Positions 1 through 40,915 of a stretch of 40,915 bases of DNA are shown piece after piece. The notes under the pieces were generated by a model, which did not search any database, was not told the DNA's origin, and was given only the letters and a program-made list of their open reading frames with translations. This DNA is from Verrucomicrobiota bacterium JB024. GTDB lineage: Bacteria; Verrucomicrobiota; Verrucomicrobiia; Opitutales; Cerasicoccaceae. Location of the stretch: positions 1 to 40,915 of the forward strand of contig JAUTCS010000097.1 in assembly GCA_030673825.1 (NCBI GenBank), given 5' to 3'. Both the position numbers and the translations under genes were made by a program. Position 1 is the first letter of the stretch. Every line of letters starts with the position of its first letter.

Positions 1-156
1 ATGGTAGGCCTTGCGCTTCTTGTTAATGTCGCAGAGGGCGACCTGTTCGCGGTTGTCCTTGTAGGTGGTCTGGAGCGCTTCAGAAATGAGACTGGAGCGT
101 CCGCCCAGCCCGACGATCACGAAGCGTTTACCGAAAGTTTCGGGGGTTTTAGCCAT
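1..156 (-). CDS. Gfo/Idh/MocA-family oxidoreductase, N-terminal fragment
   Basis: The minus strand reads from an ATG at 156 out of the window, giving 52 residues beginning MAKTPETFGKRFVIVGLGG. The stretch FVIVGLGGRSSL at residues 11-22 followed by VALCDINKKR is the first beta-alpha-beta of a Rossmann fold, with an acidic residue (D) ending the second strand, as in NAD(P)-dependent sugar oxidoreductases of the Gfo/Idh/MocA family. The rest of the protein lies outside the window, so substrate and full length cannot be judged. It is transcribed divergently from an AraC-type regulator only about 40-95 bases away, which suggests that regulator controls it. An unrelated Rossmann dehydrogenase is possible, but the GLGGRS variant favours Gfo/Idh/MocA. 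Confidence 0.72.
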   Translation of the reverse strand, partial: MAKTPETFGKRFVIVGLGGRSSLISEALQTTYKDNREQVALCDINKKRKAYH

Positions 157-193
157 GATGGGAAAAGTATAGCCGAAAGCAGGCTGTTCGTCC

Positions 194-1078
194 ATGGCCG
201 GGGCGCTCAACTATTTGACATTTTCGCTCATTTTTGAGAGACTTTTTTCTGTGTTAGCCTATTTTAATTCGGGAAAGCGGCGGTATTTCGAAAAACCGGT
301 TCGAGGCCAGGTACGGCTGTTCTGGGAGTTCCAGGCGGTCGTGCAGGGGGCCATCGGGCAGACGTTCCCTGACGGCATCGGAGACACTGAGCCGCGCGCC
401 CGCACACTGTGGCTCTCGCCGCCGGGTTCATCTCACGGCTGGACGGGCGAGCGGGGGAAAGTGGCGAGCATCGTGGTCTTTCACTTCCGCTATATCCCGG
501 AAATCCTGGCCCAGGCAGTGGGGACGGGCACTGGGATAAACATCCCGCTGGGCCGGGGAGACTGCCAGCGACTCCGGCGGTTGGGGGAACAGGTGCGCGC
601 CTACTGGGAGCAGCCTGCGCCGGGCATGATGCTCTGCTATGAGTACGCGCTGATGGAGCTGTCGCTGCTCGTGTACGAGTCGCTCGGGCGGAACGCCCCA
701 CGTGCGGGGCAGCGGGTGCGAGCCCGCGTGCAGGACGCGCTTGGCTGGTTCAGCGAGCACATGCGGGAGAACCCCGGCCTGGAGGATGTGGCGCGAGCGG
801 TGCACCTTTCTCCGGCCCACCTGCGGCGGCTCTTCCACGAGTCCCTCCAGAACGCGCCCAAGGAGGTGTTCGACCAGATTCGCTTCCAGCGAGCGATGCA
901 GCTGATCACGGACACGGACCTGCCGGTGGGAGAAATATCGCTCGCCTGCGGCTACGAGGAGCAAAGCTCGTTCACCCGCGCCTTCAAGCGCCGCTTCGGT
1001 ACGAGCCCCCGTGCCCTGCGTTCGGCGGGACAGCCCGGCAAGCGCCCCGAAATCAGCTGGCTGACGATGGACGGTTGA
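194..1078 (+). CDS. AraC-family transcriptional regulator
   Basis: The 294-residue frame ends in a typical AraC/XylS double helix-turn-helix (about residues 178-278). Visible parts are NPGLEDVARAVHLSPAHLRRLF (first HTH region) and PVGEISLACGYEEQSSFTRAFKRRFG (second HTH and signature). The N-terminal half (about 30-170) should be a cupin-like ligand-sensing domain, with the short motif LWLSPPGSSHGW where such regulators place their sensor beta strands. The start is uncertain: 194 is the first ATG, but the DNA from 205 to 270 is unusually AT-rich for this genome and looks like promoter DNA. A GTG at 251 would give a family-typical start just before YFNSGKRRYFEKPVRG. It is divergent from the oxidoreductase at 1-156 and is likely its regulator (inference). 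Confidence 0.9.
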   Translation: MAGALNYLTFSLIFERLFSVLAYFNSGKRRYFEKPVRGQVRLFWEFQAVVQGAIGQTFPDGIGDTEPRARTLWLSPPGSSHGWTGERGKVASIVVFHFRYIPEILAQAVGTGTGINIPLGRGDCQRLRRLGEQVRAYWEQPAPGMMLCYEYALMELSLLVYESLGRNAPRAGQRVRARVQDALGWFSEHMRENPGLEDVARAVHLSPAHLRRLFHESLQNAPKEVFDQIRFQRAMQLITDTDLPVGEISLACGYEEQSSFTRAFKRRFGTSPRALRSAGQPGKRPEISWLTMDG

Positions 1079-1169
1079 TGCCGTCGGAAATGAGCGTTTT
1101 CGTCAAAGAGCGTAGAGCGGGAAGATCGGATGAATCCCGGCGAGCCCTACGTTTTATGGCGACCCCCGG

Positions 1170-2777
1170 CTACCCGATCAGTTTGATCAAGAACTTCGCC
1201 AGGAGGGCCATCATGATGACGGCGACCGGGTACACGGTGGCGTAGCTGACGATGGGGGCCTGCTGGTGGGTCTTGGAAACAATGGCGCCGAGGGCGGGCG
1301 TGCTGGTCATGCCGCCGCAGATGCCGCCCAGGCTCTGGGCCACGGTCAGCTTCATGATCTTGCGGGCGGTGATGTAGCCCACGATCATCGGGACGACGCT
1401 GATGAGCGCCCCAACGAGGAAAATCTCCGCGCCCTGGGTCTGGATGGCCGCGCCCATGGAGGCGCCGCCCTTGATCCCGGCATCAGCCAGGAAAAACACG
1501 AGCCCCATCTCCTGAAGCAGCACGCGGGTGGGGCGGGGGATGTACCCGACCACGCCGCCGACGCGCCCGAAGTGTCCCAGCAGCAGAGCCACCAGCAGCG
1601 GGCCGCCTGCCAGCCCGAGCGAAAAGGTATCGCCCCAGGGCAGGGGGATGGTGAGCTTGCCCAGGGCAACGCCAATGGCCAGCCCGATGGCGAGCGAGGC
1701 CAGACTGGTTTCGGAAAAGGCCTGTGTGTGGTGCCCGATCGCTTCGCCGAAGGCCGTGAGCTTGTCCTGCGCGCCGACCACGGTGAGGATGTCGCCCTTT
1801 TCCAGGCGGGTTTTCATGTCGGGGACGAAGGTGAACTCCAGGCGGCTGATGCGGGTGACGACGACGCCGTGGTGGCGCAGCGGGTCAATGTCGCCGAGGG
1901 TTTTGCCGATGAGGTCCTTTTTCGTGACCACGAGCTGGCGGCGCTCGTTGTCGGCGTCGAGGACGATGGCCTGATCACTGACGCGTCCGATCAGCTCGGT
2001 GGCGATTTTTACGGCCTTGGGGTCGCCCACGATGAGCAGGAGCTGGCCGTGCACGTAGGTGTCGTCGTAGCTGACGGGCTCGAGCCGGTTGTTGCGCCAC
2101 ACGCGGGAGACCTGACAGCCGCCGAGATCGGCCAGGCTGCTGTCCCCGAGGCGCTTGCCGAAGAGGTTTTCGTTGCGCACCTCGATCAGGCGGCGCTCGA
2201 TGGGCGCACCGGCGGCGCCCTTGGTCTCGGCGGAGTCCTCCTCGATCTTGAGCTTGAGGAGCCTGGGCACGAGCTGGACAAAGAGCACCACCCCGATCAC
2301 GCCAAAGGGGTAGGCGATGCCGTAGCCGACCACCACGTCCGTCCCGGCGGCCCCGCTGCCCTCGGAGGCGGCGGCCAGCGCGGGCGTGCTGGTCATGGCC
2401 CCGGCGAAGGCCCCGGCCGCCATGGCCGGATCGATGTGAAAGAGCTCGGCCAGCCCCCAGGTGGTCAAGGCGCCCGAACCGACCACGACCAGCGCGAGCT
2501 TGGCCAGTTGGCTGCCCTCGCGCTTGAGCGCCCCAAAGAAGCGGTTCCCTGCGCTGATGCCCACGCAGTACACAAAGAGCGCGAGCCCGATGTTGCCGAT
2601 GCCGCCCGGCACCGTGCAGCCGAAGTGCCCCGCCAGCAGCGCGACGAAAATCACGCCCGAGGAGCCCAGCGTGATGCCTTTGATCTGGATGCTGCCCAAG
2701 GCGAGCCCGAGGCCGATGAGGCCGAACAGCGTCAGCAGTGGGTTGCTCAGGATGGTTTGGAAAAAGTCGCTCGGCAT
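1170..2777 (-). CDS. AspT/YidE/YbjL-type transporter with two RCK_C (TrkA-C) domains
   Basis: About 535 residues starting at the ATG at 2777 (MPSDFFQTILSNPLLTLFG). A GTG at 2822 would add 15 polar residues and seems less likely. The protein has two homologous membrane halves (about residues 8-185 and 365-535). Each carries the motif GxMTSTPAL (near 126-134 and 488-496), which marks the aspartate-alanine exchanger family (AspT, YidE, YbjL). Between them lie two RCK_C-like cytosolic domains, including EVRNENLFGKRLGDSSLADL and VTKKDLIGKTLGDIDPLRHHG. The family sits in the inner membrane and exchanges amino acids or organic anions; the substrate here cannot be read from sequence. The gene stands alone, with the nearest upstream gene on the same strand (3370-6759) ending about 590 bases away. 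Confidence 0.93.
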   Translation of the reverse strand: MPSDFFQTILSNPLLTLFGLIGLGLALGSIQIKGITLGSSGVIFVALLAGHFGCTVPGGIGNIGLALFVYCVGISAGNRFFGALKREGSQLAKLALVVVGSGALTTWGLAELFHIDPAMAAGAFAGAMTSTPALAAASEGSGAAGTDVVVGYGIAYPFGVIGVVLFVQLVPRLLKLKIEEDSAETKGAAGAPIERRLIEVRNENLFGKRLGDSSLADLGGCQVSRVWRNNRLEPVSYDDTYVHGQLLLIVGDPKAVKIATELIGRVSDQAIVLDADNERRQLVVTKKDLIGKTLGDIDPLRHHGVVVTRISRLEFTFVPDMKTRLEKGDILTVVGAQDKLTAFGEAIGHHTQAFSETSLASLAIGLAIGVALGKLTIPLPWGDTFSLGLAGGPLLVALLLGHFGRVGGVVGYIPRPTRVLLQEMGLVFFLADAGIKGGASMGAAIQTQGAEIFLVGALISVVPMIVGYITARKIMKLTVAQSLGGICGGMTSTPALGAIVSKTHQQAPIVSYATVYPVAVIMMALLAKFLIKLIG

Positions 2778-2994
2778 AAGTGGTGTCGTGGAGGGCGCGG
2801 AAACATCGGCCCTCCGGCCCACCCCCGGTTAAACCCGCGGACATGCCGTGCGACCGACATCCCGAGCGCGAAGATGTCTGGTAGGATCGGGCATTCTGGC
2901 TTTCCGGGACTGGGGTCCGGTCACAGTTGCGCGTCAGCTCCTGGTTTTCACAGGATTTCCCCGATGCTGTTATCTGTTAAATTTAGCGGGCGCA

Positions 2995-3023
2995 GTCGTA
3001 GGGGCGAGGCGAAAATAGGTCAA
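2995..3023 (-). promoter_or_regulatory. Candidate sigma-70 promoter for the AspT-like gene
   Basis: On the minus strand, TTGACC (3018-3023) is followed after 17 bases by TACGAC (2995-3000), a good -35 and a moderate -10. It lies in a locally AT-rich stretch and points at the transporter start at 2777, implying a leader of about 210 bases. The assignment rests on pattern only. Confidence 0.3.
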
Positions 3024-3105
3024 GAAAAGTTTATAAAAAGCATTGTTTTGATTAGTTTTATTAATCGACATGTTAGGCGTCGAGGCTTCCGGACTATCAT
3101 ACTCT

Positions 3106-3294
3106 GGTCGCGGAGCGACCAGTCATGGTTAGCCGCGGGTTTTAACCCGCGGTCTTTCCAAGCGAATAAAACCCACGTCGCGTAGCGACGTTTCTCCAGG
3201 GCGGGAGCCGTCGCTGACGCGACGGTAAACATGACCGTACTCTTTACCGTGGGTTAAAACCCACGGCTAACGACAGGGCATCGCTACGCGATGC
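3106..3294. repeat. Two inverted copies of a three-palindrome REPIN-like unit
   Basis: One unit, reading on the minus strand, has palindromes at 3175-3191 (ACGTCGCGTAGCGACGT), 3133-3152 (CCGCGGGTTTTAACCCGCGG) and 3106-3120 (GGTCGCGGAGCGACC). The second, reading on the plus strand, has palindromes at 3208-3225 (CCGTCGCTGACGCGACGG), 3247-3266 (CCGTGGGTTAAAACCCACGG) and 3278-3294 (GCATCGCTACGCGATGC). The order, outer GTCGCTACGCGAC-like palindrome, central CCGTGGGTTAAAACCCACGG, second outer palindrome, recurs at 10006-10090 and 25658-25742. Complementary changes in the arms (CCGTGGG to CCGCGGG with CCCACGG to CCCGCGG) keep pairing, so structure seems to be conserved. Confidence 0.88.
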
Positions 3295-3369
3295 CGTGCG
3301 AAACCGGCCAAGGCAAATCTCGCGCTGCGCTCGGGTCTGTGCGGTATTAACGCTGGCGAAGCGCTCCCC

Positions 3370-6300
3370 TTACGCCCCATGCGCAATCGCACCGGCGTAG
3401 GTGTAGCCGCCGCCGAAGGCGACGAGCCCGTACTTGGCGCCGGGGCTGATGCGGTGCATGTTCTCTTCCAGGCACAGCGGGATGGAGCTGGAGGAGGTGT
3501 TGCCGGTCAGCTTGACGTTGCGCCAGACGCGCTCGGGGTCGATGTGGAGCTGGCGCGCCACCGCGTCGAGGATGCGGTCGTTGGCCTGGTGGGGGATGAT
3601 ACCCTCCAGGTCGGTCGGCGGCGTGTCACACTGTTCGCAGACGGTTTCGAGCATCTGGCGCATCTTGCGCACGGCTTTCTGGAAGACCCGCCCGCCGCTC
3701 ATGGAGATCTTGTGGGTGGGATCGGGCAGGGGTACGGAAAGGAACTCGCCGGTCTCGCCCTCGGCAGCCAGGGCCGGGCGGTGCAGCCAGAACTTGGGCT
3801 TGTCGGCCACGGCGGGGCCCTCCAGGAGGGTGGCGGTGGCGGCGTCGCCGAAGAGGATGGCCGTGTCGTAGTCGTCCATGTTCAGCAGCGGGCTCATCAC
3901 CTCGGAGGTGACCATGAGCACGCGCGCGTCCGGACGGCTGCGCAGGAAGTCGTGGGCCAGCGAAAGCCCGTAAATGTAGCCCGAGCAGGCGGCGCTGATA
4001 TCAAAGGCCGGGCACTCGTAGTCCCCGCCGATGGCGTGCAGCAGGCGGCAGGCGAGCGAGGGTGTGGCGATGTCCGGGGTGGTGGTCGAGCAGATGATGA
4101 GGTTGATCTGATCGACGGACATGTCGTGGTTACTCAGCAGGCGGGTGGCCGCGTCCCCCGCGAGGGTGGGGACGTTTTCGCCCGTGTTGTTCCAGGGGCG
4201 GGGGTGGATACCGCACTGGCGGATAAGCTTTTCCTCGCTGCTCTCTGGGAAAAGCTTGAGGATCTCGGCGTTGGATATCTGGCGGGAGCCGCGCGAGGAG
4301 GCGATGCCGCTGATACCCACGTAGTGTGCCTGCGGCGTGACAATGGCGGGCGCGGCGGTGACGGCGGCTTCGACCTCGGCCGGTTTTTCCGGTGCGGAAA
4401 TCAGGTACGGGGACTCCTTCACACGGCGGGCGGAGTCGGCGGCGGCGGCGATCTCGTTGGCCACGCGCAGGCGCAGGATCGGCGTGCCGATCTGGACGGT
4501 GCCCCCGGCGGGTACGAGGATTTCCTCGACCGTGCCGCTTTGCGGGGAGAGCAGGTCGGCGGCGGCCTTGTCGGACTCGAAGACGCCGAGCACGTCGTCC
4601 ACCTTGACCTCCTTGCCCGGCTCGGTCAGCCACTCGGCGATGGTCACGGAGTCGTCCGAGGCGGAGACCCCGATGGCCTCGATGGTGAAAAGCTCGTCGT
4701 TTTCATCGGCCTCGCGCTTCCAGCCGATCTCCAGCTTGAGCAGGTCGGCGGCGGCGGTGACGATGCTGCGCACGGACGGCAGCGTCTCCAGGTGGCTGGG
4801 GAAGTGGAAGGGCACGTAGGTGTCGTTGCGGGCCACACGGCGCACGGCCACGGGGCGTGCGGCGGCCTCGACCACGGCAGCGCAGACTTCCGCGCCCGGC
4901 CCGTACGAAAGCGAGTCCTCATGGACGACGACGAGCCGCCCGGTCTTTTCGGCCCAGCTCGTGACCAGCGGCTTGTCCCAGGGGCTGAGGCTGCGCAGGT
5001 CGATCACGGCGGCGGAGACCCCGAGCGTGTCGAGGGCTCCGGCGGCCTCTTCGCACAGCGGGAGGGTGTTACCCCAGCCGACCAGCGTCAGGTCCGTACC
5101 TTCGCGGGTCAGGCGGGCGCGCCCGGCGGGCACCCAGTGCCGGTCGATGTCGGCGGAGGTGCACAGGCCGCGGTTGTTGAGGAGGTTTTTCGGGTAAAAG
5201 AAGACCGTGGGCCGCCGCGAGGCGAAAGCCGCGCGGAGCATCCCGGCGGCGTCCCCGGCGTTCGAGGGCATGAACACGTCCACGCCGGGGCTGTGGGCGG
5301 CGATGGCCTCCATCGTCTGGGTGTGGGTCGGGCCGGTGCCGGGGCGGTAGCCGCCGCAGGAAACCATGAGGATGACGGGCGCGTCCCACTCGCCGGCGCT
5401 ACGCCAGTAGGTGATGGCCAGCTCGCTGTGGAACTGGTTGTACACCATGGGGAAAAAGTCCGCGAACTGCACGAAGGCCACGGGCTGGCCCCCGGCCATG
5501 GCGCGGCCAATGGCGGTGCCGATGATGGTGGACTCGGCCAGTGGCGAGTTGCGCACGCGGTCCGGGAAAGCGGTGGAGAGGCCCTTGGTCACGCCGAAGG
5601 CGTCGCCCTTGGGGTCCTCGATGTCTTCGCCGTAGAGGGAGACAGCAGGGTTCGTGTCGAGCTGCTCCTTGAGCACTTCGACGATGGCCTCGCGCATGGA
5701 CAGGTCGGCGGCGCCGGGCTTACCGGTGTATTCCTTGTTGGAAAGGTAGTGCGAGGAGAGCGGGCGCTTGACCTCGGGGGCGAGGGCGGGTGCGGGTACC
5801 TTGCGGGCGTCGTCGGCGGCGGCTTCGGCATCCTTACGGCAGGCGTCGTCGATCTGCTTGACTTCGTCCTCGGACAGGCCCAGCTCGACCAGCTTCTTGG
5901 CCAACAGGGCGACCGGGTCGGCCTCGGCGGCGATCTGCTCGATCTGCTCGGGCGTGCGGTAAAGGCTCTGGTCGTCGGCGTTGGAGTGGCTGCCGAGGCG
6001 TTCGACCTCCAGCAGCACGAGAGCCGGGCCGCGGTCCTCGCGCATCTTCGCGCAGATGGTCTCGAACCCGGCGCGGGTGGCGAGCGCGTCGCGGCCATTG
6101 AGGCGCGTCAGCGGCAGGCCGAAAAGCTCGTCGTGCTTCTTCCCACCGGGGAGGGAGAAGAAGGTCTTGCCCTCGGTCAGGGTGGAGAGGGCGAAATGGT
6201 TGTCCTGAATGACAAAGAGGACCGGGAGGTGGTCGCGGACGGCCTCGGCCACGGCCTCGTAAAAGTCGCCCTGCTGGGTGCCGCCTTCGCCCACGGAGAC

Positions 6301-6759
6301 GTACACGATGGGCTTTTCGGGCTGGTCCTTGACCTGAGCGGCCACGCCGACGGAGGGCAGCATGTTGTTGCCGACGGAGGTGGGCATGGTCATCACATGC
6401 AGCTCGCGGTCGGAGTGCATGGTATTGAGCTGGCGGCCCTTGGAGCTGGAGCGGGCGTTGCCGAAGAGCGCGTCGAAGATCGTCTCGGGCTTGATGCCGC
6501 GGGCGAGCTGGAGGGCGCGGTCGCGATAGTGGCAGTGAAGCCAGTCCTGGGGCCCGAGGTACTCCGCGAGGGCGGCCATGGCTTCGTGCCCGGCGCACTC
6601 GACGTGGAAGAACGCTTCTCCGCGCTTGATCAGGCGGGCTTCGAGTTTTTCAACCTCGCGCGAAAGGCGCATCCACCGGTACAGGGCGCGGGCGGCGTCA
6701 ACGCTGGGGGCGGCGGAAGCGTTGGCGGGTTGGGAAGAGGTGTGCAGTGGTTGCTTCAA
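3370..6759 (-). CDS. Fused 2-oxoacid dehydrogenase E1-alpha / E1-beta / lipoyl domain / beta-ketoacyl-ACP synthase III
   Basis: This 1129-residue protein joins four parts in frame. Residues about 20-330 are E1-alpha: YRDRALQLARG (79-89), the thiamine-diphosphate motif from VGEGGTQQGD (156-165) to QDNHFA (185-190), and GSHSNADDQSLYR (256-268), close to the HSxxDD(x)nYR loop of branched-chain 2-oxoacid dehydrogenases. Residues about 350-680 are E1-beta: LYGEDIEDPKGDAFGVTKGL, SPLAESTIIGTAIGRAMAG and QFADFFPMVYNQ. Residues about 692-768 are a lipoyl domain with ESDKA, lysine 731 being the lipoylation site. Residues about 812-1129 are a FabH-like KAS III with an intact triad: Cys925 in DISAACSGY, His1057 in IIPHQANDR and Asn1087 in GNTSSSS. 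No E2 acyltransferase or E3 domain is present. The start is TTG at 6759, with AGGAAA about 6 bases upstream on the minus strand and no closer ATG. Likely role (inferred): decarboxylate a branched 2-oxoacid and prime fatty-acid or polyketide synthesis. Confidence 0.95.
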   Translation of the reverse strand: MKQPLHTSSQPANASAAPSVDAARALYRWMRLSREVEKLEARLIKRGEAFFHVECAGHEAMAALAEYLGPQDWLHCHYRDRALQLARGIKPETIFDALFGNARSSSKGRQLNTMHSDRELHVMTMPTSVGNNMLPSVGVAAQVKDQPEKPIVYVSVGEGGTQQGDFYEAVAEAVRDHLPVLFVIQDNHFALSTLTEGKTFFSLPGGKKHDELFGLPLTRLNGRDALATRAGFETICAKMREDRGPALVLLEVERLGSHSNADDQSLYRTPEQIEQIAAEADPVALLAKKLVELGLSEDEVKQIDDACRKDAEAAADDARKVPAPALAPEVKRPLSSHYLSNKEYTGKPGAADLSMREAIVEVLKEQLDTNPAVSLYGEDIEDPKGDAFGVTKGLSTAFPDRVRNSPLAESTIIGTAIGRAMAGGQPVAFVQFADFFPMVYNQFHSELAITYWRSAGEWDAPVILMVSCGGYRPGTGPTHTQTMEAIAAHSPGVDVFMPSNAGDAAGMLRAAFASRRPTVFFYPKNLLNNRGLCTSADIDRHWVPAGRARLTREGTDLTLVGWGNTLPLCEEAAGALDTLGVSAAVIDLRSLSPWDKPLVTSWAEKTGRLVVVHEDSLSYGPGAEVCAAVVEAAARPVAVRRVARNDTYVPFHFPSHLETLPSVRSIVTAAADLLKLEIGWKREADENDELFTIEAIGVSASDDSVTIAEWLTEPGKEVKVDDVLGVFESDKAAADLLSPQSGTVEEILVPAGGTVQIGTPILRLRVANEIAAAADSARRVKESPYLISAPEKPAEVEAAVTAAPAIVTPQAHYVGISGIASSRGSRQISNAEILKLFPESSEEKLIRQCGIHPRPWNNTGENVPTLAGDAATRLLSNHDMSVDQINLIICSTTTPDIATPSLACRLLHAIGGDYECPAFDISAACSGYIYGLSLAHDFLRSRPDARVLMVTSEVMSPLLNMDDYDTAILFGDAATATLLEGPAVADKPKFWLHRPALAAEGETGEFLSVPLPDPTHKISMSGGRVFQKAVRKMRQMLETVCEQCDTPPTDLEGIIPHQANDRILDAVARQLHIDPERVWRNVKLTGNTSSSSIPLCLEENMHRISPGAKYGLVAFGGGYTYAGAIAHGA

Positions 6760-7077
6760 GCAAATTTCCTAGGTTAGACGTTTGCTGCCGTCAGGTGGGG
6801 GCCGGTCCCGGGCGGGATGGCCGTGCCGCTGGTCTGGTCTGATTTATGTGTGTAAATCGGTGATTGGCAAATGTTCGGTTCACTTCAGCTCCAGCCATTT
6901 TTGACAGCTGGGTGCCGAATGGTTCCCTCCGACGATGAGACCGGAAAGAACCAAAGGTGTATTGATAGAGCTTTTGAGACTGGGAAACCAGTCTTTTCTA
7001 GGGGTGTTCTCAATAAGGCTGGTTTATGCCCGGACCCCGGTAAATCAGCGAGGGATGTCATGGGGGACGGGACGCGT
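6760..7077. other. 318-base spacer upstream of the fusion gene
   Basis: No coding region is convincing here. The spacer holds two hairpins: GATTTA/TAAATC around TGTGTG at 6841-6858, and the perfect AGACTGG-GAAA-CCAGTCT at 6977-6994. It should contain the promoter and leader of the fusion gene, which starts at 6759, and the end of the upstream ABC ATPase transcript. No riboswitch class was recognised. Confidence 0.6.
6977..6997 (+). terminator. Hairpin with GAAA tetraloop and short T tail on the plus strand
   Basis: A perfect 7-bp stem AGACTGG/CCAGTCT closes a GAAA loop and is followed by TTT on the plus strand. Both neighbouring genes are on the minus strand, where no T tract follows the stem. 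If it acts as a terminator, it ends an unannotated plus-strand transcript or stops antisense reading. It may instead be only a leader structure of the fusion gene. Confidence 0.35.
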
Positions 7078-8106
7078 TTAATCCGCCTCAGCGATATCCT
7101 CCGGGCTCACCCGCCCGCCCGTGCGCAGGCGTTCGCGGACACCGGCCACGACCGCGTCGAGCCGGGCCAGCCGGGCGCGGACCTCGGCCTCGCCCGGATC
7201 GGGCTCGATCACGTCGGTGACCGCGCCGTTGCGGATGACCAGCCGCCGGTCCCCGGAGAGGGCCAGGATCGGGTCGTGGGTCGAGAGCAGGACGATCTTG
7301 CCCTTTTCCACAAAGAGTCGGAGTGCTCGCTGGCGGTCCACCCCGGCGTTTTCGATCTCGTCGATCAGGACGATGGGCTTGGGGCTGAGAAAGGCGGCGT
7401 CGGCGATCATGAGGGCACGCGATTGGCCGCCGGAAAGCTGCGTGACCTGCGTCTGCCCGTTGAACGGCTCCCCGGCCATGTCCACGGCGGCGGCGAGCAC
7501 ACGCTCGACGGTCTTGCCCGGCTCGGCCAGGGCGCGGCTCTCGGCGTGCATGAGCAGGAACTCCGCCACCGTCAGGTCCATGATGAAGTTCATGTTCTGG
7601 GTGATCTGGGCGACCAGCCCGCTCTCGCCTGAGAAACGGTCCGCCCCCGCCGGGGGCTGGCCGTTGATGAGGACCCGGCGGCCGGTGGGGGTGTCCCCCT
7701 GCGCCATGCACTCGATATCGGCTAGGAAGCGGCTCTTGCCCGCGCCGGTCGGGCCCACCAGGCAGACGACTTCGCCGGGCCTGAACGTCAGGTCGAACTG
7801 CTCCGGCTGCCCGTTTTTGTCGTGCCCGCGCAGGACGATAAGCTCCTCGATGGCAGGGGCTTGCCCAAAACTATTGCAGCTATCGCCCTCGCTCTCGGCA
7901 CGTGCCAGAAAGTCTCGAAAATCCGCCGCCAGCTTCTCCAGCGAAAACCCGCTCGCCTCGCGCTCTTCCCACGGGAGCGCTTCCCAGTACGCCTCCAGTG
8001 ATACCATCCCCTCCGCCGGGGCGGGCAGGTGGTTGAGCGCCAGAAACGCGCCCAGCCGGGTATCGGCTTGGGCGTCAGCGGCGGGGCTGGTTTTCATCTC
8101 ATTCAT
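7078..8106 (-). CDS. Stand-alone ABC-type ATPase
   Basis: 342 residues. All ABC ATPase motifs are present: Walker A GPTGAGKS (118-125), Q-loop region AQITQNMNFIMDLTVAEF (about 166-183), signature LSGGQ (224-228), Walker B PIVLIDEIE (244-252) and the H-loop histidine in LLSTHDP (His277). The order and the GVDRQRAL D-loop fit a transporter or chaperone ABC ATPase. The first 85 residues form an unusual extension rich in acidic residues, with a single Cys at 77, before the nucleotide-binding fold. It is the last gene of a cluster with a GTPase (37-base gap) and a substrate-binding-like protein. No transmembrane partner is encoded nearby, so either a permease lies elsewhere or it works as a soluble ATPase on metal or cofactor handling. 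Confidence 0.9.
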   Translation of the reverse strand: MNEMKTSPAADAQADTRLGAFLALNHLPAPAEGMVSLEAYWEALPWEEREASGFSLEKLAADFRDFLARAESEGDSCNSFGQAPAIEELIVLRGHDKNGQPEQFDLTFRPGEVVCLVGPTGAGKSRFLADIECMAQGDTPTGRRVLINGQPPAGADRFSGESGLVAQITQNMNFIMDLTVAEFLLMHAESRALAEPGKTVERVLAAAVDMAGEPFNGQTQVTQLSGGQSRALMIADAAFLSPKPIVLIDEIENAGVDRQRALRLFVEKGKIVLLSTHDPILALSGDRRLVIRNGAVTDVIEPDPGEAEVRARLARLDAVVAGVRERLRTGGRVSPEDIAEAD

Positions 8107-8108
8107 TC

Positions 8109-8137
8109 CTCTGCGTCTTCGCGCCTCTGCGGTTAAA
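8109..8137. repeat. Dispersed CTCTGCG-type motif, copy 1
   Basis: On the plus strand this reads CTCTGCGTCTTCGCG then CCTCTGCGGTTAAA. It matches the pattern CTCTGYG..CTSTGYRGTTxxA seen again at 10171-10192 and 25802-25822. It fills almost the whole gap between the GTPase and the ABC ATPase. Read on the minus strand, it supplies the AGAGGA that could serve as ribosome binding site for the ATPase. Confidence 0.6.
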
Positions 8138-8143
8138 AAAAAC

Positions 8144-8851
8144 TCACCCGGCGTTCGTCTCCGGCTCGGGGAGTCGGATCTTGCGGACGGTGCCCTGCTG
8201 GTGTTCCTCGCCGATGCGCAGTTCGCCGAAGCAGTACGAGCAGACCGCCGTGGGTACGCTGAAGCGCATTTTTCCCCCGGTCAGGGGCACCTCGTCGGGA
8301 GCCTCGCGCCAGAGTCGGGACAGCTCCCAGGAGCCCTGCCCGGTGATGCCGTTGACGAAGACGATGCGCGCCTTGGCGTTGACCTGCCGCACCCGGTAGG
8401 CGAATACCTCCCGCTCGGCCTGGCTGACGATATCGCCCTTGGTGATGACGACGAGGTCCGCCGTTTTGAGCATGGGGCCGACCTTACGCGGGGTGCCCAC
8501 GCCGGAGAGGTTGTCCAGTACGCAGACGGCGAGGAAGCCCTTGATGTGCGGGGCACAGCGGTTGCACAGCCCGGCGCTCTCGCTGATCAGCACGTCGAGC
8601 CCGAGGCGGCGCCCCCACTGCTCGCAGTCCTCGATGTTCGTCACGAAAAAATGGTCCGGGCAGTAGTTCGAGGAGATGCCGGTGAGAACGGGAAAGCCCG
8701 CCGCCTCGAAGAGTTCCGCGTCCTGCGAGCTGAGGCAGTCGAACTTGACCACGCCGACCTTGCGCCCCTCCTCGCGCAGGTGCTGGATCGTCTTGAGGAT
8801 GACGCTGCTCTTGCCGCACGCGGGCGGCCCGCCGACGGTAATTAGCTGCAT
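8144..8851 (-). CDS. HypB/CobW-like P-loop GTPase
   Basis: 235 residues from the ATG at 8851, which overlaps the end of the upstream gene by 10 bases (translational coupling). An open frame extends further upstream, but it runs inside the neighbouring gene and is not credible. Motifs: P-loop GGPPACGKSS (7-16), Walker B-like DVLISESAG, and a base-recognition motif VVITKGDIV (TKxD). Two cysteine pairs stand out: CNRCAPH after the Walker B strand and CSYCFGE near the C-terminus, the second followed by HQQGTVRKI. The fold matches SIMIBI-class metallochaperone GTPases such as HypB, UreG and CobW, in which Cys/His residues hold the metal. The metal and client are unknown. The cluster suggests cofactor insertion or delivery driven jointly by GTP and ATP (inference). 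Confidence 0.87.
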   Translation of the reverse strand: MQLITVGGPPACGKSSVILKTIQHLREEGRKVGVVKFDCLSSQDAELFEAAGFPVLTGISSNYCPDHFFVTNIEDCEQWGRRLGLDVLISESAGLCNRCAPHIKGFLAVCVLDNLSGVGTPRKVGPMLKTADLVVITKGDIVSQAEREVFAYRVRQVNAKARIVFVNGITGQGSWELSRLWREAPDEVPLTGGKMRFSVPTAVCSYCFGELRIGEEHQQGTVRKIRLPEPETNAG

Positions 8852-9882
8852 GGGACTTTCAGGGCGCTTTTGAAGACCGCGTTCAGCTCCGGACGGAGCT
8901 TTTCGAGGTCGTTGCCGCGCAGGAAGTCCCAGCCCACCCAGCTCAGCTTGCCCGGCAAGGGCTGCTGCCCGGGGTAGCTGTAAACGGCGGGAAAGCCCAC
9001 GCTGTCCAGGTACCGGCCCCACTCGGGGCTCATCAGAAAATCAATAGCCAGCTGGCTGACGGGGCGGCGGCCCCGCTTGCCCAGCACCATCAGCGGCTGG
9101 AAGAGCGCCCCCTCCTCGGGCCAGACGAGCTTGACCTTGTCCTGGCGGCGGCGGCCCAGCGCGAAGAACAGGTTCAGCGTGTAAATGGCGGTGCCGTCGG
9201 CGTGGCCGGCCCCGGCGGCCTTGACCATCTGCGCGGGCGACCAGAACTGCTTCACATTGGCGGCTATGGCCTTGAGCCCCTCCTCGCCGTGGTGCTTCCA
9301 GGTGTTGAACAAAAGGTTGTCGGAGAGCTCGCCGTCGCCGTGTCCGGCCAGGGTCACGTCCCCGGCGTAAATCGGGTCCACCAGGGCGCTCCAGCCGGTG
9401 GGCAGGGGGCGGTCGCCGAGTTTGTCTGTGTCCACCAGCATGACGGTAGGGAAGGCCGCGTACAGGTGCATGGCCCCGAGCGGGTCGATGATCCCCGCCT
9501 CCGCGAACTCCGCTCGCATGGGCCGGTCGGGCTTGTCCACGGGGCCGTAAACGCCGGTGGCGATCCACTTGTCGTGGCCCTCCTTTTTCAGGAAGTCACT
9601 GCTGCCGCCGTCGGAGATGACGCCCGGCATGTCGCCTTCGTGGCCGTCCTGCCAAATGGTGTCGTAGGGGTCGTTACCCCCGCCGCCGTGGAAGCATCCG
9701 GCGGGCGAAAACCAGTCCATCGGCCCGAATTCCGGCTCGTGCGCGCGGAAATAGGCGTGCATCCGGCGCTGCATCTCGGCGCGGATCGGGCATGGCGCGT
9801 AGCCCAGGTAGTCGAGCTTGCGCGCGGGCAGGCCCTCGTTTTCCGGGAAACTCGGATCTTCGTCGATGATGTCAGGTCTCAT
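8842..9882 (-). CDS. Substrate-binding-protein-like protein without signal peptide
   Basis: 346 residues starting MRPDIIDEDPSFPENEG, with no signal sequence or lipobox, so it is predicted to be cytosolic. The body resembles type-2 periplasmic binding proteins of the iron(III)/thiamine class: YAAFPTVMLVDTDKLGDRPLPTGWSALVDP, GEEGLKAIAANVKQFWSPAQMV and PVSQLAIDFLMSPEWGRYLDSVGFPAV are typical of that fold. Near the N-terminus are conserved-looking YLGYAPCPIR and SPAGCFHGGGGNDPYD, where Cys and His could bind a metal or cofactor. It is the first gene of the trio; its stop codon overlaps the GTPase start. A lost signal peptide is possible, but no hydrophobic N-terminus can be restored from an upstream start. 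I do not recognise a characterised member. Confidence 0.82.
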   Translation of the reverse strand: MRPDIIDEDPSFPENEGLPARKLDYLGYAPCPIRAEMQRRMHAYFRAHEPEFGPMDWFSPAGCFHGGGGNDPYDTIWQDGHEGDMPGVISDGGSSDFLKKEGHDKWIATGVYGPVDKPDRPMRAEFAEAGIIDPLGAMHLYAAFPTVMLVDTDKLGDRPLPTGWSALVDPIYAGDVTLAGHGDGELSDNLLFNTWKHHGEEGLKAIAANVKQFWSPAQMVKAAGAGHADGTAIYTLNLFFALGRRRQDKVKLVWPEEGALFQPLMVLGKRGRRPVSQLAIDFLMSPEWGRYLDSVGFPAVYSYPGQQPLPGKLSWVGWDFLRGNDLEKLRPELNAVFKSALKVPCS

Positions 9883-10005
9883 AGCGGCTTGCGTACTGAG
9901 ACAGCAGATTCCCTGCCGGTTCCCGTCAAAGGACCGCCGCCAACGTGTATCGGAGCGAGGTGCAAGTCGTGCTAATGGTGGGCATTACCACTCGGTCGCA
10001 AGGAA

Positions 10006-10090
10006 ACGTCACTACGCGACGTCATTTTCTCTTTCACCCGGACCGTGGGTTGAAACCCACGGTTAATGATCAGGCAGTCGCTACGCGACT
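10006..10090. repeat. Three-palindrome REPIN-like unit
   Basis: Palindromes at 10006-10022 (ACGTCACTACGCGACGT, one mismatch), 10043-10062 (CCGTGGGTTGAAACCCACGG) and 10076-10090 (AGTCGCTACGCGACT). The spacer text GTCATTTT...CTTT after the first palindrome, and TAATGATCA after the second, match the copy at 25658-25742. It lies between two minus-strand genes. Confidence 0.88.
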
Positions 10091-10170
10091 ATACGTTGCT
10101 GCGTTACCTTTTCGAAGCGAGTGCGTAGTCATAACGATTCCATGACCCAAAGCCAGAATCTCCCTGTGTA

Positions 10171-10192
10171 CTCTGTGCCCTCTGTGGTTTTA
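10171..10192. repeat. Dispersed CTCTGTG-type motif, copy 2
   Basis: CTCTGTGCCCTCTGTGGTTT followed by TA, preceded by a further CCCTGTGTA. It sits 80 bases from the three-palindrome repeat, as does the copy at 25802-25822. Confidence 0.6.
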
Positions 10193-10221
10193 CCCCATAA
10201 AACGCGGATTCGTGCGTCTGG

Positions 10222-11199
10222 CTACGCCCCGCTGAGTCCGCGCCAGTCAAAGAGGGCGGCCGGGGTGGCCAGGGTCTGCTCCAGCAGCCCCATGTAGACC
10301 TGCTGGCAGTCTTCGGGAGAGTAGAGGGTGGCCAAAGGAGAGACCTCGATGGCACCGCTGGCCAGCCAATCCAGTGCTGCGGCGTAGTTGGAACCGATGC
10401 AGTGGTGGCCAAATTTCTCCTCCTCAACCGGCACCTGCCACTCCCAGCCGCTGCGCAGCACCACGTAGCGGTGGAAGACTGCGTCCAGCAGCTCGAAGGC
10501 GTACCGCTCGGTCTTGCGCGCCCAGGGCACGCCGATAAGGACAACCTCGCCGAGCTTGCGCACGAGTTTGCACCCGTCGAGGGCGGCCTGTTCGTGGCCG
10601 CTGCATTCGGCGTGCAGGCCGATTTTGTCCTGCAGATCCTCTCCCGCGCTGGCCTGGACATCCTTGAGTCCGCAGGCGGTGGCGGTTTCGCGCCGGGCCG
10701 GGGAGGGGTCCACCGCGGTGACCTTGTAGCCACAGCGGGCGAACAACTGCGCGGCTAGATTCCCGACCGGGCCCAGCCCCGTCACCAGCACGTGGGCCGG
10801 CGCAGTGACGGACGTGGTATTCAGCGTGCTCATGCTCACGCCCATCAGCCGGGCGAACACGGCCTTTTCCGGGGCCAGGGCGGCAGGAACGGGTTGCGCC
10901 TTGGCGGCGGGCATTTCCTGCCTGCTCCGGTGGCCGCCCATCCCCATCACCCGGTCTCCGGGCTTGAGGTGGGTGACCTGCCCGCCGACCTCTTCGATCT
11001 CGAAGACGCAGGCGTAGCCGGGGTGCAGGGGGAAACGGTCCTTGCTCAAGAAGGCGTAGTTCAGCTCCGTGCCGGGGCTGGTCAGGCTGACCAGTGTGCG
11101 GCCCCGGATGTGGTCCGGGGCGAGCGGCTTGCCCGGGGTGTCGAGGTCGATCAGCTCCACCTGCTTATGGGCGGTGACGGCGATGGATTTGATGGGCAT
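10222..11199 (-). CDS. Zinc-independent MDR-family dehydrogenase
   Basis: 325 residues of the medium-chain dehydrogenase/reductase fold: an N-terminal GroES-like part and a Rossmann part with VLVTGLGPVGNLAAQLF then VTAVDPS (about 138-163). The catalytic zinc ligands of alcohol dehydrogenases are absent. Where CGxCGxD is expected it has TSPGTEL, and where GHE is expected it has HPGYACVFE. This SxGTE/PGY type also occurs in BchC-like dehydrogenases. The C-terminus YSPEDCQQVYMGLL...FDWRG resembles that of the MDR gene at 14085-15116, so the two are paralogues. It follows the TIM-barrel gene by two bases and is therefore co-transcribed with it. A sugar or polyol oxidoreductase role is inferred from context. 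Confidence 0.88.
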   Translation of the reverse strand: MPIKSIAVTAHKQVELIDLDTPGKPLAPDHIRGRTLVSLTSPGTELNYAFLSKDRFPLHPGYACVFEIEEVGGQVTHLKPGDRVMGMGGHRSRQEMPAAKAQPVPAALAPEKAVFARLMGVSMSTLNTTSVTAPAHVLVTGLGPVGNLAAQLFARCGYKVTAVDPSPARRETATACGLKDVQASAGEDLQDKIGLHAECSGHEQAALDGCKLVRKLGEVVLIGVPWARKTERYAFELLDAVFHRYVVLRSGWEWQVPVEEEKFGHHCIGSNYAAALDWLASGAIEVSPLATLYSPEDCQQVYMGLLEQTLATPAALFDWRGLSGA

Positions 11200-11201
11200 G
11201 G

Positions 11202-12053
11202 CTAGAGTTGGATAAAGTTCAGGTTGTGGGCTTGGGCGACCTCCAGAATGTGGGCGACGCCGAGGGGGTACTCCTCCTTCGGCAGGTGCTCAAGGAGCAG
11301 CGGAGTGTCCGGGTGCAGACGGGAGAGCTCCTGCAGGTAGATGCCGTAGTCGAGCGTCCCGGTGCCGGGGCGGCACTCGTCGAGGTGGAGTGTCAGGTTC
11401 TCCTGAAGCTTGATGTCCTTGGCGTGGCAGCTTTTGATGTGGGCGCCGAGTTGGCGGAAGCACTCGCGGAGAAACTCGCCGTTGCGGTAGGCCCGCTCAG
11501 GGCAGTTGATCATGTTGACCGGGTCCAGGTGGACGGCGAAGCCGGGCCGGTCGATCGCCTTGAACAGGGTCAGGTATTCCTCCGGGCTGGAGGGGAAAAT
11601 CCACGGCATCGTTTCCAGGCAGTAGAACGTGCGCTTGGGGTTCACCGCGTCGATGATTTTACGCACGATCTCGACGATCATGTCGAAAACTTCCGGGTCG
11701 AAGTTGGTGGGGTGGGGGCCGGCCCATTTGTCGGGGTTGCGCGAACCGGAGACGTTCACGCAGCACTTGGCCCCGACCTCGTCGGCCAGCGCGAGGCTTT
11801 CCTGACAGTGGCGGATGGCCTGCTCGGCTTTCGCGGTGTCGGGATCAATCGGGTTGGACCACGCGCCGACTTCGGCGATGACCAGGTTGGCCTTTGCGGC
11901 AGCCTCTACATAGGCTTTCTGGCGGGCGGCCTCGTCCGGAGTTGTCGCCGGGGGGAAGGGCCACTTGGTGGCCGCGTACTTTTTGTTTCTGGCATCGGCG
12001 ATCCACTCTGCGGGGGACTCGCCGGGGGTGATGTCGGGACCTGCTAGACGCAT
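11202..12053 (-). CDS. Sugar phosphate isomerase/epimerase-like TIM barrel
   Basis: 283 residues from the ATG at 12053 (MRLAGPDITPGESPAEW). The fold is AP-endonuclease-2/xylose-isomerase type. Expected metal ligands appear in order along the barrel: Glu in FYCLETMPW, Asp in AVHLDPVNM, His in IKSCHAKDIK and Glu in PLLLEHLPKEEY. Members isomerise or epimerise keto-sugars, inositols or their dehydro derivatives; the exact reaction cannot be told. It is the first gene of a two-gene operon with the MDR dehydrogenase (2-base gap). A GTG six bases upstream is an alternative start. The divergent AraC regulator at 12109 starts 55 bases away and probably controls this operon. Confidence 0.9.
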   Translation of the reverse strand: MRLAGPDITPGESPAEWIADARNKKYAATKWPFPPATTPDEAARQKAYVEAAAKANLVIAEVGAWSNPIDPDTAKAEQAIRHCQESLALADEVGAKCCVNVSGSRNPDKWAGPHPTNFDPEVFDMIVEIVRKIIDAVNPKRTFYCLETMPWIFPSSPEEYLTLFKAIDRPGFAVHLDPVNMINCPERAYRNGEFLRECFRQLGAHIKSCHAKDIKLQENLTLHLDECRPGTGTLDYGIYLQELSRLHPDTPLLLEHLPKEEYPLGVAHILEVAQAHNLNFIQL

Positions 12054-12108
12054 ACCCACAGTCTTGCATAAAAGCGCTTAAATGGCTATGACTGCCGCTA
12101 TCTAAAAC

Positions 12109-12954
12109 ATGTCTGATTCTCCTGAGCTTCCCGATCTCGCCAGTACCCTCCAGCTGGATTATTTTCAGGCGGGGATCATGGACCGCGCCTGTGAGGGCAT
12201 GCGCCACCGCAAGAGCCCGCCCTTCGCCATCCTGCTGCAGGCGCTGGAGGGGCACTACGAGATCCAGTGCGCGGGCCGTGCTTTCAAGCTCTACCCCGGA
12301 CAGACGGCGTTCATCCCCGCGAACACGCCGGTCGAGTTCGTGCACCGGGCGGGGCCGTCAGGGTATTTGCGGGCGCAGTGGCTGCATTTTTACTACAGTT
12401 GCCTGGGGGTGATCGATTTTTTGTCGCTACTGAAACTGCCCCTCTTGCTGCCGGAATCCCTCTCCGAAAATCTCGGCCCCCTCCTGACCGCCGCGAGGGA
12501 CACGGACGAAGCCGGGCCGGGCAACCTCGCACCGGACATCAGGCGTTACCAGGTCGCAGCGAGCGTGCTGGACGCGCTGGTGGCGGTCAGTGAGGTCCGC
12601 AAGGACAGCCTGTTCTCCACCCGGCTCCAGCGCGTGTTACCGGCCCTGCTCCATATCGACAAGAACCTAGCCGCTCCCTTCGGAGTCAAGCACTTGGCCC
12701 GGCTCTGCGGCCTCTCCGAATCTCGCTTCCACGCGGTCTTCAGCGAGGAGTTCGCGTGCAGCCCGATGCACTATGTGCGGCGTAAACGCCTGGAGCGAGC
12801 CGCCCGCCTGCTGGTCAGCGGTAACGAGAAGCTCGCCGCCGTGGCCGAGGACACCGGCTTCGCCGATGCCTTTCACCTCAGTCACGCCTTCAAGCGCCAC
12901 TACGGACTGTCCCCGCTGCTTTACCGTCGGCAGGCGCGGGCCTTGTGGGAATAG
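12109..12954 (+). CDS. AraC-family transcriptional regulator
   Basis: 281 residues. The N-terminal cupin domain (about 20-110) shows ALEGHYEIQCAGRAFKLYPGQTAFIPANTPVEFVH, the classic AraC effector-pocket strand pattern. The C-terminal double HTH (about 180-275) contains FGVKHLARLCGLSESRFHAVF and KLAAVAEDTGFADAFHLSHAFKRHYGLSPLLYR. The ATG at 12109 is the first in frame. It is divergent from the isomerase/dehydrogenase operon, the usual arrangement for a local carbohydrate regulator. The effector is unknown. Confidence 0.93.
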   Translation: MSDSPELPDLASTLQLDYFQAGIMDRACEGMRHRKSPPFAILLQALEGHYEIQCAGRAFKLYPGQTAFIPANTPVEFVHRAGPSGYLRAQWLHFYYSCLGVIDFLSLLKLPLLLPESLSENLGPLLTAARDTDEAGPGNLAPDIRRYQVAASVLDALVAVSEVRKDSLFSTRLQRVLPALLHIDKNLAAPFGVKHLARLCGLSESRFHAVFSEEFACSPMHYVRRKRLERAARLLVSGNEKLAAVAEDTGFADAFHLSHAFKRHYGLSPLLYRRQARALWE

Positions 12955-12973
12955 CGCTTCCGAGAAAAACAAA

Positions 12974-13004
12974 GCGGGGAACCCGTTTTTGGTGAGTTCC
13001 CCGC
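12974..13004 (-). terminator. Rho-independent terminator between convergent genes
   Basis: A 9-bp stem GCGGGGAAC/GTTCCCCGC with a 13-base loop. On the minus strand it is followed by TTTGTTTTTC, so it best serves the MDR gene ending at 13060. It lies 20 bases after the AraC stop and may act in both directions, though the plus strand has only a later T5 run (13017-13021). Confidence 0.75.
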
Positions 13005-13059
13005 CCTGACAGGATGTTTTTGCCGGCCCCGTGCAGCAGCGGTGGCTGGCTCAAGTGGT

Positions 13060-14085
13060 TCAGCTGATACGGACCATGCCTTTGAGGACCTCGCCGGCGG
13101 CTTGTTCCTTGAGGGCTTGGTTGAGCGATTCCAGTCCGTCCCAGATGTGGGTGCGCACGGCGGCGGCGTCGAGGCGACCGTCAAGGATGCGCTGGCAGGC
13201 CTCCAGCATGAAGCTGTCGTCGGTCGGCGAGAGGTATTTTACACAGAAGTCTCCGCCCACCGCGCCCAGCGGCAGGGTGTAGGCAAAGCCGTCGGGTGCG
13301 CCGTAGATCGCGGCGGAACCGCCCGGACGCAGGCACTTGAGCCCGGCCTCGAACACCTGCTGGTGCCCGGCGGCGTCGAGGAACCAGTCCGCACCCAGCC
13401 CGCCGTTGATCTCGCGCACGGCGGCGGAAAGCTCGGCGTCAAAGGTCAGGGTGTGGGTGGCGCCATTGCGCCGGACCCAGTCGAATTTCTTTGGGCTGCG
13501 GCCAAAGGCGATGATCTTCGCCGCCCCCTGGGTGCGGGCGCACTGGGCCATGACGCATGCGGCGAAGCCGGTCCCGCCGATGACCACGGTCTGCCCGTCG
13601 AGCTTACCGAGCTTTTCGCTCCAGCTGGCCACCTCGGCCAGACTGATGGCGGCCACGGCGTCCTCGACTGAGAGAGCGGACGGCAGGACCTGCTGGCGGG
13701 CCGAGGTGTAGTCCTCCTCGGGGCCGCCGGGTACGCTGTCGTCGCGCACGATACCATACTCGGCGAAGCCGCCCCAGGCGCTGAACAGGCCTTCGCGCTG
13801 GGTGCCGGGCCAGATGGCGACGGGCCGGGTGACCCGGTCGCCGGGGGCGAACTTGCGAACCTTGTCCCCGACCTCGATCACGGTGCCGACAGCCTCGTGC
13901 CCGAGGACGGCGGGGTACCAGTCGGCGGGGTGGTGGGCCTGGTGCCCGTCCACGATGTGGCGGTCAGTCGTGCCGCACAGCCCGCAGGCTTCTATCTTGA
14001 CGAGGGCCTCGTAGGGGCCGGGCTTGGGCGGGGCGATATCCTGGATTTCCACCTGCCCGTGGGAAACGATGACGGCGGCTTTCAT
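13060..14085 (-). CDS. Zinc-dependent alcohol/polyol dehydrogenase (MDR)
   Basis: 341 residues from the ATG at 14085, which overlaps the upstream stop codon by one base (TGATG). Unlike its neighbours it has the catalytic zinc site: Cys in ACGLCGTTDRH (near 36-43) and His-Glu in LGHEAVG (near 65-71). The structural-zinc four-cysteine lobe is missing; GDRVTRPVAIWPGT replaces it. The NAD-binding motif is VVIGGTGFAACV followed by IIAFGRS. Likely oxidises a sugar alcohol or sugar; the substrate is not predictable. It is the second gene of an operon with the zinc-less MDR. Confidence 0.92.
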   Translation of the reverse strand: MKAAVIVSHGQVEIQDIAPPKPGPYEALVKIEACGLCGTTDRHIVDGHQAHHPADWYPAVLGHEAVGTVIEVGDKVRKFAPGDRVTRPVAIWPGTQREGLFSAWGGFAEYGIVRDDSVPGGPEEDYTSARQQVLPSALSVEDAVAAISLAEVASWSEKLGKLDGQTVVIGGTGFAACVMAQCARTQGAAKIIAFGRSPKKFDWVRRNGATHTLTFDAELSAAVREINGGLGADWFLDAAGHQQVFEAGLKCLRPGGSAAIYGAPDGFAYTLPLGAVGGDFCVKYLSPTDDSFMLEACQRILDGRLDAAAVRTHIWDGLESLNQALKEQAAGEVLKGMVRIS

Positions 14086-15116
14086 CAGGCCTTCCTCCAG
14101 TCGATGAGGATTCCGAGGAATTTGTCCGAACCGGCGGCCACCATGTCGTAAAGCTCCTGGCAATCCTTGGGCGCGTAGGTGTGGCTGACCAGCGGGGCGC
14201 TGCGCAGCCAGCCGCGGGCGGCCCAGCGCATGGCGGTGGCGACGGCCTCGGCGCTGTGGGCGCACGGGAAGTAGCAGGTGGGCAGACGCTGGTGCATGGC
14301 GTTCAGGTCGAGCCCGGAGGGCGGCGGATACCAGCCCTGGAAGATGAACTTGCCGAAGAGCTTGAGCAGGGGGAAGAGGCTGTTGACCACCGGAATCACG
14401 CTGGAGGTGTCGATGATGATGTCGTAGCCCTCGGGGGCGATCTGCGCCGAGCGCTCGGCGAGGTTTCCCTTTTTGCCGTGGACAAGATGCTCGGCGCCAA
14501 GCTCGCCCGCGGTTTTCAGACGGGCGTCCACGATGTCCGTGGCGGTGACGTGCGCGCCCTTGAGGTTGCATACCTGCACGGCGAACTGGCCAATCACGCC
14601 CAGCCCGCAGACGAGCACCTGCGCCCCGGCGGAGATCGTCGCCATTTCTATGCCGCGCATGGCCACGGCGCAAAGGCCGGTCAGGGCGGCTTCTTCCGGG
14701 GCGAGCCCGGCGGGCAGCTTTTCGCAGTGGTGGATGCCCAGCGGGCCGTTCGCGCGCGGGCCGCACACGTCGATGACAGCGTCGGCGACGTGGCTGCTCA
14801 TCCAGCTCTTGCCCTCGAACTCACCGGCCAGGCGCGAGGCGAAGTAAAAGACCCGCTCGCCTTCCTGCCAACCGGCGGCCTTGGCCTCGGCCCCGGTGGA
14901 GACGATGGTACCGACGCTCTGGTAGCCCGGCACGTTCGGGAAGGAGATTTCGTCGCGCTTGCCGATGTAGGCCCAGCGCTCCGTGCCCACAGAGACACCG
15001 CTGACCTCGGTCTTCACAACGATATCCCGCGGGGTCGGCTCGGGGAGGGGAACCGTCCCCACTTCGGCGTGGTTGGGTTGGGGAAAAATAATGCCTTGGG
15101 TTTTCATGGTGTCCAT
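14085..15116 (-). CDS. Zinc-independent MDR-family dehydrogenase
   Basis: About 343 residues starting MDTMKTQGIIF at 15116 (a second ATG at 15107 is equally possible). Long open frames further upstream lie inside the divergent AraC gene and are rejected. The GroES-like domain has SGVSVGTERW and PNVPGYQSVG where zinc enzymes have CGxCGxD and GHE, so no catalytic zinc is expected. The Rossmann motif is VLVCGLGVIGQFAVQV followed by VTATDIVDAR. The end, YAPKDCQELYDMV...LIDWRKA, matches the paralogue at 10222-11199. First gene of a two-gene operon divergent from the AraC regulator at 15213. Confidence 0.9.
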   Translation of the reverse strand: MDTMKTQGIIFPQPNHAEVGTVPLPEPTPRDIVVKTEVSGVSVGTERWAYIGKRDEISFPNVPGYQSVGTIVSTGAEAKAAGWQEGERVFYFASRLAGEFEGKSWMSSHVADAVIDVCGPRANGPLGIHHCEKLPAGLAPEEAALTGLCAVAMRGIEMATISAGAQVLVCGLGVIGQFAVQVCNLKGAHVTATDIVDARLKTAGELGAEHLVHGKKGNLAERSAQIAPEGYDIIIDTSSVIPVVNSLFPLLKLFGKFIFQGWYPPPSGLDLNAMHQRLPTCYFPCAHSAEAVATAMRWAARGWLRSAPLVSHTYAPKDCQELYDMVAAGSDKFLGILIDWRKA

Positions 15117-15212
15117 TTTGATCCAGTATTTAAACACCTCAATATGACAAAAATAATATCTATGGGCGAAAAATGACTGGCCTCGACGGACGGAATCCCC
15201 ACCCTGAAAACC

Positions 15213-16076
15213 ATGTGGCTCGAACAGATATCTCCCCGCCTGAACACCCTGTGGCGGGGCCCCTGGCCAATGGGCTACGTCGAGCCCGCCCGCTATCTGT
15301 ACGACCACGAGCTGATCTGCTTTATGCAGGGGCGGGTGCAGATGCGCATCGGGCGGCGGGAGCATGTGTTCGAGGCGGGAGACTTCGTCATCATCGCGCC
15401 CGACACCTACCACGTCAGCGTGGGGGAGAGCCGCCTCGTCCAGCGGGCCTGTGTGCACTTTGACTGGACCTGCCCAGTCGCAGTTCGCCCCGCCGCGATC
15501 TGCGCCTACCATCCGCAGCGCCCGGGGCGGGACGAGTTCACTCCGGCGCCCGCCTTTGTGCCGCGCGGGTTGATGAGCGGTCGATTTGACCTGAAAGGCG
15601 AGGTGCCGGGTCTGCTCTCCACACTCTTTCACCGCTGGCAGTCCGGCGACGCCCACGAGCGCGCCCTGGGCCGGGGCGTCTTTCTGGAAATTCTCGTCCG
15701 CCTGCTGTGGCCGCGCTCCGGACCTGCCAAACCGGCCCCGGACGGGCGACGGCTCCAGCTTGCCTACGCGGTCAAGGACCTGCTAGACCGCCGGGAAGAG
15801 GAGCCCGGCTCCGACGAGAGCGTCCAGCACCTGCTGGCTTCGTTGGGGTTTAGCTACCCGCACCTGTGCCGCCTGTTCCGGCAGACCTTTGGCGTGACCC
15901 CGGTCGGCTACCTCAACGCCCGCAAGCTGGAACGGGCCAAGACCCTCCTGCGCGATCCCGCCCACACGGTTTCCGAGGTCGCCTACGCGTCCGGCTTTCA
16001 GGACGTCGGCTACTTCGTCCGCAAGTTTAAGGAGCAAAACGGCGTCAGCCCCGGCAAGTTCCGAGAGGGGCTGTGA
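15213..16076 (+). CDS. AraC-family transcriptional regulator
   Basis: 287 residues. An N-terminal cupin (about 25-90) shows HELICFMQGRVQMRIGRREHVFEAGDFVIIAPDTYH. The C-terminal double HTH (about 190-287) contains VQHLLASLGFSYPHLCRLFRQTFGVTPVGYL and TVSEVAYASGFQDVGYFVRKFKEQNGVSPGKFRE. It is divergent from the MDR pair, with 96 bases between the starts, and very likely regulates them. The intergenic DNA at 15117-15180 is AT-rich, as expected for promoters. Confidence 0.93.
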   Translation: MWLEQISPRLNTLWRGPWPMGYVEPARYLYDHELICFMQGRVQMRIGRREHVFEAGDFVIIAPDTYHVSVGESRLVQRACVHFDWTCPVAVRPAAICAYHPQRPGRDEFTPAPAFVPRGLMSGRFDLKGEVPGLLSTLFHRWQSGDAHERALGRGVFLEILVRLLWPRSGPAKPAPDGRRLQLAYAVKDLLDRREEEPGSDESVQHLLASLGFSYPHLCRLFRQTFGVTPVGYLNARKLERAKTLLRDPAHTVSEVAYASGFQDVGYFVRKFKEQNGVSPGKFREGL

Positions 16077-16117
16077 GCCTGGCGTCCGCCCGCCCCTTGC
16101 GTCTCCTGTCTTCCCCC

Positions 16118-16138
16118 GCGGCGCCCCTCACACGCCGC
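16118..16138 (+). terminator. Possible weak terminator after AraC gene
   Basis: GCGGCG and CGCCGC form a 6-bp stem around a 9-base loop, followed by TGTCCGTTTGTT. The T tract is broken, so termination is only possible. It lies 41 bases after the AraC stop and 95 bases before the glycosidase start. Confidence 0.3.
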
Positions 16139-16233
16139 TGTCCGTTTGTTCAACGATATGAACACCGCGCGGATTGAGTCGCACCGGTGGGCGGGGGTAG
16201 GGGTTGATCCATAACCACAACCCCCTCGACCTT

Positions 16234-17937
16234 ATGACAACTCAGGATAAGATTTCCGCCTTGATGGCCAAGATGTCCGTGCAGGACAAAGTCGGCCAGT
16301 GCTTCGTGATCGGTTTTACCGGCAGCGTCATGACCCCCGCGATTCTGGAGCGCATCGCGAACATCCGCCCCGCCGGTGTGCGCATGGGCATGAACTTCCG
16401 CATCAAGTCGGCCTACTACGACCCCTACGCGGTCGGGGAAAAGTTCGCGCACCGGGCGCTGCGCTCGCCCACCGGCACGGTGAAGGACTTCCTGCCCGGC
16501 CTGCCGCCGCCCTACCTGACCTGCGCCGAGTACGCCGACTTCCTCAATCGCCTCAAGCGGGCCGCCCTGGCCAACCCGGCGGGCATCCCCCTGCACATCA
16601 CCTACGACATGGAGGGCGACATCAGCGCCGACTTCCCGCGCAGCCCGATGCGCTTTTTCCCCAGCAGCAAGGGCCTGGCCCAGACCGGCGACCCGCAACT
16701 GGCCGACGACGTGGCCTGGGCGGTCGGCTCCCAGATGGGCGCCCTCGGGTGCAGCTGGATTCACTGGCCGGTGCTCGACGTCAACACCGACCCCCTCAAC
16801 CCCGAGATCGGCATGCGCAGCTTCGGCGACAACGCCGACACCGTGATCGAGTACGGGATGAAGGTCTTTGAAGGGCTCAAGCGAGCGGGGACCATCGCCA
16901 CGGCCAAGCACTTCCCCGGGCGCGGCCACTCCATCGGTGACGCCCACCACGGCCTGCCGACGGTCGAGCTCGACCGCGAAGGCCTGGAGGAACACATCCG
17001 CCCCTTCCGCGCCCTGATCGACGCGGGCGTGCCCTCGATCATGACGGCGCACACGACCTACCCGGCCCTCGACCCCTCGGGCGACCCGGCTTCGCTCTCC
17101 AAACGCATCATCACGGACTTCCTCAAGGGTGAGCTGGGCTTCGCCGGAGCCGTCACCTCGGACGACATCACCATGGGCGCGATCCTCGAAGACTACGAGG
17201 TGCACGAAGCCGTCATCAAGGCCATCAACGCCGGGACCGACCTCATCCTCCTGCGTGATGAGAGCACGCTGGTGGACGAAGTTTACGCCAAGGTCATTGA
17301 GGCCGTCGAGTCGGGCGAGATCACCGAGGAGCGCCTCAACGACGCCACCGCCCGCGTGCTCAAGGTTAAGCTGGAGTACGGGCTCTTTGAGACCGGCGCA
17401 CTGGTCGAGACGGATCTTGCCGACAAGCCCGCCCGTTCGCGGGAGGTCGTCACCATCGCCGCGGATGCCGCGAAGCGTACGACCCGTGTCCTGCGCGACG
17501 AGCAGAGCCTCCTGCCGCTCAAGCCCGGTACCCGCGTGCTCCTGGTCGAGCAGGCGAACCCGCTGCACATCAACGTCAACAGCCAGGAGTGCCACCCGGG
17601 GATTCTCTGGGAGGCCATGCTCGAGCACAGCCCGCAGGTGGCCATGGTCGAGGTCAAGATGAGCTACGAGGACCGCGACCACGCGCGCATCGCCAATCGC
17701 ATGGACGAGGCCGATGTGATCGTCATGACGAACACCTACTACCGCCGCGGGGCCAGCGGTCACGAGTTTGTCCGCGACTTCTGCCGCGACTGCGAGAAGC
17801 CGGTCGTCGTTATCACCAACACTGATCTGCCACTTTCGCTCGACGACAGCTATAAAACGGTCGTGCTCAGCTACGGCTCTTCGCCGGAATCCGTGCGCGA
17901 GGTCGCCCGCCATCTTTACGGCAAGGCGGGCGATTAA
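16234..17937 (+). CDS. Glycoside hydrolase family 3, NagZ-like
   Basis: 567 residues from the ATG at 16234; a TTG at 16204 would add ten residues. The GH3 barrel occupies about residues 10-370. It carries KHFPGRGHS then the Asp-x-His dyad in GDAHHGLP (Asp236/His238), the hallmark that separates NagZ-type beta-N-acetylhexosaminidases from ordinary GH3 glucosidases, and the nucleophile in VTSDDITMGA (first Asp, about residue 310). A C-terminal domain of about 170 residues (VLRDEQSLLPLKPGTRVLLVEQ...) follows, as in two-domain members. No signal peptide is present, so it should act in the cytosol on imported amino-sugar or other glycosides. It is followed by a LacI regulator and a HAD phosphatase in the same direction. 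Peptidoglycan recycling is an alternative role. Confidence 0.92.
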   Translation: MTTQDKISALMAKMSVQDKVGQCFVIGFTGSVMTPAILERIANIRPAGVRMGMNFRIKSAYYDPYAVGEKFAHRALRSPTGTVKDFLPGLPPPYLTCAEYADFLNRLKRAALANPAGIPLHITYDMEGDISADFPRSPMRFFPSSKGLAQTGDPQLADDVAWAVGSQMGALGCSWIHWPVLDVNTDPLNPEIGMRSFGDNADTVIEYGMKVFEGLKRAGTIATAKHFPGRGHSIGDAHHGLPTVELDREGLEEHIRPFRALIDAGVPSIMTAHTTYPALDPSGDPASLSKRIITDFLKGELGFAGAVTSDDITMGAILEDYEVHEAVIKAINAGTDLILLRDESTLVDEVYAKVIEAVESGEITEERLNDATARVLKVKLEYGLFETGALVETDLADKPARSREVVTIAADAAKRTTRVLRDEQSLLPLKPGTRVLLVEQANPLHINVNSQECHPGILWEAMLEHSPQVAMVEVKMSYEDRDHARIANRMDEADVIVMTNTYYRRGASGHEFVRDFCRDCEKPVVVITNTDLPLSLDDSYKTVVLSYGSSPESVREVARHLYGKAGD

Positions 17938-18009
17938 GCCCGTCCGCCCGGTTGCGGAGGACACAGGGTTATGGCTTTCCTTGGACCGGATGCTCTGCAA
18001 ACTGTCCGC

Positions 18010-19029
18010 ATGGGCGGTAAAGGATCAGTCACGATGAACGACGTCGCCCGCGAGGCCGGAGTGAGTGCCTCGACGGTCTCGCTCGCGCTGCGCGGGAGCC
18101 CGCGTATCTCGTCGGCCACGCGTACACGGGTGGCCGACCTGGCGCGGCGGCTGGGCTACCAGCCCAACCCGCTCGTGACCGTGTTGATGCAGACCCGCCG
18201 CAGCCCGCGCACCGGCAAGTCCGCCTTGACCGTGGGCTACCTGTCGTTCGAGGCGATGGCGCCGATGCTGCGGGACGAGCCGATCTACGCCGAGTTTGAG
18301 CGTGGGGCCTTTGACGAGGCCAGACGTCAGGGCATGAACCTGGAAAAGCTCAAGGTCGGGGCCGGGCTTTCGCTGCCCCGCATTGATCAGATCCTGCGTG
18401 CCCGCGGTGCCATGGGCGTTATTGTCTCGCCGCTGCCGCCGGAGCTCACGTCGATCCAGCTGGATTGGTCGCACCTGGCGGGGATTGCCGTCGGGCCGAC
18501 CCTGCGCGAGCCCGAGCTGCACCAGGTCATGAGCAACCACTACGAGAACATGGCGCGCCTCCTGCACGCTTGTCTGGAGTGGGGCTACCGCCGTCCCGGC
18601 CTGTGTCTGGACTCGCCCTCGAATGAACGCATCCGCGGACAGTGGGAAGCCTGCTACCTGCGCGAGCAGACGGATAACCCCCGCCTGGAAAAAGTTCCCC
18701 TGCTCAAGTACGACAGCCTTTCCGCCAAGTCCCTGCTCGCCTGGGTGAAGCGCAGCAAGCCCGACTTCATCATCTGCGCGAGCCCGAGGGAGGTCCAAGG
18801 GGCATTACGGGAAGCGGGACTGCGTGTGCCGCAGGATGTCGCCCTGGCCAGTGTCAGTGCGGCTCGCGCGGGCGGTAGCCTGAGCGGGATCGTCGAGGAC
18901 GGCTACGGCGCCGGTGCTCAGGCGGTGTCCCAACTGCTGCGCATGATCTACGGTAACGAACGCGGCCTGCCGGAAAAGCCGCTCAAAATCCTTTTGCCCG
19001 CGCAGGTTTACCGTGGGACCACCTGCTGA
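18010..19029 (+). CDS. LacI-family transcriptional regulator
   Basis: About 339 residues from the ATG at 18010 (an in-frame ATG at 17971 would add 13 residues). The N-terminal LacI HTH and hinge are clear: VTMNDVAREAGVSASTVSLAL, then TRTRVADLARRLGYQPNPLV. The rest is a periplasmic-binding-protein-like effector domain. Its last third, with DVALASVSAARAGGSLSGIVEDGYGAGAQAVSQLL, matches the usual dimer-core and ligand-contact positions. It sits 72 bases after the GH3 gene and 12 bases before the HAD gene, so it probably senses a sugar and controls this block. The effector is unknown. Confidence 0.93.
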   Translation: MGGKGSVTMNDVAREAGVSASTVSLALRGSPRISSATRTRVADLARRLGYQPNPLVTVLMQTRRSPRTGKSALTVGYLSFEAMAPMLRDEPIYAEFERGAFDEARRQGMNLEKLKVGAGLSLPRIDQILRARGAMGVIVSPLPPELTSIQLDWSHLAGIAVGPTLREPELHQVMSNHYENMARLLHACLEWGYRRPGLCLDSPSNERIRGQWEACYLREQTDNPRLEKVPLLKYDSLSAKSLLAWVKRSKPDFIICASPREVQGALREAGLRVPQDVALASVSAARAGGSLSGIVEDGYGAGAQAVSQLLRMIYGNERGLPEKPLKILLPAQVYRGTTC

Positions 19030-19040
19030 CTTTATCTTCC

Positions 19041-19859
19041 ATGACTGCATCGACTCCTTATGCGATCGCCATCGACTCCGACGGCTGCGTCTTTGACAAC
19101 ATGACGATCAAGCATCGTCAGTGTTTCGGCCCGGCCCTGATCGAAGGCTGGGCGCTCGAACCTGTGCGCGCCGCCGTGCAGGAGGCCTGGGACCACATCA
19201 ATCTCTTTTCCGCGAGCCGGGGGATTAACCGCTTCCTGGCCCTGCTGGAGTTCTGGCGGACTTTCCCGTCAGAGGCGCTGCCCGCCGGGGTGTCCCGGCC
19301 GGACATTACGGGCATGGAAAAGCTCGTCGCCGCGCACGCCTCGCCCTCGGCAGCCTTGATCCTCGACGAATACAAGGTCACGGGCGACGCCTTCCTCCGG
19401 CAGGCTGCCGCGTGGAGCGAAAGCGTCAACCAGCGCGTCGCCGCTCTCACGGACGAGACGCCCGCCTTTGCCGACGCGGTGACCTTGATCAAAAGCATAT
19501 CCGCCGAGGCGCGGGTGTACGTCGTCTCCTCCGCCAACCGCGAAACCATCCGCCGCGAGTGGACGGAGGCGGGGCTCGATGCCCACGTGAGCGATTACGT
19601 CACGCAGGAGCGCTGCTCGAAGCAGGCCTGCCTGCGCGGCTTGATCGAGGAGGGCTACCGCACGCTCATGGTGGGCGACTCGCCGGGCGACTTGTCCGCC
19701 GCGCAAAAGGCCGGTTCATGGTTCTTCCCCATCCTCCCCGGCCAGGAAGCGCAGAGCTGGAGCGAACTGCTCCGCCTGTGGAATCGGCAAGGGGTCGCCG
19801 GTGTCTTTCGCGAGCACCCGCAAGCCGTCGCAACGTATGCTCAAAAGCTGGCCCTGTAA
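19041..19859 (+). CDS. HAD-superfamily phosphatase
   Basis: 272 residues with all HAD motifs: motif I IDSDGCVFDN (nucleophile Asp12, general acid Asp14), motif II VVSSAN (about 161-166), motif III Lys194 in CSKQACLRG, and motif IV GDSPGD (212-217). A helical cap of about 120 residues is inserted after motif I, as in the phosphoglycolate-phosphatase-like subfamily. Members remove phosphate from small sugar phosphates. Twelve bases separate it from the LacI gene, so co-transcription is likely. The substrate may be a phosphorylated product of the GH3 pathway (inference). Confidence 0.88.
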   Translation: MTASTPYAIAIDSDGCVFDNMTIKHRQCFGPALIEGWALEPVRAAVQEAWDHINLFSASRGINRFLALLEFWRTFPSEALPAGVSRPDITGMEKLVAAHASPSAALILDEYKVTGDAFLRQAAAWSESVNQRVAALTDETPAFADAVTLIKSISAEARVYVVSSANRETIRREWTEAGLDAHVSDYVTQERCSKQACLRGLIEEGYRTLMVGDSPGDLSAAQKAGSWFFPILPGQEAQSWSELLRLWNRQGVAGVFREHPQAVATYAQKLAL

Positions 19860-20065
19860 TCTCAAAACTGCCATTCGATGGATGAAGGCGACAGGCCGAA
19901 AGGTCAACAAAGCGGTAGGTGCCTCTGACCCCTTTGCCCCTTGTTTCGTTCATACATTGCTGATAAGCTAAGAATGTTTTACGATCTTAGCTAGGTCAGC
20001 CCCTATTTTAATTTATTAATTTGCCCCTTTATTCGGATGGAAATTTTGGATAAATTAGGGATACA
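19860..20065. other. AT-rich spacer, left part of the low-GC insert
   Basis: GC content falls sharply from about 19930 rightwards. The stretch GGTGCCTCTGACCCCTTTGC (19918-19937) and AGGTCAGCCCCTATTTT (19993-20009) share GACC/GGTCA and CCCCT words with GGGGGCAGGTCAAT at 20440-20453 on the far side of the small membrane gene, hinting at element ends. No further gene is seen. Confidence 0.5.
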
Positions 20066-20422
20066 ATGACTTTGATTATGAATTTTAATATATATGATTT
20101 TTTTAACACTTTAATCGTCTATTCTGTGGCATTATTCGCTCCAATAGTTGTTGCGTTAATGCTTGTGTGCTTAGAGCTTCTTGTGCGTAGAAGAAGTAAA
20201 CGTAATAAGAGTGTAAGGGTGGGCGGTGCGAATTCACTTTTGTTTAGCATAATTATATTGGGAATTTATTCTATTACTATGTTTATTTCATGGCTGACTT
20301 TTATTGTATTCCCACAGACGAGAAACCTTACGACAATACCTCCATTATGCTATTTAATATATTCTTTTAGTTTTTTCCTATCCCTTTTGCTCGTAAAACA
20401 TGTGGAATCTATTCACAAATAA
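20066..20422 (+). CDS. Hypothetical small membrane protein in AT-rich DNA
   Basis: 118 residues starting MTLIMNFNIYDFF (a second ATG at residue 5). Three hydrophobic segments are visible: about 14-40, 57-83 and 92-112. A strongly basic loop VRRRSKRNKSVRV lies between the first two, suggesting a cytosolic loop. Base composition and codon choice (AAT, TTT, ATT, AGA) differ completely from every other gene here, pointing to recent transfer. I recognise no family. The stop at 20420-20422 is followed directly by the right part of the low-GC block. It may be an immunity-type or orphan membrane protein; this is speculation. Confidence 0.5.
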   Translation: MTLIMNFNIYDFFNTLIVYSVALFAPIVVALMLVCLELLVRRRSKRNKSVRVGGANSLLFSIIILGIYSITMFISWLTFIVFPQTRNLTTIPPLCYLIYSFSFFLSLLLVKHVESIHK

Positions 20423-20855
20423 ACATAGAGAAGTTGAAGGGGGCAGGTCAATAGTTTAAATGTTTATTACCTCCTGCATGGAGGCAGAGGCGTAGGTACG
20501 GCGCGGTCTATTGGCCACTGTGTTTGAGGCAACAGGGGAGGTGATCCCTGTGGTCTCAGATGCCTTTGGGCATACGGTTGGTTGGCTGGACACGCAGACG
20601 ACGGCTGGGACCGATGACGATGCCTGGGAGTGGCAGCAGGTTCAGCTCACCGGCTACGGTCCGCACAAGGGGTTTGCGACGCCGGTGTTGGCCCATGCCA
20701 TGGGGTATAACTTGGCCGACCACTTGGGCGCGGCTTCTGACATGGGCTAATTGTTACCAGATTTGTAACCAACGCCAAGGAGATAGCTTTCGTAAGAAGC
20801 TGGTTTCCAACAACCTGTTGATGACCAAAAACTTTTGCCATTCGAAACTAAAGAG
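20423..20855. other. Spacer between low-GC gene and tRNA-Glu
   Basis: GC content returns to the genome level near 20480. Apart from a possible RHS-core fragment (20511-20750) I see no gene. The segment 20751-20855 contains no recognised element and ends at the tRNA. Confidence 0.45.
20511..20750 (+). pseudogene. Possible fragment of an RHS-repeat protein core
   Basis: An open frame of 79 codons with no ATG (first candidate start is TTG at 20511) and an in-frame stop 18 bases before it. The translation has ATGEVIPVVSDAFGHTVGW and later LTGYGPHKG, ADHLG. The word ATGEV...DAFG resembles the RHS/YD-repeat core just before the conserved hyper-core, but the diagnostic YxRARYYxP motif is missing. 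I read it as a decayed remnant beside the foreign insert; it could also be a chance frame. Confidence 0.3.
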
Positions 20856-20933
20856 TGGCGTCCCCACGGGGATTCGAACCCCGGTCGCTGGAATGAAAAT
20901 CCAGTGTCCTAGACCTGACTAGACGATGGGGAC
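20856..20933 (-). tRNA. tRNA-Glu (anticodon UUC)
   Basis: On the minus strand the sequence folds as a cloverleaf. The acceptor stem GTCCCCA pairs with TGGGGAC, and the anticodon arm CTGGA-TTTTCAT-TCCAG gives anticodon TTC (reads GAA/GAG). The T arm is CGGGG-TTCGAAT-CCCCG. The discriminator G and the 3' CCA are encoded (20856-20859). Length is 78 including CCA. It is divergent from purC, and the low-GC insert lies on its 3' side. Confidence 0.97.
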
Positions 20934-21069
20934 TTAGCCAGTTGGAAGCGGTTGAAGTTAGGGTTTCGGGGAAGGGGTGCAAGGATTTTTTTGCAGAAAA
21001 TTAAAAAAGTGTGGCGGGGGGTAATTCCGCGTTTGCTCCCGGGGGCAGGGGCACCTATGCAAGGGGGCC

Positions 21070-21990
21070 ATGACGTTCGACGAAGTCAAGGCGGCGCTGC
21101 CCCGGCAGGCCATGCGTGAAGTCACCGGTCTGCCCTTCAAGCATATCGGCTCGGGCAAGGTGCGCGAGATCTACGACCTGGGTGAGACTCTGCTGCTCAT
21201 CGCCACGGACCGGCTTTCGGCCTTTGACGTGGTGCTGCCCGATGGCATCCCTGGCAAGGGCATCCTCCTGACCCAGGCCAGCCTGTGGTGGTTTCGCCAG
21301 ACCGAGTCGCTCATCCCCAACCACCTCGTGCCCAACCACGATGCCGCGCTGCGCGAGCTGCTGAAGGACTTCCCGCACCTCGTCCCGTACAGCATGCTGG
21401 TGAAAAAGCTCGTCCCGGTGAAGCTGGAGGCCGTCGTGCGCGGCTATCTCGCCGGGAGCGGCTGGAAGGACTACCAGCAGACGGGCAAGCTCTTTGGGAT
21501 CGAGCTGCCCGCCGGGCTGCAAGACAGCTCGCAGCTGCCGGAACCGCTTTTCACCCCGACGACAAAGGCCGAGGCGGGGCACGACCTGCCTATCGACGAG
21601 CCCGACGCCAAGGCGCTGGTCGGCGCGTCCGTCTATGACAAGGTTAAGGCCGTCAGCCTGGAAATCTTCCGCATGGGCACGGAGAAGGCCGCCGCCTCGG
21701 GGCTCATCCTCGCCGACACGAAGTTCGAGTTCGGGACCGACGCGGCGGGGACCCTGCACCTGATGGACGAGGTGCTCACGCCCGACTCCTCGCGCTACTG
21801 GCCGCGGGAGGATTACCAGCCGGGCCGCCCGCAGACCGCCTTTGACAAGCAATACGTGCGCGACTACCTGGAGACGCTCGACTGGGGCAAGACCTACCCC
21901 GGCCCCTCGCTCCCGGTCGAGGTTATCGCCAAGACCCAGGAACGCTACCTGACCGCCCTCGAAAAGCTCTGGCTGAGCCTGAAGGCGTAG
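21070..21990 (+). CDS. purC: Phosphoribosylaminoimidazole-succinocarboxamide synthase (SAICAR synthetase)
   Basis: 306 residues, the long bacterial/yeast-like form. Family signatures run in order: HIGSGKVREIYDLG (ATP-binding loop), ATDRLSAFDVVLPDGIPGKG, LVKKLVPVKLEAVVRGYLAGSGW, LILADTKFEFG and DEVLTPDSSRYWP. It catalyses the ATP-dependent addition of aspartate to CAIR in purine synthesis, in the cytosol. The ATG at 21070 is the first start after the tRNA-divergent spacer. It is not adjacent to other pur genes. Confidence 0.98.
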   Translation: MTFDEVKAALPRQAMREVTGLPFKHIGSGKVREIYDLGETLLLIATDRLSAFDVVLPDGIPGKGILLTQASLWWFRQTESLIPNHLVPNHDAALRELLKDFPHLVPYSMLVKKLVPVKLEAVVRGYLAGSGWKDYQQTGKLFGIELPAGLQDSSQLPEPLFTPTTKAEAGHDLPIDEPDAKALVGASVYDKVKAVSLEIFRMGTEKAAASGLILADTKFEFGTDAAGTLHLMDEVLTPDSSRYWPREDYQPGRPQTAFDKQYVRDYLETLDWGKTYPGPSLPVEVIAKTQERYLTALEKLWLSLKA

Positions 21991-22091
21991 GGGGGGGCGT
22001 CTGGCCTGTCCGCGCTCTGGGTCGCATGTGTGGGGATCGGGAAGGCTGGTGGCGAGGTCTCATCGGGCAAGCATTGTTTAAAAAAAGCTGT

Positions 22092-22526
22092 ATGATTGTC
22101 GCTGCGCCCAAAGTAATGCCCCTCGTCCGCTGGCTGTTGCCGGTGGGGCTGGCGGCGAGCATTTCGCTGCTGTCGGGCGGGAGCGTGCCGCCGGGTGTGG
22201 TGCCGGGGATTTTCCAGATCGACAAGGTGATCCATGTGCTGGTGTTCGGCCTGCTGGCGACCGCTGTGTATCGGGCGCTGCCGCCGGGGCTGTCGCCCGC
22301 CCGCCGTGTGGTCTGGGCCGTGGGGCTGACCGTCGCCTTCGGGCTCTCCGACGAGCTGCACCAGGGGATGAACCCCGACCGCACGATGGACGGTTGGGAC
22401 CTGCTGGCGGACGCTGTCGGAGCGGTCGTGGCGACGATGGTTTATCAGCGGTGGGAGCTTTACCGTCGTCTGCTGGAGTGGCGCGTGATTCCGGCCCGCC
22501 GCCGTGAGTGTTCTCCGCGCTCTTAG
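22092..22526 (+). CDS. VanZ-like membrane protein
   Basis: 144 residues from the ATG at 22092; the ATG at 22026 is a possible but charged, less typical start. It has hydrophobic segments near 11-27, 43-60, 72-90 and 108-122. The VanZ-family motif is present: IDKVIHVLVFGLLA early and AFGLSDELHQGMNPDRTMDGWDLLADAVGA late, with the SDELHQ and DxxxDxxG residues. VanZ relatives are membrane proteins of uncertain function, the founding member giving low-level teicoplanin resistance. Here it precedes ligA by 39 bases and may be co-transcribed with it. Confidence 0.85.
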   Translation: MIVAAPKVMPLVRWLLPVGLAASISLLSGGSVPPGVVPGIFQIDKVIHVLVFGLLATAVYRALPPGLSPARRVVWAVGLTVAFGLSDELHQGMNPDRTMDGWDLLADAVGAVVATMVYQRWELYRRLLEWRVIPARRRECSPRS

Positions 22527-24572
<2,046 letters not shown>

Positions 24573-24584
24573 CCCCCGCCGCCT

Positions 24585-25616
24585 ATGTGGTACTACGCCA
24601 TCTACAACCGCCAGAACGGCCCCGTCAGCGAGGCCGACATGGACCGCCTCATCGCCCAGGGCTTTATCACCGCACAGACGCTCGTCTGGCGCGAGGGCAT
24701 GCCCGACTGGCAGCCCGCCGCCCAGACCGAGCTCGCCGCCAAGCTGCCACCGTCCGTTCCCGGTGAGGAGCTGCCGCCGGTGGTTTCTCCGCCCGATCAG
24801 CCGGGCTCGGGAGGCGCATACCCGCAGCGCAGCTACGGGACCGGGGCGCATAGCTATCGCTCACGTCCGCGCTCGTCAGGCGAAGAGGTGCCGCCGACGC
24901 GTTTTGAGATTCCCGCGAAGACCCCGGCCCGCGGCCTGATGGGGCTGGCCAGCGACCTGATGAGCGGTCGCTGGGGGCTGGGGATCGGCTTTTGCCTGAT
25001 TTACGGGCTGATCGCATTCGGGATCGGCATGGTGCCGTACATCGGCGGGATGATCAACATGCTGCTCTTCGGCGTGCTGGAGGTCGGGGCGCTGCGCTTC
25101 TGGCTGACGTACACCCGGGGCGGCGACGCCAAGATCGACCAGCTCTTTTCCGCCTTTCCCATCTTCCTGAAAGCCCTCCTGGCCTACCTCTTACTGAATG
25201 CGATCCTTATATTGAGCTGCCTGGTGATGGCTATGCCGGGCTTTATCCTGATGGCGATCGGCTTTAGCCAATCGGGCGGGATGGAAGAGCCCAGCCCCCT
25301 CGCCATCGCCGGGGTTGCTTTGGCCGTCGTCGGTGCGCTGATCGCCCTGACCATCATCATGCTAAACCTTGCGCAGGTCTTTTATATCCTGGCTGATGAT
25401 GCCCGGGTGGGGGTCGTGGAGAGCCTTCAGCGCAGCCGTGCGCTTATGCGCGGGAACAAGTGGCGGCTTTTCCGGCTGCAACTGCTCTTTATGCTGCTGG
25501 CGCTCGGGTGCATCTTCACGCTCGGTATCGGGATACTCTGGCTGGTCCCGTACTCGCGCTGCTCGCTGACCTGTTTCTACGAGTCCCTGCTGAGCGAGGA
25601 AAAGGGGACTGCGTAG
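24585..25616 (+). CDS. GYF_2 (DUF4339) domain membrane protein
   Basis: 343 residues. The N-terminal 50 residues are a GYF_2 domain (WYYAIYNRQNGPVSEADMDRLI...LVWREGMPDWQPA), a peptide-binding fold often joined to membrane domains. A Pro/Ser/Gly-rich linker (55-115) follows, then at least four membrane segments: about 133-165, 201-232, 242-270 and 300-328. The C-terminal part, with VVESLQRSRALMRGNKWRLFRLQLLF and GIGILWLVPYSRCSLTCFYE, resembles the DUF975 membrane family. Its role is unknown. It begins 12 bases after the ligA stop, so the two probably share a transcript. Confidence 0.85.
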   Translation: MWYYAIYNRQNGPVSEADMDRLIAQGFITAQTLVWREGMPDWQPAAQTELAAKLPPSVPGEELPPVVSPPDQPGSGGAYPQRSYGTGAHSYRSRPRSSGEEVPPTRFEIPAKTPARGLMGLASDLMSGRWGLGIGFCLIYGLIAFGIGMVPYIGGMINMLLFGVLEVGALRFWLTYTRGGDAKIDQLFSAFPIFLKALLAYLLLNAILILSCLVMAMPGFILMAIGFSQSGGMEEPSPLAIAGVALAVVGALIALTIIMLNLAQVFYILADDARVGVVESLQRSRALMRGNKWRLFRLQLLFMLLALGCIFTLGIGILWLVPYSRCSLTCFYESLLSEEKGTA

Positions 25617-25657
25617 AAATTTTTGCTTTCGTTCGGGTGCCGGCCTGTACCGGAGAA

Positions 25658-25742
25658 ACGTCGCTGCGCGACGTCATTTTTGCTTTAACCGAATACCGTG
25701 GGTTAAAACCCACGGCTATCGATCAATCGTCGCTACGCGACG
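25658..25742. repeat. Three-palindrome REPIN-like unit
   Basis: Palindromes at 25658-25674 (ACGTCGCTGCGCGACGT, one mismatch), 25696-25715 (CCGTGGGTTAAAACCCACGG) and 25728-25742 (CGTCGCTACGCGACG). It lies between two convergent genes, where it may also help end transcripts. Confidence 0.88.
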
Positions 25743-25801
25743 CGTCCGCACAGACGTGAAGATGGTTATGTCGCAATCGGACGGGTCCAATGTCATAACG
25801 C

Positions 25802-25822
25802 CTCTGCGCCTGTGCAGTTAAA
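25802..25822. repeat. Dispersed CTCTGCG-type motif, copy 3
   Basis: CTCTGCGCCTGTGCAGTTAA followed by A. It is the most diverged of the three copies and lies 60 bases from a three-palindrome repeat. Confidence 0.5.
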
Positions 25823-25886
25823 CATCGCAAACCGTGAGGCGGGTAACGCTTGATCGACCGAAAAAGCGGACGACCCCCTCCTGACA

Positions 25887-26405
25887 TCAGGGGATGCGGC
25901 CGGAGCGCTGGAGCTCGCGCTGGAGCGCCATCTGGAACTCGGTCAGGTCGCCCTCGCTCGGCTGGTAGTCCGCGGTATCGCTACGGGGGATGAGGCCGAG
26001 GCGGCCCATCTGGTCGAGCTGCCAGTCCATGGTCTTGCCGTCGCTGAAGGTGACCGAGCCGCTGAGGACAGCGCCGGGACGCTGGAGCTTGTCGAGGGTT
26101 ACGCTGACCGGGGCGCCGCCGGTGGCGGGCACGCCCTCGTCCTCATCCATACCCGGGAAGGGCAGAGGCTCGTCGTCGTCCTGTGAGGGCACGGGGGGCG
26201 GAGGCGGGGCCTTGCTCAGGTCGGCGTCGGCCTTGGGGGCCTTGTCCTTGAGCTCCAGGTCGAGGTCGTCCACGAGGAAGCGCACCTCCATGAACGTCAT
26301 GTTGATGCCCAGCTCTTCGGTCAGGCGTTTTTGGATGTCGGAGAGGCTCAGGCCTTCGCCGACCCAGGCGCCGACTTGCGCTTTTTGCTCATTGGTCAAA
26401 TCCAT
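25887..26405 (-). CDS. Conserved-looking hypothetical protein
   Basis: 172 residues from the ATG at 26405 (MDLTNEQKAQVGAWVGEGLSL). The N-terminal 55 residues look like a helix-turn-helix-type helical domain (LSLSDIQKRLTEELGINMTFMEVRFLVDDLDLEL). A Pro/Asp-rich linker (about 60-95) follows. The C-terminal 75 residues appear folded, with VSVTLDKLQRPGAVLSGSVTFSDGKTMDWQLDQMGRLGLIP, and may be a small beta domain. No catalytic motif is visible and I do not recognise a named family. It lies 105 bases after the kinase-receiver gene on the same strand and could be the last gene of that operon. DNA or protein binding by the helical part is speculative. Confidence 0.8.
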   Translation of the reverse strand: MDLTNEQKAQVGAWVGEGLSLSDIQKRLTEELGINMTFMEVRFLVDDLDLELKDKAPKADADLSKAPPPPPVPSQDDDEPLPFPGMDEDEGVPATGGAPVSVTLDKLQRPGAVLSGSVTFSDGKTMDWQLDQMGRLGLIPRSDTADYQPSEGDLTEFQMALQRELQRSGRIP

Positions 26406-26510
26406 GATGATTAAGGGTTCTTGGGTTCCAGGCACCCCCGCGCAAGCCTAAACGGGCGGGGGACTTTCCGGTGCCGGGGTGAGCGGGCGTGTCCGGAAGC
26501 TGTCCGGGGC

Positions 26511-27668
26511 TTACCCGGCGGTCTTGTTGGCGGCGCCGAGGGCGTTGTTGAGGGCGCGGGCAAGGCTCTCGATGAGGAAGGGCTTCTGGACGATTTCGGT
26601 CACGCCGAACTCTTTCAACTTGGCCTCCGTGCCCGCGTCGTTAAAGGCGGTGACGAGGATAAAGGGCAGGGTGGGCCGGATGGCGTAAAGCTGCTCGGCC
26701 AGCTCGGGGCCGGACATCTCGGGCATCTTTGAGTCCGAGAGCACGAGGTCGAAGTAGTCCGGGTGCCGCTTGACCATTTCCAGAGCCTCGGAGCCGTTTT
26801 CGGCTACGCTGACGCGGTAGCCGAGCGAGTGGAGGATGTCCATGCCCAACCCGCGCATGATCGGCTCGTCGTCCACGAGCAGGATGGCTTTTTTGTCCTG
26901 CGGGTAGTCCTCGGGAGTGGGCATGGGGGCCTCCGGGACGGGCGTCTCGTGGGAGCGTGGCAGCTCAATGGCAAAGGTGGTTTTGCGACCGGGGGTGCTG
27001 GTGGCCTCGATGGTGCCGCCGCAGTCCTGGACGATCTTATGCACGACGGCGAGGCCGAGCCCGGTTCCCAGGCCCAGCTCCTTGGTGGTGAAATACGGGT
27101 CGAAAATGCGCGGCAGGATGTTCGCGGCAATGCCGGGGCCGGTGTCGCTGACCTCAAGGCAGGCGCGCTCGCCGGAGGCGTCGGTGCCGAGGCGGACGGA
27201 GAGGGAGCCGCCCTTGTCCCCGAGGGCCTGGAGGCCGTTCTGGCACAGGTTCATGACGAGCTGCTGCATTTGGCTGGCGTTGGCCAGGACGCAGACGGGT
27301 TCGTCGGGCACGTGGACCTTCAGGGTGACGGCGGGGCTGACGAAGCCCTCCAGCAGCCGCTCGGTAAAGGCGAGGATCTCGCGCAGGTCGAGGACCTTGT
27401 GCGGGATGTTGTCGTGGCGGCTGTAGGCGGAAATCTGCTCGATCAGCTCGTGGGCGCTGCGGGCGGCCAGCATGACGTTGGCCATGGCTTTGCGGGCGAG
27501 CCGCTCGTTCTTGTACTCGCGCAGGGCCAACTCGGTATTGCCCTGGACGCCCGCCAGGAGGTTTTTCAAGTCATGGGCAATGCCGCGAGCGAGCTTGCCG
27601 AGGATGAGCAGCTTTTCGTCGGTCATGCTCTCCGTCTCGTCGGGGCTCTGGCTGGCGTGCGTGCTCAT
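26511..27668 (-). CDS. Hybrid histidine kinase (kinase then receiver)
   Basis: 385 residues, soluble, with no membrane segment or PAS domain. The dimerisation helix has the H-box GKLARGIAHDLKNLLAG (His32). The ATPase has the N-box QMQQLVMNLCQNGLQAL, G1 DTGPGIA, F-box FDPYFTTK and G2 GLGTGLGLAVV (about 133-206). A receiver follows at about 260-380: ILLVDDEP, phospho-acceptor Asp312 in LSDSKMPEMSG, Thr340 and Lys362 in VQKPF. No output domain is present, so it signals by phosphotransfer or protein contact. It is the fourth gene of a tight minus-strand operon with proC and hldD, whose first gene is another kinase-receiver with reversed order. Confidence 0.93.
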   Translation of the reverse strand: MSTHASQSPDETESMTDEKLLILGKLARGIAHDLKNLLAGVQGNTELALREYKNERLARKAMANVMLAARSAHELIEQISAYSRHDNIPHKVLDLREILAFTERLLEGFVSPAVTLKVHVPDEPVCVLANASQMQQLVMNLCQNGLQALGDKGGSLSVRLGTDASGERACLEVSDTGPGIAANILPRIFDPYFTTKELGLGTGLGLAVVHKIVQDCGGTIEATSTPGRKTTFAIELPRSHETPVPEAPMPTPEDYPQDKKAILLVDDEPIMRGLGMDILHSLGYRVSVAENGSEALEMVKRHPDYFDLVLSDSKMPEMSGPELAEQLYAIRPTLPFILVTAFNDAGTEAKLKEFGVTEIVQKPFLIESLARALNNALGAANKTAG

Positions 27669-27689
27669 GGTGAGGAAGGGGGAGGGCGC

Positions 27690-28685
27690 TCAGGCCGTGG
27701 CGGGGTCGAGGCGGCGATCCGTGCTCAGGTACTGGCTGACGTAATCGGTGACGGCCTCGGGGAGGGTCCACTGGGTGCCGCCGTAGCCGCTTTCGAGGAG
27801 CTTGGTGGTGTCGGCCTGAGTGAAATACTGGTACTTCGAGCGGAGGATTTCGGGCATCTCGACGAAGTCGATCTGCACGGGCAATCCGAGCGTCTCAAAG
27901 ATCGGGGTCACGAGGCTGACCCAGGTGTTGGCCTGGCCGGAGCCGAGGTTGTAAAGGCCGGATGCCTTGGGGGTGGAGGCCAGGTGGATGGTCATTTCCA
28001 CGGCGTCCTTCACATAGAGGAAGTCGCGCATCTGCTCGCCGTCGGCGTAGTCGGGGTGGTAGCTCTTGAAGAGGCCGACGCGGCCGGTGTCGCGGATCTG
28101 GCTAAAAGCCTTGTGGACGACGCTGCGCATGTCGCCCTTGTGGTCCTCATTGGGACCGAAGACGTTAAAATACTTCAGGCCGACGAGGTGGTCGAGCCAG
28201 CCGTTACGCTGGGCGAAGAGGTCGAACAGGTGCTTGGAGTACCCGTACATGTTGAGCGGGCGCAGGCGGGCCAGATCGGGATCGCGGTCGTCCATGCCCT
28301 GGGCCCCGTCTCCATAGGTGGCGGCGCTGGAGGCGTAAACGAAACGGCAGTTTTTCTGCAAGGCCCACTCGGCGAGTACCTTGGTGTATTCGTAGTTGTT
28401 GTGGACGAGGTAGCGGCAGTCCTTCTCGGTCGTGGCGGAGCAGGCGCCGAGGTGGAAGATCGTGCGGATATCACCCATGTCCTCCAACTCGTCGATCAGG
28501 TCGTCGGCCTCGACGTAGTCGGCGTAGCGCAGGGGGACGAGGTTCTTGAACTTATCGTCGGAGCCGAGAAAGTCGCTGATGAGGATGTTGTCGAGGCCGC
28601 GGCGGTTGAGCGCCCAGACCAGGGAGCTGCCGATGAAGCCGGCACCGCCGGTGACGAGGATACGGCCTTTTTCAAGTTGTGGCAT
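27690..28685 (-). CDS. hldD: ADP-L-glycero-D-manno-heptose 6-epimerase
   Basis: 331 residues of the short-chain dehydrogenase/epimerase fold. NADP-binding TGGAGFIGSSLVWALN is at 12-27. FHLGACSATTEKD is characteristic of this enzyme. The catalytic Ser/Tyr/Lys are in YASSAATYGDG and YGYSKHLFD, and GLKYFNVFGPNEDHKG completes the signature. It makes ADP-L-glycero-D-manno-heptose, the inner-core sugar of lipopolysaccharide, so the organism is Gram-negative with heptose-containing LPS or a related glycan. Spacing of 3 bases to proC and 21 bases to the next kinase gene places it inside the operon. Confidence 0.97.
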   Translation of the reverse strand: MPQLEKGRILVTGGAGFIGSSLVWALNRRGLDNILISDFLGSDDKFKNLVPLRYADYVEADDLIDELEDMGDIRTIFHLGACSATTEKDCRYLVHNNYEYTKVLAEWALQKNCRFVYASSAATYGDGAQGMDDRDPDLARLRPLNMYGYSKHLFDLFAQRNGWLDHLVGLKYFNVFGPNEDHKGDMRSVVHKAFSQIRDTGRVGLFKSYHPDYADGEQMRDFLYVKDAVEMTIHLASTPKASGLYNLGSGQANTWVSLVTPIFETLGLPVQIDFVEMPEILRSKYQYFTQADTTKLLESGYGGTQWTLPEAVTDYVSQYLSTDRRLDPATA

Positions 28686-28688
28686 AAT

Positions 28689-29492
28689 CTAGAGCTGGGA
28701 GAGTTCGACCGAACGCTTTTGCGCGGCAGTCAGGGCTTCGGTCACGATCCCGCGCAGATTGTTCCCGGCGAAGGATTCGAGCGCGGCCTGAGTGGTGCCA
28801 CCGGGGGAGGTGACGTGCTTGCGGAGGGTTTCGGGGTCCTCGGGGGAGGCGTCCATGAGCAGGGCCGAGCCGAGCACGGTCTGCTTGGCCAGGACGGCGG
28901 CGGTGGCGCGGTCGAGGCCGAGGGTGACGCCCGCCTCCTCCATTGCCTTCGTAAACTCAAAAACGTAGGCCGGGCCGGAGCCACTCAGGGCGGTAACGGC
29001 GTCGAGTTGGCTCTCGGGGAGGGCCACGGTCAGTCCGAGGGCGCCGAGGATGCCCTCGACGGCCTGCCGGTCGGCGTCCGTGAGCGGAGCCTGCGAAGCG
29101 AAAGCGGTGGCCCCGGCGCCGATCTGGCCGGGGGTGTTGGGCATGGCGCGCACGAGGTTGCGGCACTGCGGGAACTTCGCCCCGAGGCGCTCCAGGGTGG
29201 TCCCGGCGAGAATGGAGAGGACGAGCTTGCCCGCCGTGAGGGCGGTCAGCTTCTCGTCCAGCGCGCTGAACTGCTGCGGCTTGCAGGCCAGGACCATGAT
29301 GTCCGCCCCGGGCAACAGCGTGGCCAGGTCGCGGGAAAAGCCGATACCGGTCTTTTTCGCCAGTTCGGGCCCGGTGTCGTCGTCGCCGCAGGTGCAGGCG
29401 AGTTCTTCGGGCTTGCACAGCCCCTTGCGGATGAGGCCGCCAATGATGGCCGAAGCCATTCGGCCGGCGCCGAGGAAAACCACTTTTGCCAT
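28689..29492 (-). CDS. proC: Pyrroline-5-carboxylate reductase
   Basis: 267 residues. The NADP-binding N-terminus is VVFLGAGRMASAIIGGLIRKG, followed by VLACKPQQF and LVRAMPNTPGQIGAGATAF. The ProC signature is ALSGSGPAYVFEFTKAMEEAG, and the C-terminal TSPGGTTQAALESF is also typical. It reduces pyrroline-5-carboxylate to L-proline in the cytosol. The gene lies 9 bases after the REC-kinase gene and 3 bases before hldD, an unusual setting for a housekeeping proline gene. Confidence 0.97.
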   Translation of the reverse strand: MAKVVFLGAGRMASAIIGGLIRKGLCKPEELACTCGDDDTGPELAKKTGIGFSRDLATLLPGADIMVLACKPQQFSALDEKLTALTAGKLVLSILAGTTLERLGAKFPQCRNLVRAMPNTPGQIGAGATAFASQAPLTDADRQAVEGILGALGLTVALPESQLDAVTALSGSGPAYVFEFTKAMEEAGVTLGLDRATAAVLAKQTVLGSALLMDASPEDPETLRKHVTSPGGTTQAALESFAGNNLRGIVTEALTAAQKRSVELSQL

Positions 29493-29501
29493 TTTCTTAA
29501 A

Positions 29502-30647
29502 TTAACCGATGGTCCGCCCGGCCAGTTGCTCCGGGATGGTCTTGGAGACCGGGTAGCTGACGACGGCACAGGTGCCGCCGCCCGGACGCTCTTGCAGGTC
29601 CAGGTCACCGTGCAGATTGCGGACGGCGTGGCGGGCCATGGTCAGGCCGAGTCCGCGGCCGACCGAGGTCTTGCTGGTGATGAAAGGTTCGAAAATCGTG
29701 TCGCGGATGTTGACCGGGATGCCCGCGCCGTCGTCGTTGATCTTGATCAGCAACCGCTGGCTGTCGCCCATATCGACGAGTTCGGTCTCGAGCCACACCT
29801 CACGGTTTTCGTTGGGCTCGTTCTTCGGATAGGATTCCCAGGCGTTGATGAGGAGCTTGCCGATGATGCTCTCCAAGGCCTCGTTGTTCGTTTCGAGGGT
29901 GAAGTCCTCGGGCAGGTCGTTGGTAATGGTGACGACGGTATCGACCTCGTACTCTTCCTTGAAGCGTTCGATGCTCGACTCCAGCAGGTCCTGGAGGTTG
30001 AGGGGCGTGAGGGCGACGCGCTCGTTCGTGGCGATGGTGCTGAGCTGCCGGATGATGTTGACCATGCGGTTGATGGCCTGATCCATCAGGGTCACGCTGC
30101 GCTGGACCATGTCCGGGCTGTCGAAGCCGTTCTTGAGCAGGTCGAGGTAACCCACGACCACGCCGAGCAGGTTGTTCAAATTATGGGCAATGCCCTGGGT
30201 GATGGCGCCGATGGCCGCGGTCTTGCGGGAGTCCGCCAGGCGCATCTGCAGGTCCATGTTCGCGCGGAAGATTTCCTGGAGCCGCAGCTGGGTCTTCACG
30301 CGGGCGAGGGTCTCGTCCAGGTCGATGGGCTTGGTGATGTAGTCCACGCCCCCGGCGCTGAGGCCCTCCAGTTTGCCCTCCTTGGAGGACTTGGCGGTGA
30401 TGAAAATGATCGGGATGGCCTTGGTGTCCTCGTTTTCCTTGAGACGCTGGCAGGCCTCGATGCCGTCCATTTCGGGCATCATGACGTCGAGCAGGATGAG
30501 GTCGGGGGGGGTGGCCTTGACCGCTTCCAGACATTCCAGTCCATTGTAGGCGGTCTGTACGACATAGCCCTCGCGCTCAAGCTTGCGCTGGAGCAGCTTG
30601 ATGTTGATGGGCTGGTCGTCGACAACGAGGATTTTAGCGGGCTTCAC
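29502..30647 (-). CDS. Receiver-histidine kinase fusion
   Basis: 381 residues, soluble. The receiver (about 4-120) has ILVVDDQP, phospho-acceptor Asp54 in ILLDVMMPEMDG and Lys106 in YITKPI. A short coiled helix leads to the H-box GAITQGIAHNLNNLLG (His155). The ATPase follows (about 245-375) with LESIIGKLLINAWESY, NDDGAGI, IFEPFITSK and GRGLGLTMA. The receiver-first order suggests the kinase is controlled by an incoming phosphate. The start is GTG at 30647, in frame with the conserved KILVVDD; no ATG is near. First gene of the operon REC-HK / proC / hldD / HK-REC, and 134 bases downstream of the SGNH gene. Confidence 0.93.
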   Translation of the reverse strand: MKPAKILVVDDQPINIKLLQRKLEREGYVVQTAYNGLECLEAVKATPPDLILLDVMMPEMDGIEACQRLKENEDTKAIPIIFITAKSSKEGKLEGLSAGGVDYITKPIDLDETLARVKTQLRLQEIFRANMDLQMRLADSRKTAAIGAITQGIAHNLNNLLGVVVGYLDLLKNGFDSPDMVQRSVTLMDQAINRMVNIIRQLSTIATNERVALTPLNLQDLLESSIERFKEEYEVDTVVTITNDLPEDFTLETNNEALESIIGKLLINAWESYPKNEPNENREVWLETELVDMGDSQRLLIKINDDGAGIPVNIRDTIFEPFITSKTSVGRGLGLTMARHAVRNLHGDLDLQERPGGGTCAVVSYPVSKTIPEQLAGRTIG

Positions 30648-30781
30648 AGCGCGGGATTGGATTCGAGTTCGGCCTTATGATGAGCGGGTTCGGGGGCTTA
30701 GCGCAAACCCATTTTTCCATTCCTGAGCGGTTGCCTCGGGGACGATGGGGCCACGGCGGCATTTTCCGTGCAGGATCGGAG

Positions 30782-31843
30782 CTATTGCGGGCGGATCACG
30801 CCCCGCTCATTGAGGTATTCGAGGAGGGTCCGGGCTGCGATCTGGTGCCCGGCATTGCCCCAGTGGGCGTCGTTGGGCAGGTAAATGTCCTGTACCTCTC
30901 CGCTTTCGACGGCTGCGCCGATGGCCTCGTGCAGGGGCAGGCGGGGCAGGTCCCCGGCGTTGGGGAGCAGCTCCAGGGTGTTGAGGATGGGGGTGGGCGG
31001 GGACTGGATATAGTCGCGGAAGATGGTGGATTTGTCCGGGGCGAGCATGAAGACGAAGTGGGTCACGCCGTTGGCCTCGACCCGCTCGCGCAGGGTGCGC
31101 ACGCGCTGCGCGATGATCGCCCACCACTCGGGAGTGACGTCGTTCTTCCAGGTATCTCCGTGATAGTAGAGAATCTCGCTGGGGAGCCGGTTGGTGAAAA
31201 AGACGTCCGAGGTGAGCTGGCAGCGGATGGCCTTGTCGCGGGTGCCGATGAGGCGCTTGAGGTCGCGCTGGAGGCGGTGGACCCCGTCGCTCATGTTGAA
31301 GGACGGGCTCAGGTCCGGCAGCACGCGGGTCTTGGTCGCCGGTTCGGGCGCGAGACTGAGTGTGCTGGTGACGGACGCCGTATCCACCGGGATCGATACG
31401 TCGTCTCCGAAGCCCGGGTTGAGGGTGTGCAAGCCGTGCTCGACGATCTCATAGACGAACAGCTTGGGCGGGTGCTGGCGGAAGGTCTCGCTCTCCAGCA
31501 GCTCGGGAATCGAGATCTGGCCGCTGTGAAAGGTGATGATGCTCCAGCCGGTGGCCTCGTGCAGGTAGTTCTCCCAGCCAAAGGTGGTGTTCTGGGAAAA
31601 GGAGTCCCCCACAACCACGACATCGTAAGGGCGGTCGTAAGTCTTGAGGGTGGGGGCCTGGGTCCAGAGTTGCTCGTTAAACACCTCCTCGCCCGCCCGT
31701 GGGGCGAAATCCTGCTCGCGGTAGCCCCCGAGCCGGGTCATATCGCCGGTGTAGGTGGCGGTGGTGGACACATAGGCGGTCACCACGACCCACACGAGTG
31801 CGAAACAGAGGGCCAGTCCGAGGGCGTAGGTGCGCTGCTTCAT
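30782..31843 (-). CDS. AlgX/AlgJ-like SGNH acetyltransferase partner
   Basis: 353 residues. A single N-terminal membrane anchor or uncleaved signal (about 6-25) places the rest in the periplasm. The SGNH nucleophile block is VVVGDSFSQNTTFGWENYL (Ser81). The late Asp-x-His is in LPNDAHWGNAGHQIAA (Asp325/His327), and FVYEIVEHGLHTL is typical of AlgJ/AlgX/DltD-like proteins. Such proteins take acyl groups from an MBOAT partner and acetylate exopolysaccharides or wall glycans. The MBOAT gene ends 3 bases upstream, so the two form a pair. The glycan is unknown; no polysaccharide synthase is in the window. Confidence 0.88.
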   Translation of the reverse strand: MKQRTYALGLALCFALVWVVVTAYVSTTATYTGDMTRLGGYREQDFAPRAGEEVFNEQLWTQAPTLKTYDRPYDVVVVGDSFSQNTTFGWENYLHEATGWSIITFHSGQISIPELLESETFRQHPPKLFVYEIVEHGLHTLNPGFGDDVSIPVDTASVTSTLSLAPEPATKTRVLPDLSPSFNMSDGVHRLQRDLKRLIGTRDKAIRCQLTSDVFFTNRLPSEILYYHGDTWKNDVTPEWWAIIAQRVRTLRERVEANGVTHFVFMLAPDKSTIFRDYIQSPPTPILNTLELLPNAGDLPRLPLHEAIGAAVESGEVQDIYLPNDAHWGNAGHQIAARTLLEYLNERGVIRPQ

Positions 31844-31846
31844 GCC

Positions 31847-33343
31847 TCAGAACTGGTAGTAGAGGAACTCGCTGACCGTGGTCATGTTCCAGATCGTGAC
31901 CAGGAACAGCCCGGCGGTGAAGCCCAGCCAGCCGAAGCTGGGCCGCCAGCACAGGCGGCTGGGACCGGGGCAGAGCTTGCCATGGTCGATGTAGAGCCCC
32001 GGAAAGAGTTGCATGGTATTGGGCAAGGTGAAGACGACAACCCCCGCGGCCAGCAGGATGGCCAGCGGCGTGCCATGATAGTCGCCGTGAGCGGTGGCCG
32101 AGATCCCCCAGCTCTGGAGCGTGCCGACCCATTCGGTGGGGACGGTCAACCCGCCCAGCGGGACCATTTCCGACCAGAAGTGCCAGGCCCCCGAAAAGGA
32201 CGGGCTGTTGAAAATCACCCAGGTGAAAATGAGGAAAACGAAGGTGACGACATGCGCGCAGGCACGACCGGCCCACCCGCCGCGCTCCTTCCAGAGGTGG
32301 CGCCACAGGTGGTTCGCGCCGATGGCGAGCCCGTGCACCAACCCCCAGATCAGAAAGGTCCAGCCCGCCCCGTGCCAGATGCCCCCGATCAGCATTGTGA
32401 CCAGGATATTGAGGAACTTGCGGTCGATGCGCACGCGCCCCCCGCCCAGCGGGAAGTAGATGTAGTCCCGCAGAAAGCTGGAGAGCGAGATGTGCCAGCG
32501 ACGCCAGAACTCGATGATATTGAGAGACTTGTAGGGGGAGTAGAAGTTGATCGGCAGCCGGAAGCCGAAGAGGAAGCCCAGCGCCAGCGCCATGTCCGTG
32601 TAGGCGGAGAAGTCGAAGTAGATCTGGAAGGTGTAGGCCAGCGCCCCGGTCCAGGTCTCGTAAATGTTCAGGACCTGGTGCAGCTCGGCCTGCCGGAACA
32701 ACGGCGAGGCGATGGTGCTGAGCTGGTCGGCGAGGACGACTTTCTTAAAAAGCCCGACCACAAACAGCGTGGCCGCGACATTGACGTTGGCCAGGGTGAT
32801 TTTCGAGACGGCCTCGCGGATCTGCGAGATGAAGTCCTTGTGGTGCACGATGGGCCCGGCGATCAACTGCGGGAAAAACGACACGAACAGCGCATACTCC
32901 AGGAAATCGTGCGGCTCGGTCAGTCGCCGGTACACATCGACCAGGTAGGCGATCTGCTGGAAGGTGAAAAACGAGATGCCGATGGGCAGTACCAGCCCCC
33001 AGAGCGGAAACTGCGTGCCCGCTGCCGTATTAACCGAGCCGATCATGAAGTCGGCATATTTGAACACCAGCAGCGGGGTCAGATTGACGGCGATCCCGAT
33101 CACCAACCACAACTTGCGGGTCCGCTCCCGGCGGGTGAGGATGCGCGAGAGAACGAGGTTGAGCACGATCATGCCCGCCAGCAGGCCGAAAAAGCGGATG
33201 TCCCACCAGGCGTAGTACACGCAGGAGCCTGCCAGCAGCAGCCACAATGGCGCACGACCGTACCGGCTCCTCACCAGAATGGCGTAGAGCAGGAACAGCA
33301 ACGGCAGAAAGACAAAAAGAAAGACGTAGCTGTTGAAGAGCAT
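31847..33343 (-). CDS. MBOAT-family membrane O-acyltransferase
   Basis: 498 residues from the ATG at 33343 (MLFNSYVFLFVFLPLLFLL), the standard AlgI/PatA-like start. The open frame continues upstream to 33445, but the added residues are polar and lie across a hairpin. Ten or more membrane helices are visible. Family motifs: LPIGISFFTFQQIAYLVDVYR, FFPQLIAGPI, YFDFSAYTDMALALG, FWRRWHISLSSFLRDYIYFPLGG and the catalytic-histidine block GGIWHGAGWTF. It moves acyl groups across the membrane to the SGNH partner encoded directly downstream, for O-acetylation of a surface polysaccharide. Confidence 0.95.
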   Translation of the reverse strand: MLFNSYVFLFVFLPLLFLLYAILVRSRYGRAPLWLLLAGSCVYYAWWDIRFFGLLAGMIVLNLVLSRILTRRERTRKLWLVIGIAVNLTPLLVFKYADFMIGSVNTAAGTQFPLWGLVLPIGISFFTFQQIAYLVDVYRRLTEPHDFLEYALFVSFFPQLIAGPIVHHKDFISQIREAVSKITLANVNVAATLFVVGLFKKVVLADQLSTIASPLFRQAELHQVLNIYETWTGALAYTFQIYFDFSAYTDMALALGFLFGFRLPINFYSPYKSLNIIEFWRRWHISLSSFLRDYIYFPLGGGRVRIDRKFLNILVTMLIGGIWHGAGWTFLIWGLVHGLAIGANHLWRHLWKERGGWAGRACAHVVTFVFLIFTWVIFNSPSFSGAWHFWSEMVPLGGLTVPTEWVGTLQSWGISATAHGDYHGTPLAILLAAGVVVFTLPNTMQLFPGLYIDHGKLCPGPSRLCWRPSFGWLGFTAGLFLVTIWNMTTVSEFLYYQF

Positions 33344-33353
33344 GAGCAAGCGA

Positions 33354-33375
33354 AGCCTCCCGAAGTCGGGAGGCT
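33354..33375 (-). promoter_or_regulatory. Hairpin just upstream of the MBOAT start
   Basis: On the minus strand AGCCTCCC and GGGAGGCT pair around GACTTC (stem 8 bp, extendable to 10 with a minimal loop). It ends 10 bases before the ATG at 33343. No T tract follows, so a terminator is unlikely. The right arm includes GGGAGG, a strong ribosome-binding-like sequence, which would be hidden when the hairpin forms. Control of translation is a reasonable guess. Confidence 0.5.
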
Positions 33376-33483
33376 GCTGCCTCGCGGAAAGACCGAACCG
33401 ATTGACAACCCGTGCGATAAAAAACGGCGAACGGGGAACCGACAATAAAAATAACCGCCTTTAACTGCGGTGACGCAAGCGGC

Positions 33484-34083
33484 CTATTCGGCGATGACCA
33501 CTGTGCGGCAGAGGAAATCGTGCCCGGCGCGGCGGTTGCCGTTGAAGAACGGGATCAGGTAGTTGACCCACAGGAGCATGGGCAGGGGCAGAGGAAAAAG
33601 CAGGGTGAGGGTTTTGATCCCGCCGCGCAGGGCGTACTCAAAGGGGGACGCGGGTTGGCCGGTCTGGATCTTGATCGCGCGCAGGCCGAAGGTGCGCTTA
33701 CCCAGCGAGGTGCCCTTGCACAGGGCTTCCACCAAGCCAAAATACACCCAGAAGGTGATGATCATGATTTGCCAGCTGTAGGCGAGCATCTGCACCATGG
33801 GCGAGTCCTCAGCCGGTTCGGGGGCGGGCGGTGTCGGTTCGCCGTTACGCTGGGCCTCCTGTACGGCGGCGGCGTAGCTGTCCACGGTCTGGACCATGTC
33901 GCGCATGCCCTCGGCATGGTTCTGGGGCAGGAGGATTTTGATCAACAGAAACAGGGTGAAGAAAAACACCAGCAGCCCGTCCATGAGGAAGGCCAGTGCC
34001 CGCATACCCAAGCCCGCCCGCCGCGGCAAGGGCGGCGGCGGGGTAAACCCTCCGGGCAGGGGCGGCGGTGTCTGCTCGGCCAT
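33484..34083 (-). CDS. RDD-family membrane protein
   Basis: 199 residues. A Pro-rich N-tail (1-22) is followed by RAGLGMRALAFLMDGLLVFFFTLFLL (first helix, with the family Arg and Asp). Helices follow near 102-122 and 152-178. KGTSLGKRTFGLRAIKIQTGQP is the RDD signature loop and NRRAGHDFLCRTVVI closes the domain. RDD proteins are small membrane proteins of mostly unknown or transport-related role. The gene starts 9 bases after the folD stop, so the two are co-transcribed. Confidence 0.92.
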   Translation of the reverse strand: MAEQTPPPLPGGFTPPPPLPRRAGLGMRALAFLMDGLLVFFFTLFLLIKILLPQNHAEGMRDMVQTVDSYAAAVQEAQRNGEPTPPAPEPAEDSPMVQMLAYSWQIMIITFWVYFGLVEALCKGTSLGKRTFGLRAIKIQTGQPASPFEYALRGGIKTLTLLFPLPLPMLLWVNYLIPFFNGNRRAGHDFLCRTVVIAE

Positions 34084-34092
34084 GGGAAGGCC

Positions 34093-34962
34093 CTAGGCCT
34101 GGCTCAGCTTGAACGCCTTGAGCGTGTTCTTCATCAGCATGGCCACGGTCATGGGGCCGACGCCGCCGGGCACCGGGGTGATCAGGCTGCACTTGGGCGC
34201 GACCGCGTCGAAGTCCACATCCCCGACCAGGCGGTACCCGCGCTTGCGGCTGGGGTCCTCCACTCGGTTGATGCCCACGTCGATGACGACCGCGCCTTCC
34301 TTGACCATGTCCGCGGTGATAAAGTTGGCCCGTCCGATAGCGGCGACCACGATGTCCGCCTGGGAAGTGATTTCGGCCAGATTCTGGGTGCGCGAGTGGC
34401 ACATGGTGACGGTGGCGTCACCGGCGGCGCCCTTCATCCCGAGCAGAAGGGAGACGGGCTTGCCCACGATCAGGCTGCGGCCCACGACGGCCACGTTCTT
34501 GCCCTGGGTCTTCACGCCCGAGCGCTGGAGCAGCTCGATGATCCCGGCCGGGGTGCAGGCGACGAACGCCGTCGGGTCTTCCTGGCAGAGCTTGCCGAGG
34601 TTGGCCGCGTTGAAGCCGTCCACGTCCTTGAGGGGGGAGACCCGGTTAAAGACCTCGCGTTCGTTCATGTGCGCGGGCAGGGGGGCCTGCACGAGGATGC
34701 CGTGCACGCCGGGGTCGGCGTTGAGCTCGTCGATGAGCATGAGCAGCTCCTCCTGCGTCGTGCTCTCGGGGAGCACGCACAGGCGGCTCTCGATGCCGGC
34801 TTCACCGGCGACCCGCTGTTTCTTGTTCACGTAGGAGACCGAGGCCGGGTCTTCGCCCACGCGGATAAAGGTGACGCAGGGTTCGCCCATAAGGGAAGCG
34901 ACTTCCGCCGCCACATCCGCCAGCACCTGTTGTGAGATCGCGTTACCGTCAATCAATTCCAT
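34093..34962 (-). CDS. folD: Bifunctional methylene-tetrahydrofolate dehydrogenase/cyclohydrolase
   Basis: 289 residues from the ATG at 34962 ([18 protein letters not shown]). Catalytic region [17 protein letters not shown] holds the Tyr and Lys of the family. [54 protein letters not shown] and the C-terminal [15 protein letters not shown] are diagnostic. It interconverts 5,10-methylene- and 10-formyl-tetrahydrofolate in the cytosol. The upstream in-frame extension to 35037 runs into a repeat region and is not credible. Confidence 0.97.
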
Positions 34963-35359
34963 CCCACCGACAGAAAGCCTCCCGCCCACACTTGGCAATG
35001 CCGGAATGCAGCGGGGTGGGGTTACACCCGCTGGCACTCCGGCTGGAGCAGCAATCAGGGGCTGCGCCCCTACGCGGGTGCAGGGCTTGTCCTGTCGGTT
35101 GTTGCGTCAACGCTTGGCCGCGAGTCTGAACCCCAACGGGGGGTTCGCGGGTCAGCTCCGGGTTGGTCCGAGCGTAGCGAGGGCCTACCCGGAGATCGGT
35201 GAGGCGGGAGAGTTCTTCAACCCTGGAAGGGTTGCGCCTTTGCCACTGCGCTGATAGCGCGTAACCCCTATGGGCCGGGCTGGTATGCGTAACCCCTTTG
35301 GGGTTGTCACTCCCACGCATGGAGCCCTCATTCACCCATGAATGCTGGTCCAGCCGGAC
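34963..35359. other. 397-base spacer rich in short palindromes
   Basis: No gene is supported; open frames here on either strand have no family features. The promoter of folD should lie at the left end. The centre and right hold a cluster of six or seven palindromes (35057-35320). Confidence 0.65.
35057..35320. repeat. Cluster of short palindromes
   Basis: Within 264 bases: AGGGGC/GCCCCT (35057-35071), GAACCCC/GGGGTTC (35128-35146), CTCCGGGT/ACCCGGAG around 23 bases (35156-35194), CAACCC/GGGTTG (35218-35234), GCGCT/AGCGC (35248-35260), and AACCCC/GGGGTT (35291-35305) nested inside ATGCGT/ACGCAT (35285-35320). CGTAACCCCT occurs twice (35260-35269 and 35288-35297), suggesting a mosaic of repeat units. 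Similar AGGGGC.../GCCCCT occurs at 37363-37379. Confidence 0.75.
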
Positions 35360-36406
35360 CTAGCGGGTGAGGCGGATGAACTTGGCCTTGATGACGATGG
35401 GGACGGTAGTGCCGGTTTTTTCGGCCACGCCCTCGATGATAACGGGCTTGTCGAGGTAGGCCTCGATGGGGGAGACGAGGAGGGCGTTCTCAATTTCCAC
35501 GTAGGCGATGCGCTTGCCGGAGGCGTCCTGCAGCGCGTAAGAGTAGTCCGGCGCGAAAAAGTCGAAGCTGAAGCCCCGGATGCGGCTGAAGGTGCCTTCG
35601 TACAGGCGGGGAACTTCGCGGCTGAGGACCTTGTTCTGGGCGGCGGTGGCGGTGTTCACCGGCGCGTAGCCGGGGGGCGGCAGAACGGGCTGCTGCGGGC
35701 CGGCCTGGACGGGCGCGGGTGCCGGTCGGGGAGCCTGCTGGGCAGGCTTGGGGGCCGGAGTCGTTGCGCGGGCGGTGGGTGCCTTGGGCGCGGGCTGGGC
35801 GGGCGGCGGCGTGACGACTTCCAACTCCTCGACGGCGATGATCTCGCCGCCTTCCTGAGCGACGGGGATCGTGCTCACGGCCACACCGGGGGCGGTGGAG
35901 GCGGCAGCGGGCGTGGCGGCTGTACGTGGAGCCGTGATGGTGACGCGCTGCTGGGCGGCCTGGGCGCTGGCCACGGAGGGCAGCGGCGGGAAAATATCGG
36001 GGTTGCGGTAGTACACGTGGCCGTCGCCCTGAAAGGCGACGGTGGCCCAGTTGCCGCTGCGGTCGATGGCCTTGGCGTTGTCACCGACCTGGATGCGGGC
36101 GATGATCCCGCTGGCCGTGCTTTTACGGATAAACAGCTGTGCGCCGGGCTTGAACGTCCCGTCCTTGTTCGTCTGGGCGACCTCCACGAAGCCGACGTAG
36201 TGGCCCGGGTACGCGATCCGGTACCAGTCGTTGTCCACCTTGCCGTCGCTCACCGGGTGCTCCGGCGAGAGGGCCTGCGCCTCGGAGAGGGGGACCGTTT
36301 CGAACACCACGCCGTTGGCCTCCGGTTCCAGATAGAGGTTGACGGCGGGCTGGGCGTTGAGAGTGACCGCGCCCAGCAGGGACAAAATGGCGATAAGGCT
36401 GCGCAT
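35360..36406 (-). CDS. Secreted SH3-domain protein with Pro/Ala-rich linker
   Basis: 348 residues from the ATG at 36406. It begins with a signal peptide MRSLIAILSLLGAVTLNAQ cleaved near Ala18-Gln19. Residues about 20-80 and 85-150 look like two SH3-like modules (WYRIAYPGHYVGFVEVAQ, then AQLFIRKSTASGIIARIQVGDNAKAI...WATVAFQGDGHVYY). A long Pro/Ala/Thr linker (about 155-265) follows. A C-terminal beta domain (about 270-348; VPRLYEGTFSRIRGFSFDFFAPDYSYALQD...VIIEGVAEK) completes it. Bacterial SH3 domains often bind peptidoglycan, so a periplasmic or envelope role is likely. I do not recognise a named family. An upstream in-frame start at 36433 would disturb the signal peptide. Confidence 0.85.
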   Translation of the reverse strand: MRSLIAILSLLGAVTLNAQPAVNLYLEPEANGVVFETVPLSEAQALSPEHPVSDGKVDNDWYRIAYPGHYVGFVEVAQTNKDGTFKPGAQLFIRKSTASGIIARIQVGDNAKAIDRSGNWATVAFQGDGHVYYRNPDIFPPLPSVASAQAAQQRVTITAPRTAATPAAASTAPGVAVSTIPVAQEGGEIIAVEELEVVTPPPAQPAPKAPTARATTPAPKPAQQAPRPAPAPVQAGPQQPVLPPPGYAPVNTATAAQNKVLSREVPRLYEGTFSRIRGFSFDFFAPDYSYALQDASGKRIAYVEIENALLVSPIEAYLDKPVIIEGVAEKTGTTVPIVIKAKFIRLTR

Positions 36407-36468
36407 CGCTTGAACCCCTACACTAACAGCCATACGTCCTTCCGGGTCAACTGGAAAAGGGCGATTAG

Positions 36469-36567
36469 GCGTTTGAGAGTTTGAAGGTTTGAGCGTTTGA
36501 GAGTCGGAAATACGGCTTTGGTCTCCCGCATAACTCTCAAACTCTCAAACCTTGAACTGTCAAACGT
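36469..36567. repeat. 36-bp imperfect inverted repeat of TTTGAGAG words
   Basis: The left arm (36469-36505) reads GCGTTTGAGAGTTTGAAGG then TTTGAGCGTTTGAGAGTC. The right arm (36532-36567) is its inverse with few mismatches, separated by 26 bases. Each arm contains repeated GTTTGA words. The pair would form one long stem-loop between the SH3 gene start and the pyrE end. Confidence 0.75.
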
Positions 36568-36588
36568 CCCGGCTCCCTCAGGAGCCGG
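36567..36588 (-). terminator. Hairpin overlapping the pyrE stop codon
   Basis: CCCGGCTCC and GGAGCCGGG form a 9-bp stem (loop CTCA) across the pyrE stop at 36578-36580. On the minus strand it is followed by ACGTTTGACAG, with only a T3 run, so it is a weak terminator candidate. Confidence 0.45.
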
Positions 36589-37147
36589 GCTTGGAGGCGG
36601 GAAGGGCGGCCAGTTCGGGGGGGAGCTGGTCGGCCTCGTAGGTGGGGAAGCTCAGCTCCAGCAGGGAGGTCAGCGGCACCTCAAAGGTGGTCTGTCCCTG
36701 GCTGCGGTCCACCAGCACGGCCACGCCGACGGTATCGCCGCCCTCGGCTTTGACGATGTCGAGAGCCTCGCGCACGCGCCCGCCGCGGGTGATCACGTCC
36801 TCGACCACGAGGATGCGCTCGCCCGGTTCGATCTTGAAATTGCGCCGCAGGGCGAGCTTGTCCTCGACTTTTTCGACGAAGAGGAACCGTGCGTCGGCCT
36901 GGCGGGCGACTTCCTGCCCGATGACGAGCCCGCCCATGGCCGGGGCCACTACGGTCTCGAAGCCGCCTTTACCGACCTTGTCGAGCAGCAGCTCGGCCAG
37001 CCGGGTGACTTCGCGCATCCGCTCGCACACACGTGCGCACTGGAAAAAGTGCCCGCTGTGGAGCCCGCTGCGCAGCACAAAGTGCCCCGTCAGCAGGGCG
37101 CCGGTTTCCTTAAAGATGTTTAAAACTTCGGCCTGGGTGTCGGACAT
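36578..37147 (-). CDS. pyrE: Orotate phosphoribosyltransferase
   Basis: 189 residues from the ATG at 37147 (MSDTQAEVLNIFKETGALL). The start region GHFVLRSGLHSGHFFQ is the orotate-binding segment. The PRPP motif ILVVEDVITRGGRV and the flexible-loop region EKVEDKLALRRNF place it in the PyrE family. It joins orotate and PRPP to make orotidine 5'-phosphate in pyrimidine synthesis. It has its own promoter and a structured leader of about 155 bases. An upstream TTG at 37165 is an unlikely alternative start. Confidence 0.96.
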   Translation of the reverse strand: MSDTQAEVLNIFKETGALLTGHFVLRSGLHSGHFFQCARVCERMREVTRLAELLLDKVGKGGFETVVAPAMGGLVIGQEVARQADARFLFVEKVEDKLALRRNFKIEPGERILVVEDVITRGGRVREALDIVKAEGGDTVGVAVLVDRSQGQTTFEVPLTSLLELSFPTYEADQLPPELAALPASKPGS

Positions 37148-37196
37148 GGCCGACCACTCAGACAAACCCGCGCCCGGCAGGCAACTTTTTACTGAG

Positions 37197-37254
37197 GGGC
37201 CGCGCCCTTGGGCGGCCCAAAAGACCGCTAACCGGAGTTTTCGTGTCCGCGGTC
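37197..37254 (-). promoter_or_regulatory. Two hairpins in the pyrE leader
   Basis: On the minus strand the first is GACCGC/GCGGTC around 20 bases (37223-37254). The second is a perfect GGGCCGC/GCGGCCC with an 8-base loop (37197-37218), ending 50 bases before the pyrE ATG. No T tract follows the second, so it is not a standard attenuator. A translational or processing role is possible. Confidence 0.4.
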
Positions 37255-37298
37255 ATGTCAGAATGGCTTGGTGCCTCCCGTTGGTTTCAACGAGTGGG

Positions 37299-37314
37299 AT
37301 GCACGTGCATTATA
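37299..37314 (-). promoter_or_regulatory. pyrE promoter -10 with overlapping 12-bp palindrome
   Basis: TATAAT on the minus strand (37309-37314) runs straight into the perfect palindrome ATGCACGTGCAT (37299-37310), so the palindrome covers the expected transcription start. The -35 is poor (AAGAA-rich). This placement is typical of a repressor operator, but the protein is unknown. Confidence 0.4.
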
Positions 37315-37460
37315 TGTTCGGGGTGGGGCCTTTCTTGAGGGGGTAGCCGCCTGTCTGGCGGCGTAGGGGCATAGCCCCTCATTGTCCAGTGCAGCCACGC
37401 ACCTGCAAAAAGGGATTGCCGGAACCGCTGAGGGGATTACATAGTCCGCAATTTCCCTGA

Positions 37461-40400
37461 ATGTATCTCCGCGAACTCGTCATCAACGGCTTTAAAAGCT
37501 TTGCCGACCGCACGCGCGTCCAGCTGGACAAGGGCGTGACGTGTATTGTCGGGCCCAACGGCTGCGGCAAGAGCAACATCGTGGACGCCATCCGCTGGGT
37601 GCTCGGCGAGCAGTCCGCCAAGGCCATGCGCGGCAGCAAGATGCTGGACGTGATTTTCCAGGGCACGGACCGGCGCAAGCCGCTGCCCTCCTGCGAGGTC
37701 TCGCTCGTCTTCTCGGACTGCGAGGCGGAGCTGGGCACGCGCTTCAACGAGGTCGAGATCACCCGCCGCGTGGACCGCGAGGGTGGGGGCGACTACTTCA
37801 TCAACGGCAAGCGCTGCCGCCTCAAGGACATCCAGAACCTGTTCATGGACACCGGCGTGGGCCGGGCCAGCTACTCGTTCATGATGCAGGGCCAGATCGA
37901 CCAGATCCTCTCGTCCAACCCGCAGGAGCGCCGCACAATCTTTGAAGAGGCCGCCGGGATCACCCGCTACAAGGCCCAGCGCAAGGAGGCCCTGAACAAG
38001 CTCGCCCTCGTTGACCAGAACCTGTCTCGCGTCACCGACGTGATCGAGGAGGTGGGCCGCCAGATCGGCTCGCTCAAGCGCCAGGCCAGCAAGGCCCTGC
38101 GCTACCAGCGCATTAAGCACCGCCTGACGCACCTCGACCTGGCTTACAACACCCACCAGTACGCCGTGCGCAAGGCCGCCGTGGCCGATGTGGAGAAAAA
38201 GGCCGAGCAGCTGCGTTCCGACGTCAACCGCCTCTCCGCCCACCTGGGCGAGGCCGAGGCCGGGCTGGAAACCAGCCGGGCCGAGCGTACGGAGCTTTTT
38301 ACCGCCTTGCAGGAGGCCCAGCAATCCGTCTCCGATCTGCGTTCAGAGATGGAGAACGCTGCCAACCAGGCCGACTTCGCAGAGGTCCGCATCGGCGACG
38401 TCTCCAAGCGCATCGAGGAGATCGAGACCGAGCTTCACAGCCTGGAGGGCCAGCGCGAGGCCCTTGATGAGCAGGCAGCCAATCACGAGCAGGACAAGCA
38501 GATGGCGCTTGATCTGATGGGGAGCTCCGACGAGGCCTTCCGCGAGCGCAACGAAGCCTTCCAGGGCCTGCTCGCCCGCCTGCGCGACGCCGAGGAGCGC
38601 CTGGAGGAGTACAAGCGCGACCTCTTGATCAAGGAGGGCGGCATGACCCGCCTGCGCTCTCAGTGCACCACGCTGGAGGTCGATCTCAAAACGTTTCAGG
38701 TCAAGCATGGCGACTTGAGCGACGGGCTTTACCAGACCCGTGAGCAGGGCGAGATGCTCACCGCCCGCCGCGACGAGACCGCCCGCGTGCTCGACGAGCG
38801 CGAGCGCCAGGCCGAGGAGGCCGCCACCCAGGTTTCCAACGCCCAGGCCGAGGTCCAGCGCCTGCGCGGCGAGTTCCGCGAACTCCAGAAGGAGATCCAG
38901 GAAATGGACCGCACGGTCGCCCGCCAGAGCGCCAAGCTGACCACCCTCGAAGACCTGCAAAAGCGTTTCGAGGGCTTCTCCGCCGGGGCCAAGGCCATCC
39001 TCCAGGGCAAGCTCGACGAGGTCGTCCCCCGCAGCGAATTTCACCCCCTGACCGCCCTGCTGGACATCGACGAGGGCTACGCCGCCGGGATCGAGACCCT
39101 TCTCGGGGGCACTGCCGACGCCATCGTCCTGCGCGACAAGGGCCGCACCGCCGAGGTCTTGGCCGCGCTTGAGGAGCGCCAGCTCGGGCGCGTCTGCCTC
39201 CAGGTCGAGGCCAAGGGGACCGGCTTCAGTAACGAGGGGCTGCCCGAGTGGCTCACCCCCGCGCACACCGTGGCCCGTGGCCGCGACGAGTCTTCCGCCG
39301 CGCTGGTGAACAATTTCCTCGAAGGTTGCTACCTGTGCGAGAGCGCGGCGCAGTTTCTGGAGTTCTGGGCGCTGCGGCCCGACTTCGCTTTCACGCTCGT
39401 GGCCACGCAGGCCGGGGAGCTGGTGGACCGGCGTGGGCTGGTCTTCGGCGGCGGCCCGCGCAAGGGCCAGCAGGAGCAGAGCTTTATCCAGCGCGTGGCG
39501 CTGATCAAGCAGCTGCGCACCCAGATCGCCGAGGACAACGAAAAGCTGACCCAGCTCAACGAGCGCGCGCTCCAGCTCCAGTCCGATATGGACGGGGCCG
39601 ACCAGTCCGTGGAGGAAAACCGCCGCCGCGAGAACGAGCTGCGCCAGGAACTTTCAGCGCTCAAGTCCGAGCTGCGCGCCGCCGAGAGCGCCATCAACGA
39701 GAACCAGCACGCCGTCAGCCGTCAGGCCAAGCAACTGGAGGAACTGGAGGCCAACCGCGAGGACGCCGAAAAGCGCCTCATGGCCGGTCGCGCCAGCCTG
39801 GAGGGGGCCGAGTCCGCCCTGGCCGAGCAGCGTGAGAAGATTTCCCAGACCGAGAGCGAACTTCAGCACATGCGCACCGAGCGCGACGCCCATCAGGAGG
39901 GCCTGGCCGAGGTTCGCCTGGAGCTGGCCGAGAAGCGCCAGCGCCTGGAGCTGCTCGACCGCGGGCTGACCGAGGCGCGTTCGCAAGGTCGCCAGCTGGA
40001 GGAGCGCCTGCTGCGCCGCCGTCAGGAGGCCGACACGCTCCGCGCCCAGGTGGAGGAGCTGGAGCGCGACTCGACGGTCCAGCGCGCCCGCGCCCAGGAG
40101 ATTGAGAAAACCCTTTCCGTCACGAGCGAGACCCTCCAGGGCAAGCGCGAGGCCCTCAACACGGTTGAAGCCTTTATCCGCGAGTCCGAGAACGAGCTCG
40201 GTGGCGAGCGTACCGAGCTGCGTGAGAAAGAGAGCGCCCTCAACGCCTGCGACGTCAAGCTGGCCGAGGAGCGTTCGCAGACCAACTTCCTGATCGAGAA
40301 GGTCCGCACCGAGTACGAGCGCGAGATCATCTACATCGACTGGAAGCAGGAGCTGTGGGCCGCTGACGAGAAGTTTGAGACCCGGATCAAGCTCGACGAC

Positions 40401-40915
40401 ATGGACGACGACGAGGGCCTCGTGGCCAAGACCAAGGGCGAGCGCGGCGAGCCCACGGCGGAGGACTTCGCGGCCATGGACGAGACCGACTGGTCCAGCG
40501 TCGAGGACGAGATCCGCGACCTGCGCACCCGCATTCACAGCCTCGGGGCGGTCAACCTCGTCGCGATCGAGGAGTACGCCGAGCTGAAGGAGCGCTACGA
40601 CTTCCTCAACTCCCAGAGCGAGGACCTCTGGAAGTCCAAGGAAGAGCTGCTCAAGGCTATCGACGAGATCAACGAGACCTCGCAAAAGCTCTTCCAGGAC
40701 ACCTTCGAGCAGATCCGCAAGACCTTCATTTTCACGTTCACCAAGCTCTTCAACGGCGGCCAGGCCGACCTCGCCCTCGTCGAGGCCGAAGACGTGCTGG
40801 ACTCCGGCATCGAGATCACCGCGCGCCCTCCGGGCACCAAGCTGCGCAGCCTTTCGCTACTCTCCGGTGGCCAGCGCACAATGACCGCCGTGGGCCTCCT
40901 ATTCGCGATCTACAT
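37461..40915 (+). CDS. smc: Chromosome segregation protein SMC, C-terminus beyond window
   Basis: Open from the ATG at 37461 ([20 protein letters not shown]) to the right edge: 1151 codons plus two bases. Domains: N-terminal ATPase head with Walker [10 protein letters not shown] (31-39), [14 protein letters not shown], and the Q-loop region [13 protein letters not shown]; a long coiled coil (about 165-495); the hinge (about 500-665; [14 protein letters not shown]...[10 protein letters not shown]); a second coiled coil (about 670-1090); and the C-terminal head with the ABC signature [21 protein letters not shown] (about 1131-1151), where the window ends just before Walker B. It condenses and segregates the chromosome with ScpA/ScpB. 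The body is rich in Glu/Arg/Gln, as expected for SMC arms. Confidence 0.97.

Follow-up and report, generated by a model that had tools for sequence, protein, structure and literature searches.

A one-chain 2-oxoacid dehydrogenase ending in a FabH-type condensing domain, found in three bacterial phyla and possibly priming fatty acid synthesis without acyl-CoA

Verrucomicrobiota bacterium JB024 encodes a single polypeptide that joins an E1alpha-E1beta 2-oxoacid dehydrogenase, a lipoyl domain, and a FabH-type ketoacyl synthase (KAS III) (Table 1). As judged from sequence comparison, this fusion is probably a 2-oxoacid dehydrogenase with a condensing enzyme at its C-terminal end, in which the acyl group would pass from the lipoyl arm to KAS III and emerge as 3-oxoacyl-ACP without acyl-CoA. 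A little more guardedly, we also favor the full reaction on one polypeptide, by which a 2-oxoacid and malonyl-ACP would give 3-oxoacyl-ACP, CO2, and reduced lipoyl, with a primer that is never an acyl-CoA. The gene lies in contig JAUTCS010000097.1, in the stretch from position 1 to 40,915 (the window).

In the proposed mechanism, E1 (alpha and beta in one chain) would decarboxylate a 2-oxoacid, most likely branched-chain, on thiamine diphosphate (ThDP) and reductively acylate the lipoyl group of Lys731. Swinging on its variable linker, the lipoyl arm would then deliver the acyl group to KAS III, and thioester exchange would load it onto Cys925. Condensation with malonyl-ACP would yield 3-oxoacyl-ACP, which general fatty acid synthesis would reduce and elongate, and the dihydrolipoyl arm would be reoxidized by the cell's separate E3. 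If transfer from lipoyl to KAS III is direct, a single enzyme serves as dehydrogenase and catalyzes the first step of fatty acid synthesis, and the acyl-CoA of iso/anteiso priming is bypassed. Such an enzyme would keep the primer apart from the CoA pool, explain the entry of amino acid carbon into lipids in organisms that have no separate branched-chain dehydrogenase complex, and supply branched fatty acid or polyketide synthesis with a starter module that is already fused. It would also be an unrecognized mode of fatty acid priming, spread over at least three phyla. The fusion is carried by cultured species (Cerasicoccus arenae, Cysteiniphilum) and is therefore directly testable.

Table 1. 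Features of the fusion gene and its product (positions in the window; residues numbered in the protein).
Feature	Position	Strand	Basis
Whole ORF, 1129 aa, E1alpha-E1beta-lipoyl-KAS III fusion	3370..6759	minus	Open frame, Pfam domains, homologues
TTG start codon	6759-6757	minus	
Stop codon	3372-3370	minus	
Likely ribosome-binding site AGGA, 7 bases upstream of TTG	6767..6770	minus	Read from sequence
E1alpha, E1_dh (1.5e-44), residues 28-324	5788..6678	minus	Pfam
ThDP motif GEG 157-159 ... N187, in E1alpha		minus	Alignment
Loop GSHSNADDQSLYR, residues 256-268, in E1alpha		minus	
E1beta pyrimidine-binding domain, Transket_pyr, residues 353-528	5176..5703	minus	Pfam
Glu409, QFAD 431-434, His479, in E1beta pyrimidine-binding domain		minus	Alignment
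E1beta C-terminal domain, Transketolase_C, residues 546-656	4792..5124	minus	Pfam
Lipoyl domain, Biotin_lipoyl (PF00364, 1.1e-13), residues 704-764	4468..4650	minus	Pfam
Lys731, predicted lipoylation site (ESDKA)	4567..4569	minus	Alignment
Variable linker, residues 767-812	4324..4461	minus	Alignment, AlphaFold pLDDT
KAS III (FabH-type) domain, residues 812-1125	3385..4326	minus	Pfam, comparison with FabH
Ser840, replaces Thr28 (FabH H-bond to CoA adenine)	4240..4242	minus	Alignment
Lys844, replaces Trp32 (FabH stacking on CoA adenine)	4228..4230	minus	Alignment
Tyr964, replaces Arg151 (FabH, other face of CoA adenine)	3868..3870	minus	Alignment
Cys925 (AACSG), catalytic, equivalent to E. coli FabH Cys112	3985..3987	minus	Alignment
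His1057 (PHQAN), catalytic, equivalent to FabH His244	3589..3591	minus	Alignment
Asn1087 (GNTS), catalytic, equivalent to FabH Asn274	3499..3501	minus	Alignment

The dehydrogenase half has all three Pfam domains of an alpha2beta2-type E1, together with the ThDP and catalytic residues, among which Glu409, QFAD, and His479 of E1beta presumably count. The lipoyl domain has a modifiable lysine, Lys731, present in 47 of 47 aligned fusion rows and predicted to be lipoylated. Cys925, His1057, and Asn1087 are kept in 46 of the 47 rows, and the remaining row (L058) ends at a contig end before KAS III. The original prediction that every catalytic group is visible was right for these four residues; its ThDP motif needs the nuance that the window protein has GEG (4/47 rows) and not the GDG of the other 43. 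Within the KAS III domain, Pfam matches are to ACP_syn_III (919-981) and then ACP_syn_III_C (1042-1125). The linker before it is 34-64 aa long (median 39; Ala 14%, Pro 10%; 47 rows), and AlphaFold pLDDT falls below 50 at residues 769-779 and 789-811.

The E2 acyltransferase was predicted to be absent with KAS III in its place, and a Pfam search (E 1e-3) indeed gave no PF00198 match in the fusion protein. Other families of the window's order have one-chain dehydrogenases (L006-L018, L021-L042) that share the E1alpha-E1beta-lipoyl order. These relatives are 32-40% identical to the fusion, with matches that run from residues 3-32 to residues 619-810, and they differ in ending in E2-type catalytic sequence instead of KAS III (PF00198 was confirmed on both chains tested, L006 and L007). 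Therefore, KAS III holds the acyl-acceptor position in the fusion.

The fusion occurs in strains and metagenome-assembled genomes of Verrucomicrobiota, Spirochaetota, and Pseudomonadota. It was found in 5 of 372 genomes of the window's order, all from one family. Sampling 387 genomes of the phylum gave 35 with a match that runs from E1 into KAS III; 30 of the 35 lie outside the window's class, and one has an internal TGA. Two further matches are partial. Matches extending from E1alpha into KAS III were also found in one spirochaete order (28 of 46 genomes) and in the Cysteiniphilum order (13 of 33 genomes). Fourteen of 15 matched named loci reach KAS III, and the named loci include Cerasicoccus arenae, Cysteiniphilum, Accumulibacter, and Spirochaetales. 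For the counts, the contigs of L004 and L005, identical to those of L048 and L049, were counted once; L132, a duplicate of L060, was excluded from the residue counts and the 47-row alignment; L058 was excluded from the KAS counts; and G578 (internal TGA), G471, and G418 (partial) were excluded from the genome inventory and residue counts. No full fusion was found on plasmids: a search of 72,556 records matched 1082, and none of these covered 80% of the query at any one place. A KAS-only plasmid search matched 368 records, and the annotated ones among the 30 listed are FabH or KAS III.

Whether the domain order recurs across genomes and is fixed in a clade was part of the original prediction's own program, and both halves of the protein answer alike. 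In quick trees with SH-aLRT support only, the E1-lipoyl part of 31 fusions forms one clade (SH-aLRT 100), separate from the clade of 18 E1-E2 chains (the tree also held two Streptomyces rows). The KAS part forms one clade as well (SH-aLRT 99), in a tree of 27 of the 46 fusion KAS domains, 19 of the 37 FabHs plus that of E. coli, and nine paralogues, two of these on very long branches. The two single clades fit one fusion event, inherited as a unit.

Branched-chain 2-oxoacid dehydrogenase complexes that feed FabH share E1 and lipoyl parts and their overall logic with the fusion. They differ in that the iso/anteiso route uses separate proteins, includes an E2, and makes free acyl-CoA for FabH. 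Two Streptomyces plasmid loading modules (L139 and L140) are alike in part: a one-chain E1 (Pfam-tested in L139) adjoins a megasynthase that starts with a lipoyl domain and continues to a ketosynthase. However, these are modular PKS/NRPS systems with an E2 catalytic domain and an ACP between lipoyl and ketosynthase. In the available part of its published description, the Streptomyces polyoxypeptin cluster (orf5-orf10) has E1alpha, E1beta, an 82-aa "E2", ACP, and KAS III in one operon, with the parts split over genes, unlike the fusion (PMC3943440). The 82-aa protein is named dihydrolipoamide succinyltransferase, the C5 unit comes from isoleucine, and the authors suggest an ACP-bound product (PMC3943440). 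At that length the protein, as described there, would probably not accommodate an E2 catalytic domain and matches a lipoyl domain in size. The claim that the priming route would be new is narrowed by this split set already in print (PMC3943440, as far as available); of the one-chain family, our searches of the open-access literature found no description.

The most serious competitor, which we still regard as unlikely, is that the substrate is pyruvate, so that acetyl-lipoyl would give acetoacetyl-ACP, as in the ordinary FabH step but with no CoA involved. No NCBIfam E1 model reaches its cut-off on the fusion among the best 25 of 33 families, and the best of these bear pyruvate dehydrogenase (PDH) names, all far under cut-off. 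Predominant fatty acids of Cerasicoccaceae are straight-chain (C14:0 and C18:1 omega-9c) and not iso/anteiso, in the part of the source available, which also favors pyruvate (PMC10288369). Related Opitutae, not known here as fusion carriers, make iso-C14:0 or iso-C15:0, according to what is accessible of two reports (PMC10288369, PMC5303756). Literature searches for Cysteiniphilum lipid data gave nothing usable. Against pyruvate, the window genome already has a PDH over NCBIfam cut-offs and a separate FabH, and a pyruvate-using fusion would therefore be redundant. Where FabH has Phe87, 46 of 46 fusion KAS domains have Thr or Ser, which suggests an acyl pocket roomier than acetyl requires. The E1beta motif QFADF also resembles QFADY/QFADYF of branched-chain E1s in printed alignments, a likeness that we take to be meaningful.

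A branched-chain substrate had first been read from the loop GSHSNADDQSLYR. That loop says little by itself, as we take Geobacillus PDH to have a similar DD loop, and a better argument comes from the genome inventory. The window genome has exactly two E2s, as does C. arenae, and neither has a third (E 1e-5). Those of the window genome exceed NCBIfam cut-offs for PDH and OGDH. C. arenae also has an OGDH E2 over cut-off, and its second E2 is PDH-like, scoring 428 bits where 445 are required; E1alpha and E1beta genes are present in C. arenae as well (L153). This inventory suggests a branched-chain substrate. As for other enzymes of this kind, the genomes checked have at least one separate E2, E3 (TIGR01350) is over cut-off in 36 of 36 entries (35 genomes, with C. 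arenae counted twice), and the lipoyl synthase LipA is present in 38 of 38.

Alternatively, the KAS domain could be a transacylase, or could feed a dedicated polyketide or other carrier instead of fatty acid synthesis. The split Streptomyces polyketide cluster, which has its own ACP in the description available, is a precedent (PMC3943440), but we give this alternative only a small chance. The Cys-His-Asn triad, intact in 46 of 46 domains, argues for condensation. Moreover, no neighbor gene is common to the family when ORFs of at least 60 aa within about 9 kb, as far as contigs extend, are compared all-vs-all over 45 loci. Leaving aside the fusion and the frames within it, the widest neighbor family occurs at 11 of the 45 loci, from two families (f42 and f49) outside the window's class. 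Smaller neighbor families of 4-7 loci sometimes mix lineages, with varying positions. By eye, some neighbors resemble housekeeping genes (RNase G, RodA, topoisomerase, and DEAD-helicase types), and in one spirochaete (L055) the fusion is followed directly by an SDR-like gene.

Condensation by the KAS domain leading to fatty acids remains the favored reading, and the domain resembles E. coli FabH. It shares the fold (TM-score 0.91 normalized to FabH, 33% identity, from an AlphaFold model with mean pLDDT 76, pTM 0.61, and 15 rows, used for fold matching only), the triad, PHQAN, and Arg249, and differs in being joined to E1 and a lipoyl domain and in having Thr28, Trp32, Arg151, and Phe87 all replaced. 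It does not reach the cut-off of TIGR00747 (fabH; 234 vs 292 bits) but passes the broader PRK09352 model (261 vs 249 bits). Equivalents of Cys112, His244, Asn274, Asn247, and Arg249 are present in 46 of 46 fusion domains; Asn247 is a pantetheine contact, and Arg249 presumably serves ACP docking.

In FabH, Thr28, Trp32, and Arg151 contact the CoA adenine, and pantetheine contacts come from Arg36 and two asparagines, in the part of the source available (PMC4606726). Each of the three adenine residues occurs in 0 of 46 fusion KAS domains (rows that are not independent, five being near-identical and Cysteiniphilum-type) and in 37 of 37 stand-alone FabHs, which, as the best PF08545 match per genome, were selected as most FabH-like. 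Arg36 is kept in 37 of 46 fusion domains and is Gln in the window protein. Asn210 is kept neither in the fusion domains nor in the FabHs. Lys at position 214, which we take to be an ACP-docking residue of FabH, is found in 16 of 46 fusions vs 33 of 37 FabHs. Trp occupies the Thr28 position in 31 of 46 fusion domains, one helix turn from the Trp32 site, and might yet contact an adenine. This Trp, the Arg36, Asn210, and Lys214 pattern, and a separate KAS III in all genomes but one (37/38) are points against the main reading, as are the absence of a neighbor gene shared by the family and the straight-chain fatty acids predominant in Cerasicoccaceae.

It is quite improbable, in our estimate, that the acyl group still travels via CoA, with KAS III or another E2 catalyzing its transfer off lipoyl onto CoA and the fusion serving just to channel acyl-CoA to the nearby condensing site. 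KAS III enzymes normally accept acyl-CoA, and the retained Arg36 is compatible with this; the missing E2 catalytic domain and adenine-holding residues speak against it. Loss of Trp32 was rejected as proof of CoA independence, as eight of nine other KAS III-like paralogues from these genomes lack it too. Five lack Arg151 and four lack all three residues. On these sequences, adenine-residue loss in KAS III is not diagnostic of CoA independence, because those four paralogues share it and some KAS III-like enzymes without the adenine clamp probably use acyl-CoA. What would argue for CoA independence is the loss of all three residues in combination with the retained triad and Asn247 and the existence of the fusion. 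The proposal of a direct handover to the KAS III cysteine that bypasses CoA is thus strengthened by recurrence in three phyla, the E2 position of KAS III, the uniform adenine-residue loss, and the two genomes with no third E2, and tempered by the paralogue control.

The window comes from a draft genome of 163 contigs, but the chance that assembly or a missed frameshift merged separate genes, a danger named in the original prediction, is negligible: full-length uninterrupted homologues, 42-90% identical, occur in independent genomes, including culture-collection records (Cerasicoccus arenae KCTC 12870 and Cysteiniphilum litorale DSM 101832). The frame is uninterrupted as first described, and its strand, unstated then, is minus. 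An equally long plus-strand open frame (3379-6777, 1132 aa) was taken as a GC-rich antisense shadow of the fusion gene. The TTG start with its upstream AGGA is plausible.

The window forms a single contig within a draft assembly of 4.6 Mb, whose genus, going by the family description in PMC10288369, is probably Ruficoccus. The original prediction that E1, lipoyl, and KAS III domains share one frame is confirmed by the minus-strand reading frame and its Pfam domain order (see table), and the catalytic residues it cited are correct. The ThDP motif of the window protein is GEG rather than GDG, which at the sequence level is a conservative change; GEG occurs in 4 of the 47 aligned fusions. The Pfam search identified no E2 catalytic domain in the fusion protein. 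The linker between the lipoyl and KAS domains is 34 to 64 residues (14% Ala, 10% Pro in the fusion alignment), and its length and Ala/Pro content match the expectation for a swinging-arm linker.

Coordinates of the fusion, its Pfam domains, other open frames in the window, and two Streptomyces loci
Feature	Position	Strand	Details
Fusion ORF	6759 to 3370	minus	TTG start, AGGA 7 bases upstream
E1_dh	residues 28-324		Pfam
Transket_pyr	residues 353-528		Pfam
Transketolase_C	residues 546-656		Pfam
Biotin_lipoyl	residues 704-764		Pfam
ACP_syn_III	residues 919-981		Pfam
ACP_syn_III_C	residues 1042-1125		Pfam
Antisense open frame	window 3379-6777	plus	1132 aa, ATG start
Long open frame	window 26763-30680	plus	1305 aa
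Long open frame	window 30677-33448	plus	923 aa
Long open frame	window 35342-36484	plus	380 aa
L139	11929-17262		NZ_CP061282.1, Streptomyces xanthii plasmid; one-chain E1 beside PKS/NRPS
L140	9878-15207		NZ_CP108424.1; one-chain E1 beside PKS/NRPS

The open frame antisense to the entire fusion gene is taken as a non-coding, GC-rich shadow frame. The other three plus-strand frames have no Pfam match at 1e-3 and may also be shadow frames because shorter minus-strand frames lie opposite.

The top hits from the order's other families are one-frame proteins, most of them 1000-1140 aa long; they align with E1 and frequently with the lipoyl domain, without reaching KAS III. The printed relatives end in E2-type catalytic sequence, and Pfam placed 2-oxoacid_dh at the C-terminus of the two tested (L006 and L007); therefore, KAS III occupies the place of the acyl-transfer domain. 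One-chain E1alpha-E1beta-lipoyl-E2cat dehydrogenases (L006-L018 and L021-L042, with L006 and L007 Pfam-tested) are apparently common in these families.

Within the window's order, 5 of 372 genomes carry the fusion, all in Cerasicoccaceae and including Cerasicoccus arenae; the same search found none in five other genomes of the family (G004, G005, G007, G008, and G009). In a phylum sample of 387 genomes, 35 have a match spanning E1 into KAS III (one with an internal TGA): five belong to Cerasicoccaceae and 30 to classes other than that of the window. Two more (G471 and G418) have partial matches. The domain order recurs beyond the phylum, in named records from Spirochaetales, Accumulibacter, and Cysteiniphilum, and in one record each titled Caedibacter sp. 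and Proteobacteria bacterium. Of 46 genomes in the order of one spirochaete, 35 match at 1e-150; the match spans E1alpha into KAS III in 28 of them, including two with an internal TAA. The Cysteiniphilum order has 14 matching genomes among 33, and in 13 the match likewise extends through. In quick trees, the fusions group together both by E1-lipoyl (one clade, SH-aLRT 100, separate from one-chain E1-E2 enzymes) and by KAS (one clade, SH-aLRT 99, separate from FabH). A single fusion event followed by spread, in part across phyla, is the simplest account, although the trees do not prove it. One locus (L149, G776:C24:22000-31000) has two adjoining copies, a full fusion and a 798-aa open frame (contig 27560-29803) matching E1-lipoyl alone (25-769).

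In E. coli FabH, Thr28 holds the CoA adenine, with Trp32 and Arg151 on either side of it, and the pantetheine is held by Arg36 and two asparagines (PMC4606726). The KAS domains of 46 fusions were set against 37 FabHs; each FabH is the strongest PF08545 hit of its genome apart from the fusion, and 37 of the 38 fusion-bearing genomes supplied one. Thr28, Trp32, and Arg151 are each present in 0/46 fusions versus 37/37 FabHs, while Cys112, His244, Asn274, Asn247, and Arg249 are retained in all 46. Arg36 is retained in 37/46 (not in the window), Lys214 is Lys in 16/46 fusions versus 33/37 FabHs, and Asn210 is retained in neither group. This pattern fits malonyl-ACP still entering by the pantetheine channel and a primer that does not come from CoA. 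The argument is limited because the adenine residues are also lost in other KAS III-like paralogues (Trp32 in 8/9, Arg151 in 5/9, all three in 4/9), and Trp replaces Thr28 in 31/46 fusions.

In the proposed mechanism, E1 would use ThDP and a 2-oxoacid to form acyl-lipoyl on Lys731, the acyl group would pass to Cys925 by thioester exchange, condensation with malonyl-ACP would yield 3-oxoacyl-ACP, and E3 would reoxidise the lipoyl arm. The E1 and condensation steps follow from established domain activities; the exchange is a new step that we infer. The earlier suggestion that CoA is skipped is partly supported, and strengthened by the position of KAS III and the missing adenine residues, but the four paralogues that lack all three of these residues temper it. 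A CoA-free mechanism is plausible and testable.

E3 is present in 36/36 handles (35 genomes), lipoyl synthase and at least one separate E2 in 38/38, and a separate KAS III in 37/38. Thus, the fusion supplies a KAS III beyond the separate one, and modification of its lipoyl lysine is feasible. The window genome (95% complete) has two E2s, one adjoining PDH E1 subunits and one adjoining OGDH E1, above the respective cut-offs. C. arenae (97% complete) has an OGDH E1-E2 pair above cut-offs and a PDH-like E2 slightly below (428 vs 445 bits); neither genome yielded a third E2 at E 1e-5. A branched 2-oxoacid substrate is favoured on two grounds: the genomes already encode PDH-type and OGDH enzymes, and Thr/Ser replaces Phe87 in the KAS pocket of 46/46 fusions. 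A comparison of 45 loci turned up no neighbour gene shared throughout the family, which suggests that the enzyme relies on general cell machinery. In a spirochaete locus (L055), a 292-aa frame, short-chain-dehydrogenase-like by eye, begins directly after the fusion stop and may serve this lineage as a ketoreductase partner. In C. arenae (L049), a 311-aa frame after the fusion resembles squalene/phytoene synthase by eye.

In Streptomyces, an operon devoted to an extender unit derived from isoleucine encodes E1alpha, E1beta, an 82-aa "dihydrolipoamide succinyltransferase", ACP, and KAS III; its authors suggest that the unit may be ACP-bound and tie the E1/E2 genes to beta-keto reduction (PMC3943440). 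This polyoxypeptin cluster (orf5-orf10) has the same parts as the fusion, but split over genes. The length of its "E2" fits a bare lipoyl domain; the role that it probably plays, that of a bare lipoyl carrier, is not assigned to it in the available text. On Streptomyces plasmids (L139 and L140), a one-chain E1 adjoins a megasynthase starting lipoyl-2-oxoacid_dh-ACP-ketosynthase, apparently a loading module passing the acyl group from lipoyl to ACP via the E2 domain. Unlike these precedents, the fusion lacks any E2 and carries KAS III within the one chain; searches of open-access literature gave no account of such an architecture. Given the precedents, 2-oxoacid dehydrogenases have probably been tapped for carrier-bound acyl groups more than once. 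L139 is surrounded by pabB, chorismate mutase, and prephenate dehydrogenase, which we take to be reminiscent of a streptogramin cluster.
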